64,000 bases of DNA from a virus. Within the stretch, counting starts at the first letter, position 1, and each line of letters starts with the position of its first letter. A program made the position numbers and the translations under genes. Below are positions 1-64,000 of this stretch, piece by piece. The stretch covers positions 22,228 through 86,227 of the IMG/VR virus record IMGVR_UViG_3300032046_000013. One strand, given 5' to 3'. The notes beneath the pieces were generated by a model. It had not been told where the DNA came from and searched no databases. It worked only from the letters and a program-made list of their open reading frames with translations.

Positions 1-270
1 CAACTGGCCGACGAACTTCAGCTTCTCGTCCTGGGATTCAAAGGTATAATTCCCAACCCGCGTGAGCGAATGGGCGACGGTCAGAATCCGTAGCCGAGAT
101 TCCCGGGCCAGGAGGTCCAGACCTGAGCATCTGACTCGAATCTGAGCCTCGGTCTCCGCATCGAGCGTCCGCATCTCCACGGGCTGACCCAGGACCTGAA
201 ATTCGCGGGCGATCTTACCCACGAAGATTAGTTCGGTCAGCACCGAGTTCCATGCTTGTTCTTCAGCCAA
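1..270 (-). CDS. Partial conserved tail gene (possible tail assembly chaperone)
   Basis: An open frame runs off the left edge of the window; 90 codons are visible. The start is probably TTG at 268-270, because GGGGGTGAG lies 7 nt upstream and no ATG is in frame near it. The protein begins LAEEQAWNSVLTELIFVGKI and is mixed alpha/beta with many charged residues. It follows the sheath and tube genes, the place where contractile-tailed phages often keep the tail assembly chaperone, so that role is inferred from position only. The 3' end is missing, so a frameshifted extension cannot be checked. Confidence 0.6.
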   Translation of the reverse strand, partial: MAEEQAWNSVLTELIFVGKIAREFQVLGQPVEMRTLDAETEAQIRVRCSGLDLLARESRLRILTVAHSLTRVGNYTFESQDEKLKFVGQL

Positions 271-298
271 TCACTCACCCCCTTCTGGCAAATAGTTG

Positions 299-790
299 TC
301 ACTCCACCCAACAAGGTTGTGTAATTGCAGTCTCGGAGACAGTAATTGTTCCAATATTTATGGGGCGGGTCCAATTCGTCAGCCAGTTCGCCAGATAGTA
401 AACCATCTGGGCCGAGTTAGCGTCCGCTGGATGGACTGACCGTTCCGTGATGTCGAACGGAATGTGCTGGCCGTTCAGACTGCGGAAATTCACCCGACCG
501 CCGGTGATCCGGTGCACCAGAGACTGCCGTCGACCGCCCTGGGAATACAGGGCGAAGCCCGTGATGTTTAGCGTCGGATCGTCCGGGGCCGGGGCCTGCT
601 CGATGATCCGGCCCGCGTCTTCTTTGTCCAGATGCCGAATCCGATCCGCCCGGCGCGTGTCCGTGAGCTGCAGGGACTGGATGAATCCGATGTTCGCCCC
701 CATTTCGTCCCAAACGTCAACGGTGGTGGAAATTAACGCCCTGTTCGTTTGAGGAATCGAAACTCCGTCACCGCGTGTTACCAATGGCAT
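299..790 (-). CDS. Putative tail tube protein
   Basis: 163 aa, directly downstream of the sheath gene with a 15-nt gap. The protein is compact and beta-rich, with no membrane segment or signal peptide, and its length is typical of myovirus tube proteins. It begins MPLVTRGDGVSIPQTNRALI. A sheath-then-tube order is standard in contractile phages; no tube sequence motif is diagnostic by eye, so the call rests on position, size and composition. ATG start, preceded by AAAGGAGAAGATC. A small virion protein of another type is possible. Confidence 0.6.
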   Translation of the reverse strand: MPLVTRGDGVSIPQTNRALISTTVDVWDEMGANIGFIQSLQLTDTRRADRIRHLDKEDAGRIIEQAPAPDDPTLNITGFALYSQGGRRQSLVHRITGGRVNFRSLNGQHIPFDITERSVHPADANSAQMVYYLANWLTNWTRPINIGTITVSETAITQPCWVE

Positions 791-805
791 GATCTTCTCC
801 TTTCA

Positions 806-2545
806 TCAGGCCGCTGCCGCGAGCAAATCGAAGCTGTAGCGAAATTCGATCTCGCGGATGGTATAGACTGGTGTGTAAGCGAAATACACAATCACCTTAT
901 CCGGGAACAATGGATCAACTGTCGCACTCACGGTCTGGGGATTGTAATTGGTGATCAGTCCCAACTTCAGGAACCGCGCCAGGATATTCAGAGTCAATCG
1001 TTCGATCTGGGCACGGATCGACTCGATATTCTTCTGGCCCAAGAACTGCTGGAATGATTGGCGCAGGGATTGTCTCAGGAAATCCTCGACGAGTCCGATA
1101 GTGATGTCCTGATCTTCAAGACTTGCGAGGCTCGTGGTCAGGGCGTCCCGGACGATAAACACATTGGTCGAACCCTCCTGGGGACAGATCACACAGATGC
1201 CCGAGGCTCCCATGAAGTCCCGCTGAGCATTGTCGATTTCCCGACCTCCGGGATTGCCCAACTTGGAAATCCCCTGCACTCGTTTGCGGGTCACCGAAGT
1301 CGCCCGATCTGGCTGGGACGCGATCAGCCCAGCCACAGCGGCGGCTCCGAAACATCCATCCAGTTCTTCCTCGGCCACCACCCCGTCATCCCCCTGGGTG
1401 TAAGCATAGGGCCAAGGCGCAACATAAATCGCCCGGTTGTCATCCAGTTGCCGGGCCTCGTAGATCATCGTGCCCGAGGTGCTGGCATCTCCGATCATCG
1501 CACCCTTGGCTGGTCCGCCGACAACCCGCCGTTCCTTGTTATGGTTCGGGTCCGAGGCCAATCTACAATGCGCCAAGGCCGCAATCAGCACATCGAGATC
1601 ATCAGTCAGGGGCACCAATAATTCCAGGTCTTTGTTCGCCAGTAGATCGAATGCGGTCTCGAACGTGCCCAATGTCTCGTCCGGGATGGCCATGACCCAG
1701 CAATACTGGGCCTCGTTGCCCCGGCCCGAAGTCCCCATTGCGAGTGTCGCGGCCTTGGCGATCTTCGATCCCAAGCCGTAGTCGCTGATGATGTCGCTTA
1801 TCCGAGTGTAAAGCACGGGCGTGAAATACGCATAGGCTTTGCGCACGTAGTCCACGTAATACGTGGCTTCGGTCGGAGGACGCTTATACGCGGTGTTCGC
1901 CACGGGGAAGGTTTCGGCACTCGGGGTATCTCCCTCATCCGTGTAGGTGTTGGTGAACTCCCCGACCACGGTGGCGATCAGGCAGTTATCGTAAGGTCCG
2001 CCAGCGGCCAGTGCTCGCCACACTCGGTAAGCGTAGGCCCCGGGCACCGGATTCCATACGAGCGTGACCTTCGAGGTCGAACCCGTGGTCAGCACATGCA
2101 CTTCGTTGCTCTCCAGGGTCTCGCCCAATACCGGAGTCCCGCCGCCCAGATCGGTCACCCGTTGAGCCGTAACCACGTAGTAGTAGTCGTCTTCCGCGAG
2201 AGTCCCGCCCGTGGCCACGGCAGTCCCGCTCATTATGTAGGGTGCGGGAATGACCGTGGCGTTCCAGACGATGCTCGTCGGGTCCTCAAAAGTGTAATCG
2301 ATGTTTTGCAACCAGACCATGCCCCCGACTTCCTCGGATCGGATTTCGCTTATGCCCAGGATTTCCAGGGCTTCGGTCAGTGCATCGGGATACCCGGCTT
2401 CACCCCGGGTCACTTCCGAGGCCCGAACCGCTTCCTGACGGCCCAGGGACGTGCCGACAATAGCCAGACGGACGGCCAGACCAGCGGAAACCGCCGTGAT
2501 TTGTCCCTGCTGACGAATCGTTCTTACCTGCGGTGCACGATACAT
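806..2545 (-). CDS. Contractile tail sheath protein
   Basis: 579 aa, the usual size for a sheath subunit. The N-terminus (MYRAPQVRTIRQQGQ...AGLAVRLAIVGTS) matches the opening of sheath proteins, where a strand enters a GTA-like beta domain. The C-terminal third (RVQGISKLGNPGGREIDNAQ, then a long helix and a domain ending in a FRYSFDLLAAAA tail) fits the conserved sheath core. Between about residues 135 and 235 lies a beta-rich insert with FN3-like features (YYYVVTAQRV, VTLVWNPVPGAYAYRVWR), probably displayed on the outside of the tail. ATG start with GGAGGATCAC upstream. It polymerises around the tube and contracts during infection (known for the family). Confidence 0.85.
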   Translation of the reverse strand: MYRAPQVRTIRQQGQITAVSAGLAVRLAIVGTSLGRQEAVRASEVTRGEAGYPDALTEALEILGISEIRSEEVGGMVWLQNIDYTFEDPTSIVWNATVIPAPYIMSGTAVATGGTLAEDDYYYVVTAQRVTDLGGGTPVLGETLESNEVHVLTTGSTSKVTLVWNPVPGAYAYRVWRALAAGGPYDNCLIATVVGEFTNTYTDEGDTPSAETFPVANTAYKRPPTEATYYVDYVRKAYAYFTPVLYTRISDIISDYGLGSKIAKAATLAMGTSGRGNEAQYCWVMAIPDETLGTFETAFDLLANKDLELLVPLTDDLDVLIAALAHCRLASDPNHNKERRVVGGPAKGAMIGDASTSGTMIYEARQLDDNRAIYVAPWPYAYTQGDDGVVAEEELDGCFGAAAVAGLIASQPDRATSVTRKRVQGISKLGNPGGREIDNAQRDFMGASGICVICPQEGSTNVFIVRDALTTSLASLEDQDITIGLVEDFLRQSLRQSFQQFLGQKNIESIRAQIERLTLNILARFLKLGLITNYNPQTVSATVDPLFPDKVIVYFAYTPVYTIREIEFRYSFDLLAAAA

Positions 2546-2563
2546 GTGATCCTCCTTCTCGAC

Positions 2564-3241
2564 TCACTGAATCGGTTCAATCCTGACTCTCGAAATGTCG
2601 GCGTTGATCTGAGAAATGTCCACGCCGTTAAAATAGAAATCATCGAACCATTCGCTCTCGACGGAAAAACCTAGTGTCCGCACATGCACGGCCTGGCCCA
2701 GTTTCTCCGGTTGTTCCACCGTCGGGGGTCCAGATTGACCAGAATTCGCTACCCACACGAATCCCTCTTTCATCAAAGACCAGCCCAGAGGTCCGACCAT
2801 CCCATACATCAGGAGATCATGCAGAATGTCCCGGTCGGGCGTGGTGAAGGCCCCGACTTTCAGGGTAGTCGAGAGCTTGAATCTCCCACCCAACCGCTCT
2901 CCGATCAGTCTTTCCGTCCCATCCTTCTGAAGGAAGCTCAGGGTTCCCATCTTCTTGGCCAGGAATAAATCCTGGAGATTCACCGTCGTGCCGGAGATTA
3001 TGACCGCTGGATAGTATTGCCGTTCGGTTCCCCATTCTTCCGCGATGTGGACTTTGTTCCAGAAATTCGCAGTTCGGGGATTCGTGTCGAAAAAAGCTCG
3101 CAACTGCGCTTGTAAGGTTTTAGTCCAGGTCTCAATAAACCCCAGGTAGAATGACAATAGTTGCTGGGATTCCGCGCCTTCCGGGGACTGCACCGGATAG
3201 GCGTAAGTTCCTTTATCCACCGTGTCTTTAGGTGCAAACAT
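2564..3241 (-). CDS. Conserved virion protein of unknown role
   Basis: 225 aa, between the sheath gene and a beta-domain tail gene in the same direction. No family is recognised. The sequence is soluble, with a helical N-terminal third (ESQQLLSFYLGFIETWTKTLQAQLRAFF) and a beta-rich remainder ending DISQINADISRVRIEPIQ. Its place next to the sheath suggests a tail terminator, neck or tail-completion protein; this is inference from gene order. The gap to the upstream gene is 2 nt, so the two are certainly cotranscribed. Confidence 0.6.
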   Translation of the reverse strand: MFAPKDTVDKGTYAYPVQSPEGAESQQLLSFYLGFIETWTKTLQAQLRAFFDTNPRTANFWNKVHIAEEWGTERQYYPAVIISGTTVNLQDLFLAKKMGTLSFLQKDGTERLIGERLGGRFKLSTTLKVGAFTTPDRDILHDLLMYGMVGPLGWSLMKEGFVWVANSGQSGPPTVEQPEKLGQAVHVRTLGFSVESEWFDDFYFNGVDISQINADISRVRIEPIQ

Positions 3242-3243
3242 AA

Positions 3244-4026
3244 TTACCCCATGAGCACCCGTTCGCGTTTCCAGGGCACGATCCGCGCTCCCGAAAAATA
3301 AATATCCACCAATGAATAGGGCGAGATTTCAGACCAAGGAATTGAATATGCGCCCGCCATGTCGGTTTCCGTCGAATACAGCAGACTCGAAGTTCCTGCC
3401 CGATAAACCTGAATCTGAACTCCGGGTATTGCGTTTCCCCGGTCATCCCGCACCACATCGTAGAAAACGAAATCCGCCTTACTCAGAACTTCCGTGATCT
3501 GTTGGTAATCGAAAATCGTGTAGTTCGCGTCCAGGCCCGAGACCTTGAACGTGTATTGGCGATCCAGCGAGACCCCGATACTGACCGTCCCATTGGAGTT
3601 CACGATTATCGTCTGAAACTCCTCATCGAAGTATTCGATCAGAGCCTGTCCGCCAGCAGGCAGACCCTGAATGTCAAACAACAGAGTCGTCCTGGACGCC
3701 GAACGGTGCAAATCCGTGAGTTCAAGTGATCCATCTGGGTCCGTGATGAGTCGGGGAATGATCGCCGAAGGCGCGGATGTCTCTCCTCCAAGTTCGGCCA
3801 CGGCGAATATCAGAACTGGGCGGAGATCGAATTGACCTGCGGGAATTCCCGACAGATTGAGATTAACTACGCCTGGGCCGACGCAGCTCCCGACCTCAAC
3901 CACGGAAATCGAACTGGCTAGGGGATTGAATCCGCGAACTCGCGCCGTCGCTGTCGGATCAACCGAGCCGACAGTGACTGTCGCGGCCAGACCGGAACGA
4001 ATATAATTGGTCAGGGTTGGATTCAT
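3244..4026 (-). CDS. Beta-sandwich tail/baseplate protein with carboxypeptidase-regulatory-like domain
   Basis: 260 aa from ATG 4024-4026 (MNPTLTNYIRSGLAAT). An in-frame upstream extension to 4098 reads through the end of the neighbouring insertion element and is rejected. The C-terminal ~90 residues (FYDVVRDDRGNAIPGVQIQVYRAG...YSTETDMAGAYSIPW) match the pattern of carboxypeptidase regulatory/CNA-B-like domains, common in phage fibres and surface proteins. The rest is beta-rich. Probably a fibre, baseplate or decoration protein. The IsrB element left end lies only 9 nt upstream of the start, so the native RBS has probably been displaced. Confidence 0.65.
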   Translation of the reverse strand: MNPTLTNYIRSGLAATVTVGSVDPTATARVRGFNPLASSISVVEVGSCVGPGVVNLNLSGIPAGQFDLRPVLIFAVAELGGETSAPSAIIPRLITDPDGSLELTDLHRSASRTTLLFDIQGLPAGGQALIEYFDEEFQTIIVNSNGTVSIGVSLDRQYTFKVSGLDANYTIFDYQQITEVLSKADFVFYDVVRDDRGNAIPGVQIQVYRAGTSSLLYSTETDMAGAYSIPWSEISPYSLVDIYFSGARIVPWKRERVLMG

Positions 4027-4055
4027 AAATAACTTGGCCCGGAAACCCGCTCCGT

Positions 4056-5078
4056 TTACGGGGCGGGAGGAAGGGCCACTCCTTTCCAGGTTCGCCAACT
4101 ATTGTAAGTTCGGAACCTGCAATCAGTCGGTTTTGCACTTTGGGTTAATCTCTGACCATCCACAATCCGATGCAGACTGATGCGTTGGCCCATCGTCCCG
4201 CCTACATATACAGTTCCGTATCGAGGATGCTCGATCAGGGAGCCACGCTTGAATCCCAAACTCCGGGTTCCGCCGTAGAGTTTTCTAATCCCGCCCTGGG
4301 CTGGTTGGAGCACATGAAGTTGCCGCCGGTGGAATCTCAGCGGAGCCATGCACAGAAGTTCCGTGTTGTCCGGTTTTATATGTCCGCCTGTCCAAGAGTT
4401 GGCGAGCACCCAGGAGTCAACGCAGTGGGCGGAGAACACTTCATCCAACTTTCCACCCGTCTTTTTCAGCCCAGCTTCGTCTCGTAATTCTCTCGTGTCG
4501 TAGCCCTGTTTTTTGTCCACCGGAGCCAGCTTGCTCAGTTCGGTATAGAACCAGGCTTTGCCGACTTCCAACGGCGAAAATGAGACATCCCACTTCCGTT
4601 TGCCTTTCGTCCGGGCCTTAATGTCCTCGACTACGAAGTGAGAGACCGGGAACAATTTCGACAATCCCTGCGCGATGCGAAGTTTAGCCTGCCACCGAGC
4701 GCGAGTCGAAGGTGGTAATGATCCTTTCGTCCGGTTAAATCGCGGTTGACGACAAGGCGTGTTCCGATTCCGCCGTGTCCTTCGTATCTCCCGCCGAGTT
4801 CTTACCGCACCCTTCACCCAGTCGACGGCCTGGGTCTGGATATTCAGATATGTATGTGCTTCCGACTTCACCGTGAACCCCTCGCGCTTGCTCCCCGGAT
4901 CAATCCCCACGGCAACTTCCTGGACTTCCCGGCCTGACGGCTCGACATTCAGCCGAACACAAAACACTCCTTTGCTGAAAAACGGTGTGGCTTTTCCGTC
5001 CTTGATCCACCGTCTAGCCCTTGACGGAGTGGTGGGCATCAAAGGCTTCTGCTGGCTATCCACTACTGGAACGAACAT
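4056..5078 (-). CDS. isrB: IsrB-type RNA-guided nickase (RuvC only, no HNH)
   Basis: 340 aa from ATG 5076-5078 (MFVPVVDSQQKPLMP), preceded by GAAGGGAGACTTATC. A longer frame to 5138 covers the omega-RNA region and is rejected. Seen: an N-terminal PLMP motif (residues 12-15), RuvC-I Asp60 (GIDPGSKREG), an Arg-rich bridge-helix-like stretch (93-113), RuvC-II Glu151 (VVEDIKART) and RuvC-III Asp221 (HCVDSWVLA). Only about 65 residues lie between RuvC-II and RuvC-III, so there is no HNH domain; with the PLMP motif this identifies IsrB rather than IscB. Family knowledge: IsrB uses an omega RNA to nick the non-target strand. All three RuvC acidic residues are present, so it may be active. Confidence 0.87.
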   Translation of the reverse strand: MFVPVVDSQQKPLMPTTPSRARRWIKDGKATPFFSKGVFCVRLNVEPSGREVQEVAVGIDPGSKREGFTVKSEAHTYLNIQTQAVDWVKGAVRTRREIRRTRRNRNTPCRQPRFNRTKGSLPPSTRARWQAKLRIAQGLSKLFPVSHFVVEDIKARTKGKRKWDVSFSPLEVGKAWFYTELSKLAPVDKKQGYDTRELRDEAGLKKTGGKLDEVFSAHCVDSWVLANSWTGGHIKPDNTELLCMAPLRFHRRQLHVLQPAQGGIRKLYGGTRSLGFKRGSLIEHPRYGTVYVGGTMGQRISLHRIVDGQRLTQSAKPTDCRFRTYNSWRTWKGVALPPAP

Positions 5079-5311
5079 GATAAGTCTCCCTTCGGAGTTT
5101 CTACGGCCCTTCGCGGCTGACGGTCGAAGAGGTTGCAAACTAGGGCGGCATTCGCAACGTCCTGCGGGCTACCACGCCCAAAACCGTTCAGTTGGCTTCA
5201 ATCGACTGTTTCCAATCTTGCCCACGCTAGTCTCCCGTTTGCTCTTTTGGCTTTCAAGTTGGTAGCCCTACTCGCCAAAAGCCCCTTCCCTTTAGGGGAG
5301 GGGTGGTTTAC
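5079..5311 (-). ncRNA. Candidate IsrB omega RNA 1
   Basis: About 230 nt between the element right end and isrB, without a convincing gene. In IscB/IsrB systems the omega RNA lies just 5' of the nuclease gene with the guide at its 5' end. Read on the minus strand, the scaffold would start at 5311 with the right-end hairpin, followed by a long-range stem CTTTTGGC/GCCAAAAG and a later GTTGC/GCAAC stem near the isrB start. The guide would be phage sequence just upstream; adjacent minus-strand bases are GGTATAGAGGGACATTATAA (5331-5312). Ends and pairing are read by eye, not folded. Confidence 0.6.
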
Positions 5312-5628
5312 TTATAATGTCCCTCTATACCCCAGACTACCAGACCACCGAGAAGTGTCGCTAGGGTCAATAGGATCGGCACCACAATCCATAAACTGCG
5401 TCGGGTTTCCCGGAAAGTCGGACACGGCGGATCGTGATGGATGTTTTCTTGCGCAATGTGCGCATGTAACCGCTCCTCGACCCGGATTACCGCATTATTG
5501 CTATCGATCATTGCCTGATGGGATGATTCCAATTTTGCATCAAACTGATCCATCCGATTGGATTGGCGTTGCTCCACCTGGTCGAGTTTGGCTTCCAACC
5601 GCGTAGCCAGTTCTTCGAGTTTGGTCAC
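5308..5628 (-). CDS. Small coiled-coil protein with C-terminal membrane segment
   Basis: 106 aa from GTG 5626-5628, which overlaps the upstream stop as GTGA and has AAAGGAAGG before it. The N-terminal ~45 residues are heptad-like (TKLEELATRLEAKLDQVEQR) and the C-terminus has one strong hydrophobic segment (LWIVVPILLTLATLLGGLVV). The layout resembles small phage membrane proteins near lysis or tail genes, but no family is recognised. The stop TAA (5308-5310) is made by the first bases of the IsrB right end, so the last residues may differ from the ancestral protein. Confidence 0.6.
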   Translation of the reverse strand: MTKLEELATRLEAKLDQVEQRQSNRMDQFDAKLESSHQAMIDSNNAVIRVEERLHAHIAQENIHHDPPCPTFRETRRSLWIVVPILLTLATLLGGLVVWGIEGHYK

Positions 5629-6050
5629 GGCCTTCCTTTCAAAACGGGCTTCTGTCGGGACCTCAACCAATCCAGGGTCTCCTGCAATTTCGGTCTGACG
5701 TTCTCCGGTTTCCAACTGAGAACCCGAATTTCAACTTTATCCTCGGCGTCACACAGATGATCCGCCACTACCTGATGTTCCATGATTACCGCACATGCGG
5801 GTCTCGTTAATCTTTCTCTGAGACTTTGGTATTTTCCCAGATTCTGAATCTTCTGCGTGATCGGACACCTGGGACATTTTACACCCGCAATCCGGGTTTC
5901 CCGGTATTGGACACAAAGAGCACAACCATATCCATACCACGACTGGGCCAAACATTGCTCGGTAGCGCGAATCTGAACCAGCAGTTCCTCGTCTGGGGAT
6001 AACTTGGGGGGGGTCTGCCGGGAATTTAGCAATGATAAATAATCTTCCAT
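5625..6050 (-). CDS. Unknown protein with Cys motif
   Basis: 141 aa from ATG 6048-6050 (MEDYLSLLNSRQTPPKLSPD). A longer in-frame reading to 6215 comes from the IsrB2 element and is rejected. A Cys cluster near residues 32-57 (C-L-A-Q..CALCVQ...VKCPRCPIT) could bind a metal. The C-terminal half is charged and helical. Neighbours are tail genes; no function is assigned. The IsrB2 left end lies 9 nt upstream, so the original RBS (perhaps the GGAG now at 7364-7369 on the far side of the insertion) has been separated from it. That last point is inference. Confidence 0.55.
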   Translation of the reverse strand: MEDYLSLLNSRQTPPKLSPDEELLVQIRATEQCLAQSWYGYGCALCVQYRETRIAGVKCPRCPITQKIQNLGKYQSLRERLTRPACAVIMEHQVVADHLCDAEDKVEIRVLSWKPENVRPKLQETLDWLRSRQKPVLKGRP

Positions 6051-6079
6051 AGAAAAATCGGCGAGGGAACCCGCTCCAT

Positions 6080-7093
6080 TCACGGGGCGGGAGGAATCGC
6101 CGCCTCCTTTCCGAGTCTTGTGATCCAATGTCCGCAGGCCCAAGCCAACTTCCGGGTTGACTGCCTGCGGCCCCGTTGATCGTAGTAGCGGTAGCCACCG
6201 CGATATTCGCCGCACAACCGACCCTGATTCCCGTCCGGGCGGCCTACCAGCAGTCCTTTCCGCAGTCCGAACACCGTGCCCTGGGAATATCGGGCGCGGA
6301 TTCCCCCTGGGGCTGGCTGGGTATCATGCAACTGCCGCCGCACTGGACGATACGTGTCGTCCACCACGATCATTCTTCCTGGCTCAATCCGCGAACCTTC
6401 GCCCGCTTCACAAGCTAAGGCCAGAGCATCCGAGCAATGAGCCTCGAACCGATCCGCATGTTTGTCCGCAATCTTCCGATAGCCGTATTGGAGCCGCAAG
6501 TCCTTCGTATCATAGCCCGCAAATTCATGCAGTTCAGCATGGGCCTCTATAAATTCCCGGATACGAGCCTTTCCGATCTCGACCGTGGAGAAGTTCGCAC
6601 CCCACCGTTTATGCGCATGGTCAAACCGCACGTCCTCTAATCCCACGGACTGAATCGGATAGCAGGAAAAAAACTTACGCAACATCTTCAACCGGGAGCC
6701 GACAATCATCGCCTGGGACGGGGCCAAAAATCCTGCGCGACTTCGGTTGTCGAACCGCTGGGGCCGTCTCCGACAATTACGGAACCTCCGCGCTCTTCGC
6801 AAATGCCGCCGTGCTTCCAACTTCTTCACCAATAACTTCTTGCTCGGCAAGTCCAACTTCACGGCCAAGTTGTTTTCCGTCCCGCACACCACGGCATAGC
6901 CCTCGAACTTCGTTCCGTGGTCCACCCCCAGCGTTGTTACCAGAGTCTCGTGTCGCGTCTCGACCAACATCTGAATCCCCATCTCGTTGAACCTGCTCCA
7001 CACGGGTTTCGCTACTCTGGCTCGCATCAGTTTCCTCGCCTTGGCAGGCGTCATGGGAGTCAATGGATGACCACCCTTGCTCACAACCCACAC
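6080..7093 (-). CDS. isrB: IsrB-type RNA-guided nickase, second copy
   Basis: 337 aa if started at GTG 7091-7093 (VWVVSKGGHPLTPMTPAKAR). The frame is open to 7282, but those 63 codons cover the omega-RNA region and do not look like protein. Seen: a PLMP-like motif (PLTPMTP, 10-16), RuvC-I Asp58 (GVDHGTKFEG), an Arg-rich bridge stretch (95-112), RuvC-II Glu153 (GLEDVRFD) and RuvC-III Asp222 (HCSDALALA). No HNH domain separates RuvC-II and III. It is clearly diverged from the copy at 4.1-5.1 kb, so the two are separate arrivals rather than a recent duplication. All catalytic acids are kept. Confidence 0.85.
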   Translation of the reverse strand: MWVVSKGGHPLTPMTPAKARKLMRARVAKPVWSRFNEMGIQMLVETRHETLVTTLGVDHGTKFEGYAVVCGTENNLAVKLDLPSKKLLVKKLEARRHLRRARRFRNCRRRPQRFDNRSRAGFLAPSQAMIVGSRLKMLRKFFSCYPIQSVGLEDVRFDHAHKRWGANFSTVEIGKARIREFIEAHAELHEFAGYDTKDLRLQYGYRKIADKHADRFEAHCSDALALACEAGEGSRIEPGRMIVVDDTYRPVRRQLHDTQPAPGGIRARYSQGTVFGLRKGLLVGRPDGNQGRLCGEYRGGYRYYDQRGRRQSTRKLAWACGHWITRLGKEAAIPPAP

Positions 7094-7362
7094 CGAATGG
7101 TTGGCCAGTTTAACGCCGACATGCGGCCCGCGCTGGCCTCGCGGTAATCTCTCCTCGGGGTTGCGATCTGGGCTTAGCGAGCGATCTCGCATGGCATTCA
7201 GCGGTTCTGCCGAAGCGGGCACAACTGGAGAAGCATTGTGCCGTTCTTGAAGTAGTCCTGATCGCGTCTGCTGACTCCTCATCGTTTTCTCAGCCCCCTA
7301 GTCAACCCTTGCGTTGCAACCGCCGTCACAAGCCCGCTCCCTTCAGGGGGCGGGTGGTTGAC
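7094..7362 (-). ncRNA. Candidate IsrB omega RNA 2
   Basis: About 270 nt between the right end and the isrB start, the usual position and size for an IsrB omega RNA. Read on the minus strand it starts with the right-end hairpin (7326-7362). The guide would come from the phage sequence 5' of it, whose last bases are ATACTACGTAGGAGCAAC (7380-7363) and include the stop codon of the fibre gene. An open reading frame across the region is treated as chance. Structure beyond the first hairpin was not folded. Confidence 0.55.
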
Positions 7363-7369
7363 GTTGCTC

Positions 7370-8827
7370 CTACGTAGTATCAGAATAACCCCAGCCGATA
7401 ACATTGACCGTAATTCCCAATATGCCAGCAACGGTAGCCCACCATTCGATCCAATGATTATCCATCAACACGGGAATTATCATCGGGTTTTCGTTGTAGT
7501 ATAGAACCGAACGAACGGTGGCACCTTTGGCGTCCCCGGGTTTGCGAAATTCCACATTGGAAGTTCCGTCATAAGGGTTCCCGCTGAGCATGACTTCCAG
7601 GAAAGCCACAGTCGTTCCCTGGGGCGCAACGGCGGATAAATCCAGGATTTGCCAACCTTCCGAAGATTCAGTTAAGGCCGCATCCAACACCGTGAGAGCA
7701 ATCACGGACTCAGAGAAATCTGGCGGAGGCATTGGCAAGTCGCTTTGATTATGGACCAGATCGGAATACGATGGATAGCGAACATCAAAAGTATCGTCTG
7801 GCAGTAACCCATCTGCTTCAGGAGTGCCCATCACGGTAATTTCTTTGGTATCCTCATTATTGCCCGTGATAGTATATTGATGACCACGAATGATACCGGA
7901 GGTGACAACTACTATCAGATTCTTTAACGAATCGTCTGGATAGCCAGTCACGCTGTAAATGTGGGTGCTTGACACATTAGTAACCGTGTCCTGCGCATAA
8001 ACGCCTTCGTGCTGTAATACGAAACAATTCGGATTTACAGTGCCATGGTAAATCTCAACACAAGTTAATGTATCGAGGCTAAGAATCGGAGTTGAGAAAT
8101 CCATGTTGACCAATATCGGGTTTATCAGATTAAGAACCATGCCTGATTCGACCAGCAATCCATTGGTGCATTCGATTGCTCGATGGTTCGTGTCGACATT
8201 GAGAATCATGGGCAAAACCAGACTCAATATCGGTTTAATGTTCGCTTTTTTACTGATCGCCACCGCCGCGCCAGTATTACCCAAGCCGAATATGCTTTCG
8301 AGGGCATAGATAGTCCCTCCTGAACACAGAAGGGAATTAACGCAGGTGCCACTCATGATTCCCGAAGCCACCACCCGATGAATCAGAATCTGTGCTCCAG
8401 ACCGGACTTCGATCAGGGCTGGTTTATTAACCGTATTGCCGGTCACCATATTTAATAGCGTAAAATATTTGCCTGAACCTGGATCGATGGTAATAAGATT
8501 TACCCCGGTATTGGATGTGCCTACCAGATATGCACCATCTTCAAATTTGAGAATCGCATGATCGTGTGCGGCGGTGATCGATAGGTCCTCGGCGTATTTA
8601 CCAGGACAGACCAGAACCTGGGGCCATTTACCCGAGGCTCGCAAAATGGCTGTGCGGGCCAGACCCTGGGTGATCGTCGGATAATGGTTAAGTTCGTCAT
8701 CGGCCTCGAATGTCGGAGAGACCTCGATGAACGCATCGGAAGGACAACCCCCTGGACCAGGAACTCCCCTGGGACCCCGAGGCCCTTCGGGACCCGAAGT
8801 CAGTTCTGGAATGTTGATAACCGGCAT
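7370..8827 (-). CDS. Tail fibre-like protein with collagen-like segment and beta-helix-like region
   Basis: 485 aa from ATG 8825-8827, overlapping the upstream stop as TGATG; a longer frame to 8896 is rejected. Near the N-terminus is a short Gly-X-Y run (GPEGPRGPRGVPGPGG). The middle (about 80-260) has repeated short hydrophobic strands with Asn/Gly turns (ITAAHDHAILKFEDGAYLVG...), as in parallel beta-helix fibres, and the C-terminal ~100 residues look like a separate beta-domain. Gly-X-Y trimerisation plus a beta-helix is typical of receptor-binding fibres. The stop is 8 nt from the IsrB2 right end. Confidence 0.7.
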   Translation of the reverse strand: MPVINIPELTSGPEGPRGPRGVPGPGGCPSDAFIEVSPTFEADDELNHYPTITQGLARTAILRASGKWPQVLVCPGKYAEDLSITAAHDHAILKFEDGAYLVGTSNTGVNLITIDPGSGKYFTLLNMVTGNTVNKPALIEVRSGAQILIHRVVASGIMSGTCVNSLLCSGGTIYALESIFGLGNTGAAVAISKKANIKPILSLVLPMILNVDTNHRAIECTNGLLVESGMVLNLINPILVNMDFSTPILSLDTLTCVEIYHGTVNPNCFVLQHEGVYAQDTVTNVSSTHIYSVTGYPDDSLKNLIVVVTSGIIRGHQYTITGNNEDTKEITVMGTPEADGLLPDDTFDVRYPSYSDLVHNQSDLPMPPPDFSESVIALTVLDAALTESSEGWQILDLSAVAPQGTTVAFLEVMLSGNPYDGTSNVEFRKPGDAKGATVRSVLYYNENPMIIPVLMDNHWIEWWATVAGILGITVNVIGWGYSDTT

Positions 8828-9228
8828 CACATATTCCTGCCCATGACCTGAATCGAGAAATTGGATGGTGTAACGGCCACGACCCGCATCCGCCATTTCT
8901 GAAGTGCGTAGGAAACGAAGAGGATCGTCGGTTCGGCCTGGCCCGTCACGGCCTGATTAAACGCATCCGTCCGCCATTGGTCATCCAGCCACAGATCGAA
9001 ATAGATGTCGAGATCAACATCGGTCACGACGAATATCGAAAAGGGCAGAAGCACTCCCTCGGACATCAGGATCGGATTGGACGTATAGGTTCCAGCATCC
9101 CTCGCGGCCAAGGGAAAAATCGGTCCACCGTCCATAAAAATCTCAGGCAAGGTTTTATCCTCCTCCTCCACAAAGCGACTCAGGGACCTTAGACTCCTGA
9201 GAGTTTCCGAGAGTCCGAGCGAGCACAT
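8827..9228 (-). CDS. Unknown tail-region protein
   Basis: 133 aa between two virion genes. The first ~25 residues (MCSLGLSETLRSLRSLSRFVEEED) are helical, and the rest is beta-rich (FSIFVVTDVDLDIYFDLWLDDQWR). No family is recognised. Its stop overlaps the start of the fibre gene, so it is probably a small baseplate or fibre-attachment component; this is inference from gene order. The start is uncertain: the given ATG leaves a 51-nt gap upstream. Confidence 0.5.
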   Translation of the reverse strand: MCSLGLSETLRSLRSLSRFVEEEDKTLPEIFMDGGPIFPLAARDAGTYTSNPILMSEGVLLPFSIFVVTDVDLDIYFDLWLDDQWRTDAFNQAVTGQAEPTILFVSYALQKWRMRVVAVTPSNFSIQVMGRNM

Positions 9229-9279
9229 TCAATTTGCTTTCGGTAGCAAATTCTAGGGATATTTTTGCTGAACGAATCA

Positions 9280-10131
9280 TTAAGACATGACTCCTTCAAA
9301 ATACGATTGATATCCTGGAATTAAGCCGATCACCCTGAAAATCCTGAACGGCAATCTCTGGCTCTTGAGTCCGATAGGCTGTGGCGGTGTCGCCTTTTTC
9401 CATCCTTCAATGGCCTGATCCCATGATTGTCGTAATTGGGAAGCCAAAGCCTGGTATCGGGGTCCCCGATCAATGCTCAAGCTATGGCCGTCGGTGTAGC
9501 TCATGGCATTCGCTATTTCCATCCGAGCGCGGCTTTCCAGGGCATAGATCAGGCCCCCGGTCGTTATCAGGTCCTCCGGCACGGTATCAAAACTCAGGGG
9601 CCGGTATTGCGGACCGCGAATCACGATATGATCCAAGGCGTTGGCCAGACAGGTCATCAGGGTGTCGGTCGGCCATTGAAACACAGGCTCATCCAGCCGA
9701 TACCAACTCACCAGATCGTCCATTAGTCGGATGCGCAACTGTGTGATGTAATACTGCAGCATCGTGATCTCGCCGATCTCGATCACGCCTCCGATCAGTA
9801 TTTTCAGGTTCCGGCCCTGATAAGTCAGATCACCCGTGAATTCGATTCGATACAGGCCGAACTCCATGAAGGACGGAAGAAAACTGATGCTGTAGCGACC
9901 AGTTCCCAGATGTTCAAGAATTACTGACCCGCCTTCGGCCAGGGTTCCGCTTACCAGTTGGAGATTCAGAACGACTTCGCCCTCGCGGAGGACCCGGGCG
10001 CGAGGGTTATCCACGTCCGCGAGATTGGATTGCGGATCACGGAAGCTAACCCGGATTGAAATCAGGGCTTGCTTCTTCTGCTCCCGCACCTCATTGGGTA
10101 GGGTTGCCCCGAACTCGAAGACTCGGGCCAC
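9280..10131 (-). CDS. Unknown structural protein (beta domain plus helical C-terminus)
   Basis: 283 aa. The N-terminal half is beta-rich (ALISIRVSFRDPQSNLADVDNPRARVLREG...GRYSISFLP), similar in style to Ig-like phage domains. The C-terminal half is more helical (ITQLRIRLMDDLVSWYRLDEPVFQWP...). No family is named with confidence. It lies between the capsid genes and the fibre/tail genes, so a neck or tail-connector role is plausible. The start follows the upstream stop by 8 nt with AGGAGATGC before the ATG. Confidence 0.6.
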   Translation of the reverse strand: MARVFEFGATLPNEVREQKKQALISIRVSFRDPQSNLADVDNPRARVLREGEVVLNLQLVSGTLAEGGSVILEHLGTGRYSISFLPSFMEFGLYRIEFTGDLTYQGRNLKILIGGVIEIGEITMLQYYITQLRIRLMDDLVSWYRLDEPVFQWPTDTLMTCLANALDHIVIRGPQYRPLSFDTVPEDLITTGGLIYALESRARMEIANAMSYTDGHSLSIDRGPRYQALASQLRQSWDQAIEGWKKATPPQPIGLKSQRLPFRIFRVIGLIPGYQSYFEGVMS

Positions 10132-10139
10132 AGCATCTC

Positions 10140-10622
10140 CTATCGAGCACCGGACCCGATCTGGGTAGCACGGTCTTCTTCCTCAGCTTGCCTCTTCACC
10201 TCTTCCAACCGAATGTCATATTCATTATCGACCGTCGGGTCTGCGAACTCGTTCATCTCTTTACCGCGTTGCCGTATCACCCCGGCTGGACTGGAAACCG
10301 GATTCCCGGGAACCGGCTCGCCCACTTCCAACTCGACCAAGAACTTGCGTTCGATGAAATCGCGGATCGCCCGGGACTTCAATAGTTGCTCATCCGTGTA
10401 GTAGGCCCCGAGGTCTTTGGTCTCGTGCGGTTCCAGTGTCTCGAAACTCACCATCTGGCCCAGGGCGTTCTGGGTGCCGAGGTCACCGAGGAACAACCGG
10501 GTGTCGGTCATGTTCTTGAACCGCCGCCGCCCCGTGGTGCTGGCCTTCTCGGGTTGAGTATCGAATAACTTTTTCGGTGTCCCGGTAATCCCCTCGTTTC
10601 GGTCGCCTGCTTGCTCGCTCAT
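10140..10622 (-). CDS. Unknown capsid-region protein
   Basis: 160 aa from ATG 10620-10622 (MSEQAGDRNEGITGTPKKL), with GGAGGGATGAA upstream and an ATGA overlap with the preceding gene. A longer frame (259 codons) extends into that gene in another frame and is rejected. The sequence is polar and helical with no recognisable domain. It sits in the head-to-tail gene order two genes after the major capsid protein, so a head-completion or decoration role is possible. Confidence 0.55.
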   Translation of the reverse strand: MSEQAGDRNEGITGTPKKLFDTQPEKASTTGRRRFKNMTDTRLFLGDLGTQNALGQMVSFETLEPHETKDLGAYYTDEQLLKSRAIRDFIERKFLVELEVGEPVPGNPVSSPAGVIRQRGKEMNEFADPTVDNEYDIRLEEVKRQAEEEDRATQIGSGAR

Positions 10623-10969
10623 TTCATCCCTCCTGTTTTTCTGCGTCCCCTTCCGGGAACGGTTTCCGCATCGGTGCGGCTCACCCCGAATAGTGCCGTC
10701 GATGACGGCGGTTCGGGAATCTCTGGTTCTGGCAAAGGAACTGGTGGTTCTGCTGGATTTGATGTTGACACTCTCCCAAGAGGTATGGTGCCTCCTTGAT
10801 TGCTTGGCCCATAACCATCGGTCGGCGGTCGATGTGGCGGAGACACTGACTGAGCGACCATACACAGAGCCAATGCCTTGTCCAAATCGGTGAATCGCCG
10901 CAGTTCTGCCGGTGTCCAATTTTGGAGATCAATCCATCCGTTCGGACTGAGACTGATCTTTTCCCGAGA
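10619..10969 (-). pseudogene. Gene remnant, 5' end replaced by an IS-type relic
   Basis: The C-terminal ~110 residues (WIDLQNWTPAELRRFTDLDKALALCMVAQ, then a Pro-rich tail ending GRRKTGGMK) look like real protein and are coupled by ATGA to the next gene. Upstream, the frame runs into sequence with an IS-end hairpin and an omega-RNA-like region (10972 onward), so the original start is lost or replaced. A functional short protein from an internal start cannot be excluded. No family is recognised. Confidence 0.45.
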
Positions 10970-10971
10970 CG

Positions 10972-11170
10972 GTTTGACACTCCCCACGGCTAAAGCCGGG
11001 AGATTCTTCAGAGGCATGATGCCTCCAAACGGCTCTGCCCGAGCCTCAAGGCGCAGGGCGTTGCCCTCGGTATCTGAGCGGCGATTCCGGTCAAGCCCTG
11101 GTGGCGAGTTCAGAACCAACTTCGCCACCGTCACGTTGGTAAAAATTGTGCCTTTATCCAGATCAACCAT
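10972..11170 (-). mobile_element. Orphan IS200/IS605-type right-end / omega-RNA-like relic
   Basis: On the minus strand a hairpin of CTCCCGGCTTTAGCC type closes with GTGGGGAGTGTCAA, the form often seen at the 3' end of tnpB elements. About 170 nt of structured-looking GC-rich sequence without a tnpB gene lies before it. It may be what is left of a tnpB element, or a solo guide-RNA unit. The adjacent sequence that would act as guide begins ACCGTCTCGGGAAAAG. It differs in type from the four 37-nt right ends elsewhere in the window. Identification is from memory of such ends, so only moderate. Confidence 0.45.
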
Positions 11171-11220
11171 CGAAAGGGAGGGGCGGGGTCTCACACCGCC
11201 GCCCGCTCCCGTTCCTTTCG
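11171..11220 (-). terminator. Long GC-rich stem-loop downstream of the capsid gene
   Basis: CGAAAGG (11171-11177) pairs with CCTTTCG (11214-11220), and GC-rich inner arms (GGGCGG with CCGCCC) extend the stem. It lies 16 nt after the major capsid protein stop on the minus strand. There is no T-tract, so it may act as an mRNA-stabilising or processing hairpin rather than a classic terminator. Confidence 0.4.
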
Positions 11221-11235
11221 TGTCCTGATCACCGA

Positions 11236-12177
11236 TTAGGCGATGATGCTATGGGTCATCTTGGCCACGCCGTTGGCGCAGGTGATGGCCAAGCCGATCA
11301 GTTCGTAGCCCACGAGACCCAGGCGCAGATTCTTCGGATCATCCGCCGGGATCACGTCCACGTCTTTACGGATCGGCATCCATCCGCAGAACTTCGGAGT
11401 CGCCAGGACAAAGACTCGGCCCGCAGTGATCTGGTCCGACACGTAGTAGTCGGCTCCCCAGTGGGAACCCAGGTAGCCAGATTCCCGGACTTCCTGCATT
11501 CCGACCTGGTCCAGGTCCTGGAAAGTCCAACGCCGGATGCCTTGGGTGCCGTAGGGACTCATCAGAACTGCCGCTGGCACGAGCCGGTGCCGTTCCACCT
11601 CGGTAAAGAGCCGAGCCAGATGGTCCCGGTCCATGTAGGTGCTACTGGTGATCGCCGTGTTGTTGATCGTCGAGGCGGTATTCAAGGCACCGAACCCGAT
11701 GAGGTCCTCCCGGAGTTCCATCCCCTCGATCAGCCGGTCCTTGGCACGGTCCAAGGCCCGGAAACGCCGGGTGTAGAGTTCCCGGTAGGGAATCTGCGGA
11801 GTCGCCACGATCTCGAACGGTTCGACCTCTATGCGGGCACCCTTCATCTCGACCATCCGGTTGGTCCCGAATCGTCCGACCTTGACCGCCGGAACGTCCG
11901 GCAAGTCCTTGTCGTAGATCAGGGGCACGCCGTCCGGCATCTGCTCGATCACCACGAACTTCCGAAAGATGCCCTTGTAGTCGAGTTTGGTGCGAACCGG
12001 GTTGGCCATGTTCGCTGCGATCTTCCGCAGTCCCATCTCCGACTGCATGACCCGGGACAGCGCGGCCTCTTTCTGCATCAGCCGCTGGGCCTGTTGAACT
12101 CGGCCCTGGTGGGTCGAGTAATCGGGATGATACGACCGCCGATTCACGGTAGTTACGGGGGCACTTTGAGTTTTCAT
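11236..12177 (-). CDS. Major capsid protein (HK97-fold)
   Basis: 313 aa. The N-terminal ~65 residues are helical and basic, then NPVRTKLDYKGIFRKFVVIEQ opens the E-loop/P-domain region. IPYRELYTRRFRALDRAKDRLIEGMELRED is the long spine helix, and the later TPKFCGWMPIRKDVDVIP and LIGLAITCANGVAKM segments fit the A-domain. Length, order and position (flanked by a small structural gene and a scaffold-like gene) fit HK97-fold capsid proteins of large myoviruses. It forms the capsid lattice. ATG start with AGGAGGTG upstream, the strong RBS expected for the most abundant virion protein. Confidence 0.85.
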   Translation of the reverse strand: MKTQSAPVTTVNRRSYHPDYSTHQGRVQQAQRLMQKEAALSRVMQSEMGLRKIAANMANPVRTKLDYKGIFRKFVVIEQMPDGVPLIYDKDLPDVPAVKVGRFGTNRMVEMKGARIEVEPFEIVATPQIPYRELYTRRFRALDRAKDRLIEGMELREDLIGFGALNTASTINNTAITSSTYMDRDHLARLFTEVERHRLVPAAVLMSPYGTQGIRRWTFQDLDQVGMQEVRESGYLGSHWGADYYVSDQITAGRVFVLATPKFCGWMPIRKDVDVIPADDPKNLRLGLVGYELIGLAITCANGVAKMTHSIIA

Positions 12178-12189
12178 CTGTTCACCTCC

Positions 12190-12669
12190 TTATATCAAGA
12201 TCGGGGCCTGGTAAACGTCCAGGGCGGTCGGGGTTGAGGACGGCAGGCCGTCGCCACTGACGATCTTGAGATATGCGGACTTGCCGGTGCCGTTGTCGTT
12301 GTCCCACAGACCATCGGCTCCGACATACAGCGGATCATTCAGGCTGTAAGTCCCGCCAGTCGGAGTCTCGGTCCACGGGGTCGTCCCGTCGGCCTCGGGG
12401 ATCAATCGAAGTTTGTTGCAACCGAAGATCACGGTGCAGATCAGGCTATCCGTCTGCACTGTCTCCGCGATCTGGATGTCGCCCTTCAGATCATACACCG
12501 AGTTGTTTTGGAACACCCCGATGATGTCATCCGAAGTGGCGAGTTTGGCGCCGGAGGCTCCGAGTTTCGCCGGGGACCCGCCGTAATACGGGTTGGACGC
12601 CGCATCAGCGGCGTCCAGGGCGATTTCCCCGTCTTTGAAGCCACCCCACTGAAGGATGTCAACTGACAT
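12190..12669 (-). CDS. Small head protein (decoration-like)
   Basis: 159 aa from ATG 12667-12669 (MSVDILQWGGFKDGEIALD); an upstream in-frame extension to 12726 is rejected because it overlaps the preceding gene. The composition is Gly, Asp and Ser rich and beta-sheet-like with many short strands, as in capsid decoration or head-stabilising proteins. It lies directly before the major capsid gene in transcription order (12 nt apart), the usual place for such a protein. Function inferred from position and composition. Confidence 0.65.
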   Translation of the reverse strand: MSVDILQWGGFKDGEIALDAADAASNPYYGGSPAKLGASGAKLATSDDIIGVFQNNSVYDLKGDIQIAETVQTDSLICTVIFGCNKLRLIPEADGTTPWTETPTGGTYSLNDPLYVGADGLWDNDNGTGKSAYLKIVSGDGLPSSTPTALDVYQAPILI

Positions 12670-12722
12670 GTTTTTCTGCTCTCTATTCTGTGCTCGTCGC
12701 TGAGCACGGTCTGGTTCCCATT

Positions 12723-14942
12723 TCAATCATCCCACATGCTTTCCAGCGAATCCGTGAGTTCATCGCCGCCTTGAACCAACGGCAGATGTTGCGCGGTCTT
12801 TTTCAACCCCTGGACCGGCACGGGCCGGATGTCCTTGGCCATTGCCGCCACGTGCTCGAACTCCCCGGAAGTCATTTTCACGTAGTTTGCCACCTTTTCC
12901 GGTATCTCCATCTGGTCGATCTGCCCTTTTTCCAGAAGCAAGATAGCGACCTTCAGGGCCGGGCCTACCCGGGCTAACCGCTGATTTCTCGCCTCGATTT
13001 CGGCACTGAGCGCGGATGCGACTTTCAATACCGGAATCGCTTCGGCCAGACAACGATTAGCCAACTTCACGGCCTGTCCGATTTTCGCCCGATGCTCTTT
13101 AATCCCCGCCTTGTTTGGGCGGATTTTCATCAGGCTTTCGATCTGATCCCCCACTGTCTTCGTATTGACCATCAGGCCACTGATGGCCGAGGTCAAGTTC
13201 TTGGTGGTGGATTTCAGGGCCGCGTCTTTTTTCCACGAACTGGCCAATGCCCGTAGCTGATCATGCGTTCCGTCGAGGATTTTCAGCCGGGCCACGATTC
13301 CTTTTTTCTCCGCCGAGGTCATGGCCGTGGTGCCCGCCACATCCTCCCGATGTTCGGCATTCAGATAGGCATCGGCGGAGTTCGCCACTTGCTGGGTCTC
13401 GGGCGAGGTCAGGGAAGTATCCGAGCCTTGGGAAATTTCATCTGGTGTTCGGGTTCCCGCATCCGGGCCTGTGTATTCCGGGTGTTCGCCTGCGGGAACC
13501 GAAGCCGCGCCGGGATCGAGTTTCCGGTCCTCGGCCATCCGCAGATACCGCTGGAATTCCCGAACGGCTTTCCGATACTGGGCATTGGAAACCCGGATGG
13601 ATCGCGCATGTTTGCGTCCGATCTCCTGAACCGCTTTTTCAAATGTCAAGCCCGAGGCTATGCGCTTTTTGACCTCGGCCAAAGCCGAAGCCATGATTTT
13701 ATGGACAAACACTTTGGTGGATTCCACTTGTTTCCACCGACGATGTATGACCGATGCCTCGATTTGGTGTCGGACGTGCGCCTGATCCATCCCGGAGATC
13801 TGGAGTTTTTTCGCCTGTTTGATCATCGCCCTTCGATAGGCCCCCTTCATTTGCGCATAATCCGTATCCGAGGCCCCACCGAACTCCTGGGGCATTCGCG
13901 CTTTCGGCGTTGAAGGTGATCCAGTCCGAGCCTCCTGGGCCAGAGCCTGATCCGGGTCAGGACTTCGGGTCATGTCCGGGATATCGACCGCCGCATGGGG
14001 CACCTTGGGATTTGGTTCATTCGAGGCCGGGGTTCCCACATCGGCCCCGGTCTTGTTAGTGCGACCCATCGTTCGGGTTCCGCTACCTGATCGTTTACCG
14101 CCCTGGGATTCCAACGCCTGGATCGCGGATTGGGGATCGCCAAAATCATCAGACGGGCCAACCCGACTCATGGTCTTGGTATCGTAATATCCGACCGAAC
14201 CATCGCCTTGGACTATCGCTGTCAGGCCATCGGGCATCAGGTAACTTCCGTGAACTGTTGCTTGCTTGGCTCCGATGGTCGGAATCTCGGCCTTCTCTGC
14301 CACATCGGTCAAGGCTTTTAACACTTCCTGCTCGGTTTTCACCTGATCTGCCCGGGTTCTAATCTCCTCCTGGATGATCGCATCGGTGCCACCGCTGGGT
14401 TTGCCCGGGGCCGCTACCGGGGTTTCTGCCGGTTCTTCAGCTTCTTCTTTCGGCGCGGGTTCGCCCCCCAGTTCCGGTCCCTCGGCTGGTCTCTGGCCTG
14501 GCCCAGTGGGTTCGCCCTGGGCTTCTTTGGCCATCAGGTGCAGGGCCTCGGCATTGGCCGTGGCCACGGCGGTGATCGCTTGCACTTGCCGCTTCTTCAC
14601 GGCCAGAGTGTAATTGATGTCGGTTTCCTGCTTGGCCGTCTGCACCTGGGACCCGCCCATGCTGGCCACGGGCGGTGCTCCAGGTTCCCGAGTCTCCTGG
14701 GCCTGGGCCGCCACGGCCTGAGTCTGGGTTCCGTAATCCCCTGCGTCGTGCTGAGTCTGGATGTTCGACGCGGCCCGCACGTCCCCGCTTTCGGTTTGGG
14801 CCGTTTTTACTCCCGTTTTGATTCCCGCTTCCGCAGACTTCGCTTCCGCCGTCTTCATTTGTTCCTCCTGCAAGCCGAGTATTTTCCCAAGTTTCTTGAA
14901 TGATCGGCCAAGTGCGGCCTGACTCCGATCAACATTCTCCGC
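12723..14942 (-). CDS. Large helical capsid-interior or scaffold-like protein
   Basis: 739 aa from ATG 14940-14942 (MAENVDRSQAALGRSFKKL), with GGGAGGCAGAGC upstream. The N-terminal third is Ala, Gln and Glu rich, helical and low in complexity. Near residues 240-320 lies a GDGSVGYYD module (TVHGSYLMPDGLTAIVQGDG) also found twice in the 1538-aa protein at 26.5-31.1 kb. The C-terminal half is long charged helices. Position before the capsid gene and composition suggest a scaffold or internal core protein; no protease signature was seen. The shared module links it to the packaging-region giants. Confidence 0.6.
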   Translation of the reverse strand, partial: AENVDRSQAALGRSFKKLGKILGLQEEQMKTAEAKSAEAGIKTGVKTAQTESGDVRAASNIQTQHDAGDYGTQTQAVAAQAQETREPGAPPVASMGGSQVQTAKQETDINYTLAVKKRQVQAITAVATANAEALHLMAKEAQGEPTGPGQRPAEGPELGGEPAPKEEAEEPAETPVAAPGKPSGGTDAIIQEEIRTRADQVKTEQEVLKALTDVAEKAEIPTIGAKQATVHGSYLMPDGLTAIVQGDGSVGYYDTKTMSRVGPSDDFGDPQSAIQALESQGGKRSGSGTRTMGRTNKTGADVGTPASNEPNPKVPHAAVDIPDMTRSPDPDQALAQEARTGSPSTPKARMPQEFGGASDTDYAQMKGAYRRAMIKQAKKLQISGMDQAHVRHQIEASVIHRRWKQVESTKVFVHKIMASALAEVKKRIASGLTFEKAVQEIGRKHARSIRVSNAQYRKAVREFQRYLRMAEDRKLDPGAASVPAGEHPEYTGPDAGTRTPDEISQGSDTSLTSPETQQVANSADAYLNAEHREDVAGTTAMTSAEKKGIVARLKILDGTHDQLRALASSWKKDAALKSTTKNLTSAISGLMVNTKTVGDQIESLMKIRPNKAGIKEHRAKIGQAVKLANRCLAEAIPVLKVASALSAEIEARNQRLARVGPALKVAILLLEKGQIDQMEIPEKVANYVKMTSGEFEHVAAMAKDIRPVPVQGLKKTAQHLPLVQGGDELTDSLESMWDD

Positions 14943-15753
14943 CATGCTCTGCCTCCCCATCGAGTTGCTGGCCCAGCCGCTCAATCAAATGCGCCCAAAA
15001 CATTTTCCCATGTTCTGTCCGATCTTCAGCGGCGATCTTCCACAACGCACCATAGAGCCGATCCCCGGCGATCCAGAGTCCGACCGGGGTTTGCCTCAGA
15101 CCGGATGACGCGAGTTTGGCCAAGATTTTGGCGTTCTGATCCGCTCCCTCCGAGGTGGTGATGATAGAATTTTCAAAGAACACTACGCCCCGGTTCAGTT
15201 CCACCGCTTTTTTTTGTTGGAAATTCGTCGACGCATCGCAGATCATGGTGCCGCGTTTCGGAGGTCTGATGTGATCGCAGAAGTCCTGGGGCATGGCCGC
15301 GACGTTCCCACAGACGTTGCATACCGAGGTCGTGCACCAGGCTCCCATCGAAGTGTCGGTGATCCGCTGTTCCTGTATGGCCCGTTCGATCCCCGGTCGC
15401 CGGGACTCCGCGAGTTTCCGGTCCACGGCCATCAGGACCTTGACGTAATTCTGAGGCGTGTAAACCGCATCCGGGTTTGACCCGATCTTCAGGGATTCGT
15501 CCCAGTTCTCGTGATCCAGGCAGGCCCAGGAATCGACGAAAGTTCGGTAAGCAAGTTTCAGTTCTGCCCGCTCGAAGGCATCGTGATTTTCGTTCGAGCC
15601 GAAATCTTCCCAAGCTGACACTGCCCAGCTCTCAATATAGAAATTTTCTTCTGGATTCAGGGAAAAGCGAATAGCACTTTCTTTGAGTAGGCCCTGGACT
15701 TCGGCCTCGGGCCGGAGCCATAATTGATGGGATCGGGCAAATTTGAAAAACAT
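14929..15753 (-). CDS. Conserved capsid-assembly-region protein with Cys-rich motif
   Basis: 274 aa. Around residues 137-160 is SMGAWCTTSVCNVCGNVAAMPQDFCDHI, with four Cys and a final His in zinc-binding spacing. I recall similar C-x4-C-x2-C...CxHI motifs in head-region proteins of large phages, but not a proven role. The N-terminal half contains long amphipathic helices (KLAYRTFVDSWACLDHENWDE). It lies just upstream of the scaffold-like gene and overlaps it by 14 nt. Likely an internal head, core or protease-related protein; no catalytic triad is evident. Confidence 0.6.
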   Translation of the reverse strand: MFFKFARSHQLWLRPEAEVQGLLKESAIRFSLNPEENFYIESWAVSAWEDFGSNENHDAFERAELKLAYRTFVDSWACLDHENWDESLKIGSNPDAVYTPQNYVKVLMAVDRKLAESRRPGIERAIQEQRITDTSMGAWCTTSVCNVCGNVAAMPQDFCDHIRPPKRGTMICDASTNFQQKKAVELNRGVVFFENSIITTSEGADQNAKILAKLASSGLRQTPVGLWIAGDRLYGALWKIAAEDRTEHGKMFWAHLIERLGQQLDGEAEHGGEC

Positions 15754-15992
15754 CAGAATTCCCGCAGAGCTTCGGTCAACAAGTCATCTGCACGGTGCGT
15801 TCCCGCACTCCGAATTCGGTTCAGCACCGAGGCTAGAAGTTGAGCCAGTTCCTGGCGTTCATCCTGGGTCGGGGCCACGGCCAGCCGGTTGTAAATTTCG
15901 GTCTGGAGCGTGCGCAGGGCTTCGACTGATGGAGTTTCTTCCCCGCTAAGGTCTGTCCAGGTTCGCCAAAGAGTCGCAAAATCTTGAGCCAT
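15753..15992 (-). CDS. Small helical protein, first gene of the head operon
   Basis: 79 aa from ATG 15990-15992 (MAQDFATLWRTWTDLSGEE). A TTG at 16017-16019 would add nine residues but lies inside the 49-nt repeat. Fully helical and charged, with no family recognised. It is the first gene read leftwards from the divergent region, only 3 nt downstream of repeat copy A, so its message may be almost leaderless. Its stop touches the start of the next gene. Confidence 0.6.
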   Translation of the reverse strand: MAQDFATLWRTWTDLSGEETPSVEALRTLQTEIYNRLAVAPTQDERQELAQLLASVLNRIRSAGTHRADDLLTEALREF

Positions 15993-15995
15993 CAC

Positions 15996-16044
15996 AAGAG
16001 ATTCGTTTTGACGAATCAAATTTGTTTCATTGAGGTTAAAAATC
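15996..16044 (-). promoter_or_regulatory. 49-nt duplicated control element, copy A
   Basis: 48 of 49 bases match copy B at 46573-46621. Read on the minus strand it begins GATTTTTAACCTCAATG and ends in a perfect 7-bp stem, GATTCGT-CAAA-ACGAATC, followed by TCTT. It sits just upstream of the first head gene. Candidate roles are a phage-specific late promoter or a 5' mRNA hairpin. No clear sigma70 -10 box is seen at a sensible distance. Confidence 0.6.
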
Positions 16045-16220
16045 GTATGAAAAAGTTTAAGGCCTTATGCCCGTTTTGGACACTTTTTGCGCATTTTAGT
16101 CCAGTTTGGGGAACTTTGGCAGATCGGACAAAAACTTTATTTGTTAGCTAGATGAAGCACTTACGACCAATTTGGGCTACTTTGGCCCACTTTGGCACAG
16201 AAAAAGCATAGTTTGGAGGT
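16045..16220. other. Divergent intergenic region with TTTGG-rich repeats
   Basis: Between the leftward head operon and the rightward early block. It contains several CCANTTTGGG/CACTTTGGC-like words (near 16100-16115, 16170-16200 and 16211), which could be repressor or activator sites. No consensus promoter pair stood out for the rightward genes, although one must lie here. Confidence 0.4.
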
Positions 16221-16376
16221 ATGAAACTCGATCACAATGGTCACTGGATGTGGCCCGACCCCACGGCTCAAGCCAGGGGCTTTCTCGAAGGATTCTGTAA
16301 GGTTTCACGGGAAACATGTAAGCCAGATTACGAAAGAAGCGTAATCGATGATGAAGCACGAAGATCAAACCTGTAG
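16221..16376 (+). CDS. Small protein, first gene of the rightward block
   Basis: 51 aa, MKLDHNGHWMWPDPTAQARG at the start, with TTTGGAGGT immediately before the ATG. It overlaps the next gene in another frame by about 26 nt. Acidic and Trp-containing, no family recognised. The strong RBS and first position support a real early gene. Confidence 0.55.
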   Translation: MKLDHNGHWMWPDPTAQARGFLEGFCKVSRETCKPDYERSVIDDEARRSNL

Positions 16377-16533
16377 AGTCTGTGGCTGGACCTCCGGGGA
16401 CTTCCGGCAGGCCGATCTGTGCCTGCCTTGTGCGGAGACCCAGAGACGGCCCCAGGCTATCCCAGAGCCACGAAAGCCCCGGCCCCAGGACATCCGGTTG
16501 AGGCTCCAAACCTCGTTGGTCGGTGCCCCATGA
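16351..16533 (+). CDS. Small zinc-knuckle-like protein
   Basis: 60 aa from ATG 16351 (16348 is an alternative). CRVCGWTSGDFRQADLCLPC gives two CxxC pairs 14 residues apart, a zinc-ribbon pattern; the rest is basic and Pro-rich. Its stop overlaps the start of the HEXXH gene as ATGA. Role unknown; small phage zinc proteins often inhibit host enzymes, but nothing here shows that. Confidence 0.5.
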   Translation: MKHEDQTCRVCGWTSGDFRQADLCLPCAETQRRPQAIPEPRKPRPQDIRLRLQTSLVGAP

Positions 16534-17042
16534 AAATCTACAACCACACGCGAATCCCCACAGCCTTATTGGAGCCGTTGCTTAGCGAAGCAGCAAAGGC
16601 TATTGGAGCTAGATTTTCCAGAGTTCCGGTCCGGGTCACCTGGAGTTCTCGTGGTGCTTATGGAAGACAACTGGATGCCGATGCCATTCGATCCAATAGC
16701 TTAGCCCGAAAACCTCGGACTAAAGAAGGAATATATCGCAAGGTTTGGGTTAAGGTTGACGGCGGATATTTATTTATCAGAATTGGCAAAAAAGGTGATC
16801 CGCTGGAAAGGGCGGAAAAGGCGTTCCAGATAGCCCTCCATGAATGGGCACATATCCGGGATCGCCAGCGCGGTGAGCGGTTTGGAAACTACAACCGCCG
16901 ATGGGCCAACCGGCCTCACGAACGACGGGCCGAGTGCCAGATGCGAGAGACCCTGGAACGTGGATTATCCGCCGAAGCCCAAGAAGCGATCCTGAATCTC
17001 GCGGTCTGGATGGCAGACCAAACGAAAGGAGAAACGCGATGA
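16530..17042 (+). CDS. HEXXH-motif protein, putative metallopeptidase-like
   Basis: 170 aa from ATG 16530 (MKIYNHTRIPTALLEPLLSE), ATGA-coupled to the previous gene. Around residues 108-118 is ALHEWAHIRDR, a HEXXH zinc-binding motif at the start of a helix, and downstream ERRAECQMRE supplies a possible third ligand (Glu). This is the layout of small SprT- or M48-like metalloproteins in phages. Catalysis is inferred. No signal peptide, so it would act in the cytoplasm. Confidence 0.6.
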   Translation: MKIYNHTRIPTALLEPLLSEAAKAIGARFSRVPVRVTWSSRGAYGRQLDADAIRSNSLARKPRTKEGIYRKVWVKVDGGYLFIRIGKKGDPLERAEKAFQIALHEWAHIRDRQRGERFGNYNRRWANRPHERRAECQMRETLERGLSAEAQEAILNLAVWMADQTKGETR

Positions 17043-17131
17043 TCTTCACCCGTAGTTGGTTGACTTGGCTCGGTCTTTGCCAGATCGCCGTGGTTCGGTA
17101 TCGGCGCAGGAAGTCCCATGCAACTCGATAA
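17039..17131 (+). CDS. Very small protein
   Basis: 30 aa (MIFTRSWLTWLGLCQIAVVR...), ATGA overlap with the previous gene and AAAGGAG upstream. The first 20 residues are hydrophobic and the C-terminus is basic ([10 protein letters not shown]), as in a tiny membrane peptide. Small size keeps confidence low. Confidence 0.4.
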   Translation: MIFTRSWLTWLGLCQIAVVRYRRRKSHATR

Positions 17132-17351
17132 GAACCATCTCAAGGAGATCGAACGACACCTGATGGTGCATCTCGATCTGGGAATCACGATTCCGGTGCT
17201 CGACGGCAAAGGCGAGGACACTGGCGTGGTGGTCTACGTCGGAACTCCAGTCTTGGGTTTGATCCGGGGCACTCGGGATATGATGACATTTGTGGCTCGG
17301 CACCTGACTCTGGACTTCCAAACCAATCCAAAAGGAGATACCCATGACTGA
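17118..17351 (+). CDS. Unknown small protein
   Basis: 77 aa, [20 protein letters not shown] at the start, with GCAGGAAGTCCC upstream. Alpha/beta composition; a short [20 protein letters not shown] strand-turn region is the only distinct feature. Overlaps its neighbours by 8-14 nt. Function unknown. Confidence 0.5.
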
Positions 17352-18258
17352 CGAAAAACCGATCATTCCCGTCCATCAATGGACTCACGACGGCGACAAA
17401 GTGCTCTTAATCAAGTGCATCAACGCTGACGGCACCAGTGGCCCAAAAAACGAATTCATCTGGCCTAAATCCGGTCCAGTTAAAAGTCCCCAGTGGGACG
17501 GGAAGCCGACCTGCGATGGTGGTGGTTTATTCGGTTGGCCGTGGGGAATCGGAATAGGCAGTGGAAAGGACCCAGATTATCAGGGAATCTGGATCGTGTG
17601 GGCAACTGACCCAAACAGGATTATCGTGGTTGATAATGAAAAGACGAAGGCCCCGGATGGAGAAGTGCTTTACTATGGGGAATGGGTCGGAGCTTTTCGG
17701 ATGGTGCTGCAAGGGCAGATTGCGTGGATTCAGCAATCATCAAGGGGGGCCGCAAGTGCCACGGGTGGGCAGGGGGCCGCAAGTGCCACGGGTTGGCGGG
17801 GGGCCGCAAGTGCCACGAGTTGGCAGGGGGCCGCAAGTGCCACGGGTTGGCAGGGGGCCGCAAGTGCCACGGGTTGGCAGGGGGCCGCAAGTGCCACGGG
17901 TAGGCAGGGGGCCGCAAGTGCCACGGGTTGGCAGGGGGCCGCAAGTGCCACGGGTAGGCAGGGGGCCGCAAGTGCCACGGGTTGGCAGGGGGCCGCAAGT
18001 GCCACGGGTGAGCAGGGAATCGCCACCATCACCGGAGACGAAGGCACAATCGAGGTTGGCTTTGGCGGTATTGCAGCGGTCTGTGCGAAAGTTGTAATCT
18101 GGAAAGTTCATAAAGATGCCGTGCTGATTCAACGATGGAAAGATTTCCGGAACCATTACCAAACGGCAGTGCTCTATCCCAAAAAACTTCGGCTAAAAAC
18201 TGGACGGGTAGTCAAGGTAGTTAAGGGAAAAATCCAGAAGAAGAATTCTCATGGCTGA
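17344..18258 (+). CDS. Protein with decapeptide-like (GAASATGxQ) tandem repeats
   Basis: 304 aa. The N-terminal ~130 residues are a mixed domain ([20 protein letters not shown]...). Residues ~135-224 are ten units of [12 protein letters not shown], then [10 protein letters not shown] and a C-terminal domain ([22 protein letters not shown]). I recognise this (S/G)AAx(A/T)TG repeat followed by a globular end from a family common in phages and bacteria (DUF7666-like), of unknown function; the repeats probably form a beta-solenoid. Copy number is likely variable because the DNA units are nearly identical. ATG with AAAGGAGATACCC upstream. Confidence 0.7.
17746..18015 (+). repeat. 27-bp tandem repeat, ten units
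   Basis: Ten consecutive 27-nt units (core GGGGCCGCAAGTGCCACGGG) within the gene above. Units differ mainly in the codon for Trp or Arg before Gln. They leave several frames open on both strands, which explains spurious overlapping frames here. Confidence 0.9.
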
Positions 18259-18457
18259 AAAACACCAGCCGATCTATATGTCGCTGGCCGCGGCCGCGAG
18301 GATATTGGGTATCACACCCAAGTGGTTTCGTCACCGAGCTAATCGCGGCGATTTTAACCGCATGGAATTTCTCATGGAATTCGGGGGCAAACTCTACGTG
18401 GATCAGCAGAAGTTCCTGGCTTATCTGGATGAACACCATATCAAAACCGAGGACTAA
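18251..18457 (+). CDS. Small helix-turn-helix (excisionase/MerR-like) protein
   Basis: 68 aa. [21 protein letters not shown] reads as a helix-turn-helix of the excisionase/AlpA type, followed by a wing-like [18 protein letters not shown], the usual layout for small phage DNA-binding proteins. It overlaps the repeat gene by 8 nt. May regulate the early block; no operator is identifiable. Confidence 0.6.
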
Positions 18458-18501
18458 AGGGACTCATCGAAATCTCCACGGGCCTAGCCCAACACGTGAG
18501 C

Positions 18502-18621
18502 ATGACCGACGACGGCCTGGCCTTGGCCTCGCGGCTCCGCGCACACAAGGCTCGGGGTGGGAACTTCGCGGGCTTTGATCCGACATGGCCCGTGAATAGC
18601 GCAGAGGAACTTCCTGCATAG
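18502..18621 (+). CDS. Possible very small protein
   Basis: 39 aa (MTDDGLALASRLRAHKARGG...), Ala, Arg and Gly rich. A GTG two codons upstream is an alternative. No strong RBS. Included because it fills the gap between two supported genes in the same direction. Confidence 0.35.
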   Translation: MTDDGLALASRLRAHKARGGNFAGFDPTWPVNSAEELPA

Positions 18622-18629
18622 GGGAAAAC

Positions 18630-18893
18630 ATGGACTTGCGAGATTTCATATCAGAACTACGAGACATCGAGACGATAAAGGTCAGGGTCTTTCGGGGTTT
18701 TGGCTATTATCATAATTCTGGAAGTTCCTGGACTTGGGATGCGGATTATACTTGGAACCGCCCGGATAATCTCCATGTTAGTCGCAAAGCCGCGATGCGC
18801 TCGGCTCGTCAGTGTTTAGCTCGGTGTTTGCCTGGAGTTCGCATTGAATGGATAGAGAATTCCGAATCTCAGAAAGGACAATCCGATGGCTGA
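18630..18893 (+). CDS. Unknown small protein
   Basis: 87 aa (MDLRDFISELRDIETIKVRV), 8 nt after the preceding small frame, with GGGGAAAAC upstream. An aromatic-rich middle (FGYYHNSGSSWTWDADYTWNR) and a helical C-terminus. Overlaps the next start by 8 nt. No family recognised. Confidence 0.5.
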   Translation: MDLRDFISELRDIETIKVRVFRGFGYYHNSGSSWTWDADYTWNRPDNLHVSRKAAMRSARQCLARCLPGVRIEWIENSESQKGQSDG

Positions 18894-19227
18894 TCGGGAG
18901 ATCATTCAGGGTTACGAGGAGCGGAATCGCACACGGAGAGCCACGCAGGAACTCCGCGCTCAGGCCCGGGCGGCGGAGAAAGAACGGAGAGAACGGACGG
19001 ACCAGAAACTGGGCCTCCGGGAACTGGCGCGGAAGATCAATCCCGACATTTACATCCCCTATCGGAGAATCCTGGAACAGGACGGGTATCTGACGGAGGA
19101 AACCGTGCGGAAGGTCGTGGCCCGAAAGACCCAGATCGAGTCGCGGATGGCGACTCTCGCGGAGGAACTGATTCAGATTCAGCGGGTGCGGGTGAAGTTC
19201 CCGCAGAAATTTGAGGTCAAGCCATGA
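18886..19227 (+). CDS. Unknown basic helical protein
   Basis: 113 aa (MADREIIQGYEERNRTRRAT), with AGAAAGGACAATCCG upstream. The first 50 residues are strongly charged and helical (RAQARAAEKERRERTDQK). The rest contains LARKINPDIYIPYRRILEQDGYLTEETVRKV, which could be a HTH-like unit. ATGA overlap with the next gene. Possibly nucleic-acid binding. Confidence 0.5.
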   Translation: MADREIIQGYEERNRTRRATQELRAQARAAEKERRERTDQKLGLRELARKINPDIYIPYRRILEQDGYLTEETVRKVVARKTQIESRMATLAEELIQIQRVRVKFPQKFEVKP

Positions 19228-19469
19228 AAATTTGCAGTGCGTATCTAGTTCACATCCACCGTTACGGATTCCGGGCTGGAACACCCGGAGAGATCGTCGG
19301 AGTCAAAATCGTGTCCCCAGATGTATGTAACCGCAATCCGCACCCGGCCTATGTCGTGCGGTTTCCCGATGGGATCGAGGACTTCGTGGCCGTCGAGGAC
19401 TCCGAGAACTTCCGTATCATATCTGGTGAGGACGTGGTGGCGGGTCGGATTCCCGAAGTGACGCGGTGA
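19224..19469 (+). CDS. Unknown small beta-rich protein
   Basis: 81 aa (MKICSAYLVHIHRYGFRAGT), coupled to both neighbours. HPAYVVRFPDGIEDFVAVED looks like a small SH3-like barrel (a domain found in phage host-takeover and RNA-related proteins); this fold call is only a visual impression. Confidence 0.5.
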   Translation: MKICSAYLVHIHRYGFRAGTPGEIVGVKIVSPDVCNRNPHPAYVVRFPDGIEDFVAVEDSENFRIISGEDVVAGRIPEVTR

Positions 19470-19477
19470 GGTGTAAA

Positions 19478-19672
19478 ATGTCGAAACCCCTGATGGACCT
19501 GGACTTGATCGACACCGAAACCCAGCCATCGGCCCATCGCTATTACCGGGAAGACCGAACTTTTATCCAAATCCGCTTCGAGGACGGAAACGATGCGTGT
19601 GCAGTGGTGATCCGGCTCGAAAAAGAGCAAGCCATGGCACTTGCCAGGGAATTGAAAGAAGTTGTGGACTAA
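19478..19672 (+). CDS. Unknown small acidic protein
   Basis: 64 aa from ATG 19478 (MSKPLMDLDLIDTETQPSAH); an ATG-less extension to 19466 adds four residues. Pattern: short beta strands, then a helix (EKEQAMALARELKEVVD). No family recognised. Confidence 0.5.
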   Translation: MSKPLMDLDLIDTETQPSAHRYYREDRTFIQIRFEDGNDACAVVIRLEKEQAMALARELKEVVD

Positions 19673-19747
19673 GAGAGCGTAACCAGGGGACTTGAAAAGC
19701 TAGTCGCTATCCGCAGGTTGCAGGTTCGAGTCCTGATGGGCGCACAT
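19671..19747 (+). tRNA. Degenerate tRNA-like segment (tRNA-Ser(UGA)-like)
   Basis: AGAGCG resembles a D-arm start, GACTTGAAAAG resembles a Ser-UGA anticodon arm, GCTATCCGCAGGTTGC could be a class II variable arm, and CAGGTTCGAGTCCTG is a clean T-arm. The 3' acceptor strand (TGGGCGC) has no matching 5' strand, so it is probably a decayed tRNA or the 3' part left after recombination. Confidence 0.35.
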
Positions 19748-19761
19748 CAAGGAAGTTCCGA

Positions 19762-20043
19762 ATGAAGAAACTTTATGCAGTCAAACATTTCCGTTCCGCG
19801 ACGCTGAAGATCATCGAGCAGGCAAATCAGATCATCGCCGAGTATCATGCGCAGGGATTTGAGTTGAAACTACGGCAACTGTATTATCAACATGTGGCTA
19901 GGGGCTTCATCCCCAACACTGACGCGGAATACGGCAAGTTGGGATCGGTCATCAACGATGCGCGGTGCTTTGCAGTGAGCTCCGCTCCCTTTCCACAAAG
20001 AACTGGAAGGAGATTCACGCATGACTGCTGGCAGAACGGTTAA
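19762..20043 (+). pseudogene. 5' fragment of a conserved gene split by a methylase insertion
   Basis: The first ~69 residues (LRQLYYQHVARGFIPNTDAE, then KLGSVINDAR) match the start of a widespread phage/bacterial protein that I recall as over 300 aa with a Toprim-like middle. After GSVINDAR the frame turns into unrelated sequence and stops at 20043. The matching C-terminal part is at 20590-20864, beyond the DNA methylase. The short product may still be made. Confidence 0.55.
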
Positions 20044-20698
20044 TTCACTGAGTCAGGATTGGGGAACACCCAAGAAATATGTTGATGCGGTGCGTCGGGT
20101 TTTCGGAGGTGAAATTTATCTTGATCCATGCGCCAACCACTACGCCATCGTTAATGCCAAAAATGAATATCGTCTTCCGGAACACAATGGGCTAAGGGAG
20201 TCTTGGAAATTTCCAACGATTTATGTCAATCCTCCTTATGGAGCGGACCGGCAAAGAGGCACTACGATCAAGCACTGGCTGCACAGATGCGCCGAGGCGC
20301 ATAAAAAGTATGGATCAGAGGTTTTGGCACTGGTACCGGTTGCCACCAATACTGGTCATTGGAAAAATTACATATGGGGCAGAGCGACTGGCGTTTGTTT
20401 TTTGTATGACACGCGACTCCGATTTCTTGTGAATGGAAAAGACGAAGGAAAAGGCGCCCCAATGGCCTGTGCCATGGTCTATTGGGGTAAGAATTATGAA
20501 AAATTCATGGAGGTTTTTCTGGAGTTTGGATCTGTGATTGATCTACGAACACTTCAAGGAAAGAAAATTGGACAGAAGGATCGCTCTGCGGCTAGCCTTG
20601 AACATGGATCAGGTAAAAAAATTCAGCCCGCCACCGAACCCAGCGAAACTCACGGATTCCCGATACCAGGGTTACATGGAAAAATATGGAGTAGATAG
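20021..20698 (+). CDS. Phage N6-adenine DNA methyltransferase (Dam-like)
   Basis: 225 aa (MTAGRTVNSLSQDWGTPKKY), with GAAGGAGATTCACGC upstream. Seen: the opening WGTP motif, LDPCANHYA, and the catalytic NPPYG (about residues 71-75), typical of the phage Dam family. It transfers a methyl group to adenine, often to protect phage DNA from host enzymes. The last ~50 residues read in a different frame through the 3' fragment of the interrupted gene, so its true C-terminus was altered when it inserted. More AT-rich than its neighbours. Confidence 0.8.
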   Translation: MTAGRTVNSLSQDWGTPKKYVDAVRRVFGGEIYLDPCANHYAIVNAKNEYRLPEHNGLRESWKFPTIYVNPPYGADRQRGTTIKHWLHRCAEAHKKYGSEVLALVPVATNTGHWKNYIWGRATGVCFLYDTRLRFLVNGKDEGKGAPMACAMVYWGKNYEKFMEVFLEFGSVIDLRTLQGKKIGQKDRSAASLEHGSGKKIQPATEPSETHGFPIPGLHGKIWSR

Positions 20699-20864
20699 TT
20701 GGGAACTCGATGCGCTGGAACCCCGGATTTTGGCCGACTTGATAAATGACGAGATTGAAGACCTGCATAATGAGCAAGTGTGGGAGGCTGCGATCTCGAA
20801 AGAAACGGGCTATCGGAAGGAACTGCACAATGCGGCCCGGATACTGGCCAAGAGGAGTAAGTAA
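20538..20864 (+). pseudogene. 3' fragment of the interrupted conserved gene
   Basis: From about 20590 the frame reads LRLALNMDQVKKFSPPPNPA, then KLTDSR and SWELDALEPRILADLI, which I recognise as the C-terminal end of the same family whose start is at 19762. The middle of the protein is absent; the Dam-like gene occupies its place and overlaps this fragment in another frame. No start codon with an RBS is evident. Confidence 0.5.
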
Positions 20865-20865
20865 T

Positions 20866-21756
20866 ATGTCCTCGGTGATCCAAAAGTTATGCGCTGACCA
20901 ACTGGTGACTCCCCCGGCTTTCGTAGCGACCGCGACTCAGTATGAGGTCGTGACGGGTTCCGTCGCTTATGGTATGGCGGACGAATCCTCGGATTGGGAC
21001 ATCTATGGATTTTGTATCCCATTCAAGGAAATGATCTTTCCCCACTTGCGGGGCGAAATACTGGGCTTCGGTCATCAGATTCAGCGGTTCGAGCAATGGC
21101 AAAAGCATCGTGTGGAGACCCCGAAGCACCAGTATGATCTCCAAATCTATTCCATCATCAAATACTTCCAGTTGTGCATGGAGAACAATCCAAACATGAT
21201 CGACACTCTGTTTGTGCCACAGCGGTGCATCCTCCACTCGACCAAGATCGGGAACATGGTGCGGGAGGCTCGGCGGTCATTCCTTCATCGCGGGTGCTGG
21301 CACAAATTCCGGGGCTACGCTTTTTCCCAGTTGCACAAGGCTCAGCAACAGGAGAGGGAAGGCAAGCGCAAGGACGACATTGAGCAATTCGGGTGGGATC
21401 GGAAATTTCTAAGCCATGTAGTTCGACTAATCAATGAGGTTGAACAGATTCTGGCCGAGGGCGATCTGGACTTGGAGCGGAACCGCCAGATGGTTGCCGC
21501 CGTCCGATCCGGGGAATGGTCCCTGACCCAAGTTCAAGAATGGTTTAATGTTAAGGAAAAAACAACGGAAGAACTATACGCTCAATCGAAGTTGCCCTGG
21601 GGACCGCCCGAAGATCAGATCAGGCAGTTATTGTTCGCCTGCCTAGAAGAACATTTCGGCTCCCTGGATCAGGTAATTGTCCAACAAGATCGAGCAATCT
21701 CGGCCTTGCGAAAAATCGAAAACATCGCGCAGGAAACCCTGAGAATCCGAGAATAG
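20866..21756 (+). CDS. Predicted nucleotidyltransferase
   Basis: 296 aa from ATG 20866 (MSSVIQKLCADQLVTPPAF), with AAGAGGAGTAAGTA before it; the longer frame to 20746 overlaps the previous fragment and is rejected. VVTGSVAYGMADESSDWDIYGF is the GS-x-DxD core of the polymerase-beta-like nucleotidyltransferase superfamily (COG3541-like in phages). The rest is helical with a basic KAQQQEREGKRKDD segment. Substrate unknown. Last gene of the rightward block. Confidence 0.7.
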   Translation: MSSVIQKLCADQLVTPPAFVATATQYEVVTGSVAYGMADESSDWDIYGFCIPFKEMIFPHLRGEILGFGHQIQRFEQWQKHRVETPKHQYDLQIYSIIKYFQLCMENNPNMIDTLFVPQRCILHSTKIGNMVREARRSFLHRGCWHKFRGYAFSQLHKAQQQEREGKRKDDIEQFGWDRKFLSHVVRLINEVEQILAEGDLDLERNRQMVAAVRSGEWSLTQVQEWFNVKEKTTEELYAQSKLPWGPPEDQIRQLLFACLEEHFGSLDQVIVQQDRAISALRKIENIAQETLRIRE

Positions 21757-21761
21757 AAAGC

Positions 21762-21813
21762 GGGGCCGGGATTTGGAGATTTGGATTTGGTAGGATTAAA
21801 TGTTCCCGGCCCC
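21762..21813. terminator. Inverted repeat between converging genes
   Basis: GGGGCCGGGA (21762-21771) and TCCCGGCCCC (21804-21813) form a perfect 10-bp stem with a 32-nt loop in the 61-nt gap between two converging genes. A two-way terminator is the natural reading, although the loop is long and T-tracts are weak. Confidence 0.6.
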
Positions 21814-21817
21814 GAAA

Positions 21818-22885
21818 TCATTTCCACTCAGGCAGTGTGTAATCCCGAATCTGCGTTTCCTCCGCATGGCCCATAAGTTTTTGAAGTTCTCGAATACACC
21901 CGCCGATGACTTCCCGAAGCACATCCGCATCTTCGCTTTGAGTTTGGGCGAACAACTCCCCTACCGCGTCTTCCAGTAAGTCCAGATACCCTTCTTCATC
22001 CATCTGGGAGATTTGCCTGATTTGCAGTATCTCAGCCCGGGCTTGGACATCGCCCTGGGGATCGATCTCGGGCAGAGGTTCGGCTGGAACTTCTTTGATC
22101 AGCGCGGCTTCCATATCCCGGACTCCCTGGCTCATCATTACAGCCTGGTCCGTTCCCAGGACCTCGAAGCCTGGACACCGTTCATCCTCAAATAGCAGGT
22201 CATTTTCCTGGAACCTGTTCAGGAAGTCCCTAACATCCGCATCATCAGCCGAGAGACATCCGATCTTGCCTGATGGCGCATAATCCGCGTTCTTGCAATT
22301 TGAACAGTAGGAAGGCAGTTCAGACCCCGTATAATACTGATCCAATTCGTCCACGATAAGCATGGCTTGGAGACGTCCGCCAAGACGCTGATACACGTCC
22401 AGGGCTGAGCCAGACCCCCGGAAGGCCACCCTACGGCAGGCTTCGACCCACAGAGGTAGATTCTGGACGACCTCGGGCAGGCCGTAGAGCACCAGACCAG
22501 CGGCCACGGACTTCACGTGGTCAGGATATGCCATCCCGGTTTTGAGCGTATCATTGCGGATCGCCTCCATCACGGCCTCCCATCCAGGAAAAGGTGGAAA
22601 ACTCCGGTCATCAAGATACAAATTAGCGAACAGCTTGGGATCACCGAAGTTGACTAGCGAATTCTCGTTGATCTCATCGTAGGCATACCCACCCTCGTCC
22701 AGGAACTTCCGTGCCTGCTCCAATCGTTCTCCGCTCCGGCACGTCCAGATGATGATGTGCCATCCCGCGTCTCTCAGGGCTTGCAGACCCTCCTGGGCCA
22801 GAGGCAGAGGTTCCCCGATCTGCGGATACCGTTGTTCGACTATCGTGTTGTCGAAATCAACCGCAATTATCTTTGGCGTCGGCAT
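21818..22885 (-). CDS. HAD-like phosphatase fused to an unknown C-terminal domain
   Basis: 355 aa. Residues 1-115 carry HAD motif I (AVDFDNTIV), motif II-like WTCRSG and a motif IV-like NLYLDDRSFPPF, as in small phage and bacterial HAD hydrolases. The remaining ~240 residues hold a Cys group (YCSNCKNADY...GKIGCLS...ERCPGF) and an acidic tail; that part is unrecognised. The fusion suggests that the phosphatase acts on a partner bound by the second domain. First gene of the leftward block by position, last to be transcribed. Confidence 0.7.
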   Translation of the reverse strand: MPTPKIIAVDFDNTIVEQRYPQIGEPLPLAQEGLQALRDAGWHIIIWTCRSGERLEQARKFLDEGGYAYDEINENSLVNFGDPKLFANLYLDDRSFPPFPGWEAVMEAIRNDTLKTGMAYPDHVKSVAAGLVLYGLPEVVQNLPLWVEACRRVAFRGSGSALDVYQRLGGRLQAMLIVDELDQYYTGSELPSYCSNCKNADYAPSGKIGCLSADDADVRDFLNRFQENDLLFEDERCPGFEVLGTDQAVMMSQGVRDMEAALIKEVPAEPLPEIDPQGDVQARAEILQIRQISQMDEEGYLDLLEDAVGELFAQTQSEDADVLREVIGGCIRELQKLMGHAEETQIRDYTLPEWK

Positions 22886-23024
22886 CCTTCTCCACTTCCG
22901 GTTTCGGGGTCATCGTGGACCTCAACTTCGGTTGCCGACTCGCTTCTTTGGGCTGATTCGGCGTCGGAGGCACCACTTCTTTCACATCCTCGATCTTGCC
23001 ACGTCCGGTTTTGAACATCGCCAT
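22857..23024 (-). CDS. Small Lys/Pro-rich protein
   Basis: 55 aa (MAMFKTGRGKIEDVKEVVPP), ATG 23022-23024, with GGAGTAGGGTG upstream. Mostly Pro, Lys and Glu, likely disordered; ends DAKDNCG. It overlaps its neighbours slightly. No role known. Confidence 0.5.
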   Translation of the reverse strand: MAMFKTGRGKIEDVKEVVPPTPNQPKEASRQPKLRSTMTPKPEVEKDADAKDNCG

Positions 23025-23323
23025 CACCCTACTCCTTTCTCCGCTGGCGGTTGCACAATGTGAACCGCCGTTCGCCTGATCTCGCCCTGGATTTCGACCG
23101 GAATCTTTACCAGCTTGACAAATACCGTGGCCACGGATTTATTCACATCGGCGATCCACACGATTTTCTGGACATACCCAAGGGGTTTTCCATCAACCTC
23201 AATTTTCGTTCCCCGAGCCGTCCCATCGCTAATGATCTTCGCATGGCAATATGTTTCTGGCTCCTCTTTCCGCCCCGGAAGCGAGGAACTCTCGGGCACT
23301 TTCTCGACTTGTATTCTCGGCAT
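23024..23323 (-). CDS. Unknown small protein next to the portal
   Basis: 99 aa from ATG 23321-23323 (MPRIQVEKVPESSSLPGRKE), with AGGGGTGAG upstream. Beta-rich with two TKIEVDGKPLGYVQKIVWIADV-like strand pairs. The longer frame to 23485 is portal sequence in another frame. Possibly a small head protein. Confidence 0.55.
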   Translation of the reverse strand: MPRIQVEKVPESSSLPGRKEEPETYCHAKIISDGTARGTKIEVDGKPLGYVQKIVWIADVNKSVATVFVKLVKIPVEIQGEIRRTAVHIVQPPAEKGVG

Positions 23324-23324
23324 C

Positions 23325-26045
23325 TCACCCCTCCTCAGTGGCCTCAGCCACACCTTCCTCGGGAGCCGGAGCGATCTCCGTCCCGCCGCCCGGGGGAGCC
23401 ACAGCCCCACTGGGAGTCGCACCCCCAGGCACTGTCCCTGTCTCCTCGGCCTTGGCCGTTCTCGCAGCTTTATACACTGGGTCAAACGGGGTGCCTTCCT
23501 CTTCCTTAAAATGCTTTTTCACCGTATTGTAATCCAAGTCCAGGATTTCACAGATAGTCCTCATCGGCAAATCCGGGCTGGTTCCCTGACGAAGCTGGAC
23601 CAGAAACTGAATTCTCTGGCTTTCATTCGTCAGGTCTAGCTTGAAATTCCACTCGATGTCGGGAACAATGACTTTCCGATCCTTCTTGGGTCGACGAATC
23701 CGATGCGATAACTCGGCTGGCGTCGTTTCGTAAAAGCCATGATGCCGGGCCAGGGGTTCAAAAATCTTTTTGACCATCAACCGTCGCAGGTTTTCCCGCT
23801 TGGTCTGATATCTTCCCTGAATCACTTTCATCGCCACCACGGCCCCGGCCTGAATCGCTGGACCTTCGCCCGAGGTCATGGCTTTGTTAGTATAGAGGCC
23901 AGTGAGTATCCTCGACTCCACCCATTCAAATTCGGGTATGACGGGCAATAGGTGGCCCGTATATCCGATGAGGTCCAAATTGACCGCCGCATGGGTCACG
24001 ATCTGGAACAACGGATCGTGTGCTCCAGCTTCGAGCATAGCCCGGAAAGTCAGCAATTCCTGGGAGGTCGGCATGTATCCGCTCGCCGCATCCCCGAGTT
24101 TCCATAGCTGGATGGGCGTGATATGGTGGTCAGCTATGGCGTATTGCACTTCCCGAAGTTTGTCCTCGTAAAGAAGGTCTTTCAAACAATTAGCTACTTT
24201 TTTTCCACCCGCCACAAATGTATGATTCGGAGCATCTACGGTAATGCAATGGGTTTCTCCATGATACTCCCTGGATTGAACTTTCTTGACTCTGGTAAAT
24301 AAATATCCGTCCCGGACATAATTTTCAAAACTGAATCGCTTGGTAGGACTTCTCCTGAATCGCACCGAATAAATAACCCTTCCTTTGTTATTTCTTGTAA
24401 TGGTTTCGACTTTGCATGGATAGTCATTTCTGTGCTTTTGCAAGGATGACCAAATACCGAGCCTCAATAACAGAAACTGCAATTGGTGGGCTAGAGTCAG
24501 ATTGGCAGTTGAAATGCGCTCTGTTCCCTCGGGAACCTGATGTCCGTCCGCATCAAACCATCCTTGGATAAACTGCTCCAATTGGGCACGAGGAAGGTTT
24601 ATGATTTCCTGACTCAGGCGTTTGGTTTTACAGGTTAATCCGCCCAATAGTTCTTCATATCTGATCCTTAACTTGTGATTACAAAAAGATACCCTCCAAT
24701 AGTTCGGCTGTTGCAAAACCCGGTAATGCACTCCCTGGCTATCGAGATAACTCTTAATCCGGGATTGAACATTCATGCCTACCCCAGAAGTGCAACCACA
24801 GAAGTTCATTTCCCATCGACCCATTCGGGAACCATCACCAAGAAAATATCCCAATATCCAGGGATCGACTTCAATCGGTTTTTCCTCTACGACTGGAAGG
24901 GGCGTAAGCATATAATCCCATTTTTGTAGATCACCAGCTGGAATTTCCTCTATCTTGCCACCGAATCTTTTGCATGTCGGGGGATCGCAAGTATAATGTT
25001 CTGGGGTCCGGGACGCACCACAATGACTGCCATTGCTATACATGTGTGGACAAGTTTTCATCCGCCCCCGAGTTGGCCTCATGGCAAAAAACTTATGGTC
25101 ATTCGTAGCCTCGATTTTGCTCCCCAGTGAATCTTCAATAGTGATGATCTTTTCTGGATTACTGTTCTTATGAACTGCTACCACATTGGTCAGTTTTCCG
25201 TCTCCATCCAACACAACATCACCGATCATTATGTCTTTGATCGGCTTTCGTGCTCCATCGGCTAACCAAACCATGGTATCGGGTGTAAAGCATCGAAGCA
25301 AGATAGAGGTTCCCCGGGTATCGTAGGGTGACCCCCTGCGGATCAGGCTCAGCACGTTGAACTCCGACAAGGGAATCCGATCATTGTTATAGATCGCGTC
25401 CAGAACCACGGGGTCCATGTTCTGTAGTGCTTCCTGAACCCGCTCGGATTGGCTATGAACCACTTTCTTTAATTCCTGTTCCGGTTCATAGGAATAAATC
25501 ATTTCCCGCTTGCCAGCCCAGTTGATCATCTGAATGTCCAGCAGGTCGGGATTCAACATCCGGCCCTCATCCCACATTCCGTCATCTTCATCGAAGGGGA
25601 AGAACTCCGAAGCCTCGCCGATCAATTCATATTCTCTCGATGTTTCAAAGCAGTAACCTACGAGATTCGCCCGCTCCTTCTGCTGTTCGTAGAAATCCAG
25701 AATCTCGTCATCCTCAATCTCGGTCAGCCGGAAGTCCGAGATCGGGAACTCCCCGTGCATGTCAATCGCGTTTCCGATCATCGGCTGGAAGCGGTCATAA
25801 TATCGAATCCACTGATTCAGGGTCCGCCGGTCATACGGGAGATAAAAGTTGACGAGATTGAGCAGGGGTGACCGAATTTCCGGGCTGGAATAAGTTACAT
25901 TCGTCGATCCGCTTTTGCCTATTGTTCCACCCGCATGAACTATCAATGGTCCAGGTAATGGCTCTCTTTCAGCCCGAACAGAACCCACTGATCCCTGTTT
26001 TGCCATCCGAAATTCCCGATCCAGATTATCAGTGATGATTGCCAT
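23325..26045 (-). CDS. Portal protein with an in-frame LAGLIDADG intein
   Basis: 906 aa from ATG 26043-26045 (GTG 26058-26060 is possible). The N-extein (250 aa) and C-extein (287 aa) together give a ~540-aa portal-like protein: PLLNLVNFYLPYDRRTLNQWIRYYDRFQPMIGNAIDMHGEF, later DHHITPIQLWKLGDAASGYM and a long helical C-terminus ending in a Gly/Pro/Glu-rich tail. The fold family is that of large-myovirus portals (dodecameric ring through which DNA is packed). It lies between the giant modular proteins and the small head genes. The intein (24189-25292) must splice out for a working portal. Confidence 0.75.
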   Translation of the reverse strand: MAIITDNLDREFRMAKQGSVGSVRAEREPLPGPLIVHAGGTIGKSGSTNVTYSSPEIRSPLLNLVNFYLPYDRRTLNQWIRYYDRFQPMIGNAIDMHGEFPISDFRLTEIEDDEILDFYEQQKERANLVGYCFETSREYELIGEASEFFPFDEDDGMWDEGRMLNPDLLDIQMINWAGKREMIYSYEPEQELKKVVHSQSERVQEALQNMDPVVLDAIYNNDRIPLSEFNVLSLIRRGSPYDTRGTSILLRCFTPDTMVWLADGARKPIKDIMIGDVVLDGDGKLTNVVAVHKNSNPEKIITIEDSLGSKIEATNDHKFFAMRPTRGRMKTCPHMYSNGSHCGASRTPEHYTCDPPTCKRFGGKIEEIPAGDLQKWDYMLTPLPVVEEKPIEVDPWILGYFLGDGSRMGRWEMNFCGCTSGVGMNVQSRIKSYLDSQGVHYRVLQQPNYWRVSFCNHKLRIRYEELLGGLTCKTKRLSQEIINLPRAQLEQFIQGWFDADGHQVPEGTERISTANLTLAHQLQFLLLRLGIWSSLQKHRNDYPCKVETITRNNKGRVIYSVRFRRSPTKRFSFENYVRDGYLFTRVKKVQSREYHGETHCITVDAPNHTFVAGGKKVANCLKDLLYEDKLREVQYAIADHHITPIQLWKLGDAASGYMPTSQELLTFRAMLEAGAHDPLFQIVTHAAVNLDLIGYTGHLLPVIPEFEWVESRILTGLYTNKAMTSGEGPAIQAGAVVAMKVIQGRYQTKRENLRRLMVKKIFEPLARHHGFYETTPAELSHRIRRPKKDRKVIVPDIEWNFKLDLTNESQRIQFLVQLRQGTSPDLPMRTICEILDLDYNTVKKHFKEEEGTPFDPVYKAARTAKAEETGTVPGGATPSGAVAPPGGGTEIAPAPEEGVAEATEEG
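24189..25292 (-). other. Intein with LAGLIDADG homing endonuclease domain
   Basis: 368 aa. Starts at Cys (CFTPDTMVWLADGARKPIKD), has block-B-like KIEATNDHKFF, LAGLIDADG-type motifs ILGYFLGDGS and IQGWFDADGH, a block-F-like region TVDAPNHTFVAGGKKV, and ends in Asn before Cys (VAN|C). All residues needed for splicing are visible; the usual penultimate His is replaced by Ala (VAN), which some inteins tolerate. A Cys-rich stretch (CPHMYSNGSHC...CDPPTC) is an unusual insert. Confidence 0.85.
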
Positions 26046-26056
26046 CTGATTTTTTC

Positions 26057-26398
26057 TCACCCACTAAAAGACAGTCTTGCTGGTGATCTGCGCCGACCTG
26101 GACTTAGTTTTTCCCGCACGTTCATGTAAGCATACAAGGCAGGCATTGTCAATTCCTCGGCCTCGCCATTGGCTTTCAAGAAGGTCTGAGGCGGATGCGG
26201 ATTGCCAGCCACCACGGGAATCTCAAATTGGATCGTCCGTTCCCTCCGGTGCGCTGGAGCCACTACCCGGGTCGTCATCAGTATCTGGCCCTGAATCATC
26301 GTGCCCTCGGGTCCCACGATCTGGGGCACGATCCGAGAGCATCGCATGTGCCGGAACGCCAGACCACCGCCCAGTTGTTTCAGGCTCTGGCGAATCAC
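26057..26398 (-). CDS. Unknown protein upstream of the portal
   Basis: 113 aa from GTG 26396-26398 (VIRQSLKQLGGGLAFRHMRC). The frame stays open upstream for about 33 codons (ESLAWQSVERLREARPRLLA) but without ATG, GTG or TTG, so the true start is unclear. Ends overlapping the portal GTG. Beta-rich middle (QGQILMTTRVVAPAHRRERT). Function unknown. Confidence 0.5.
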   Translation of the reverse strand: MIRQSLKQLGGGLAFRHMRCSRIVPQIVGPEGTMIQGQILMTTRVVAPAHRRERTIQFEIPVVAGNPHPPQTFLKANGEAEELTMPALYAYMNVREKLSPGRRRSPARLSFSG

Positions 26399-26499
26399 GT
26401 CCGCGACTCTGGACAGGAGTTCCGATTTCTTGGCCAGAAGCCGGGGCCGGGCCTCACGGAGTCTCTCAACAGATTGCCAAGCTAGGGATTCTCGATCCT

Positions 26500-29400
26500 C
26501 TACTGGGTAAAACGCGCAGACTGTTTGACCTTACCTTTTGGAGTCTGGGGCTTGCCACTCTGCTCCCATACTTCTTTGGCGATCTGATAGACTTCGATGC
26601 CTTGCTTGGATAGACCCTGGAAAAGTCCTTCATGGAACTGCTCCATCAGATCGTAATACCGATCTAGCTGTTCCTCGAAGCCTTCCTCGCCCGCCACAAG
26701 GTCTCCAGCCAAGTCCATGACCTGCTGACTGTAAGTATCGAGATCGGCATTGCGGCCCAGATATTCCAGCCACGCCTGCACGAGGTCTTCGGAATGGTTG
26801 GCATATCGCAGTTGGCCAGTCATTTCTTCCCGAACCTGATCGGCGGAAACGGCTATGCCAGCTTCGGCGGCTTGGACACCCACATCGTAGGCCCCGCCAC
26901 CAGCCCCGATTTTCCGCCTTGATGTTTTCTCCGGGGCCTGGGGTTTCCTTGGAGTCTTTCCCTTTGGACGCTCGGGCACCAGTTGGCGAGCCAATTTCCA
27001 AACATTGATCCCGCGTTCGCCTAATCCCGCGTCCACGCCTTCCCAAAAACCTTCTGAGATTTCCAGGTGATCCTCCACCATATCTTCGCCTTCGCCTTCG
27101 GATTGCTCTACAACCTTCCGCAGATGCGACGCAAATTGGTCCGTGCTCTCCCATGATTGTTGCCAGTGTTGAACCAAGCTCTCCGCGTCATCGCCCGGCC
27201 CCATCTTATCCAAGTCCTGCTCCATCTGCTTAAGGATGTCGTCGGCAGATTCAAACATCCAGGCATCTTGAGCCGCATGAAGACCGGCCTGATATGCGAG
27301 ATTCCGAATATCCGGAGTGCCCCCGACTTTCCGCCTTGATGTTTTCTCCGGGGCCTGGGGTTCGCCTTCGGTGTCGGGTTCGACAGCGAAGAAATTGAGC
27401 GTGACATCAAGCAGTTGCTGGCCGATTCCCGAAACGCCTTCTTTTAATTTCCCCTCATCCGCATAGGCACCCAAGTCATACGGGGGCATCGCGCCGAATC
27501 TCAGTGGCTCACCGATACCTTCTTCGCTTGATTCGATTATGGCATTGTAAAGCGGGGACTCAGGCGTAGCATCGAAACTCCCGCTCAAGTCTCCATCATG
27601 ATCATGACCTTCATTTTGCGCCCAGTTCACAACGGTTTTCAGCCATGCTTCGGTGTTTTCCTCCAATAGGGCGACATCCTGATTCAATTGGTCCCAAGCC
27701 GCGTCGTCGAGAGTGATCCCCCGTTCCTCGGCGTTCTGCTCGATCTCAAATTGATCCGTGGTGCTGATCGAGAATCCACCTTTGATCGGCCCCTGGTAGT
27801 CGTCTGGGAGAGTGGCGGTCTTGCGCTGGCCCATTTTTTCTAATTCATTCCAGTCGCTTTCGCTACTGAGATATTCCTCTCGCTCTTGGTCTTCATCCCA
27901 CTCGATTACCACGCCTTCGATGCCATTGTAGGGTGGGTTGACCTCGATAACTCTCCCGATTCGACCTGACTGATCTTTCACTTCATCTCCAAGCCTGAAT
28001 GGATTCACGGCAGTCTTGCGCTGGCCTTCCACTTCATTTCCGCCACCCGAGTAGGTATCAATGGAATCCCGGACTTCCTGGATTTCCTGCGCGACTTCGC
28101 CCGTCGCTTCCGCCGCCACGGAGTTCACGAGGTTCTCCACCATTTCCAGTTCATCCGGTTCAAAGCCCCGCAAGTCCTCGCCATCGAGGATGCGCTGGAT
28201 ATTCTGGATCACATCGGTCTGGCCCCGGTCGGATTTTTGGGTCAACAGCGTCGCCAGTGGCCCGAACTTGGCCCCGACCTTGCGCCGACCTTCCTTGCGC
28301 GGCTTGACCTCGCCCCCGCCTTTCAGGTCTGGCGACTTCATCGTCCGGTCATCCACCAGATTCTTCTCCGGGTCCTGACCCCTCCGCTTGTATTCTTCTC
28401 TGAGCAGATTCAGTTCCCCCTGTTCGGTAATGGTCAGGGACTTCGCGGCTTCCCTCTGTTCGAGCCGTCCGATTGACTGAGCCAAGACTTTCGAGGGAAT
28501 GCTCTGGAAGTGCTTGGTGTAATGGTCGGCCTCCTTTTTCGTCGGTATGATCTCGGCCAGCACCTGATCCCGGAACAGGTCCTCCGCTGTGTCGCGCAGG
28601 GTAATGCCCGTGACGTGGGTTGAGGCGGCCCGGAACAGGCCCCCGATGCCCTGGGTGGCCATAATGCCTTCGGGCGTCTGGTCCCCGCGTTTGAGGGCTT
28701 CCCGAAGGTATTCCATGTCCCCCCGGCGTTCCCGTTCCAGGGCTTGCCAGACCTGATGGGCGTTTTTCTCGAAATACCGATCAAAGACTTGGCGATCCGA
28801 CTGCATGGCCTGGAGACGACGGCGCATCCCCTCGGCTTCGTGACCCGTGACTTCGGTGATGCGGATGGTAATATGACTCAAGGTTCCACCTTCGCCAGAA
28901 TTATCCGCCATACCCAAGGCTCCACCTTCGGCTATCGCAACCTGGTTTCCTGACTGATCTGAGATTCCGAAATACAGGGAACTCGTGAAATTCACCCAAC
29001 CCTGATTCGGGTCCACTTCATCGACCTCGGTGTTGATTCCATCTGGGGCGAATTCCGCATGGTAAGTGCCTTGGCCGAACTCCCGATCCAGAATGAAGTT
29101 CACGTTCTCCTCGATCAGATCGTTACGACCCCGACTATCCTCAAACTCCGCATCGATGTCTTCCAGTTCAAACTCCGCACCGAGTCCGAGCGAGAAGTCG
29201 AAGCCTTCCTCCAACTTGGCCCCGTGCTTGCGCATCCCCATTTTTCCGCCCTCGACTTTCTCCAGATTGCCATCTCCGAGGTTAACCCCGATAGCCCCCA
29301 AGGCCCATGTTCCCTTCCGACCCGTTGGTTGCAGTTCCTCATCCAGATATTCAACCGTGGCCACGAAACTATCCCAGCGGGCTTCGGGAATATCAGCCCG

Positions 29401-31116
29401 ACTGCCCGTGTCGGTGATATTGGTGATCCTGAATGACTTAAAGCCTGATCCTTGAAAAACATCACCGACCCGAATCTGCTCGATCAACTGGTTATAATCT
29501 GGTTTCCTGGCCCCTTTCTTACCCCCAGGCTGACGGTCCGCCATCGGACGGCCCGAGCTGGAATTGGGCCGGCAGCCGAAAATATCGCCTCCGCCGGCGT
29601 CCATCCCCTCATCCTCTGCCGTGCTCGCGGTCTGGTCAGCCACTGCAACCGCATGTTTGCATTTCCGGCCATGCTCACCGGCGGGACAGGAACAGGCCCA
29701 TCGCCGCAACTCGCCGTCCATTCCGAGAAACCGGACCTCATAGACGTTGCCGGAATCGCTGTGCACCGCCCAGGTTTCGTTTTCGCCGTTTTTTTCGATT
29801 TTCACCACGTGCTCGAAACCTGGGGGAGTAACCGAGAATTTGAGACTGGCCTGGAGTTTCTTTCCGCCCCGGGCCAGCAGTTGTTCAATCGCACTCTGGG
29901 GATCGTCGCCAAGTTTATCGGTCTTGGTGTCGCCGCCCCACCGATTGGGTTGGGAGATTTTCACCGGCCTCAGCACATGGGTCGGTCCATATTCGTAATA
30001 TCCGACCGAACCATCGCCCTGGACTATCGCCACTTCTCCGTCAGGCATCTGGTAGGCTCCATGAACCGTAGCTTGTTTGCGTTGGCCCATGTTGATCGTG
30101 CCTGATCCGACTCGCTTGCCGCCCTGCCTCACCAATTCCTGTATGGCTTTGCGCGGACCACCGAAATCATCAATCGGAGTATCGGTATGTTGCATCGTCT
30201 TGGCATCATAATATCCGACTGATCCGTCACCGCTTACTCTGGCGAGTTCCCCGTTGGGCATCAGATACATCCCGTAAGTCGAGCCTTGCTTGCTCCAGGC
30301 AGTCCGCAGAATGCGCGTGGCCTCTTTCGCTTCCTCGGCTTCCGGTTCGGGTTTCTTCGACTTCTCGCTCGGACTCGGTTTGGAATCCGAATTCTCCCCA
30401 AACGCTTCCGCCGTGGCCTCATCGATCAGTTTCTGACCATCCAGACCCTGGGAATCTGCGACCTCCACCAGTTTCTCCTGATGACTCTGCTCATCCAGGA
30501 TGATCTCGTCCACGAGGCCCTCGGCCTCCCCGTTTTCATCCGAGGTCAGGGACTCCGCGAGTTCCTGATATTCGCCTGGAGCCTTCACTTCATCGACCAT
30601 CGCATCCTCAATCAGGTCTTTCAATTCGGACTCCCCGGGTTCCGTTTCCTCGGTTTCCGGTGTCCGTTCCTCTTCCGCATGTTTCCGCATTTTCTTCTCT
30701 CCTTGTTTCGTCCCATAACCCGCGCTTTCCAGGACATCCAGAGCCGCCCGTGAACCGATGCTCCGCAAGATCAGCGTATAAACTCCCGCATTCTCCGTAT
30801 CGTAATTCAACTGGGCTTCCAGAATCGGCACGGCCCGATCTCCAAATTGCACGACAGTCCGATATGCGCCCGATTTCAGGCTGGCATCCGGGCTTTCAAT
30901 AACTTCACGCAATAAGTCGGTGATCGTTTCCTCAATATCGGGACGGCGAGATCGTTTGGGCACATCATATCCTTCACGTCGCGCCATGTCATAAGCAATA
31001 GCCGCCGCTTGTTCCTGGGATTTGCCTTCGCCAATCAATTTTTTGATCTTTTGGCTGATCCACGCTTGAGCCTCGTCCGTGAGTTTGGCCCCGATCTTAC
31101 GCACTTCGTTTCTCAT
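26500..31116 (-). CDS. Giant modular virion-type protein
   Basis: 1538 aa (MRNEVRKIGAKLTDEAQAWI). Modules in order: a helical N-terminus with a HEAT-like ALDVLES segment (~45-135), an acidic region, two GDGSVGYY modules (~270-400), a SWIM-type zinc finger (~435-490, CSCPAGEHGRKCKHA), a long middle, and several domains separated by RRK(V/T/I)(G/A) motifs. Acidic, soluble, no membrane segment. Two modules occur in other genes here. Such large patchwork proteins between portal and terminase in big phages are thought to be internal or ejected proteins; that is inference. Translationally coupled to its neighbour. Confidence 0.7.
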   Translation of the reverse strand: MRNEVRKIGAKLTDEAQAWISQKIKKLIGEGKSQEQAAAIAYDMARREGYDVPKRSRRPDIEETITDLLREVIESPDASLKSGAYRTVVQFGDRAVPILEAQLNYDTENAGVYTLILRSIGSRAALDVLESAGYGTKQGEKKMRKHAEEERTPETEETEPGESELKDLIEDAMVDEVKAPGEYQELAESLTSDENGEAEGLVDEIILDEQSHQEKLVEVADSQGLDGQKLIDEATAEAFGENSDSKPSPSEKSKKPEPEAEEAKEATRILRTAWSKQGSTYGMYLMPNGELARVSGDGSVGYYDAKTMQHTDTPIDDFGGPRKAIQELVRQGGKRVGSGTINMGQRKQATVHGAYQMPDGEVAIVQGDGSVGYYEYGPTHVLRPVKISQPNRWGGDTKTDKLGDDPQSAIEQLLARGGKKLQASLKFSVTPPGFEHVVKIEKNGENETWAVHSDSGNVYEVRFLGMDGELRRWACSCPAGEHGRKCKHAVAVADQTASTAEDEGMDAGGGDIFGCRPNSSSGRPMADRQPGGKKGARKPDYNQLIEQIRVGDVFQGSGFKSFRITNITDTGSRADIPEARWDSFVATVEYLDEELQPTGRKGTWALGAIGVNLGDGNLEKVEGGKMGMRKHGAKLEEGFDFSLGLGAEFELEDIDAEFEDSRGRNDLIEENVNFILDREFGQGTYHAEFAPDGINTEVDEVDPNQGWVNFTSSLYFGISDQSGNQVAIAEGGALGMADNSGEGGTLSHITIRITEVTGHEAEGMRRRLQAMQSDRQVFDRYFEKNAHQVWQALERERRGDMEYLREALKRGDQTPEGIMATQGIGGLFRAASTHVTGITLRDTAEDLFRDQVLAEIIPTKKEADHYTKHFQSIPSKVLAQSIGRLEQREAAKSLTITEQGELNLLREEYKRRGQDPEKNLVDDRTMKSPDLKGGGEVKPRKEGRRKVGAKFGPLATLLTQKSDRGQTDVIQNIQRILDGEDLRGFEPDELEMVENLVNSVAAEATGEVAQEIQEVRDSIDTYSGGGNEVEGQRKTAVNPFRLGDEVKDQSGRIGRVIEVNPPYNGIEGVVIEWDEDQEREEYLSSESDWNELEKMGQRKTATLPDDYQGPIKGGFSISTTDQFEIEQNAEERGITLDDAAWDQLNQDVALLEENTEAWLKTVVNWAQNEGHDHDGDLSGSFDATPESPLYNAIIESSEEGIGEPLRFGAMPPYDLGAYADEGKLKEGVSGIGQQLLDVTLNFFAVEPDTEGEPQAPEKTSRRKVGGTPDIRNLAYQAGLHAAQDAWMFESADDILKQMEQDLDKMGPGDDAESLVQHWQQSWESTDQFASHLRKVVEQSEGEGEDMVEDHLEISEGFWEGVDAGLGERGINVWKLARQLVPERPKGKTPRKPQAPEKTSRRKIGAGGGAYDVGVQAAEAGIAVSADQVREEMTGQLRYANHSEDLVQAWLEYLGRNADLDTYSQQVMDLAGDLVAGEEGFEEQLDRYYDLMEQFHEGLFQGLSKQGIEVYQIAKEVWEQSGKPQTPKGKVKQSARFTQ
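29533..29804 (-). repeat. 272-bp duplicated SWIM-domain segment, copy 1
   Basis: Matches 54307-54578 over 272 bases with three mismatches seen by eye (around 29612-29618). It encodes the SWIM zinc finger and the following DIFGCRPNSSSGRPMADR tail inside the 1538-aa protein. Confidence 0.9.
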
Positions 31117-32483
31117 TTTTTTCTCCCCGGATAGGGTTCTTTCGCATAGGTCGGATCGTCCTGAGCGTTTTCATTTTCCCGCTCTTCCCATGCTTGCTGA
31201 TCTTCGGCCTGCAGTTCGGCCACGGCTTGATCGAATTTCCGATTGAACTCTATGGGATTATTCTCCTGAAACAGGTAATGCAATTCTTTCTCCGCATTAC
31301 CGAGTGGTTGCTTGTCGATTGTGATCTCACGGGCATTCACTGCGGATTCCAGCGCATCATAAATGGCTTGTCGCAACTGACCTTCGACATCGGAGATCGT
31401 TCTGAGTTCATCCCAGAGTGCGTCAGCAGGATTTACCTCAGTCCCGTGCTTGGCCAGCGTTCCGTATCCGCCTTGGCCCCGCTCTTCCACCGTTTCTTTG
31501 ACCTGACCGGACTGGCCGACCTGGGATTCCGACTTCTCGTTATTTTCCAGTTCTTTTAACGAATTGAGAAATGCCTCGGTGCCCAAGGTCTGCACGTGCT
31601 CCATATAGGACTGGGCTAAATCAGGCGCGACCTCCGCCGCAATTTGGCTTACCAAATCCCAATCAATTTCTTGACCTTTGGGAACTCCGTCCTCCACTTC
31701 CGACTGGCGTAGTTCCGGCAGATGCTCGGCCATCCGCTGATTGATCTCCCAGAAGTCCTGGTCCTCATCGGCTTGGTCAGTCTGTCCGATCTTCGATAAC
31801 GATGGTAATTTCCGGGGGTCCAGTGCCCGGCGTCCTGCTGATTCAAACTGGACGATCAGCACGTTCTCCTCGGGATGAACTTGGAGAACCTGACCCCGAC
31901 CATAGCGGCGATAGAATACTTCATCACCTGGGTGGAAGTCCGCGATCCGAACGGCGGTTTTCTCCATCCGTCCCACGGTCTCCTGACCTTGGCCGATGTC
32001 CAGGATATAGGCCCGAAGCCGATCCGTGTCCATTCGACGTGCGGATTCGACCTGAGAGTCCCCGATCCCCGCCATTGCGCACTTCGATTTCAGATAATCC
32101 ACTAGTTGCGAGTGCGAGGCTGATCCAAGTCTCGCATGATCGGCCTGGATCAATGCTGAAAGTTTTTTCATCTTCCGCTCCCTTATCCCATAATCCAACT
32201 TCGTCCGCATCGGATTTGGAAATTTACTCGCTGTCGGAATGAACGACGCGACTTCTGCTGGATCGCCCCGGAGTATCGACTGGCCATCCAGCACGACATC
32301 TAGCTGTGCAATCAGATTATCCCATTGGACATCGATCAATGCACCCTGGGGATGAACCTTCGGAGCCAGGGAGATCACGGTTCCGCCCAGCCGATCATAC
32401 GTCCTAGTCACTCGGTCGCCCCGGAACACATCGAACGGCCCGCCCCGGAGAATCGCTGGAACCATCACATCATGGGCCTGCAT
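31113..32483 (-). CDS. Large packaging-region protein of unknown role
   Basis: 456 aa if started at ATG 32481-32483 (MQAHDVMVPAILRGGPFDVF); the frame is open to 32606 with other ATGs. A beta-rich N-terminus with KOW/SH3-like features (PFDVFRGDRVTRTYDRLGGT) and a second one (DFHPGDEVFYRRYGRGQVLQ), then acidic helices and a KKKAYPGRKK-like basic end. It contains NPMRTKLDYG, matching NPVRTKLDY of the capsid protein, and a KTAVRIA joint motif. ATGA-coupled to the 1538-aa gene. Confidence 0.6.
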   Translation of the reverse strand: MQAHDVMVPAILRGGPFDVFRGDRVTRTYDRLGGTVISLAPKVHPQGALIDVQWDNLIAQLDVVLDGQSILRGDPAEVASFIPTASKFPNPMRTKLDYGIRERKMKKLSALIQADHARLGSASHSQLVDYLKSKCAMAGIGDSQVESARRMDTDRLRAYILDIGQGQETVGRMEKTAVRIADFHPGDEVFYRRYGRGQVLQVHPEENVLIVQFESAGRRALDPRKLPSLSKIGQTDQADEDQDFWEINQRMAEHLPELRQSEVEDGVPKGQEIDWDLVSQIAAEVAPDLAQSYMEHVQTLGTEAFLNSLKELENNEKSESQVGQSGQVKETVEERGQGGYGTLAKHGTEVNPADALWDELRTISDVEGQLRQAIYDALESAVNAREITIDKQPLGNAEKELHYLFQENNPIEFNRKFDQAVAELQAEDQQAWEERENENAQDDPTYAKEPYPGRKK

Positions 32484-32523
32484 ATCCTCAGACCGGGGAC
32501 CGAAACGGTTGATCGTGCTGTGT

Positions 32524-35500
32524 TTAATAGTCGCCACGTGCCATATCTTCCCGAGTCGGAGGATTCTCTTCATGGTTTCTGATCTCGTCTTCGAGTTTCC
32601 GCTCATCTTCCTCAGTCAAGGGAATTTCCTGTCCATCCTCATCGACCAACCGGATACTGTGAATCTCCGTCTCTGGATGTTCCTCTGGCGAAGTCTCTGT
32701 CCGTCTCAGACCCGGACTGAAACTTGTTTGGTAATAAATCGTGGCATCCCGTTCATCCGGTCCCCAGACGGTGGGTAACGTTTCTTCACCTCCACGTTTG
32801 GGTAGGACCTCATCTATCGATGCCCGGACATCCTTGCTCGCTACGGTAGTCAGAGTCATGCCCCCGTGGTCATCCAGAATCCAGACATTGGGCCAGAACT
32901 GTTGCTGTTCCATGCAAGCCTTGATCGCATCGTCAATGTCCTCAAAGTGGTTTCCCTCCCCGAAAAGGAACTCATCAGAGCCGACTTGGACTTCGTAATA
33001 CCCATCTGGGGTTTGCTCGATGACTTTCTTACCTCCCTGTTCCCATACTTCAGTTTTTCCACCCAAATGTCCAGTTGATTGGATCACCAGATCGCCGTCC
33101 TCGGGTTCCTGCGGTTCGTCCATCGGCTCGGCTTCCAACTCTTCCAAGGTTCCTTGTTTGGGTAGGACCTCATCTTCGGAAAAGTCAATGTGCTTGATCA
33201 TGCCCGTGCCACCGCATTCGGGACATCCAGATTCCCTGCCCCCAGGAATTTGCCCTTCACCTTGGCAGGTGGGACATAGTTCGATTGAGGAAAATTCAGA
33301 GCCTCTGCCCGGAGGAACAGCCACTACTTTTGCTTTTCTTTTTTTAAATTCAGCCCATTCCTGTTCCTGCCTCTGGCTCCAATCCTCGATTTGTTTTTTC
33401 TGATATGCCTTATCTATCTTTTTTCCCTTCCAGTTTCCCCGGGGTTTGCTCAGCTCCGATGGTGCGTCTTTGTCCTGGGCGACTTTCTGGCTACTCGTGG
33501 CCAGAGTTCCCAACTGGGCCATCTGATTCTGGAGGTCAGTTGGAGGCCCATAATCCCAATACTTGACCTCGACTCCCGGAAACATGACCTTGAAATATTG
33601 CTTCGGTTGATTATGTTCCAACTGATAAGGTTCATTTCCATACATGGCCTTGGCCCAAGCGACCCATTGGTAAGCCGAGAGTTTGGCTTCCTGCTCGGAA
33701 TCGCGGTGCAGATGGATGGCCCCACTCGGATCGGTCTCAGGAATCTCGAACATCGGATCAGCCCCCTGCTTGGGCACGGCCCATGGGTCAATCGAAGCGG
33801 GTTTCTGACTTGTGCCCTTCACTTCTGGCATGTTCGGTGCAGGAGTCAATGGATCATATTCTCCGCCCTTGATCTGTTCTAAGTAATCATCCGCCAGTTC
33901 CTGGGCTACGGCTTGGCGCACGGCCTGGGGGAACATCTTGTGCCACGGCTGATCAGGACTTCCGAACTCCTTGGCGTATTTCTTGGCTCCATTCTCGACC
34001 AGATACATCCACAGTTTCGGGGCCAGTGCGTGGTTGTAAGTCTGGTTTTTGAGCCGCCGCTGGATGTTCCGAATGATCGGCATGAACTGCTGGTGGTAAA
34101 GGTCAGCATCGTTCTCGATGAACAACCGGAGTTCTTGCGCCCCATATTCATCTTTGTCTGGATCGGGAGGCAGATCACTCTGCCATTCATTGTAATCCAT
34201 GCCGAGGACTGGCAATCCCAGTTCTTCGTCCCAGACGCTCAGCTTTTTCATCTTGCTCCCCTTATGAGATTGAATAGCGCGTTCCTGTCGTTCGGCATCA
34301 GCCTTTGAATCATGGGTGCCCAGCCGTTTCTTTCCGTCATGGGAGTAGAGCACCCACGAGTCGCCTTCTTGGCGGATGACCGCAGTTTTGGCGGGGGCTA
34401 TGCTTTCGATTGATTTTTCAATCTGCGTATCCACCTCGAATTCTGTCAACCCGTTTTCGCGGGCCAGTCTTCCAGCCCACACTTTCGCCACTTCAAACAT
34501 ATCAGTAGATTGTGTAGTGCCAGCTATATTGGTTCCGTGAAACTTTTTAGGATCATCAACCACCTTGACTTGTAGTTGCCCACGCCTCGGCTGGCATACT
34601 GCTACCCAATACATTTGTCGTGCAGTCTTTCTCATCGCTAGCACTGGGGCGAACATCGGGAGATATAACGTGTCCTCGATCTCCTGGGCCAACACGGTTT
34701 CGCCCATGACTTTCAGCCGTTCGAGCAGGGCCATGAACCAGGCTTTGCCCCGTTCCAGATATTTACGGACGAACGCCTCGGCCCCAGTGTCGGTCGGCTG
34801 GGATTCGGTCTCAATCACCTGCTCGATCTGGGTGGGCAGGGGAAAGTCCGACATCGCCTCCTTGGCCTGGATCGGCGTAATATCGATCTCGTCCGCCTGG
34901 ACATAGCACTCGGACTGGAGGAACTTCGCAGCCTCGCGCACGGACCTCAGAGTCGGAAAGTCCGCGATTATAACTTTCTGGCCCTCGGTCACCAGCCGTC
35001 CACCGTGGGCGAGACAGAAAGACCGAGCGTCCCGGAAAGATGCCTGGACGAACCCGGGCATCTGAGACCACCCGGCCTTTACGAGGTTCGGGAACGTCAT
35101 CCTGTAATGTTCAGTCTGCGCGAGCGTCGGCATGGTCGGCTCCTTCAGTTTTAGCGGCTTCCCGTCAAAGATCGGACTGGGTTCCAACGTCCCGTCCTCG
35201 CGGGTGTGAAATCCCGCAGGTGTGCGGGGTTTCAGGTATGAGGGCGAAGTGATGTCACGTTTCTTTCCACCCTGTTTGAGTATGGATAATACCTGTTCCA
35301 GCGAATCGGATTCCGGGGAATCCTTGACGATATTAAAATCCTTCGGCTCGTGCTCGTGCGATGTCCGGGCATGGTCGGAGATGCGGACATCCAGATATTT
35401 TTCTTCCTCATCCGTCCCGTCCTTGCGGAAAGTCAGATAGTCGGACTGGGATGACATGGCCCCATACTCATTGCTCAGTTCCCAGCCCCCGGCATCGGCG

Positions 35501-35724
35501 GCATCCTTGATCTGATCTTCTACCGAATCCTTCCATTCGTGCCATTCTTCGCGTTCCTGGCACTGTTCGCATAACCGGGATTCGCCTTCCAAGGGCACGG
35601 CCTCAGTGTCTATCAGATCGCCGTCATCATCGTAAGTATCGGTGATCTCGGCCTTGACCTGCACCAGATGGTCACACTGTTCGCACGGCCACCGGGCATA
35701 GTCGGTTCGCGTTTCAGTTCGCAC
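32524..35724 (-). CDS. Giant modular protein with zinc motifs
   Basis: 1066 aa. Zinc-binding pairs near the N-terminus (CEQCDHLVQV...CEQCQEREEW). A DnaJ-type CxxCxGxG motif (CPTCQGEGQIPGGRESGCPE, then CGGTG) lies near residue 820. A VLYSHDGKKRLGTHDSKADA module follows a KTAVIRQ joint at about 450, and an FGEGNHFEDIDDAIKACMEQ module is at the C-terminal side. Otherwise acidic helices. No enzymatic motif seen. Probably an internal virion protein by neighbourhood and shared modules. Confidence 0.6.
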   Translation of the reverse strand: MRTETRTDYARWPCEQCDHLVQVKAEITDTYDDDGDLIDTEAVPLEGESRLCEQCQEREEWHEWKDSVEDQIKDAADAGGWELSNEYGAMSSQSDYLTFRKDGTDEEEKYLDVRISDHARTSHEHEPKDFNIVKDSPESDSLEQVLSILKQGGKKRDITSPSYLKPRTPAGFHTREDGTLEPSPIFDGKPLKLKEPTMPTLAQTEHYRMTFPNLVKAGWSQMPGFVQASFRDARSFCLAHGGRLVTEGQKVIIADFPTLRSVREAAKFLQSECYVQADEIDITPIQAKEAMSDFPLPTQIEQVIETESQPTDTGAEAFVRKYLERGKAWFMALLERLKVMGETVLAQEIEDTLYLPMFAPVLAMRKTARQMYWVAVCQPRRGQLQVKVVDDPKKFHGTNIAGTTQSTDMFEVAKVWAGRLARENGLTEFEVDTQIEKSIESIAPAKTAVIRQEGDSWVLYSHDGKKRLGTHDSKADAERQERAIQSHKGSKMKKLSVWDEELGLPVLGMDYNEWQSDLPPDPDKDEYGAQELRLFIENDADLYHQQFMPIIRNIQRRLKNQTYNHALAPKLWMYLVENGAKKYAKEFGSPDQPWHKMFPQAVRQAVAQELADDYLEQIKGGEYDPLTPAPNMPEVKGTSQKPASIDPWAVPKQGADPMFEIPETDPSGAIHLHRDSEQEAKLSAYQWVAWAKAMYGNEPYQLEHNQPKQYFKVMFPGVEVKYWDYGPPTDLQNQMAQLGTLATSSQKVAQDKDAPSELSKPRGNWKGKKIDKAYQKKQIEDWSQRQEQEWAEFKKRKAKVVAVPPGRGSEFSSIELCPTCQGEGQIPGGRESGCPECGGTGMIKHIDFSEDEVLPKQGTLEELEAEPMDEPQEPEDGDLVIQSTGHLGGKTEVWEQGGKKVIEQTPDGYYEVQVGSDEFLFGEGNHFEDIDDAIKACMEQQQFWPNVWILDDHGGMTLTTVASKDVRASIDEVLPKRGGEETLPTVWGPDERDATIYYQTSFSPGLRRTETSPEEHPETEIHSIRLVDEDGQEIPLTEEDERKLEDEIRNHEENPPTREDMARGDY

Positions 35725-37655
35725 TATTCCGTGTCCTCGTTCGGATAGGGGACTTGCGATTCGTCCATTGGCTTTTCAATTCCCATCAAATCATCAAATT
35801 CTGAGCGATCACCATGAAGAAAAGCATCTGCAATAAGTTCCAACATGGGTGGTTCCGGTGCGGGTTCATCGAGTTCCGCGAAGAATTTTTGCATGGTCAT
35901 GGAGTTGATCTCGGCGTTGGGGTCTTCGGGAATTCTATTCATTGTTTTCTGAAGAAAATTCCAAAGGGCATTGGCGAGCGATGCAGTTTTCTTCCGTCCT
36001 TCCGTCGGCTCCTCGGCCCAGGGGTTGTTGTCAGGCGATTGCCCAGCCGAGGTCTTGCGCGAACCTACGGCTGAGGAAAACTTGGGCTTCCATCGGTTCT
36101 GTCTCTTGGCCGAATCCTTGAGCAGATCGCGGAGCCAACTCTCGAAATTCGATGTCCGCACCACGGCCCCATTGCGGGTCATCGCGTCCAGTTCGGACTT
36201 ACCCACGGAGGTCGTGGCCCCGTCCTCCCAGGCGACGATCCACAGAGACTGACCCCGCTCGACCGCTGCATCCACGATCTTACCAGTCCTGTAAGGTTCG
36301 ACCTGCTGGAACTCATCTTCGACATTCCACCGGAACATCCGCGATCCCTGAACAGGCTGTTTCTTCGCGTCCGCGAGCAACCGCTCGAACACATCCACGG
36401 CCCGTTCCAGATTACCCGTGAGTTTCTCCCACAGGCCCTTGATCGAGTCCCAGATCCCGGCGGTCACGATCCGGCTTTGCTTGGCTGGTTTGACCTTCAC
36501 CGTTTTGATGTCCGAGATCGAGGTCGTCTGTTTTGTCAGGTCAGCCAGCAGTTTCTCGACCGTCGCTTTTGCTTCGGCATCCACATGCTTCAGGGCCTCG
36601 GCAAGGGCTACGGGATATGTCCGGGCATACGACGGGTTCTCTTTGGTCGTCCATGCCAGTTCGTAAATGTCCTGGTCCAGCCGGATGCGGAGTTTGCCCA
36701 CCGACTGCACGGCCTTGAAGATTGCCGGGTAGGCCATGAGTGCATCCCTATCTTTCTTCATCTGCTTGTCCAGCGTCTCGAACTGGTGCTTGGCCTCGTC
36801 GCACTTGGCCAAAGTTTCTTTAAGCGACCGCAGAGACTGCTCGATCTCCGGTGGCAGACCCGCCAGTTCGCCTTCGGGAACCCGGGCCGGAAGTCCGGGG
36901 TCCTCGCCCATAGGCATGTTCTTGTCGGCAGTCTTGCGCGAACCTTGTTTTTTCCATTGACCCGAAGCAATCAAATTTTCCAACTCAGTTTCTTTCAGCC
37001 AATGTTCGCCACCATGAGGGTCTCCCTCGATAGTAACCCAGTAACGCGGTTCCCCCCATTCTTCAGGGCCTTCGTTGGCCATTTCCTTAATCGTATATCG
37101 CTGGCCTTTCGAGTCTGTGAAACTTTCCCCTACTTGATGTAGCATTGTCTCGGATCGTAAGGCACGCTTGGTCAGTCCGAGTTCCCGGGCCAGCCGATCA
37201 GCCCGGCCCAGCTTGCGCGAGGCTTCTTTCCAGGCATGGTCAGGATAGAACAGGTCTTTGGCGTTCGGGTTGTCCATGGAGTCCCCACGCCAACCGCCGT
37301 CCACGCGCTGACCCCGGATTCGGTGAGTATTCCTCTGCTGCTCCGGGGGGTTCCGATAAGATTGGGCGGCATCGCTCGGAATTAGCGTGAACTCCCGGAC
37401 TTCCGAATCATCGGCGGTCTTGTCCAGCCCGAGTTCCTGGGCCAGCCGGTCGGCCCGCGATTGTCCCTGCTTGGGCATCACTTCCTGCTTTTCCTGCCGG
37501 TGACCCACGAAGTCCAGTTCATCGGCCTTGAGGTCCCCATGAAAGAATCCCAAGTCCCCATACCGATCAATCTGCGCCCGCAGGTCATCCCGGGGTTCGC
37601 GTTTGGGACTTACCGCATTTTTCATCAACCTAGTCAGATGATCTGCTTCAGACAT
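35724..37655 (-). CDS. Large modular protein
   Basis: 643 aa from ATG 37653-37655 (MSEADHLTRLMKNAVSPKRE), with GGAGATAGCG upstream; a frame open to 37919 is rejected. It carries RADRLAQELGLDKTADDS and RADRLARELGLTKRALRSE, a duplicated ~20-residue unit, a VTIEGDPHGGEHWLKETELE module before a GSRKTADKN joint, and long helices. Shares the RKTA-type joints with its neighbours. Function unknown. Confidence 0.6.
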   Translation of the reverse strand: MSEADHLTRLMKNAVSPKREPRDDLRAQIDRYGDLGFFHGDLKADELDFVGHRQEKQEVMPKQGQSRADRLAQELGLDKTADDSEVREFTLIPSDAAQSYRNPPEQQRNTHRIRGQRVDGGWRGDSMDNPNAKDLFYPDHAWKEASRKLGRADRLARELGLTKRALRSETMLHQVGESFTDSKGQRYTIKEMANEGPEEWGEPRYWVTIEGDPHGGEHWLKETELENLIASGQWKKQGSRKTADKNMPMGEDPGLPARVPEGELAGLPPEIEQSLRSLKETLAKCDEAKHQFETLDKQMKKDRDALMAYPAIFKAVQSVGKLRIRLDQDIYELAWTTKENPSYARTYPVALAEALKHVDAEAKATVEKLLADLTKQTTSISDIKTVKVKPAKQSRIVTAGIWDSIKGLWEKLTGNLERAVDVFERLLADAKKQPVQGSRMFRWNVEDEFQQVEPYRTGKIVDAAVERGQSLWIVAWEDGATTSVGKSELDAMTRNGAVVRTSNFESWLRDLLKDSAKRQNRWKPKFSSAVGSRKTSAGQSPDNNPWAEEPTEGRKKTASLANALWNFLQKTMNRIPEDPNAEINSMTMQKFFAELDEPAPEPPMLELIADAFLHGDRSEFDDLMGIEKPMDESQVPYPNEDTE

Positions 37656-38307
37656 CGCTATCTCCTTCATCATCAAAAATTTCGCGCAATCGCTCCAACC
37701 GCGCTTCGTGCGTTGATCCCTCGGCCAGCCCGAACTCATCCAGGTCGGGATGCACCCTGTCCGTGTAGCTGTTCCTGAACGTCTGTTCTTCCATGGTGAT
37801 ATCCGAGACGTTGCGTCGAAGTTCCGCATCTTCGCCTGCGGATTCCCGCACATCGGACTGTCCTCGATCATGGGACGAATCATACGGTGCTCGGGTAAAA
37901 TCGATGCCGGGAATGGCACCGGAGAAATCGTCCAAGCCGAGGTCTATCTCGTTTTCGTTGAATTCCGGGACTTCCCCAAACTGCGGATTTTCCCCTCGGG
38001 GTATGGGTTGGCCCCGGAATTCCCGTTCTCGGGGTTCAGAATCACGGCGAGGATCAGGGGTTGGCGCGGCTTGGACGGGTATCCCTTGGCTCGCACCCCA
38101 AGTCACAAACCCCGATTGGGGTCCTGCGAGATCAGCCCGAGTAATGCCTTGAAGCAAATCATCCGCTGATATTCCTGGCTCCGCACCCCACCGTTGTTCG
38201 ATGATCTGACTTCCGACCTTGATCGTCCGCCGAGGTCCCAAGAATCGGAAACCTTCTCGGGGGTCCTTGCCACCGCTACCCTCGCCATCAAATAATTTCC
38301 TCATCAC
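37648..38307 (-). CDS. Acidic protein of unknown role
   Basis: 219 aa (MMRKLFDGEGSGGKDPREGF), with AAAGGAGCGGGTG upstream. Acidic and largely disordered, with Asp/Glu-rich patches; no domain recognised. Overlaps the next start by 8 nt. Confidence 0.55.
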   Translation of the reverse strand: MMRKLFDGEGSGGKDPREGFRFLGPRRTIKVGSQIIEQRWGAEPGISADDLLQGITRADLAGPQSGFVTWGASQGIPVQAAPTPDPRRDSEPREREFRGQPIPRGENPQFGEVPEFNENEIDLGLDDFSGAIPGIDFTRAPYDSSHDRGQSDVRESAGEDAELRRNVSDITMEEQTFRNSYTDRVHPDLDEFGLAEGSTHEARLERLREIFDDEGDSDV

Positions 38308-38316
38308 CCGCTCCTT

Positions 38317-38688
38317 TTATATGCCGATCAGCCGTTCATGCTCCGGCTTTTCCAGATAATGCCGGATCGCCGAGATCGAGGTCCGAGCCAGTTCGATAGC
38401 TCCTTCGTAGGTGGCGTGATCTATCTGATCGCCACTCAGCAAGTGCGGCAACTTCATGTTGATCTGCCACTCCTGAGTTCGGATACACGCCTGAAGCCAT
38501 TCCTCGAACTCGGATTTCAGGCCGACTCGATTCTGCTGAGCCGCTTGCAAAAACATTTCGTAGAGGTCCACGATATGCTGTTCGTCGTCCCAGTCGTCTG
38601 GCCGCAGTTTGCCCGCGAATAGAGTTCGCTTCTCCGCAGGCAGGCCCATGAAGGCCCGGATTTCATCGGGCGAGACTAGACTGACCAT
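38317..38688 (-). CDS. Unknown helical protein
   Basis: 123 aa from ATG 38686-38688 (MVSLVSPDEIRAFMGLPAEK), with CGGAGGTAAAAAGCC just upstream. A longer frame to 38760 covers an IS-end hairpin and is rejected. All helix; WDDEQHIVDLYEMFLQAAQ is typical of small structural helices. Role unknown. Confidence 0.6.
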   Translation of the reverse strand: MVSLVSPDEIRAFMGLPAEKRTLFAGKLRPDDWDDEQHIVDLYEMFLQAAQQNRVGLKSEFEEWLQACIRTQEWQINMKLPHLLSGDQIDHATYEGAIELARTSISAIRHYLEKPEHERLIGI

Positions 38689-38714
38689 CGGCTTTTTACC
38701 TCCGAACGAAGTGT

Positions 38715-38870
38715 CCCGACTCGATCTGTGATACGCTCCCCCGCATGAATGCGGGGGCATCTCGGATCAGACATGGGCCTCACCCGATACGCTTGTCGGT
38801 TCTACGATCCGGCTTACTTTTCTGTAACGAAAAGCAGGGGCCGTGATCTCCCCGACCGTCACTTCGGGCG
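38715..38870 (-). mobile_element. Second orphan IS-end / omega-RNA-like relic
   Basis: On the minus strand GCCCCCGCATTCATGCGGGG forms a strong hairpin (about 38735-38756) followed by AGCGTATCACAG. The ~110 nt before it contains paired GC-rich words (GGGCGGGTTACGCCCG, CTTTTCGTTACAGAAAAG). This is the arrangement of a tnpB right end with its omega-RNA part but no tnpB gene. It lies in the only real gap in this gene block. Hairpin certain, identity moderate. Confidence 0.4.
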
Positions 38871-38879
38871 TAACCCGCC

Positions 38880-38996
38880 CTAGTTCGAGAATGATTCATC
38901 GAGGTCTGCCTGGGCTTCCCTTGGATACACTGGGGCAAATTTCATTGCCTCATCGTAGTCATGGTCATTTATCAGCCGTTTTTCTGTCGTTTCCAT
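38880..38996 (-). CDS. Very small acidic protein
   Basis: 38 aa (METTEKRLINDHDYDEAMKF), ATG 38994-38996, with GGAGAAGGGTGAG 3 nt before it and a short gap to the gene upstream. It ends at the relic. Too short for an annotation, but RBS and spacing support it. Confidence 0.5.
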   Translation of the reverse strand: METTEKRLINDHDYDEAMKFAPVYPREAQADLDESFSN

Positions 38997-38997
38997 C

Positions 38998-39570
38998 TCA
39001 CCCTTCTCCTTTGATCGTCACATGCGTGATTCCCGGACTCGGCTTCGCTACTTCCGATTCCGGGGGCCTGAGCAATATCCGAAAAGCCGGGACCTGAATC
39101 AATGCGCTTTGAATGTCCGTAGGCAATTCATCCCATTGGTCTAGCAACAATTCACGGCTCGGAACTTCACCGAAAATCGATTGCAGAATCCCGACCCGTT
39201 TTTCGATAATCATCTGATCCCATTGCTCTTGCGCTCGGGTTTCTATCGAGGAAATGTGCGCGGTTTTACCGTAACTCAACATCGTCGCCCTCTGGTCCCC
39301 CATGCCCGGAGACTTCTCTTTTCCAGGCACGGGAAATGACAGTAGGTAATCTATGCGTTTCAAATACTGATCAACTGCGATGCAGGAGTTCACGATAGAC
39401 ACCACAGAGACTGCCATCGCCCGTTGGAGTTGGGATAACTGAATATCCTGCTCCCGGTCTGAGGGTAGCAGATGTCGGTTCTCCACGGTCTGCCGCAGAC
39501 GAATCGCCGCATTGCGGATGTCCGCCACGGCTTGGTCGATCTCACTGCGCTTATTTATCTGATCAGCCAT
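38998..39570 (-). CDS. Unknown helical protein
   Basis: 190 aa (MADQINKRSEIDQAVADIRN). Long amphipathic helices, especially LSQLQRAMAVSVVSIVNSCIAVDQYLKRI. A possible coiled-coil virion protein. Start/stop overlap with the next gene upstream as ATGA. Confidence 0.6.
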   Translation of the reverse strand: MADQINKRSEIDQAVADIRNAAIRLRQTVENRHLLPSDREQDIQLSQLQRAMAVSVVSIVNSCIAVDQYLKRIDYLLSFPVPGKEKSPGMGDQRATMLSYGKTAHISSIETRAQEQWDQMIIEKRVGILQSIFGEVPSRELLLDQWDELPTDIQSALIQVPAFRILLRPPESEVAKPSPGITHVTIKGEG

Positions 39571-41597
39571 CAGAATCCATACTGGGACATCGAAGGCCCC
39601 TTGCTCACATTCTCATCCGACGGCTGGATGCCCCGCCGCACGGGTTCGCCCACTTCCAACCCCATCCCGAGTTCCTGCCGTAGGTCATCATCAGTCTGAA
39701 CGGGCAATCCCTGGGATTCCGCCTGTTCGACTAACTGATCAACCTCGGACTTCAGTTGGGAAATCTCTTCGGTCAATGAATCCCTGTGCGTTCGCCATTC
39801 CATCACCCGCTCTTTTAATGTATCCATCCGATCCGGCGTCTGGATCACTTGGGGCGTGACCGGGGCCACCATCTGGGTCAATTGATCCAGAGGCACCAGA
39901 TCGAAACTCAGGGGGCCTTCCACGACCTGAAATTCCATGCCGTCGCATCCGTCCAGACCGTAACCCTGCTTGGCGCGGAAGGCGAATATCCCGGGTTCCG
40001 TTTCCTCAAAATGTCCGTCTCGAATGCTTCCCATTTTGGACAGGGGGATGCGGTTGGGCAACCGAGCAATAGAGGCCCGGAATTGCTCGTCCGTAATTCG
40101 AGTATCCTCCAGGCCAGCGGTTTTCGCTGTGGCGGGTATTCGGCGCGAGAGCATTCCCTTGTAAAATTCCCGATCTTCCGGGGATGAGTAATAGTAGTTC
40201 ACCACCTCATCCGGGTCCAGGCCCTGATCTCGCGCCCAGTCCAGAATCTGATCTTCATCCCGCCCCTGGATACTGAATTGATCGATCTGGTCTTTCACTT
40301 CTTCGCTCAGGCGTGAGGTCTTGGCCACGGGTGTCGCGGACTTCCACTCTCCGGTCTCCGGGGTGAACCGATACCGCGAGATTTCCCGGTCTCCGTTCGG
40401 ACCAGAGAACACGGCAATCAGATAGGTCTGCTGGGGCGCAAACTGTCCATGCTGACGAGCCGCGAGCCGAGCCTGGGCTACGGATGGGAACTGGCCTAGG
40501 TCTTCCCCCTCGGGGGTTCGCACGGACACGACTTGGCGGAGTCTCCGCGAGGTCTTGGGCTTCTCATCCAGCGGCTTATGGCACTTCGGACACTCCTGCT
40601 TATCCGGGTCCAAAATCTGGAAATGACAATGCGGACATTCCCGAGGGTCCGGTTCGTTCACCGTATCGGCGTCCGCCGATGCCTGCTTTTTCCACCTGGG
40701 TTCATCCTCGACGTTCGCCGCAAGGTAGCCCATAACATCTTCCTTGAATTCCGAGGCCAGTTCGTGCACCGCTTCCTGGAGGCTCAGCTTGTCCGCACTC
40801 ACCTCGTTCACTTGCTCTCTGAGTGCTCGCACCCGATCCAGCATTTCCTGGTGCCCCGAACTCTTGGCCAGGGCCTCTTGCATGTCCAGCAGGTTCATGC
40901 CCAAGTCCCGGAGGTCCTGTTCGAGGCCCTGGCGTTCGGCCCCGACTTCCTCGATTTCCGAAGCAATGGTTCCGAATGGATCATCTTCACGAAAGGCCGC
41001 GAGAGTATCGCCTTCCTCAAGTCTCCACACTTCTCCGGCAGGATCGGGCCATTGATCGAATCGCTGGATTGCCCCGGACTTGGGTTTGATCTTCGCTTGT
41101 TTGTTCATCGCACCTTCATTCCGTTGGGCCTGTTTCATTACTGACCGGACATAGCCTAACTGGAATGGGGACACTTCGCCAGTTCTTTCATCTTGCAGAT
41201 CAATATCCGTCGCAAAAGGATTCCCAGAAGGCTGATATGGTTTCGATACCACCACATAAACATCTTCGCCATCGATCAATTTATCGCCGACACCAGGCGT
41301 TTCCATGAGTCCTTCCCAGTCGTCATCTTCATCTGGCTGTTCATTCACATTCGCACCTTCATTAGATTCATTTCTCATCGCAGTTTTCCTTCCCGTCGTA
41401 GCCGAATCATCGCGTTCCTGGACAATGGCCTGAGTGCCGATATTTGTCAAAAGGTTTTGCCTTGCCACCGCTTCTTCCTCAGTCTTGAACATCCCGTCCA
41501 ACATCCAGGAGTTAGCCACAAATTTCATCACCCGGAAACGTAGCATCGGACGATAGTCGATATCTCTCAATAGCCGATCAGCCGTGCGTGGCCTCAC
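39570..41597 (-). CDS. Large modular protein with zinc ribbon
   Basis: 675 aa from GTG 41595-41597, GTGA-coupled to the nuclease half of terminase. A zinc ribbon (CPHCHFQILDPDKQECPKCH) near residues 320-340 is followed by a VVSVRTPEGEDLGQFPSVAQ unit like those in the other giants. A GRKTAMRNESN joint is near residue 70. The C-terminal part is a coiled coil (EEISQLKSEVDQLVEQAESQ). Not an enzyme by motif. Shares style with the other packaging-block proteins. Confidence 0.6.
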   Translation of the reverse strand: MRPRTADRLLRDIDYRPMLRFRVMKFVANSWMLDGMFKTEEEAVARQNLLTNIGTQAIVQERDDSATTGRKTAMRNESNEGANVNEQPDEDDDWEGLMETPGVGDKLIDGEDVYVVVSKPYQPSGNPFATDIDLQDERTGEVSPFQLGYVRSVMKQAQRNEGAMNKQAKIKPKSGAIQRFDQWPDPAGEVWRLEEGDTLAAFREDDPFGTIASEIEEVGAERQGLEQDLRDLGMNLLDMQEALAKSSGHQEMLDRVRALREQVNEVSADKLSLQEAVHELASEFKEDVMGYLAANVEDEPRWKKQASADADTVNEPDPRECPHCHFQILDPDKQECPKCHKPLDEKPKTSRRLRQVVSVRTPEGEDLGQFPSVAQARLAARQHGQFAPQQTYLIAVFSGPNGDREISRYRFTPETGEWKSATPVAKTSRLSEEVKDQIDQFSIQGRDEDQILDWARDQGLDPDEVVNYYYSSPEDREFYKGMLSRRIPATAKTAGLEDTRITDEQFRASIARLPNRIPLSKMGSIRDGHFEETEPGIFAFRAKQGYGLDGCDGMEFQVVEGPLSFDLVPLDQLTQMVAPVTPQVIQTPDRMDTLKERVMEWRTHRDSLTEEISQLKSEVDQLVEQAESQGLPVQTDDDLRQELGMGLEVGEPVRRGIQPSDENVSKGPSMSQYGF

Positions 41598-43273
41598 CTT
41601 CCGCTCCTTCGTGTAACCGCTGGCACGGGCATATTCCTATGGCTCCGAGGTCCCGAACTCGCCACAGGTTTGACCGGGGGCTGGTATCCATACCTGGACC
41701 GGATGGTATCCAGGGGATTGGCCCCAGGGATGGCTCCCATTCCCGGAGTCGGCATCAGGCCCCGCATCCGCTGAACCGGAGACTGGACGGTCGCCACGGG
41801 CTGGGCCATCGGCTGGGATTCCAGGCCGACCGCCGATTGTTTGAGCACGAAGTCCAGAAATCCCGCGAGGCATCGGACGAATATCCGATCTAACTGATTG
41901 TCCTCGGTGAGGAACTTCAGGTCCCGGATCAACTGCTCGACGCGGGGAAACCGGATGGCGGCCTTCCTGATCTGCTGGATCAGCACCTGGATGGATTTCC
42001 GACCTACTGTAGTGGACCGAATTAGCTGGCCCCGCGCCCGCTTCCTCGCGGCCAAGGCTGAGGTAAAACGCTTGCCCGTGGCCTTGATGAAGTCCAGGAT
42101 TTCCAGCGGCACTGATTCGTTGAGAGAGAATGCGAAAACCTCTACTTGGTCCGTGAGACCTGATAGGAATTGTATCACGGATTCACATCCAAAGTCAAGA
42201 TAAGATTGGGCCTCCCAGACGTAGTAGCCATCGACCATCACCAACTGGGCTTCCCGTGCATACCGGCCCACCGTCACGACCAGCAAGTCCTCCACCGCAT
42301 CGATCCGAATACCGAACCGCGCATTCTTAGGCATCAGATCGGTTATGCCGTGGAATACGGGAACCGGCGTTCCCTCGACCTCGACATATTCAACGGCAAA
42401 TAACTGGGTGTCCAGGATCACGGGTTCAATCTCCGTCTCTTTGAGGCTCATGCCGGTAATCGAGAGGATGCACCGGGAAACGCACCCAGCCACGGCATCG
42501 CTCGTATCCTTCGATCCACCACGACCCGAGGGATGATCGTATTTCTGGCCCCGGAATAACCGGAGTTGGGTCATTTCCTGGATGAATTCCGCGTTGAATG
42601 GCCAATCGACCCGTCGGGAAAATAGGCCAGAGATCAAGGTATCATAAGGGCCGGTTCCCCGATCCACCGAATACTGGACAACATCTATACCTATCTGTCC
42701 CAGTTCCTCGGCCAGCATCAGGTTCTGCCATCCATCGGTCGATACCCGGAGTTTGAATCCTCGATTATGGAGTTCCAGCACCGTGTTCTTGACTCGGGTG
42801 AAACTCAGGTCCCAATTGCGATCCGGCTTCCACGTGCGGATAAAATCCACCAAGACTTTGCCATCTTCTGGCACCCAATGGCACATAGACCAGCCCGTGT
42901 TGTCTCGGGATTTCGACAGGTCAATATGCAGGTAGTATTCATATCGCGGATCGCCCTTGAACCAGTCGAAGATCGCGCCCTCGGCGTCGAATGGCGAGAC
43001 TCGATGCGTGGCCAAGACCCGCAAGGTCTCTTCCGACGGAATGGCCTTCTGCATCGCCTGGGGAGGAATCGCCCCGAAGTCCCGCCATGCCAATGTCGGA
43101 TTTTCCTCCAGAACCTCGATGAATGATTCGTAGGGATTTTTCGGATTCAAAAACCATGCAGAAGCATGGATCGCCAGCTTAGACCCGTAACGCCAAGCTT
43201 CGAGCACCCCGGGTATCGGCTGAATCGGGAGTTCGGCCATCGGATTTTCTATAATTTCCGATTCGGGCATCAT
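41594..43273 (-). CDS. Terminase large subunit, nuclease half
   Basis: 559 aa. The first ~75 residues (NPKNPYESFIEVLEENPTLA...DFGAIPP) match the linker region after the ATPase of large terminases. The RNase-H-like nuclease follows: Asp118 (HIDLSKSRDNTGW), Asp180 (VSTDGWQN) and Asp259 (SKDTSDAVAGC) form the expected acidic triad. About 300 further residues hold a second unknown domain. No Walker motif is present; the ATPase half is the separate gene at 45091-45999. It cuts concatemeric DNA to length during packaging. Confidence 0.78.
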   Translation of the reverse strand: MMPESEIIENPMAELPIQPIPGVLEAWRYGSKLAIHASAWFLNPKNPYESFIEVLEENPTLAWRDFGAIPPQAMQKAIPSEETLRVLATHRVSPFDAEGAIFDWFKGDPRYEYYLHIDLSKSRDNTGWSMCHWVPEDGKVLVDFIRTWKPDRNWDLSFTRVKNTVLELHNRGFKLRVSTDGWQNLMLAEELGQIGIDVVQYSVDRGTGPYDTLISGLFSRRVDWPFNAEFIQEMTQLRLFRGQKYDHPSGRGGSKDTSDAVAGCVSRCILSITGMSLKETEIEPVILDTQLFAVEYVEVEGTPVPVFHGITDLMPKNARFGIRIDAVEDLLVVTVGRYAREAQLVMVDGYYVWEAQSYLDFGCESVIQFLSGLTDQVEVFAFSLNESVPLEILDFIKATGKRFTSALAARKRARGQLIRSTTVGRKSIQVLIQQIRKAAIRFPRVEQLIRDLKFLTEDNQLDRIFVRCLAGFLDFVLKQSAVGLESQPMAQPVATVQSPVQRMRGLMPTPGMGAIPGANPLDTIRSRYGYQPPVKPVASSGPRSHRNMPVPAVTRRSGR

Positions 43274-44535
43274 TTTCCAATCGCGGGCCAGGCCGGGTGA
43301 GGAGCCTGACCCGCTTCCTGCGCGGAGGACTGAGCGAGCGCGGGAACTTCATGAGCATGAGCATCCAGCCAGAAGCCTCCACATGCGGGCCTAATTCGCA
43401 CCCCCCGCACCTCAAACACACGACGATTATGGGATACTTTACCCGAACCTCTACAGTCAGGGCATTGAACGAAATGCCAACCGTCATCGGACGGAGATTC
43501 TTTTTCAGCCACTTTCCACAGAGCGATCAGGCGCGGATCGGTCTCGACCGGGCCATGCAATCCCCTTTCCTTGTTCCTGATCTTGACTGGCACCATGCCC
43601 GTGCCCTCGCATTGACCAGGACAGACTGTCGCTGGATCAGGATAGGGAATCCCCAGAGCTTGGTAGCGGTCCGTGAATTCCAACCTGATCGGCTCCTGGG
43701 CCAGTTCCCGATTCAATGCCTGAGCGAGAACTCGGGCCTCGACCTGAAGACTTGGAAGCCACAAGGGCGCGATCCGCAAAGTGCTACCTTTCCACATCGG
43801 AGTCCGGCGGATCACCGAGGCCAGAGCCGTTGTCGGTTCATTCAAGCCGCGCCGCAACTCATACACATGGTTGGCTGTGGCAAAGTCGTCAAATAGCCCG
43901 GTGAATATGTGGCCACCCGATGGTTCCCACGAAAAGTATTGCCGCTTGATACCTCTCGAAGACAGAGTTAACTGAACTTGATGAAGTGTCGTATCGTCTT
44001 GTCTGGGTGATTGAATTCCTACTTCATTTTCCAATACCATTAACCGAATCCAGCCAGCCTTGATTGCTTCTGCGATACCCGGATACGGCTCGCCCTTGGC
44101 AGGCTTAATTCCCATCCGCTTGCCTTTCCATTCAAGCCAAGATTCGTGAGTGCCTTCTGCATCATAGACATTACCCTGGGGATCAAGCCACAGGCTTTGC
44201 CATGAGGATCGCGCCGATGCCTTGGTATTCTGCATCTGCGACACCTGCTGTTGAAGCGCGTTCGACATCTGCTGGAGCACGTTCACCTGTTGTTGGTTCG
44301 CCTGTGGTGCTTGGGGGGTTTGGGGCTTCTGTTGCGTATCGATCTTCGTTGAAAGATCGTTCACGGATTGCTGGAGATTCTGCAACTGCTGAATCGTCTG
44401 GTCAGGACTCCCAGGGGCAGGGGTTGGAGGCGGAGGTGTCATCGAAGGCGGTTGGGGAGGATTCGTCGCGTCCACGGCCTCGACCTGGATCAAGTCCGTT
44501 CGAGCAATCTGACGTAGCAAATTATCCGCAATCAT
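43270..44535 (-). CDS. Unknown protein inserted between the terminase halves
   Basis: 421 aa from ATG 44533-44535 (MIADNLLRQIARTDLIQVEA); the frame to 44790 is rejected because it overlaps the zinc-ribbon gene. A Pro/Gln-rich linker is followed by coiled-coil QQLQNLQQSVNDLSTKID, a WLDPQGNVYDAEGTHESWLE module similar to those in the giant proteins, and two CxxC pairs near the C-terminus (CPGQCEGTGMV, CPDCRGSG). Coupled to both neighbours. Why it sits between the terminase halves is unknown. Confidence 0.6.
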   Translation of the reverse strand: MIADNLLRQIARTDLIQVEAVDATNPPQPPSMTPPPPTPAPGSPDQTIQQLQNLQQSVNDLSTKIDTQQKPQTPQAPQANQQQVNVLQQMSNALQQQVSQMQNTKASARSSWQSLWLDPQGNVYDAEGTHESWLEWKGKRMGIKPAKGEPYPGIAEAIKAGWIRLMVLENEVGIQSPRQDDTTLHQVQLTLSSRGIKRQYFSWEPSGGHIFTGLFDDFATANHVYELRRGLNEPTTALASVIRRTPMWKGSTLRIAPLWLPSLQVEARVLAQALNRELAQEPIRLEFTDRYQALGIPYPDPATVCPGQCEGTGMVPVKIRNKERGLHGPVETDPRLIALWKVAEKESPSDDGWHFVQCPDCRGSGKVSHNRRVFEVRGVRIRPACGGFWLDAHAHEVPALAQSSAQEAGQAPHPAWPAIGK

Positions 44536-44813
44536 TAGAAGCCCCGGAATTCCACGGGTTCCCATGCGGGCCACACAATTGTCCTTTGCGGCACCAAATA
44601 AATTGGAGTCTGATAGGGCTGGTATCTCTGCATGATCTTCTGGTATTCCCGCTCGATCTCCAGTAGTCTCTGATGCTCGGCTTGTGTGATCTGCACAGTC
44701 GGCACACTCGTGAAGTGGTAGTCCAGTCGAGAATGACACCGATAGCAGAAGCCATTGCTGCTCTCCACCACAGAGCCGCACTCCATGCACCGTCCAGCGT
44801 TATCGACCATCAA
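44535..44813 (-). CDS. Small zinc-ribbon protein
   Basis: 92 aa (MMVDNAGRCMECGSVVESSN). CMECGSVVESSNGFCYRCHS is a clean zinc ribbon; the C-terminal half is helical and Tyr/Pro rich. TAATG overlap with the next gene. Probably DNA or protein binding; role unknown. Confidence 0.6.
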   Translation of the reverse strand: MMVDNAGRCMECGSVVESSNGFCYRCHSRLDYHFTSVPTVQITQAEHQRLLEIEREYQKIMQRYQPYQTPIYLVPQRTIVWPAWEPVEFRGF

Positions 44814-45079
44814 TCCTGCTCCGGTTCTTCTTCGGCCATTCGTCGCGTGTGCGGGAACTCGTCCTCGGGTTCCTCATCCTGAAGTCCGCCACCGCCCTGT
44901 CCAGCCGGAGCACCGACGAGAATATCCATAATGTCATCGGCCTTGTGCATCATGTCTTCGGCTAGGTCCAAGTCCTCATCGATGATGTAATACGCATCGT
45001 CAATCAGGGCTTGCACTTCTTCCGCGTTCTGCTGTTTAATCGCTTCCTGCATGGTCATCGTTGGTCGTTTGCTTGGCAT
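44810..45079 (-). CDS. Small acidic helical protein
   Basis: 89 aa (MPSKRPTMTMQEAIKQQNAE). Strongly acidic with repeated LIDDAYYIIDEDLDLAEDMM helices. ATGA-coupled to the zinc-ribbon gene. Unknown; could be a terminase or portal partner because of its position. Confidence 0.5.
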   Translation of the reverse strand: MPSKRPTMTMQEAIKQQNAEEVQALIDDAYYIIDEDLDLAEDMMHKADDIMDILVGAPAGQGGGGLQDEEPEDEFPHTRRMAEEEPEQD

Positions 45080-45090
45080 TGCCTTTCCTT

Positions 45091-45999
45091 TCAGTGAACC
45101 GTTAAGGGCGACATATCGGAATCGCTGTCCCCGCGAAAAATTTTCACCGCTTGGCCCCGGGTCTTGATTTCGTTGAGGTTCCGCACTAGAAAATCCGATT
45201 CGTCTCTCGGGCTGGAAATCGCAATGAACTTATAATCCAGGGGAAATCGCGTAATCTGCGAAGCCCGGATACCCTGGGCGATTTCCTGCGCCACGTCATG
45301 ATCCGGGGTCTCATCAAAGTGCGAGGCTTCATCCACGCATCCGTAAAATATGTTGAAACCGTAAAACGCTTGGTATCCCGAATGACCGCAGACTGCCAAA
45401 ACATCGTTCGGAAATCTGATGTCCCGCGTATTGATCTGAGCATTGGCGAAGCACGCGGAGTATTTGATCATGGATTTCAATTCCTGGAAGATCACGCCCT
45501 GAGCTTCGGTGGCGGAGATGCTCATGTTCAACATGAGGATGAATACCCCGGGAGCCGTATGATAAATTTCCCGGACGGCTGGATAAGAGTTGAGGATAAA
45601 GGCCCCACGAGACAGGAGACCCGAACAAATATGGGATTTGCCCACGCCCTTGCCCGCGCAGATATAGACTTCCCTGACCGTCGGATCATCCGCCGCCATC
45701 ATGATGTCCATAATCCGGGGATAGGTCTCTCTCCGATTCATGTATTTCCGGCTTAACATGAACTCATCCATCGGGGGAATCCGTCTCGCTGGTTCAAAAT
45801 TGCGCAGGCTGATGTTCCGCAGGTCCGCAGAAATCTCCAGTGTCTCCCAGGCTTTGCGCTGGAGCCGTTTTACGATGTCGGTCTGGCCTTGGGCGATCAA
45901 TTCCAGAACCTCCAGTAATTGCCGACGATGACTTTCAGACAAAGAACCCGAGGCGAGAATCCGCTGCAGTTTCTCCATCTCTTTCCCCGCCTCGGTCAC
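45091..45999 (-). CDS. Terminase large subunit, ATPase half
   Basis: 302 aa. Walker A CAGKGVGKSH (114-123), Walker B FYGCVDEASHFD with Asp223-Glu224, and coupling motif III IAISSPRDESD (259-269). This is the packaging-motor ATPase. The protein stops after that region, where the nuclease domain would follow in a normal large terminase; that domain is encoded separately at 41594-43273. Overlaps the TerS gene by 4 nt, the usual TerS-TerL order. It pumps DNA into the prohead. Confidence 0.8.
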   Translation of the reverse strand: MTEAGKEMEKLQRILASGSLSESHRRQLLEVLELIAQGQTDIVKRLQRKAWETLEISADLRNISLRNFEPARRIPPMDEFMLSRKYMNRRETYPRIMDIMMAADDPTVREVYICAGKGVGKSHICSGLLSRGAFILNSYPAVREIYHTAPGVFILMLNMSISATEAQGVIFQELKSMIKYSACFANAQINTRDIRFPNDVLAVCGHSGYQAFYGFNIFYGCVDEASHFDETPDHDVAQEIAQGIRASQITRFPLDYKFIAISSPRDESDFLVRNLNEIKTRGQAVKIFRGDSDSDMSPLTVH

Positions 46000-46538
46000 C
46001 GATCACCCCCAAATTCATCCAACAGGGCCTGGGCCTGCTCGGGAGTCAACTTCGATAGGTCTTCAAGCAACCCGCGCCCCGAGGTCTCTGCTGGAAGCTC
46101 CGGGGCTTCTTCTGGCGGTTGGATAGCTGGGGACAAGAACCTCAGACCCCGGAGAACCTCAATCGCGGCTTTGAGCCGGATCGCCGCCTTGCTGTTTCCC
46201 AGTTCCGCAAGAATAACTTGCACCGCCTTGGTGGCCCCGGCCAGTAACTGATCGTGAACCGCGAGCCGGACTTCATACCGCAATCGTTGTAATTCGATCT
46301 CAAACGCTGGCTCAGCCATCCAAACATACAGGGTCTGCCGGTGAACCTGGATTTCCTTCGCAGTCGCGGTGAGGCTCTGGCCCGAGGCCAATAAATAGGC
46401 AGCTCTTTCCTGCCGGGAATTCAAAAGTGTCAGATTGTGTCCACAATTGTTTGTTTGGTTTTCTGCCAGAATTTCACCCTGAACAGGACTTTCTTGTATG
46501 TTTTCCGTGGGTTGAGTTGTGTTTTGACCTTCAGGCAT
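45996..46538 (-). CDS. Terminase small subunit
   Basis: 180 aa (MPEGQNTTQPTENIQESPVQ). HTH near residues 42-70 (SRQERAAYLLASGQSLTATAKEI...RQTLYVWM), the phBC6A51/TerS-type DNA-binding unit, then an oligomerisation helix and a C-terminal tail (LSKLTPEQAQALLDEFG). It recognises the packaging site. Copy B of the 49-nt element lies 34 nt upstream. Confidence 0.75.
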   Translation of the reverse strand: MPEGQNTTQPTENIQESPVQGEILAENQTNNCGHNLTLLNSRQERAAYLLASGQSLTATAKEIQVHRQTLYVWMAEPAFEIELQRLRYEVRLAVHDQLLAGATKAVQVILAELGNSKAAIRLKAAIEVLRGLRFLSPAIQPPEEAPELPAETSGRGLLEDLSKLTPEQAQALLDEFGGDR

Positions 46539-46572
46539 GGAAATCGGACAGGTAAAATCCTACCTATCCAAT

Positions 46573-46621
46573 AAGAGATTCGTTTTGACGAATCAAATTT
46601 GTTTCATTGAGGTTGAAAATC
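46573..46621 (-). promoter_or_regulatory. 49-nt duplicated control element, copy B
   Basis: Same 49 nt as copy A (15996-16044) with one mismatch. It occupies most of the 81-nt gap between the zinc protein stop and terS. Same strand and orientation relative to its downstream gene as copy A. Likely a late-gene control site. Confidence 0.6.
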
Positions 46622-47195
46622 AGAGAAGTTTTTTGGGAATCATCCTTTGAAGTATGATCTGTTCGATCCGGTTCCGAAGTTCCATGAGGTCCTCAGTCGT
46701 AGCCTCGGGGTTGACAATGAACACATGTGGAGTTTTAACCTCCACCGGCAACAACTTCTTCGCCTTCGGCTCCCGGACCTTCTTCTCCGGGACCAAGGAG
46801 CATTGATTACAGACCACCTTACCATGATTCCGGCGGATGATCTGGCATTCCTTGCCCCCGGGCTTTATCGGCTCCCCTTTCTCCTGGAAATGGGGGCATA
46901 GGTCAGCCGCCAGGGCCTTCCCCGAACCCTGGCCGCAGGTTCCGCGATGCTGAGCGATCCAGCGGTTCGCCACCCACTTCCCGCACTTCTCGCACTGGCT
47001 CCGCCTGCCCCGCCTAGTTAATTCTTCCAACGACTGAGTTTCGGATTCCACGATCCCTCCTTTAAGGTGCTCGCAACCCAGGCAGGCCGACCAGTTTTTC
47101 AGGCGTTTGCTCTGGCAGACCTTGGAGTTAAAGACCACCGAGGTTCGATCATCATTGCGACAAAAACGACAGACCTTAGCGTCGATTCCATCCAC
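46620..47195 (-). CDS. Zinc-binding protein of unknown role
   Basis: 191 aa (MDGIDAKVCRFCRNDDRTSV). Cys pairs CRFC, CLGCEHLKGG, CEKCGKW...HRGTC and CPHF...CQII suggest two or three zinc sites. The C-terminus is Lys-rich and then helical. Next to terS but read from further upstream. Function unknown. Confidence 0.55.
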   Translation of the reverse strand: MDGIDAKVCRFCRNDDRTSVVFNSKVCQSKRLKNWSACLGCEHLKGGIVESETQSLEELTRRGRRSQCEKCGKWVANRWIAQHRGTCGQGSGKALAADLCPHFQEKGEPIKPGGKECQIIRRNHGKVVCNQCSLVPEKKVREPKAKKLLPVEVKTPHVFIVNPEATTEDLMELRNRIEQIILQRMIPKKLL

Positions 47196-47652
47196 CTTGG
47201 GGGGTCATCCTTTCCGCCTCCCTTTTTTCCCGAATTTGCTTCACCGCCTCTTCCAAATTTTGGAGCGAGAACACGAGACCGCGACAGTAGACCTTGCCTT
47301 CTTCCATGATGTCAAAGGTCTCATGGGGGATGTCCGTCTTGTAGGTCCAGGAGGTTTCGCCCTCGGCCCACACTGCAGTGATCTCCACCGTCTGTTGGAT
47401 CAGATGCCGAAAATACGGACAGTCTTCTTCGGGACATTCATTCTGAATTAACCCGTGCTCATTCAGGTATGCTGTTCCGCCCCTGAAACAGACGAATTCG
47501 TCATAAATCGCACCACGGAATTCTATCAGATCATCCGAGGCTCCATAAACCACGACCAATCCGGCCTCCTTCGCCTGCCCGATTTCCTCCTCGGTCATTT
47601 CCTCCCGATACTCCCGGCCATGAAGTTTCGCTGCCAATTCTTTCGCGTCCAT
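47176..47652 (-). CDS. Conserved phage protein of unknown role
   Basis: 158 aa from ATG 47650-47652 (MDAKELAAKLHGREYREEMT). Motifs VVVYGASDDLIEFRGAIYDE, CPYFRHL and WTYKTDIPHETFDIMEEGK belong to a protein I recall as widespread in phages and plasmids, without a proven role. Alpha/beta, cytoplasmic. Overlaps the zinc gene by 20 nt. Confidence 0.6.
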   Translation of the reverse strand: MDAKELAAKLHGREYREEMTEEEIGQAKEAGLVVVYGASDDLIEFRGAIYDEFVCFRGGTAYLNEHGLIQNECPEEDCPYFRHLIQQTVEITAVWAEGETSWTYKTDIPHETFDIMEEGKVYCRGLVFSLQNLEEAVKQIREKREAERMTPQGGWNRR

Positions 47653-47663
47653 TGTCGTTCCTT

Positions 47664-48773
47664 TCATTTTCCAGTCAGAATTGCCCAAGCCACGGCCACG
47701 CACAGAGGAACTTGGCCGTTGCCCAAACTTTTGAGCCTAGCTACCCGATCAGTTTTATCTTCGGTAACTCTCGGGATCAGCCCATCATCAGCGGGGTCTT
47801 GCTCCCACCATGAGCCGTCAAAGGTTCTGGTCAACCAATCCTCGAAATCTTGGGCGGACAAAGGTTCCAACGATTCCCAATTTATGGGCCAATTCATCAG
47901 CCACGCAACCCAACAAGGATTGAGTTGGGCGTTGTCCCGTCCGATCTGCGCCGAAATTTTGTCCTCCAACTTCCGAATCCCCCCGCCCCTGGTTTTGCGT
48001 TCTACCTGTCCCCCTCCACTCGGAACTTTTGGGGTCGGGTAAGTCTGCGGGGTCCTGAGACCACCAACCGCCGTAGTCAATGTCGGTGCTTTGGTCTTGC
48101 GAATTCGCTTGATCTGCCCAGTGCGATATTTTTCCAAACTGGCTTCCGATGGTATGGCTTCCGGGTCGTTCTCCCGCTCGGATGCTGTCGGTGTCGGCCA
48201 CTTCTTCACTTCCTCTGCCAATATCTTCCCGCCTTTCTGATTTGGGCGACTTCCCGGATTGCTTTGCCTTGGAGTCGGCCAGAACTGGCGGTTGATCTCC
48301 TGAACATGATCCCGGAGTTTGTATCTGCCCGCCATCCCATCCCGCATCTCCATGATCCCGCCCTCGCCGTCCGAACTTCCGGGCGACCGCCACAATCCAG
48401 AGCCGATCTCTCCGCTGCGGCGCTCCCAGTTCTCCCGCTGATATAACTTTCCATCGAGCATCATACCCGCTCTCGGCCAAGTCCCGGAGAATGGTTCCGA
48501 AGTAAGGGTGAGCAAGGAGACCTGGGACGTTTTCCAGCAGGCAGAACTTGGGCCGGACGATTCCAATGACGCGAATGGTGTCAGGCCAGAGGTTTCTCTC
48601 ATCCATATCTCCCTGACGCTTTCCGGCGACGGAGAAGGGCTGACAGGGGAAGCCTGCCGCAATGATGTCCGTAACTCCTCTATAAAGGTCTGCGGCTCCC
48701 GAATCAATGAATGTTCGGATAGGGCCATAGATAGGGGCGTTTGGCAAGTATCCATCTCTGATCCTTTGCGCAA
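47664..48773 (-). CDS. Second long frame over the cytosine methylase gene
   Basis: 369 codons, shifted by one base relative to the methylase, with about 950 nt dual frame. It contains FSGTWPRAGMMLDGKLYQRE, WPTPTASERE and LNPCWVAWLMNWPINWESLE, motifs I recall as a stand-alone ORF near phage cytosine methylases, and then the canonical C-terminal methylase motif LKSLGNGQVPLCVAVAWAIL. It may be an overprinted gene or the displaced C-terminal half. The start is unclear. Confidence 0.45.
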   Translation of the reverse strand: MRKGSEMDTCQTPLSMALSEHSLIREPQTFIEELRTSLRQASPVSPSPSPESVREIWMRETSGLTPFASLESSGPSSACWKTSQVSLLTLTSEPFSGTWPRAGMMLDGKLYQRENWERRSGEIGSGLWRSPGSSDGEGGIMEMRDGMAGRYKLRDHVQEINRQFWPTPRQSNPGSRPNQKGGKILAEEVKKWPTPTASERENDPEAIPSEASLEKYRTGQIKRIRKTKAPTLTTAVGGLRTPQTYPTPKVPSGGGQVERKTRGGGIRKLEDKISAQIGRDNAQLNPCWVAWLMNWPINWESLEPLSAQDFEDWLTRTFDGSWWEQDPADDGLIPRVTEDKTDRVARLKSLGNGQVPLCVAVAWAILTGK

Positions 48774-48885
48774 TTACTTTCTGGCAGTAATCATCCAATT
48801 CTACATAACCCACGGGTCGCCAACCCAAAAGATGTGTTCCGAGCAATCCACCACCAGCGCCGGAGAACAGGGACAACTCATTCAC
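47818..48885 (-). CDS. dcm: C5-cytosine DNA methyltransferase (C-terminus frameshifted)
   Basis: 355 aa. Motif I FSGAGGG (7-13), motif IV GFPCQPFS with catalytic Cys81, motif VI LLENV (116-120) and motif VIII QRRDR (157-161). After residue ~170 comes the variable target-recognition region. The usual motifs IX-X (GNxQVP) are not in this frame but in the overlapping frame at 47664-47730, so the enzyme lacks its normal end unless a frameshift joins them. Modifies phage DNA. Confidence 0.75.
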   Translation of the reverse strand: MNELSLFSGAGGGLLGTHLLGWRPVGYVELDDYCQKVIAQRIRDGYLPNAPIYGPIRTFIDSGAADLYRGVTDIIAAGFPCQPFSVAGKRQGDMDERNLWPDTIRVIGIVRPKFCLLENVPGLLAHPYFGTILRDLAESGYDARWKVISAGELGAPQRRDRLWIVAVARKFGRRGRDHGDAGWDGGQIQTPGSCSGDQPPVLADSKAKQSGKSPKSERREDIGRGSEEVADTDSIRAGERPGSHTIGSQFGKISHWADQANSQDQSTDIDYGGWWSQDPADLPDPKSSEWRGTGRTQNQGRGDSEVGGQNFGADRTGQRPTQSLLGCVADELAHKLGIVGTFVRPRFRGLVDQNL

Positions 48886-48905
48886 TCTTCACGTCCTTTT
48901 TCCAA

Positions 48906-49910
48906 TTATACATTTTTCAGCAGACTCATCTGCCCCGCCTGCCATTGCTCAGTTGGGAAGCAATGCGGGCTGATCCATAACTGTTCGCGGTGGCGGTTCT
49001 CCATGCCCGGGCCCTTGCCTTGATTCCCGTATCCGCCCTGGGCCTTCCACTTGTGGACTCTCCATCCGGGCAGGTCATGTTCGTCCTCATAACCCGCCAA
49101 CACGATCCGATAGCGCGGGTTCTCGCCCCGCTCCCGACACCATGCGCCTACGTCCTGGGCCACCGTCAAGCTCTCCTGATGGTAAATGCCGGAGTCTCTA
49201 TCCGATACCGAATAGGGCGGGTCAAAAAACATTCCGCAAATACCGGAATGATCCTGCCAGTTGCCGCCGCAGACCCGCGTCCAATCGCCGCAGACTACGC
49301 GGACGTACCGGAGCCGGGCGGAAAGTTCCCCAAACCAGCGGTAGATATTCTCATTGCGAGCCGCGTGAACGCCCGTCCCCGTGTTGCCCAGGTTCGGTCT
49401 CTGGCCGATGGCGTGAACCCCCTCCCCCGCGTCGCTCAGGTGCGGTCTCTTGCCGATGGCATGAACGCCCTTCCCCGTGTCGCCCAGGTGCGGTCTCGCA
49501 TTAGGACGAGTCAAGCCTGATCCGATCCAACATGAGGCCGCCCAAATCCAATAACCGGCCATGACCGGATCGTGCCAGCGATCATCGGCAATCAGGTTTT
49601 CAAGTAGCCGTCCCTCGTTTTTAATCAAGGCCGCTCTCCGGACGCAAAGGTCGGCATGGTTCACGGGCCAGTCTGACCACTTGGCCGTTTCCTCCGGGCT
49701 GAACTGAATCGCCCGCCAAACGTTCGCTACGAACCCGTCCTTGTCGCAAACACTTTCTGTATGCCGGGTTGGATCATAACCGGGCCGATTGAGCAACACC
49801 GCCCCGGAGCCGAAAAACGGCTCAATGTAATGGGCCACATCGCCGAGGGCGGCCCAGACTACGGACGCGATCATGGACTTACCGCCGAAGTAAGGGAATG
49901 GAGCTTTCAT
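48906..49910 (-). CDS. D12-class N6-adenine DNA methyltransferase with internal repeats
   Basis: 334 aa. Motif I FPYFGGKS (5-12) and FFGSGAVLL, and motif IV FDPPY (229-233) in the order of the Dam/D12 family. Between them three 16-residue repeats (RPHLGDTGKGVHAIGK-like, 139-183) interrupt the domain; they look like a small repeat array in a surface loop. Methylates adenine, probably for protection against host enzymes. Confidence 0.8.
   Translation of the reverse strand: MKAPFPYFGGKSMIASVVWAALGDVAHYIEPFFGSGAVLLNRPGYDPTRHTESVCDKDGFVANVWRAIQFSPEETAKWSDWPVNHADLCVRRAALIKNEGRLLENLIADDRWHDPVMAGYWIWAASCWIGSGLTRPNARPHLGDTGKGVHAIGKRPHLSDAGEGVHAIGQRPNLGNTGTGVHAARNENIYRWFGELSARLRYVRVVCGDWTRVCGGNWQDHSGICGMFFDPPYSVSDRDSGIYHQESLTVAQDVGAWCRERGENPRYRIVLAGYEDEHDLPGWRVHKWKAQGGYGNQGKGPGMENRHREQLWISPHCFPTEQWQAGQMSLLKNV
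49362..49496 (-). repeat. 48-bp repeat inside the adenine methylase
   Basis: About three copies of a 48-nt unit coding for RP(H/N)L(G/S)(D/N)(T/A)G(K/E/T)GVHA. Copies differ at several bases, so the array is not brand new. Confidence 0.75.
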
Positions 49911-49994
49911 TTAATCAATCGGTTAAAGCCGCCAGTCCACCATCACTTATCCGAACCATCGGTCAGCAAGTGCATAGCCCTGGTCATTGTCAAC

Positions 49995-50102
49995 TTACCG
50001 CGCTCTCCAACCGAGACAAGCGCCGTTTAACGCCTCATACACTTCGGAAAGGGCCTTGATTTCACAATTTCTTTGCACGACCATCGTTTTTTTCTTGCTC
50101 AT
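49995..50102 (-). CDS. Very small protein
   Basis: 35 aa (MSKKKTMVVQRNCEIKALSE), ATG 50100-50102, with GGAGGAGAAAA upstream and an ATGA overlap with the gene before it. Basic start, helical remainder. Role unknown. Confidence 0.45.
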   Translation of the reverse strand: MSKKKTMVVQRNCEIKALSEVYEALNGACLGWRAR

Positions 50103-50215
50103 TTTTCTCCTCCTTTCATCGCGGTGCGCAATCTTTGCAAGGAAATACCAACTTCTATTTCATGTAATTCTTTCCAGGCGGCGTTCACTTCCTTTTTGAG
50201 TTGCCCGTAAGTCAT
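50099..50215 (-). CDS. Very small helical protein
   Basis: 38 aa (MTYGQLKKEVNAAWKELHEI), ATG 50213-50215, with GGAGGAAAAGGA upstream. Coupled at both ends. Function unknown. Confidence 0.5.
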   Translation of the reverse strand: MTYGQLKKEVNAAWKELHEIEVGISLQRLRTAMKGGEK

Positions 50216-50694
50216 TCCTTTTCCTCCTCCATCACGACTCGGTCATAATTGAACTCCTCGCGTTTTACATTTTCCTTGAATCGCCGCAACCGCTTAAACT
50301 CCTGCTCCAATTCCTTGATCCGGTCGAGCAGGGCTTGGCCGGGATGGGGCTGTTTTAATCTGTCAAAGTCTTCCCCGGTTATAACAAGATCAAGTTTAAC
50401 CCTTCCAGTTTTTTCTCTTTGGGTTGAATCCCAACAACGGAAAACCTGTCCCGATCCAAACAGAACTTCGGTCATCGCCGCATTATCCGCCAAGGCCAGG
50501 TCACGCTCGGACTGGACTTGGGCAAGAGCAGCCTTTGCCTCCTCCGCCTGCTCCCGTTGCGCCGCTGTTTCAGATTGGACAAAAACATTCACCTTCAACA
50601 TAATAAATCTTTCAGTCAAACTCCAATCATTGTTGCCTTCCCGGAACTGATGCAATAGATGAGCAATTTCCACAGCCAATTCTTTTTTGTTCAT
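50212..50694 (-). CDS. Coiled-coil protein
   Basis: 160 aa from ATG 50692-50694 (MNKKELAVEIAHLLHQFREG), with GGAGAAGGAAA upstream. Helical throughout; VQSETAAQREQAEEAKAALA is repeated in shortened form in the 50821 gene. Possibly a chaperone-like or structural partner; unknown. Confidence 0.55.
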   Translation of the reverse strand: MNKKELAVEIAHLLHQFREGNNDWSLTERFIMLKVNVFVQSETAAQREQAEEAKAALAQVQSERDLALADNAAMTEVLFGSGQVFRCWDSTQREKTGRVKLDLVITGEDFDRLKQPHPGQALLDRIKELEQEFKRLRRFKENVKREEFNYDRVVMEEEKE

Positions 50695-50820
50695 TTTCCT
50701 TCTCCATCCTCCATCATGGTTAGGTTTTAGTATTTTCATTATTGCCCCTCGATCAAAAGATATTTACCGATTCGATAAACTTCAACTTTCTCTACCCCCG
50801 TCGAATCCAGACAGAAACGA

Positions 50821-50964
50821 TTAACAATCCGACCCCGCCTTCTCCGCCCGCTCCCGTTCCGCCGCTGTTTCGGATTGGACAAAAGCCTCAAGGCGATTCT
50901 GCGTTTCAATAAACGAGGATTTCCCCTCGACAAACTGGCCGAGAATATCTCTAATTTCGTCCAT
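50821..50964 (-). CDS. Small coiled-coil protein, partial paralogue of 50694 gene
   Basis: 47 aa (MDEIRDILGQFVEGKSSFIE), ATG 50962-50964 with GGAGGAATAAC before it. Its second half, VQSETAAERERAEKA, matches the neighbouring gene in protein and DNA, so the two arose by local duplication and truncation. The following 80 nt (50739-50820) hold an open frame ending KYLLIEGQ without a clear start, perhaps a remnant. Confidence 0.5.
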   Translation of the reverse strand: MDEIRDILGQFVEGKSSFIETQNRLEAFVQSETAAERERAEKAGSDC

Positions 50965-50965
50965 G

Positions 50966-51952
50966 TTATTCCTCCTCCGTGTCAAGTGTTTGAATCATTT
51001 CCATCGCGATCTCTCTTCGACACACGACAAGGGGGGTTCGGAAAGTCCCATCCCCTCTCCTGGATTCCGCCCGTTGATCGATCTCTATCCGTCGCTCTGC
51101 TGATTGGCTTGCATACCATTCATCAACTTGTTTTTCCAACAATCGAATCTGTTTGGTTTCATTCTCGATTTTTCTCGACGCTTCTTCTCGTTTTTTGTTC
51201 TGTTGTTCCTGGTTCCTCGCCAATTCTTTGGGTGTCGGTTCGACCATCGGCTGATCCAGGATGGTGAGCATCAGACCCACCGGATTTTTGGTGGAGTGGG
51301 TCTGGCAATAATGGATCAATCGTCGGATGTCCTGCGCGAGGTTCGCCAGATTGAGCAATTGTCGATGGCCTATTACTTGGTTCACAAGGTCGGGAGCCAA
51401 TCCCATGCTTTGGAGTTCGGTCTTTAATTTTGAAAATTCATCATCATCAGTTGATATACCAATCACCGAATCTGATGATGATGGTATAGGTATAGGTATA
51501 GGATTAGGAATAGGAGAATCCATACCCCCATCATACCTATTGAATAGGGTATCGCGTGGAAGGTCGAATTGATAGTAGTCACAGAACCGTTTGATGATCA
51601 AACTCTTGGGCAGTCCACTAAGGATTTTCTCAACGGCTCTGCGGAGTTTCGGGTTATCCGGTTTCCACGATGGATCGAATTTTAACCCGTTTTTTATCCA
51701 GACTACCACTCCATCATACGCAATCCATTCATGCGGGGCTTGGAGTTCGGTGAGGGTATGGGATAGGGTATCAATGGGGTATCCAGTATTTTCAGTCAAG
51801 AGGTTTATTCTCAGCCGGTAAATACATGCGATGTTCGACTGGGACCCCATGCGGAGAACCAGCAACGTGTGCCGGGCCTCGGGACTCAACCGCTCGTAAT
51901 CCAGGTCATCAAACAGCGCGGTATGGAGTGATCGGTAGGTGCCGCGTTTCAT
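50966..51952 (-). CDS. Replication-initiation-like protein
   Basis: 328 aa from ATG 51950-51952 (MKRGTYRSLHTALFDDLDYE). The N-terminal ~110 residues read as a winged-helix pair (SPEARHTLLVLRMGSQ...DTLSHTLTELQ), then a low-complexity PIPNPIPIPIPS linker and a helical C-terminus with coiled coil. This layout resembles phage replication/primosome O-like proteins. Activity is inferred. Confidence 0.6.
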   Translation of the reverse strand: MKRGTYRSLHTALFDDLDYERLSPEARHTLLVLRMGSQSNIACIYRLRINLLTENTGYPIDTLSHTLTELQAPHEWIAYDGVVVWIKNGLKFDPSWKPDNPKLRRAVEKILSGLPKSLIIKRFCDYYQFDLPRDTLFNRYDGGMDSPIPNPIPIPIPSSSDSVIGISTDDDEFSKLKTELQSMGLAPDLVNQVIGHRQLLNLANLAQDIRRLIHYCQTHSTKNPVGLMLTILDQPMVEPTPKELARNQEQQNKKREEASRKIENETKQIRLLEKQVDEWYASQSAERRIEIDQRAESRRGDGTFRTPLVVCRREIAMEMIQTLDTEEE

Positions 51953-52236
51953 ACCCACGGATTTCCATTTAACTCCGCATTTTCAGCGGTGCAAAGGGAA
52001 CACAGATGATCCGCACCAGTGGACCAGGGCTCAACGGTAATTTTATAGGGGCTAGAAAAACTTATGTCAATAACCCTCAAATAAAATGTTTTGCTACCCC
52101 CCTCGGATGTTTCCATATCGGCTTCATTTGTGATAGCAGAGAGACACTGCAATGTATTTATGAAATCACCAAGGCGCACCTTCCCTCCCTCACTAGCGAG
52201 ACCCTGGAATGTTAGTGTCAATCTGTGGTTACTCAT
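51949..52236 (-). CDS. Unknown short protein, possibly truncated
   Basis: 95 aa from ATG 52234-52236 (MSNHRLTLTFQGLASEGGKV). The N-terminal part resembles the start of a longer family I have seen at about 240 aa; here it ends after DHLCSLCTAENAELNGNPWV. AT-rich. May be a fragment. Confidence 0.45.
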   Translation of the reverse strand: MSNHRLTLTFQGLASEGGKVRLGDFINTLQCLSAITNEADMETSEGGSKTFYLRVIDISFSSPYKITVEPWSTGADHLCSLCTAENAELNGNPWV

Positions 52237-52369
52237 TTTCAACCCCTTATGGCTATTCTGTTTTGTCCGACAAAGTTTGATGAATCCTTATACAAAAGGC
52301 GCTTTCCGGCAAAATCCTTACCTTGACCCCAATTTTTCCCCAATCTTTTGGATTTGGATTTATTGTGAT

Positions 52370-53806
52370 TCATGTTTTGCCCAATACTACCCTCTTAGAA
52401 AGCAAATCTTCAACTGTAACTAGTTCAATATCCACCTCCCCTGTATTCTTCAGGCGAGCCGTTTCTTCTTTAATCCCTTTCCCAAAACTAAACGCGACAA
52501 TGTAACCCTTTTTAAATTTCGCACGATCTAGCGCGGACTTGAAATTATCTACCACGTTCCGGCCAATTCCCTCTGATTGCTTGACTTGGATTCCGGCTTT
52601 TTCCCTGTATAAATTGGGTTCAACATAGCCATCTATCCCCATATCTCCAACTTTCTTGCGGCTATGTTTGGCTTGCATTTCATTGATAACCCAGTTTTGA
52701 AATTCAAAGGGTTTTAGGTCCTTCAATTGTGTAATCGTAGTGGGAGCACCGATTAGAATATAATCCTTATCTTTTAAAGCACCAATTTTCTTCAATTGAT
52801 TTTCTATAACCTTTATAGCAGTTGGCGATATATCTATGCCGATCCACTTCCTTCCCAATTTGTGAGCTTCAATACAAGCGGTTCCACAACCACAGAAGGC
52901 ATCTAATACCATGTCTCCTTCATTGCTACTGGCTTTAATGATGCGTTCCAATAGCCGTGGTGGTTTCTGGGTTGGATAACCCAGATGTTCGGCGGATTTT
53001 GCAGAAATGGGGGAAATATCAGTCCACAAGTCTAATAAAGCAGGACCTTCCAGTTCATCAACATACCATTTTAACCGAGGGGTTCCGCCCCGTTTGCTAG
53101 GCCAATAAATCCTTCCTGCTTTATCTAGGGAATCTAATTTCTCTTGAACTGTAGAACCACCGAGTTTTAATCTTGCTATTACTTTTCCTGGAATTGCCCA
53201 ATGCCGGCTTACCTTTGTCGGATCAATGCCTTTCCAGGGTTGACCGCTATCCCCATGTCTTATTCCCGCCCCTGTTAGTGAAATTGCCTGGAAACGGCGA
53301 TTATCCGAATCTATTAAGTTAAAATGATTGGCAATGTATTCTGGATCATGCTCACCTTTGGAATCAGTCCAGATATAATCTTTGCTTTTGGAATAGAATA
53401 GAATCGTATCATGCACTGGCCCAAACTTATTAGAAGAACCATGAGCATGAGTGCGTTTCCAGATTATCTCATTTCTGAAATTCTGATCCCCAAAAATCTT
53501 ATCCAACATGATTCTTATATGTGCGTTCGCGTGCCAGTCACAATGTATATAAAAAGAGCCTGTGGCTTTTAATACTTTCCATAATAATTGCGCTCTTGGC
53601 TCCAGCCAGCTAATAAAATGCTCAATTCCTCCCTCCCATCTATCCTCAAAACTCCGAACCTCTGCCTCATCTCCCCATACAACTTCATAAGGTTTTTGGG
53701 TAAAAAACGGCGGGTCAATATAAATCAGGTCAACACTTTCCTTCGGGAGCTTGACTAACTCCTCCAGATTGTCTCCGCAAATCAGCTTATTGACAATCTC
53801 ACTCAT
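52370..53806 (-). CDS. DNA methyltransferase fused to an Mrr-like nuclease domain
   Basis: 478 aa from ATG 53804-53806 (MSEIVNKLICGDNLEELVKL). DPPF (31-34) and FCGCGT further on give the beta-class N4/N6 methylase order. The C-terminal ~110 residues (GDMGIDGYVEP...KAGIQVKQSEGIGRNVVDN) carry a D...QVK core of Mrr/PD-(D/E)XK nucleases. So one polypeptide could both modify and cut DNA, as in single-gene restriction-modification proteins. The gene is clearly more AT-rich than its neighbours, pointing to recent transfer. Confidence 0.75.
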   Translation of the reverse strand: MSEIVNKLICGDNLEELVKLPKESVDLIYIDPPFFTQKPYEVVWGDEAEVRSFEDRWEGGIEHFISWLEPRAQLLWKVLKATGSFYIHCDWHANAHIRIMLDKIFGDQNFRNEIIWKRTHAHGSSNKFGPVHDTILFYSKSKDYIWTDSKGEHDPEYIANHFNLIDSDNRRFQAISLTGAGIRHGDSGQPWKGIDPTKVSRHWAIPGKVIARLKLGGSTVQEKLDSLDKAGRIYWPSKRGGTPRLKWYVDELEGPALLDLWTDISPISAKSAEHLGYPTQKPPRLLERIIKASSNEGDMVLDAFCGCGTACIEAHKLGRKWIGIDISPTAIKVIENQLKKIGALKDKDYILIGAPTTITQLKDLKPFEFQNWVINEMQAKHSRKKVGDMGIDGYVEPNLYREKAGIQVKQSEGIGRNVVDNFKSALDRAKFKKGYIVAFSFGKGIKEETARLKNTGEVDIELVTVEDLLSKRVVLGKT

Positions 53807-53874
53807 GCCTTGCTCCGGCCCGTCCGGGTTGACCGCCCGATCCTGGCCGCCACTCGGACGGCCCGAGGCAGGGG

Positions 53875-54264
53875 TCAAATTTTCCAACCTTGTGTTTGGG
53901 CGTAGCCGTCGGGCCATTGCGATTGACAACCAAACAAAATGTCCAACACCTGCTCGACCATGAGGTCATTGCCTTGGGCAATCCCAACAGAGGTTATCAG
54001 ATAATCCGCCTGGTCCGGGTTGTCGGTTGTCTCACCGTAGAGACATTCGGTTTCACTCTGCGCGATCAGGTGAATCTCTCCTCCATTCTCTCCCGGCTCC
54101 GATCCGCTCCAATCCTCATTGGGCTTGAAATCCGGGCGGGCCACATAGAATTGACTATCAGAATGGTTTTCCGCCGCCCACGCCGCCAGTTTCCTGAGTT
54201 TGTGCCGGATTTTTTTCAAATCCTGCTCCGCAAATCTGAGTCTAATTTCCGCCGCTGTTTCCAT
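53875..54264 (-). CDS. Unknown protein
   Basis: 129 aa (METAAEIRLRFAEQDLKKIR), with GGAGGAGGAAAAA upstream. Helical N-terminus, then a beta-rich polar part ending PDGYAQTQGWKI. Family not recognised. Confidence 0.5.
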   Translation of the reverse strand: METAAEIRLRFAEQDLKKIRHKLRKLAAWAAENHSDSQFYVARPDFKPNEDWSGSEPGENGGEIHLIAQSETECLYGETTDNPDQADYLITSVGIAQGNDLMVEQVLDILFGCQSQWPDGYAQTQGWKI

Positions 54265-54294
54265 TTTTTCCTCCTCCTCCTTCGCTGGTCTGGA

Positions 54295-54657
54295 TTAACA
54301 ACCGTAACGGTCCGCCATCGGACGGCCCGAGCTGGAATTGGGCCGGCAGCCGAAAATATCGCCTCCGCCGGCGTCCATCCCCTCCTCCCCGGCCGTGCTC
54401 GCGGTCTGGTCAGCCACTGCAACCGCATGTTTGCATTTCCGGCCATGCTCACCGGCGGGACAGGAACAGGCCCATCGCCGCAACTCGCCGTCCATTCCGA
54501 GAAACCGGACCTCATAGACGTTGCCGGAATCGCTGTGCACCGCCCAGGTTTCGTTTTCGCCGTTTTTTTCGATTTTCATTGTTTCCCCCTGCCCTTGGTC
54601 CAGTTGTAACCGCCCCATGACCTCACCGATATTCCGTTCCTTTTTATCGCTGGACAT
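54295..54657 (-). CDS. Small SWIM-zinc-finger protein
   Basis: 120 aa from ATG 54655-54657 (MSSDKKERNIGEVMGRLQLD), with GGGAGGTCAAGA upstream, overlapping the ATPase stop. The SWIM motif CSCPAGEHGRKCKH and flanks are nearly identical to those in the 1538-aa protein: the DNA (54307-54578) is a 99% copy of 29533-29804. So a domain of a giant protein has become, or came from, a stand-alone gene. Probably binds DNA or protein. Confidence 0.65.
   Translation of the reverse strand: MSSDKKERNIGEVMGRLQLDQGQGETMKIEKNGENETWAVHSDSGNVYEVRFLGMDGELRRWACSCPAGEHGRKCKHAVAVADQTASTAGEEGMDAGGGDIFGCRPNSSSGRPMADRYGC
54307..54578 (-). repeat. 272-bp duplicated SWIM-domain segment, copy 2
   Basis: See the copy at 29533-29804; three mismatches in 272 bases. 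The duplication edges coincide with MKIEKNGENETW at the N-terminal side and RPMADR at the C-terminal side. Confidence 0.9.
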
Positions 54658-55762
54658 TCTTGACCTCCCCTTCTTCGATGATAATTCCCACAGCACCTGT
54701 TTCATCTACTCGCTCGATCCAGATTTGGTAATCCTGATCCCGAGCCATCTCCTGGATGATCCGCATATTCTCCGAGTCCAGGAGCGATCCGTCGGTGATG
54801 CGGATGACTCTCAGCGTGGGGTTCATCGCCATCGCCATCGCCAGCGAGATTTTTAACTGTTCGGAAGAACTCAGTTGGGTGAACGGGAGTCCTCGGTAAG
54901 TCACGCCCGAGTCATCGAATCCCAGACCATCGATGGGCATTTTCGCGTCCCGAACCGCTTGTTCTTTCGCTTGATCTAGGCTCTTAATCTCTGCCGTGAA
55001 TTTCTCCGATTCCAGACTTTTCTCAGCCAGATGTTCCCGAACTTTTCGATATTCATCCCGAAGTCTGATCTTTTGGTTTGCTCGATCAGCCCCATCAATC
55101 TGGCTCTCGACTTCCAACCGACTAGCTGTGAGACTCTGAAGTTCGACATCGGGAATTATTTTGATTGCTTCCATGGCGGATTCGGCTTCAGCAAGTTGGG
55201 ATTTCAGGCTAAGAATTTTGTCGCGCAAAATATCGGCGGTTTTCCTGGAAGCCAATTCAGCCTCAATGAGATTACCCAGATGCCGATATTTTTTCATCAG
55301 TTCATCGACCCGGACTGGAGATTCTGGCACATCGGCGAAATTCGCTGGCTGGAACATCTGGGCTTGACCTTCCAGATGTCGGACTTCCCGGTTCACCTCA
55401 GTTCGGTTCTCGAACAGGGCGGTTCGGTGCGCATCCGAATCCAGGACTTTCTGCGGGGACTTCAGCACCGCCGAGTCCGGGGTCTCGATCTTCAAGTAGG
55501 TCGTGAACTCCCCGTCAGCTTGGCGGATGATCGTGCGTTTCACGACGTAGGTGCCGATGTCCAGCCTGATCTCCGCTCGATCCTCGCCCTCCCTTATGGG
55601 TTTGGGCGGAAGATCGCCCGTCAATGCCATGTAGATCGCATCCAGCACACTGGTCTTGCCCGTGCCGTTCCGACCGGCGATCACCACCACATCGCCCTGG
55701 GGCGTGATCTCCACGGCCCGGAGTTTTTTCACATTCTCGGCTTGGAGGCTGATGATCTTCAT
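54644..55762 (-). CDS. RecF/SbcC-like ATPase
   Basis: 372 aa. Walker A AGRNGTGKTS (29-38), a central coiled coil, signature LSSSEQLKISLA (297-308), and a Walker B-position VIRITDGSLLD (320-330) in which the usual catalytic Glu is Gly. This short SbcC/RecF-like form is common in large phages, where it may act with a nuclease in DNA processing. The missing Glu may mean altered hydrolysis. Confidence 0.7.
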   Translation of the reverse strand: MKIISLQAENVKKLRAVEITPQGDVVVIAGRNGTGKTSVLDAIYMALTGDLPPKPIREGEDRAEIRLDIGTYVVKRTIIRQADGEFTTYLKIETPDSAVLKSPQKVLDSDAHRTALFENRTEVNREVRHLEGQAQMFQPANFADVPESPVRVDELMKKYRHLGNLIEAELASRKTADILRDKILSLKSQLAEAESAMEAIKIIPDVELQSLTASRLEVESQIDGADRANQKIRLRDEYRKVREHLAEKSLESEKFTAEIKSLDQAKEQAVRDAKMPIDGLGFDDSGVTYRGLPFTQLSSSEQLKISLAMAMAMNPTLRVIRITDGSLLDSENMRIIQEMARDQDYQIWIERVDETGAVGIIIEEGEVKNVQR

Positions 55763-55792
55763 TTCTGCTTACCCTTTCCTTTCCGAAAAGAC

Positions 55793-55821
55793 TTGACAAA
55801 AAGAACTTCCAATGTTACACT
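55793..55821 (+). promoter_or_regulatory. Strong sigma70-like promoter, plus strand
   Basis: TTGACA (55793-55798), 17-nt spacer, TACACT (55816-55821). No plus-strand gene follows; transcription would run against the HTH gene. Possible antisense RNA to the regulator, or chance. Confidence 0.4.
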
Positions 55822-55855
55822 ACGTTCAAATCCTGACCAACCGTTGTTGTCAGCG

Positions 55856-56251
55856 TCAGGTGTAATCTCCATCTCTCCTCCTCATCGCCACTTCCTTTTT
55901 CAACTTGAAAAACATTTCCAACTGAGCACGAATCAGGGGCTGGAGGTTGCCTCCGCAGTGGCATCGATGGTCGGCCAACCGAGAGCCGCGTCGAGAACTC
56001 ACACAAGTTTTGGAGCCGCAAGTTTGACAGATGCCGATCATGGTTGCTCCTTGTTGCTCCTTGAAAAGTTGACCCAATTCCAGGCCAAGCACTTGATGAA
56101 GTTTTGCTTCGTTTTCGGGTTTCGGATGGCTGGCTCCACGTCGCCACTCGCAGAGACTCTGATAACCGATACCGATTCTTCGGGCAACTTCGTGATTCGA
56201 TAGCCCGAGGGCACGATGGGTTGTTTGATAAAGCGTTTGATTGAAGGCCAT
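55856..56251 (-). CDS. HTH regulator with C-terminal Cys cluster
   Basis: 131 aa. HTH_XRE-like helices (LSNHEVARRIGIGYQSLCEW), then CQTCGSKTC and HRCHCGG, a zinc-ribbon-like C-terminal unit. ATG 56249-56251 with AAAGGAGATTC upstream. Tandem 11-bp direct repeats lie 29 bp upstream, a likely own operator. Probably a phage repressor or activator. Confidence 0.65.
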   Translation of the reverse strand: MAFNQTLYQTTHRALGLSNHEVARRIGIGYQSLCEWRRGASHPKPENEAKLHQVLGLELGQLFKEQQGATMIGICQTCGSKTCVSSRRGSRLADHRCHCGGNLQPLIRAQLEMFFKLKKEVAMRRRDGDYT

Positions 56252-56279
56252 CCTGAATCTCCTTTGCGATTCGACTTAT

Positions 56280-56301
56280 TAGTATGCCAATAGTATGCCA
56301 A
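56280..56301. promoter_or_regulatory. Tandem 11-bp operator repeats
   Basis: TAGTATGCCAA is present twice, back to back (56280-56290 and 56291-56301), in front of the HTH gene. One helical turn apart, as expected for a dimer site. Confidence 0.55.
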
Positions 56302-56468
56302 AGCATCTAGGCGTGGAATATCAAACACTTACAAACGATGGCCAGAACCGATCTTGCAAGTTTTTGCATTTTTAAACCCTTTTATGGACTTTTTTGCATC
56401 CCAGGTAGCCCTGAAACTGGCTCTCAGCGGTTCCACAGTGGCCCTGAACTGGCCCAACCAGCTACTCA
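56302..56468. other. Intergenic region upstream of the HTH gene
   Basis: AT-rich, with short repeats GCCCTGAA(A)CTGGC at about 56408-56421 and 56441-56453. No gene seen. Its right part is the flank next to the tnpB right end and would supply the guide. Confidence 0.35.
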
Positions 56469-56620
56469 GTCAACCACCCATCCCCTGAAGGGGACGGGCT
56501 TGTAGCTCCCGAAGATCAGGATGTTGGATCGGGGCTACGATAGGCACATTGACTGGTGCCCGCGCCGCAATGTTGATCGCGGCATTGAGGTCAGCATGGA
56601 GAGTCAGACCGCAATGGACA
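56469..56620 (-). ncRNA. Candidate TnpB omega RNA
   Basis: In TnpB systems the guide RNA comes from the 3' end of tnpB plus the right end. Here the ~150-nt 3' stretch ends with the right-end hairpin; the 5' limit is only assumed. The guide would start at 56468 going left. Confidence 0.55.
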
Positions 56621-57591
56621 CATCGGAACTCAGATTGGGATCGGCGATTCGCCTTCTCGGTATGGCCGCAGGCAGAGCACTGGCGACTGGTGTTGCGCGG
56701 ATCAACCGCGATGACTGGGATACCCGCGAGTTTCGCCTTGTAGGAGATAAATTGCCGAAGTTCCGAAAATGCCCACTTCCCAAACCGTTCGCGGTCAGCC
56801 TTCCGAACCGTTGGCTGGAAACCTTTCAGGTTCTCCAGGGCAATGGCCCTGCCGGTGTCTTTGGCCGTGCGCACGATGGATTTGGAGATGCGGTGGTTTT
56901 CGTTACGCTTAAATCTTCGCTCCCGACCCGACGCCTTTTGCAAATGCCGCTTGGCCGAGCGGGAGCCGCAATGCTGGAGATTCTTTCTCAGTCGGTTGGC
57001 CCGGACTCGAACTCGGTTCACGGCTTTGCCGGAGAAAAACTGACCATCCGAGGTCGTGGCGATGTTGGACAACCCCAGGTCAATCCCGAGGGTTCCTTTG
57101 GGGTCTATCGGGGTTCCGTCCGGGACTTCGACGCAGATGCAGAGAAAGAATTTACCGCACTTGAACAGCAAGTCCGCTTGGCCCCGAACCATCTGCCTAT
57201 GCAGTTGAGCATAGGTTCCGCAGATCATGGGGAGCAGAATCCGACCATCCAAAGTCAAGATGCTCACCCGATCCAGGGCCTTGAACGAAAGGATGCGCTG
57301 GTCATAAACAATGGCCGAGAGTTCCTTGAACTGATGCTGTTTTTTCTTCTCGGCTTTGTAGGACTCCGAAACTTTGCCGATGGCCCGGACTGCCATCTGG
57401 GCGGACAAGCCAAACTGATCCCGGACTTCCCGGTAGGTTCGATGTTGGAGATGGACTTTGCCGAACCTCTGATCTGTCCAAGCGATGCCGGAAATATAGT
57501 TGCAAGCCCGGTTGAAGGCCCGGATCGTGCGAAGCAAGGATTCCCCTTGTTCCAGGGTCGGCAACAACTTCGTTTTGATCGTCAGGTTCAT
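56470..57591 (-). CDS. tnpB: TnpB RNA-guided nuclease
   Basis: 373 aa from ATG 57589-57591 (MNLTIKTKLLPTLEQGES); ATG 57598-57600 adds three residues. RuvC Asp (GIDLGLSN), Glu (ALENLKG) and Asp (HADLNAAIN) at 174, 256 and 337, and a zinc finger CSACGHT...CVHC between the last two (numbers counted from the longer start). Complete, so probably active. Its stop TGA lies within the right end, so the omega RNA would overlap the gene end and continue into the flank as guide (TGAGTAGCTGGTTGGGCC). Cuts DNA next to a TAM. Confidence 0.9.
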   Translation of the reverse strand: MNLTIKTKLLPTLEQGESLLRTIRAFNRACNYISGIAWTDQRFGKVHLQHRTYREVRDQFGLSAQMAVRAIGKVSESYKAEKKKQHQFKELSAIVYDQRILSFKALDRVSILTLDGRILLPMICGTYAQLHRQMVRGQADLLFKCGKFFLCICVEVPDGTPIDPKGTLGIDLGLSNIATTSDGQFFSGKAVNRVRVRANRLRKNLQHCGSRSAKRHLQKASGRERRFKRNENHRISKSIVRTAKDTGRAIALENLKGFQPTVRKADRERFGKWAFSELRQFISYKAKLAGIPVIAVDPRNTSRQCSACGHTEKANRRSQSEFRCVHCGLTLHADLNAAINIAARAPVNVPIVAPIQHPDLRELQARPLQGMGG

Positions 57592-57598
57592 GCTACTC

Positions 57599-57627
57599 AT
57601 TGTATCCCAAGTTCAATAGGATGTCAA
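57599..57627 (-). promoter_or_regulatory. tnpB promoter
   Basis: TTGACA (57627-57622) and TACAAT (57604-57599) with a 17-nt spacer. The likely transcript start is at the ATG at 57591, so the message may be leaderless. Confidence 0.7.
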
Positions 57628-57695
57628 GAACTATTTTTCAGAAAGGAGATGGCCGATTCCTCCCCCCGCCTAAGGGCAGGGGGCTTCCTCGGCCA

Positions 57696-57897
57696 AACAC
57701 TGTGAAAATTGGGGATCGTCCCGGCTCGGTAGGGGCAGACGAATTTTGATCGAACGGTTATTGAGCCGAAAAGCCACCATTGCATCTTTGCCTGAATAAA
57801 GATAGCCAAATCCATCGGCACCATAGCGAGTCAGCAACCGTTCGATCTCTGCTTTGGAACGATCAGACCCGACTCGGGTTTTTGAAGCATAGCGCAT
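57696..57897 (-). pseudogene. Phage gene truncated by the tnpB element
   Basis: 67 residues (MRYASKTRVGSDRSKAEIER...) of a family I recall as longer (~120-200 aa, unknown function, with PLPSRDDPQF near its middle). The frame then runs into the left end of the tnpB element; no continuation is seen on the far side, so the rest was lost or moved. Confidence 0.6.
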
Positions 57898-58628
57898 TAT
57901 CTGCTCCTCTGGAGTTTAGAAATCGCTCGGTCTCCTGGAAACTCCGACCATTCCTGGCCATCAAGGAGTCGGCCAGCCCCATGCGGACCCCATTGCTTGA
58001 AAAAGAACGGGATGTGGCGTTTAACACACGCATCCCGGATTTCTCTCACCCACTCGGGTTTGCACTCTCTGGCTCCTGGCCCGGATTCGCCGCCGACCAC
58101 TACCCAGTCCATGCCTTCCAAGGCATGGGGCGGAATCCGACTGAGCAGGGGTTCGAGCGAGAGCCAGCGCACGGTGGCGGGGATTTTCCGAAGGATGGCA
58201 ATGCGCGGAGCGTTCCGTCCGTTCTCGACCGTCACCCCCATCCAGATATTTTGCGGCCACCAGCGGAGATCACCCAGCATCTGTGTCCGTTCAGGCCGTT
58301 TGGTCAGGACTTGATAAGTGTGCCGATGGCACACGACCATCGTGTGCCAGACATCGAAAACAAATCCCGGATGCACGTCTTCGTGGAAAATGTCGCTCAT
58401 AGAACAGACAAAGACTCGACGCGGCTTTTTCCAGTCGTAGGGGATGTCCAGGGTGTCCGGGTGCATCCTGACCGCAAACCCATCTTTGTAGTGCACCTGT
58501 CCCATTGCCTGGAGCCGGTGAGCCATGCGCTCGGCATAACAGTTGGCACAACCCTCGCTAATCTTCGTGCAGCCGGTGACGGGGTTCCAGGTCGCGTTCG
58601 TCCACGCAATTTTTGATTTATCTGCCAT
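57897..58628 (-). CDS. DUF5131 / phage Gp37-Gp68-like protein
   Basis: 243 aa. CTKISEGCANCYAE near the start and FVCSMSDIFHEDV, then LTKRPER and WVVVGGESG, are the marks of this family, which is distantly like radical SAM or TIM-barrel proteins. Common in phages and mobile elements; role not settled. ATG 58626-58628. Confidence 0.75.
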   Translation of the reverse strand: MADKSKIAWTNATWNPVTGCTKISEGCANCYAERMAHRLQAMGQVHYKDGFAVRMHPDTLDIPYDWKKPRRVFVCSMSDIFHEDVHPGFVFDVWHTMVVCHRHTYQVLTKRPERTQMLGDLRWWPQNIWMGVTVENGRNAPRIAILRKIPATVRWLSLEPLLSRIPPHALEGMDWVVVGGESGPGARECKPEWVREIRDACVKRHIPFFFKQWGPHGAGRLLDGQEWSEFPGDRAISKLQRSR

Positions 58629-58821
58629 GCTCTCTCCGCACCAAGGCGAATCCCCTCAATGGCATCAGCGGATGCAAGATCACTCGGAACTCCGCATCAC
58701 CGATCTGCACGATCTGCTCCCGTATCGGTTTTAGCAGTTTGTGCCAGCGGCGGAGTTCCGCCGTGTCGATCAGAAAGTCCCGATCACACTCGGTTCCAAA
58801 CTCCGTGCCGTCGTAGCTCAC
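58618..58821 (-). CDS. Unknown small protein
   Basis: 67 aa from GTG 58819-58821 (VSYDGTEFGTECDRDFLIDT), GTGA overlap with the gene upstream. Alpha/beta, no family. The longer frame to 58920 is rejected. Confidence 0.5.
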   Translation of the reverse strand: MSYDGTEFGTECDRDFLIDTAELRRWHKLLKPIREQIVQIGDAEFRVILHPLMPLRGFALVRREHGR

Positions 58822-59192
58822 GCAAGCACTACGAATTCCACGGTCACGGGATTTACCTGATCCGGGTTCGTAATATACAAATTCGGATCGTCCATCTCCG
58901 GTGAGTCCTGATTGATCCACAGAAATAAGTCTCGGACCTTGATCTGTGGCCCGTAGCCGTCAAATAGCCGGACATAGACCTCGGCAGAAGCTCGGAGCAT
59001 CAGAAGTTGGAATTCTCCTGCCGTCTCGTCCAGGACATCCACCGGATGATCCGCCGCCGCCGCTGGAAGTGAGAATTCCCCAGCGGATTCCGCCGTCACG
59101 GTCATCTGATCAACCGCAAGCGAGATCGTCCGGGTTAACAGGGTGCCCGAATACCGACTGATTGCCCCATCTACTTTAACTATTTCGGCCAT
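58818..59192 (-). CDS. Unknown beta-rich protein
   Basis: 124 aa (MAEIVKVDGAISRYSGTLLT), with AGGAGGAACTA upstream. Beta-strands throughout; could be a virion or decoration protein outside the main cluster. No family named. Confidence 0.5.
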   Translation of the reverse strand: MAEIVKVDGAISRYSGTLLTRTISLAVDQMTVTAESAGEFSLPAAAADHPVDVLDETAGEFQLLMLRASAEVYVRLFDGYGPQIKVRDLFLWINQDSPEMDDPNLYITNPDQVNPVTVEFVVLA

Positions 59193-59201
59193 TAGTTCCT
59201 C

Positions 59202-59414
59202 CTATTTGAGTTTTTTCTGAATCACCTCTCCGATGAGGTCACCCGCCAATTTTCGATGCGTTGGACAAAGCACGAGTTCGATTTCCAGGCTGTCATCATC
59301 TGGCTGCTGTTGATTCGTGTTGTAGCTGAGAAAGATTTGGAGCCAACGCCTGTTCATCGAGTTGGCCGAGACTTTACGCCCACAATGGGCGGCGTCACAT
59401 TGCTTGAGGTCCAA
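59202..59414 (-). CDS. Unknown small protein
   Basis: 70 aa from TTG 59412-59414 (LDLKQCDAAHCGRKVSANSM), with AGGAGGGTAAG upstream. C-terminal helix; CxxxxCG and CPTHR may bind zinc. The longer frame is rejected. Confidence 0.5.
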   Translation of the reverse strand: MDLKQCDAAHCGRKVSANSMNRRWLQIFLSYNTNQQQPDDDSLEIELVLCPTHRKLAGDLIGEVIQKKLK

Positions 59415-59415
59415 C

Positions 59416-59787
59416 TTACCCTCCTTCTGGACCCGAAAGGTCCTCCACTCGAGTTTTCTCCTGGTCGAACAGTGGACCGGGTTTGTCCAAAGTCCGAATC
59501 CGGTCCGAAATCTTATCGATCCGCTCGTCCAATTCGGCCAGAGTCTCATTCACGCTTTTGTTGTAGGTCCGCTTCGCATCCATTAGTTGCAATCGTTCCC
59601 GGATGACCCTTAGCAGTTCCTCCAACAGGGCTTCGCGTTTGGCCCGTTCCTCGGGTCCGAGCACATGCTTAACCACATCCTCGTCCTCGGCTAATTGCCG
59701 AAACACCGGATTGTCCAGGTCCCCGGGTCGCAATTCCGCGACGTTGCCACGGTATTCCACTGTCGTTTTCATCTTTTCCTCCGCCAT
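59416..59787 (-). CDS. Charged helical protein
   Basis: 123 aa from ATG 59785-59787 (MAEEKMKTTVEYRGNVAELR), with AAAGGAGAAGCTG upstream. Long charged helices (PEERAKREALLEELLRVIRE). Coiled-coil likely; function unknown. Confidence 0.5.
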   Translation of the reverse strand: MAEEKMKTTVEYRGNVAELRPGDLDNPVFRQLAEDEDVVKHVLGPEERAKREALLEELLRVIRERLQLMDAKRTYNKSVNETLAELDERIDKISDRIRTLDKPGPLFDQEKTRVEDLSGPEGG

Positions 59788-60152
59788 CAGCTTCTCCTTT
59801 TCTTTGCAATTCCTCCAATTCGTTTGCCCAAGTTCTCCCAAGATCGCCTGGGGTTGGTTCTCCGAAAAGCTTGGATGATATTCACGCTAGTTGCTTCGGC
59901 TTTGAACGAGAGTCGGAATGTCCAATTCGCAATCTTAGCTATGGATTTTGCAAATGCCTGGGCCTCTCGGAGATTCCGAAATCGATAACCATAATGGGGC
60001 ACGATCAGACCCGTGCCGATATGGGTGATGACCCAATCTGCATTATCGTTAAACATCCTACGATTGATCGCCAATCCTGGCACACCCGAATCGTAGGCCA
60101 TACCAGATTCTTGCCCGCCAGATCGCCGAACCGTAATCTGCATTTTAGTCAT
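59787..60152 (-). CDS. Unknown protein
   Basis: 121 aa (MTKMQITVRRSGGQESGMAY), with GAGATGAGGTTCAA upstream. Strand-turn-strand WVITHIGTGLIVPHYGYRFR, then a basic end RRTNPRRSWENLGKRIGG. Perhaps nucleic-acid binding. Confidence 0.5.
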   Translation of the reverse strand: MTKMQITVRRSGGQESGMAYDSGVPGLAINRRMFNDNADWVITHIGTGLIVPHYGYRFRNLREAQAFAKSIAKIANWTFRLSFKAEATSVNIIQAFRRTNPRRSWENLGKRIGGIAKKRRS

Positions 60153-60159
60153 TTGAACC

Positions 60160-60633
60160 TCATCTCATTCGAGAAACCACACCTGGAATCGAGAGCATCC
60201 ACACGATAGTATGCCCCTCCGCCGCGACCATCATCAGGATCATTTCTCCGCTAGTGTCCTGCCAGAAATAGCTACACGCATCGTAATCATAGTAGGTTGG
60301 AGAGTGAAAAGGATAAAGGCTTAAACTGTAGGCCAAGTGGTTTAACCCCTCACAGGTTTGGCGGTTCGTATAATGGGTGATCTCCGTTACTCCAAATAAT
60401 TCCCGAGTATCGGGCGTAAAAGAAAATATTACCACCCTTTTGCCAGACTGATTGGTGGTAATGTAGCGCACACTATTACGGTCAATCCATTCAAGTTTGT
60501 ATTTGGCTAAACATGCGGATTCGACTACGGCTTTCGGACTCATGCCCCATCGAGTGCAAAAATACCCATCTATTGGGCCAGCCCATACTGGATTGGCGAT
60601 GAGCACCAATAAAATGACTAGCAAACGTTTCAC
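60160..60633 (-). CDS. Exported protein of unknown role
   Basis: 157 aa from GTG 60631-60633 (VKRLLVILLVLIANPVWAGP), a clear signal peptide ending at A-G; GGAGGGAAAAACT precedes it. The mature part has four Cys (YFC...SAC...QTC...DAC), probably two disulphides. Could be secreted to the periplasm, e.g. against superinfection; role unknown. Confidence 0.6.
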   Translation of the reverse strand: MKRLLVILLVLIANPVWAGPIDGYFCTRWGMSPKAVVESACLAKYKLEWIDRNSVRYITTNQSGKRVVIFSFTPDTRELFGVTEITHYTNRQTCEGLNHLAYSLSLYPFHSPTYYDYDACSYFWQDTSGEMILMMVAAEGHTIVWMLSIPGVVSRMR

Positions 60634-61169
60634 AGTTTTTCCTCCCTTACGAATTCGTAAACCTGGACCTCTGGGTTCAAATGCCAAGCATAGTCCCATT
60701 TCTTTTGATGCTTACGTTTGCGGTAGATCGGGGCCACATTATCATCCGGGCTACGTGGGTGCGGACACATTTCTTTCGGGGCAGGTGGATACAAGGAATG
60801 CCACACAATTTTGAATACATCACAGTATCCTGTTTTGCCATTAGACATAAGTGTTGTCATTCCCTCTGCTTGGGCTTCGACCTCCGTAATCTCCTGCACT
60901 CGCTGAGTCCGCACCGCCGTGATCTTGATATAATACCGAGTCAACTTCCGGGGCATGAACATCGCGGGTTGTCGTCTCCATTTCTCCTCGTTGATATTAG
61001 GTATAGGGGAAAAAAGGCTTGCGAGTGATCTACGTTTCCACCATTGTTCTTTTACATACAGCACTTCCCCGACCTTATGGGGCCAATTCGAGATCATCCT
61101 CCGGGTCTGGGTCTTGCGGCCCTCAGCGATAGCCTGCACCATGTCTGGCTGAAACGAGATACCACGCAT
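60630..61169 (-). CDS. ASCH-domain-like protein
   Basis: 179 aa. The opening MRGISFQPDMVQAIAEGRKTQTRR is the usual start of phage ASCH-type proteins, which are thought to bind RNA or modified bases. ATGA overlap with the gene upstream and next gene. Function by family only. Confidence 0.65.
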   Translation of the reverse strand: MRGISFQPDMVQAIAEGRKTQTRRMISNWPHKVGEVLYVKEQWWKRRSLASLFSPIPNINEEKWRRQPAMFMPRKLTRYYIKITAVRTQRVQEITEVEAQAEGMTTLMSNGKTGYCDVFKIVWHSLYPPAPKEMCPHPRSPDDNVAPIYRKRKHQKKWDYAWHLNPEVQVYEFVREEKL

Positions 61170-62017
61170 TATTCTGCCTCTCGCACATTAGCCTGGACAA
61201 ACGCACTGATGACGGCTTCCTGGATTGCCTGGACGATCAACTTAATTACTTTATGACGAAAAGGACGATCAGGCATCTCGCATTGGTCTGCCACATTTCG
61301 GGCGCGATCATCTGGTGTTGGGTGTAGAGCCAGCACTTCTTCCGCTGACTTTTGGGCAACCAATGATCTCTTGGATATCAGTTCCCGGATTGAAGGTAGA
61401 ACTTGGGTAACTTCTGTCGCGGCTTTCTCGGCCCATCTGATCTCAGCTTCAATAAGCATACCCAAGTTTGGACCATCTTTGGCAGGTTTGTATGAATTAT
61501 CCAGCTTCTTGAAAATCCGAGCCACACGGTCCTGTGGAGTCAGGGAACGACGTGGAGTATCGGAGAGAAAGCCAGGAATAGTCGGACCCAGTTTGTGCAG
61601 AGTTCCCAAACTTGGATCAACCGTGCTTTGCCTAATCGCATCAGAGACTTCGCCGATCTCCGATGATGACCATTTATGGGTGGCAATCACCGGGGGTTCC
61701 CACTCGGCCAACAGAGTCATTCCGATCAGCAAGTAATTCACTGCATCGGCAAAACGAGAAGTTAGGGACTCCGAAGCCAAGGTCCGAGTATTCACCCAAG
61801 TCTGGATCGCCATGATCTGTTTCATCAGGTATATCCACCATACATCCATCGCATCGAGACCCCGGCCTTGCATTGTCTCGGCCAATGCCTTAAAGTTCGA
61901 GTTCGCGTCGACTACCGAGAGTCCCGCGCAATAATCCCGGCCTTTGGTTTCCATGAGGGGAAAGCACTGAGTTTCCAGAAATGCCTTGATCAGTTTCAGC
62001 CGATCTTCGGAAGTCAT
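61169..62017 (-). CDS. Unknown helical protein
   Basis: 282 aa from ATG 62015-62017 (MTSEDRLKLIKAFLETQCFP), with AAGGAAAGGATAATT upstream. Long helices; RDYCAGLSVVDANSNFKALA is a motif I have seen in phage proteins without known function. The right end of the tnpA element is 65 nt upstream. Confidence 0.55.
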   Translation of the reverse strand: MTSEDRLKLIKAFLETQCFPLMETKGRDYCAGLSVVDANSNFKALAETMQGRGLDAMDVWWIYLMKQIMAIQTWVNTRTLASESLTSRFADAVNYLLIGMTLLAEWEPPVIATHKWSSSEIGEVSDAIRQSTVDPSLGTLHKLGPTIPGFLSDTPRRSLTPQDRVARIFKKLDNSYKPAKDGPNLGMLIEAEIRWAEKAATEVTQVLPSIRELISKRSLVAQKSAEEVLALHPTPDDRARNVADQCEMPDRPFRHKVIKLIVQAIQEAVISAFVQANVREAE

Positions 62018-62115
62018 AATTATCCTTTCCTTATGTCCTGGAAATTTTCGGGTGTCCAGAACACTTTCCAGCGATTTCGATGTCAACTACCCCTCCCCTA
62101 AAGGGGAAGGGCTTG

Positions 62116-62339
62116 TAGCAGAAGCGGATCACGGCCCGGCATTCCGGGAACTCAGCCCGAACCTGCGTCAGTTCCTTTTGCTGATCCAGATAGCTGACCT
62201 TTTCCTGGTGCTGGTGTGCGAGTTTCCTCTGTTCCAGGGCCGCGTTATAAACCCGGCGACAAGCCTCCAACCAGGACTCCAACTGCACAACCTGATCGCC
62301 GTAGGGGTAGATTCGATATTGGTAAGTCAGTTTAGGCAT
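62116..62339 (-). pseudogene. tnpB: N-terminal remnant of tnpB
   Basis: About 75 residues (MPKLTYQYRIYPYGDQVVQL, then ESWLEACRRVYNAALEQR) match the first part of TnpB; the rest, including RuvC and the omega-RNA core, has been deleted up to the right end. Starts within the tnpA stop (ATG/TAA overlap). Confidence 0.8.
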
Positions 62340-62745
62340 TCTGTTTCTGCCGCTTAATGTATTCGAGCACCACGGCCTGGGACATATCCCCGACCGATCC
62401 GATGTAGTAAGAAGGATTCCACAAGTGCTCGCTTCCCCTCATACCCCGTCGAAATCCAGGATTCTCGTAGAGGAAAATGCGGGAGGCCGCGCCTTTGAGA
62501 ATGCGAACGATGTTGGCCGGACTCATGGATGGCGGTGCACCCACGAAGCAATGCACATGATCGGCCATGACCTCTAACTGTTGCAGATCAAGCCGATGTG
62601 CCGTCGCAACTCGGTGTAAAACTTCCTGCATCTTCTGATCCCACGGGGATACCAACCATTGCCTCCGATACTTGGTGCACCATACAAGATGATAACCGAG
62701 CTTATAAACCGCATTGCAAGTGGACTTTTGCCCTTCCGACCTCAT
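62332..62745 (-). CDS. tnpA: IS200/IS605 Y1 transposase TnpA
   Basis: 137 aa from ATG 62743-62745 (MRSEGQKSTCNAVYKLGYHL). HUH motif DHVHCF (His63 and His65) and catalytic Tyr in SYYIGSVGD (113-114). Complete. It works as a dimer on single-stranded hairpin ends by Tyr attack, without target duplication. The likely donor of transposition for the other three elements. Confidence 0.9.
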   Translation of the reverse strand: MRSEGQKSTCNAVYKLGYHLVWCTKYRRQWLVSPWDQKMQEVLHRVATAHRLDLQQLEVMADHVHCFVGAPPSMSPANIVRILKGAASRIFLYENPGFRRGMRGSEHLWNPSYYIGSVGDMSQAVVLEYIKRQKQNA

Positions 62746-62751
62746 ACCATA

Positions 62752-62780
62752 ATGATACCACGCTTGGAACCGGATATCAA
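62752..62780 (-). promoter_or_regulatory. tnpA promoter
   Basis: TTGATA (62780-62775) and TATCAT (62757-62752) with 17 nt between; only 6 nt from -10 to the ATG, so the transcript is probably leaderless, as for tnpB. Confidence 0.65.
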
Positions 62781-62800
62781 GAATTATTTTTACCCCCTCT

Positions 62801-63280
62801 TCAAAGAGGGGGATCGTATGCCTCCTCAACCGCCTCGTTAACCAATTGGTCTGCCTCATCTAGTTTCGCTGGTCCCCAGGGGCCGTCTTTGTCCTCTGGG
62901 CTTGCTTCCGGGGTTGCAGGTTCGGAATCAAGGCCAATGTCTAAACCCAAGTTTTTCAACCTCGCTTGATGCAGGTTGCTTGGACCGAAGTCGGGCAATC
63001 CCGGTAACGCTTCAAGGAGAGCTTCGGTTAGCGGGTCTGGTGGTTTACTTTCAGAATCAAAAACATTATGTTTTTCCAATAGATGCCAGACAAATAATAT
63101 GGATGTCAACCCCCCAAATAATACTACCACGCCTATTTCTAATTTGGTATTGAAGTCCATTATTTTAACCTTATCCAAGCCTTTACTGGCTAGATTCCAA
63201 AGAGCTATCAATGTTGCCGGGAATGCTAGTATGCCATCTATTGCGGCAATCCACGATAGCCATGCTGGTGGTCTTTTCAT
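62801..63280 (-). CDS. Small membrane protein, C-terminus cut by IS
   Basis: 159 aa, two hydrophobic segments (WIAAIDGILAFPATLIALWN and GVVVLFGGLTSILFVWHLLE), then a soluble tail. Its last residues (YDPPL) and stop are made by the left end of the tnpA element, so the original C-terminus is lost. Possibly a superinfection or lysis protein; not recognised. Confidence 0.55.
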   Translation of the reverse strand: MKRPPAWLSWIAAIDGILAFPATLIALWNLASKGLDKVKIMDFNTKLEIGVVVLFGGLTSILFVWHLLEKHNVFDSESKPPDPLTEALLEALPGLPDFGPSNLHQARLKNLGLDIGLDSEPATPEASPEDKDGPWGPAKLDEADQLVNEAVEEAYDPPL

Positions 63281-63449
63281 CTTTCCTCACCCCCACTTGC
63301 GAATGAGGAAAACTACCACAAAGCCGCACCAGTTTCAACTTTTCACCCCCTGCTTTGCTAAATACATAATTCCGTTCCATAATATATCTATCCTGTGCTT
63401 TCCTTGAATTTCCATTTGAAGATGAACCAATCTCAAGTTCATTATTCAT
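63183..63449 (-). CDS. Possible small protein
   Basis: 88 aa (MNNELEIGSSSNGNSRKAQD), overlapping the next gene by about 100 nt in another frame. Low support: an AT-rich frame without a clear family. It may end earlier in reality. Confidence 0.25.
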   Translation of the reverse strand: MNNELEIGSSSNGNSRKAQDRYIMERNYVFSKAGGEKLKLVRLCGSFPHSQVGVRKDEKTTSMAIVDCRNRWHTSIPGNIDSSLESSQ

Positions 63450-63552
63450 CGGCAGATTGCTCGACAAGTTGGGGATCACCCTCAACTTCCGCGCCTTTTC
63501 TCAGTTGGGCAGTAGTGATCTGCAGAATCTCAATCAGTCGCTGGATGTTCAT
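63442..63552 (-). CDS. Very small helical protein
   Basis: 36 aa (MNIQRLIEILQITTAQLRKG), ATG 63550-63552, with GGAAGGAGCGG upstream. Coupled to the nuclease-like gene. Role unknown. Confidence 0.45.
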   Translation of the reverse strand: MNIQRLIEILQITTAQLRKGAEVEGDPQLVEQSADE

Positions 63553-64000
63553 CATCCGCTCCTTCCTCGGCTCCACGGAATTGGAACCATGTTTCTTGCT
63601 TCTTCACCACCAGTTTCTCCACGGCTTCCCACAGAGACTTATTGCCTTTGCACAAGCGTTTCAAATCCGTGACGCTCATGCCTAGCGAATCCCAAAGCCG
63701 AGTCCGATCCACGCCCTGGGCGATTAGCATCTCGACCACGATTTGAACATCCCGGACACTTTTTTTCTCATGGAGGAAAAATCCCAGGGTTTCGTTCCCG
63801 ACCTGAATTGAACCTCCAAGTTCGACCTCGGTTTTCAATTCGGCCCTTAATCGATTCACCGCCTGTTCCAGGACTTTTAACTGTCCAGCCCTAGCTACTC
63901 GGTCTCCCGTTTTTTCCAAGGTTTTGGGGCAATCCACGGGGAACCGACACCGCTGGCAGACCCTCCCGGGCTGGGGTAGCCACCCTGCCATCGCCTGAAT
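63530..64000 (-). CDS. C-terminal part of a Cas4/RecB-like nuclease
   Basis: Open to the window edge; the start lies outside. WLPQPGRVCQRCRFPVDCP is the Cys-rich end of the 4Fe-4S Cas4/AddB/RecB-like nucleases (three Cys visible; the fourth would be further upstream). The following ~120 residues are helical and include LKRLCKGNKSLWEAVEKLVV. Likely a DNA-end processing enzyme. Only part is seen, so the active site cannot be checked. Confidence 0.5.
   Translation of the reverse strand: MQAMAGWLPQPGRVCQRCRFPVDCPKTLEKTGDRVARAGQLKVLEQAVNRLRAELKTEVELGGSIQVGNETLGFFLHEKKSVRDVQIVVEMLIAQGVDRTRLWDSLGMSVTDLKRLCKGNKSLWEAVEKLVVKKQETWFQFRGAEEGADDEHPATD

Follow-up and report, generated by a model that had tools for sequence, protein, structure and literature searches.

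In some C5-cytosine methyltransferases, the conserved motifs are divided between two polypeptides. The large subunit of M.EcoHK31I (YGGCCR) carries motifs I-VIII and motif IX comes from a second polypeptide, while in M.AquI (CYCGRG) the alpha subunit contains motifs I-VIII and part of the variable region, and the beta subunit contains the distal variable region and motifs IX-X (PMC3404938). A literature search for overlapping C5 methylases in phages found none described beyond these precedents. The M.EcoHK31I beta subunit is reportedly read from an overlapping alternative frame. In Streptococcus phage MM1, orf13 and orf14 are annotated as 'C5 methyltransferase alpha/beta subunit', and the beta gene lies in the +1 frame inside alpha.

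We analyzed a 64,000-nt stretch of DNA (the window) from the 86-kb record of an uncultured virus, in which terminase-like genes and another methylase lie near a pair of long overlapping frames that we term alpha and beta. Our data suggest that this locus very probably encodes one C5-cytosine methyltransferase as two polypeptides, alpha and beta, read from overlapping frames. The features of the locus are as follows:

47818..48885, minus strand: alpha ORF (frame 1), 355 aa, GTG start, with C5 methyltransferase motifs I-VIII
After motif VIII, minus strand: alpha tail, ~195 aa, open, without motif IX or X
48894..48898, minus strand: Shine-Dalgarno AAGGA for alpha, 8 nt 5' of the alpha GTG, assigned from sequence
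47664..48755, minus strand: beta ORF (frame 2) from its likely ATG, 363 aa (MDTCQTP...), +1 relative to alpha
47664-48773, minus strand: full open extent of the beta frame, 369 aa, with a TTG at its upstream end
48762..48767, minus strand: Shine-Dalgarno AAAGGA for beta, 6 nt 5' of the beta ATG and within the alpha coding sequence
48850..48876, minus strand: alpha motif I, LSLFSGAGG
48634..48654, minus strand: alpha motif IV, GFPCQPF, with the catalytic Cys
48445..48555, minus strand: dual-coded stretch of ~110 nt, alpha RPKFCLLENVPGLLAHPYFGTILRDLAESGYDARWKV (motifs VI-VII) over beta ...WKTSQVSLLTLTSEPFSGTWPRAGMMLDGKL
48400..48417, minus strand: alpha motif VIII, QRRDRL
47886..47924, minus strand: beta motif IX, LNPCWVAWLMNWP, where the alpha frame reads GCVADELAHKLG
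47706..47726, minus strand: motif X, LGNGQVP, in the beta frame only

The two frames overlap by 938 nt counted from the beta ATG at 48755, or 956 nt from the TTG, in agreement with an initial annotation that described about 950 nt open in two frames. That annotation placed methylase motifs I-VIII in one frame and GNGQVP in the other, and both assignments were borne out. Alpha matches PF00145 (E=1e-36) over motifs I-VIII alone, with the match ending at residue 170, and motifs I, IV (PCQ), VI (ENV), and VIII occur in order along it; motifs IX and X are absent from alpha and sit in beta. In a fold search, a model of the fused alpha/beta chain matched M.HhaI, M.HaeIII, and DNMT1 over ~175 aa; the model is good for alpha alone and unreliable in its beta half, so the search confirms alpha only.

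Beta matches phrog_1008, 'DNA methyltransferase', over most of its length (E=1e-26). It contains WPTP repeats that we take to be the target-recognition region of the methylase, the motif-IX-like sequence with the pattern L-T/N-P-x-x-x-x-x-L-M-G-x-P, and motif X; both motifs expected of a C5 methyltransferase C-terminus, recognized by sequence pattern alone, are thus in the beta frame. The assignments of the target-recognition region, IX, and X rest on sequence pattern, PHROGs, and a fused homologue (L131, below). A Pfam search of beta gave no match and left the region with motifs IX and X unaligned, the beta alignment retrieved nothing meaningful in a profile search of the PDB, and a structure prediction of beta alone was poor (pLDDT 57). 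The beta sequence as a single query found no matches among viral contigs, and an alignment-based search was needed to recover its relatives. PHROG 363 corresponds to alpha and PHROG 1008 to beta; both are labeled 'DNA methyltransferase' and are catalogued as separate families with no note of the overlap.

In our model, alpha (48885-47818) would supply the AdoMet-binding catalytic half with motifs I-VIII. Beta would initiate within alpha at ATG 48755 through its own Shine-Dalgarno sequence, in the +1 frame, and would contribute an N-terminal segment, the WPTP repeats as target-recognition region, and motifs IX and X. We infer that both products are translated and assemble in trans into one methylase with methylation activity, which most likely protects phage DNA against host restriction. 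This arrangement shares with M.EcoHK31I the provision of motif IX by a second polypeptide from an overlapping frame (compared by description rather than by sequence), but the window has motif X in beta, and beta runs 154 nt beyond alpha. Since we tested for motif X and found it outside alpha, we do not file the window as M.EcoHK31I-type. The division of I-VIII in alpha and IX-X in beta is instead that of M.AquI. To our knowledge the M.AquI genes are not described as overlapping, whereas the genes in the window share 938 nt. In the window, the motif division of M.AquI is joined to an overlap like that of M.EcoHK31I.

About 180 related loci were recovered from viral and genome contigs, 169 of them with placeable motifs. 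Most were retrieved by similarity to beta, which biases the sample toward open beta frames; alpha served as the query for the MM1-type set. The second frame recurred in close phage relatives on inspection of all reading frames, and motif IX lies in the +1 frame relative to motifs I-VIII in 165 of the 169 loci with readable motifs. The four exceptions comprise two indel-like loci (L076 and L152), one interrupted locus (L130), and one continuous locus (L131). In L131, from an Actinomycetota MAG, a single frame of 730 aa runs through motifs I-VIII, the repeats, IX, and X; it joins the alpha and beta parts in one chain without overlap, and its beta C-terminus is 40% identical to that of the window. 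A stretch resembling the dual-coded segment (FARFDEKTLSWRS...PWPRSGFVRTG, a weak match) follows motif VIII in the same frame. No relative combined a single methylase frame with a random second frame, an outcome that would have argued against the initial annotation: the sole continuous locus, L131, has the beta-frame target-recognition region, IX, and X fused after VIII.

Alpha holds motif X in 137 loci, which match the motif split of M.EcoHK31I, and beta holds it in 15, the window among them. The spacing from IX to X is bimodal, at 55-70 nt in 132 of the 137 X-in-alpha loci (median 62) and 168-513 nt where X is in beta; the window, at 198 nt, falls within the latter class. In X-in-alpha loci, one ~100-nt segment reads ...GRVADGVAxRVDRLKALGNGQ in alpha and ...LNPxWVEWLMGWPxGWTDLKPLEMDK in beta. 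The alpha reading of this segment in the window has decayed to GCVADELAHKLGIVGTFVRPR, and GCVADELAHKLG seems to be what is left of the tail GRVADGVAxRVDRLKALGNGQ seen in X-in-alpha relatives. In X-in-beta loci alpha usually ends soon after VIII, with its stop 5' of motif IX in 12 of the 15, which would be expected if the tail serves only for reaching X. The window alpha tail stays open hundreds of nucleotides past the usual stop of X-in-beta alphas, and we interpret this open tail, which the two-chain model does not require, as a vestige of a recent ancestor with X in alpha. In another X-in-beta locus (L092:2315-3748), the beta tail RVADGVAARVDRLKAIGNGQVP is a sequence found in the alpha of other loci, which suggests duplication or transfer of the tail as a route by which motif X may change frame.

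We compared the openness of both frames with synonymous-shuffle nulls. In the window, alpha was open from VIII to past IX in 0 of 3000 shuffles that preserved the beta protein; in the reverse shuffle of the window alone, the beta frame was open by chance in 32%, which is weak for one sequence. The reverse test becomes decisive across 51 loci: the beta frame is open over IV-VIII in 50 (14.4 expected) and over I-VIII in 38 (2.5 expected), while the third frame across relatives is as open as the null predicts. Canonical bacterial C5 methylases calibrate this null (34 stops against 34.7 expected, and 36 against 38.6) and lack the stop avoidance of the alpha/beta loci. The openness figure of 46/46 for X-in-alpha loci is partly circular, as the class is defined by an open alpha frame; the unconditional figure is 147/163. 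Streptococcus MM1-type methylases were considered as a no-overlap control and rejected, with canonical bacterial methylases substituted, because beta is present there too: 0 stops occur in the +1 frame over IV-VIII against 147.9 expected, and the frame is open in 68/68. The overlap is thus wider than the window's family. In these Streptococcus-type phages and prophages (L189-L267), whose C5 methylases are complete in a single frame and call for no further motif, the +1 frame nonetheless stays open and synonymous variation is locally depressed.

The initial annotation proposed codon-position conservation as a check on both frames, and the substitution pattern in relatives shows selection alternating between them. 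In pairs at 75-85% identity, difference rates at alpha codon positions 1/2/3 are.167/.092/.380 over motifs I-VIII, flip to.390/.257/.259 between VIII and IX, stand at.250/.103/.081 at IX, and flip back to.213/.144/.355 after IX. One pair (L050/L058) shows the same in counts, 4/2/23 and then 23/3/0, and the window differs from L009 at 44/26/81 alpha positions over I-VIII and 57/51/98 beta positions after VIII. Over I-VIII, it is the third codon positions of alpha that differ most; from VIII through IX the differences move to those of beta, and near X they return to alpha. Most of the overlap is thus a handover between frames and is not double-coded in full. Alpha fourfold sites differ at 0.225-0.384 where beta reads 'WKTSQ...SETWPRxGMM', compared to 0.58-0.65 at motifs IV and VIII (134 sequences and 1235 pairs, the pairs not being independent); early fourfold blocks near the start sites also show lower rates. 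The ~110-nt stretch over alpha motifs VI-VII is constrained in both frames, hence truly dual-coded. Overprinting, one of the options in the initial annotation, holds in part: across the family each frame has the behavior of a translated gene, but clear dual constraint is confined to these ~110 nt, and elsewhere in the overlap one frame is under selection and the other merely kept open.

Beta also has start sites of its own. Of the alphas that begin M-[NH]-E-L, 64 of 66 have AAT or CAT for the N/H residue, which places a beta ATG 4 nt downstream of the alpha start, and beta is open from that ATG in 61/64; T usage for these N/H residues is about 32% elsewhere. For betas that open within alpha, that of the window included, a 4-nt Shine-Dalgarno sequence precedes 34 of 52 first ATGs, compared to ~16% of other ATGs. 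These counts come from related sequences rather than independent trials, and binomial significance is overstated. The conserved starts and Shine-Dalgarno sites favor independent initiation over frameshifting.

This last point bears on a reading that the initial annotation had also raised, a programmed +1 frameshift after VIII that would yield a single I-VIII + TRD-IX-X chain (like P0003) and no separate beta. In its favor, X-in-beta loci such as the window would need just one +1 shift for a collinear methylase, a four-letter-word translation runs without interruption for 406 aa, and L131 is a fused homologue. We nonetheless consider a frameshift improbable. X-in-alpha loci (137, with the order alpha-beta-alpha) would require two opposite shifts, the conserved beta starts and Shine-Dalgarno sites lie upstream of any handover, and stop avoidance and dual-coding constraint span IV-VIII, also upstream of any shift. 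A programmed shift predicts a fixed slippery site and no independent start in the second frame; we found independent starts, and inspection by eye of the translations near alpha ends revealed no common slippery site. The annotation's remaining suggestion, a recent frameshift mutation (or an assembly indel) that split a one-frame methylase, could draw on the continuous frame of L131 and on the resemblance of L076 and L152 to simple indels, but we reject it given an identical phase relation in 165/169 loci, substitution patterns that demand long-term coding in both frames, a 198-nt IX-X spacing that fits the X-in-beta and not the X-in-alpha class, and the derived appearance of L131, which is nested in the window's clade.

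Beta could also be a separate protein with its own job, such as a methylase regulator or anti-defence factor, with alpha methylating alone or with another partner. MM1-type loci lend this idea some substance: motifs I-X all lie in the alpha frame there, but in 68/68 the +1 frame is still fully open over IV-VIII, and the MM1 +1 ORF, annotated as a 'C5 methyltransferase beta subunit', has its own PHROG (16143). We regard this as very unlikely for the window's family, in which alpha lacks IX (and here also X), beta has both in the right order and under selection, and L131 fuses alpha and beta into one chain. MM1 itself differs from the window in that its alpha already has IX and X, and its 141-aa beta lacks them. 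We tentatively raise the idea that the overprinted beta N-terminus (over alpha IV-VIII) might be a functional unit itself, with a role beyond lending IX, and that X might move freely between the frames; the N-terminal part of beta shares its coding sequence with the catalytic core and occurs also in Streptococcus-type phages whose alpha has every motif. If so, phage C5 methylases would often carry a largely unannotated nested second gene.

In a tree built from alpha I-VIII, 11 changes are required to account for the 13 rows with X in beta, and well-supported mixed pairs include L009/L137 (98/93) and L043/L108 (100/85). From this tree we count about eleven frame changes of motif X. The window's clade of 15 rows (98/96) includes L131 in a nested position, so the fused form is probably a derived loss of overlap.

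The overlapping arrangement is kept in >150 related viral and bacterial sequences. In the phage, plasmid, and E. coli records with this arrangement that we examined, alpha is listed (sometimes as a pseudogene or hypothetical) and beta is absent; the exception is the MM1 record, which lists both genes. This suggests that half of a common phage methylase is hidden by gene callers, which reject nested genes. The principle of overlapping subunits is known, while the frame hopping and the scale look new. These loci form a large natural data set of one enzyme split across two overlapping frames, with motifs IX and X read from one ~100-nt segment in two frames in many relatives, and permit direct tests of overlapping-gene origin, part exchange, and separation (L131).

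Several loci carry interruptions. In two Spirochaetaceae MAG alphas (L111:656-2695 and L110:1-342), a putative intein sits exactly at motif IV (GGFP-C...HN-CQDIS), identified by Pfam Hint_2 and a sub-cutoff Intein_splicing match; an intact active site would require its removal by splicing. Two further loci (L117:1638-2378 and L020 around 2427) have an HNH-like stretch, recognized by eye, upstream of the motif IV interruption in alpha, and L117, L020, and L055 have a stop at the GFP|CQ junction. A search of the motif IV insertions against Rfam revealed no intron. The beta frame is broken at a G-run in L110/L111 (YDRGGGG site) and at a CA-repeat in L130 (HTHTHTHT site), possibly through slippage, phase variation, or assembly error. 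In the window, the gene upstream of alpha (48906-49910, minus strand) matches D12/Dam-type adenine methylases over its N-terminal ~70 aa only, and contains a tandem repeat (49363-49497) of 2.8 copies of a 48-bp unit, encoding 16-aa units (RPHLGDTGKGVHAIGK-like).
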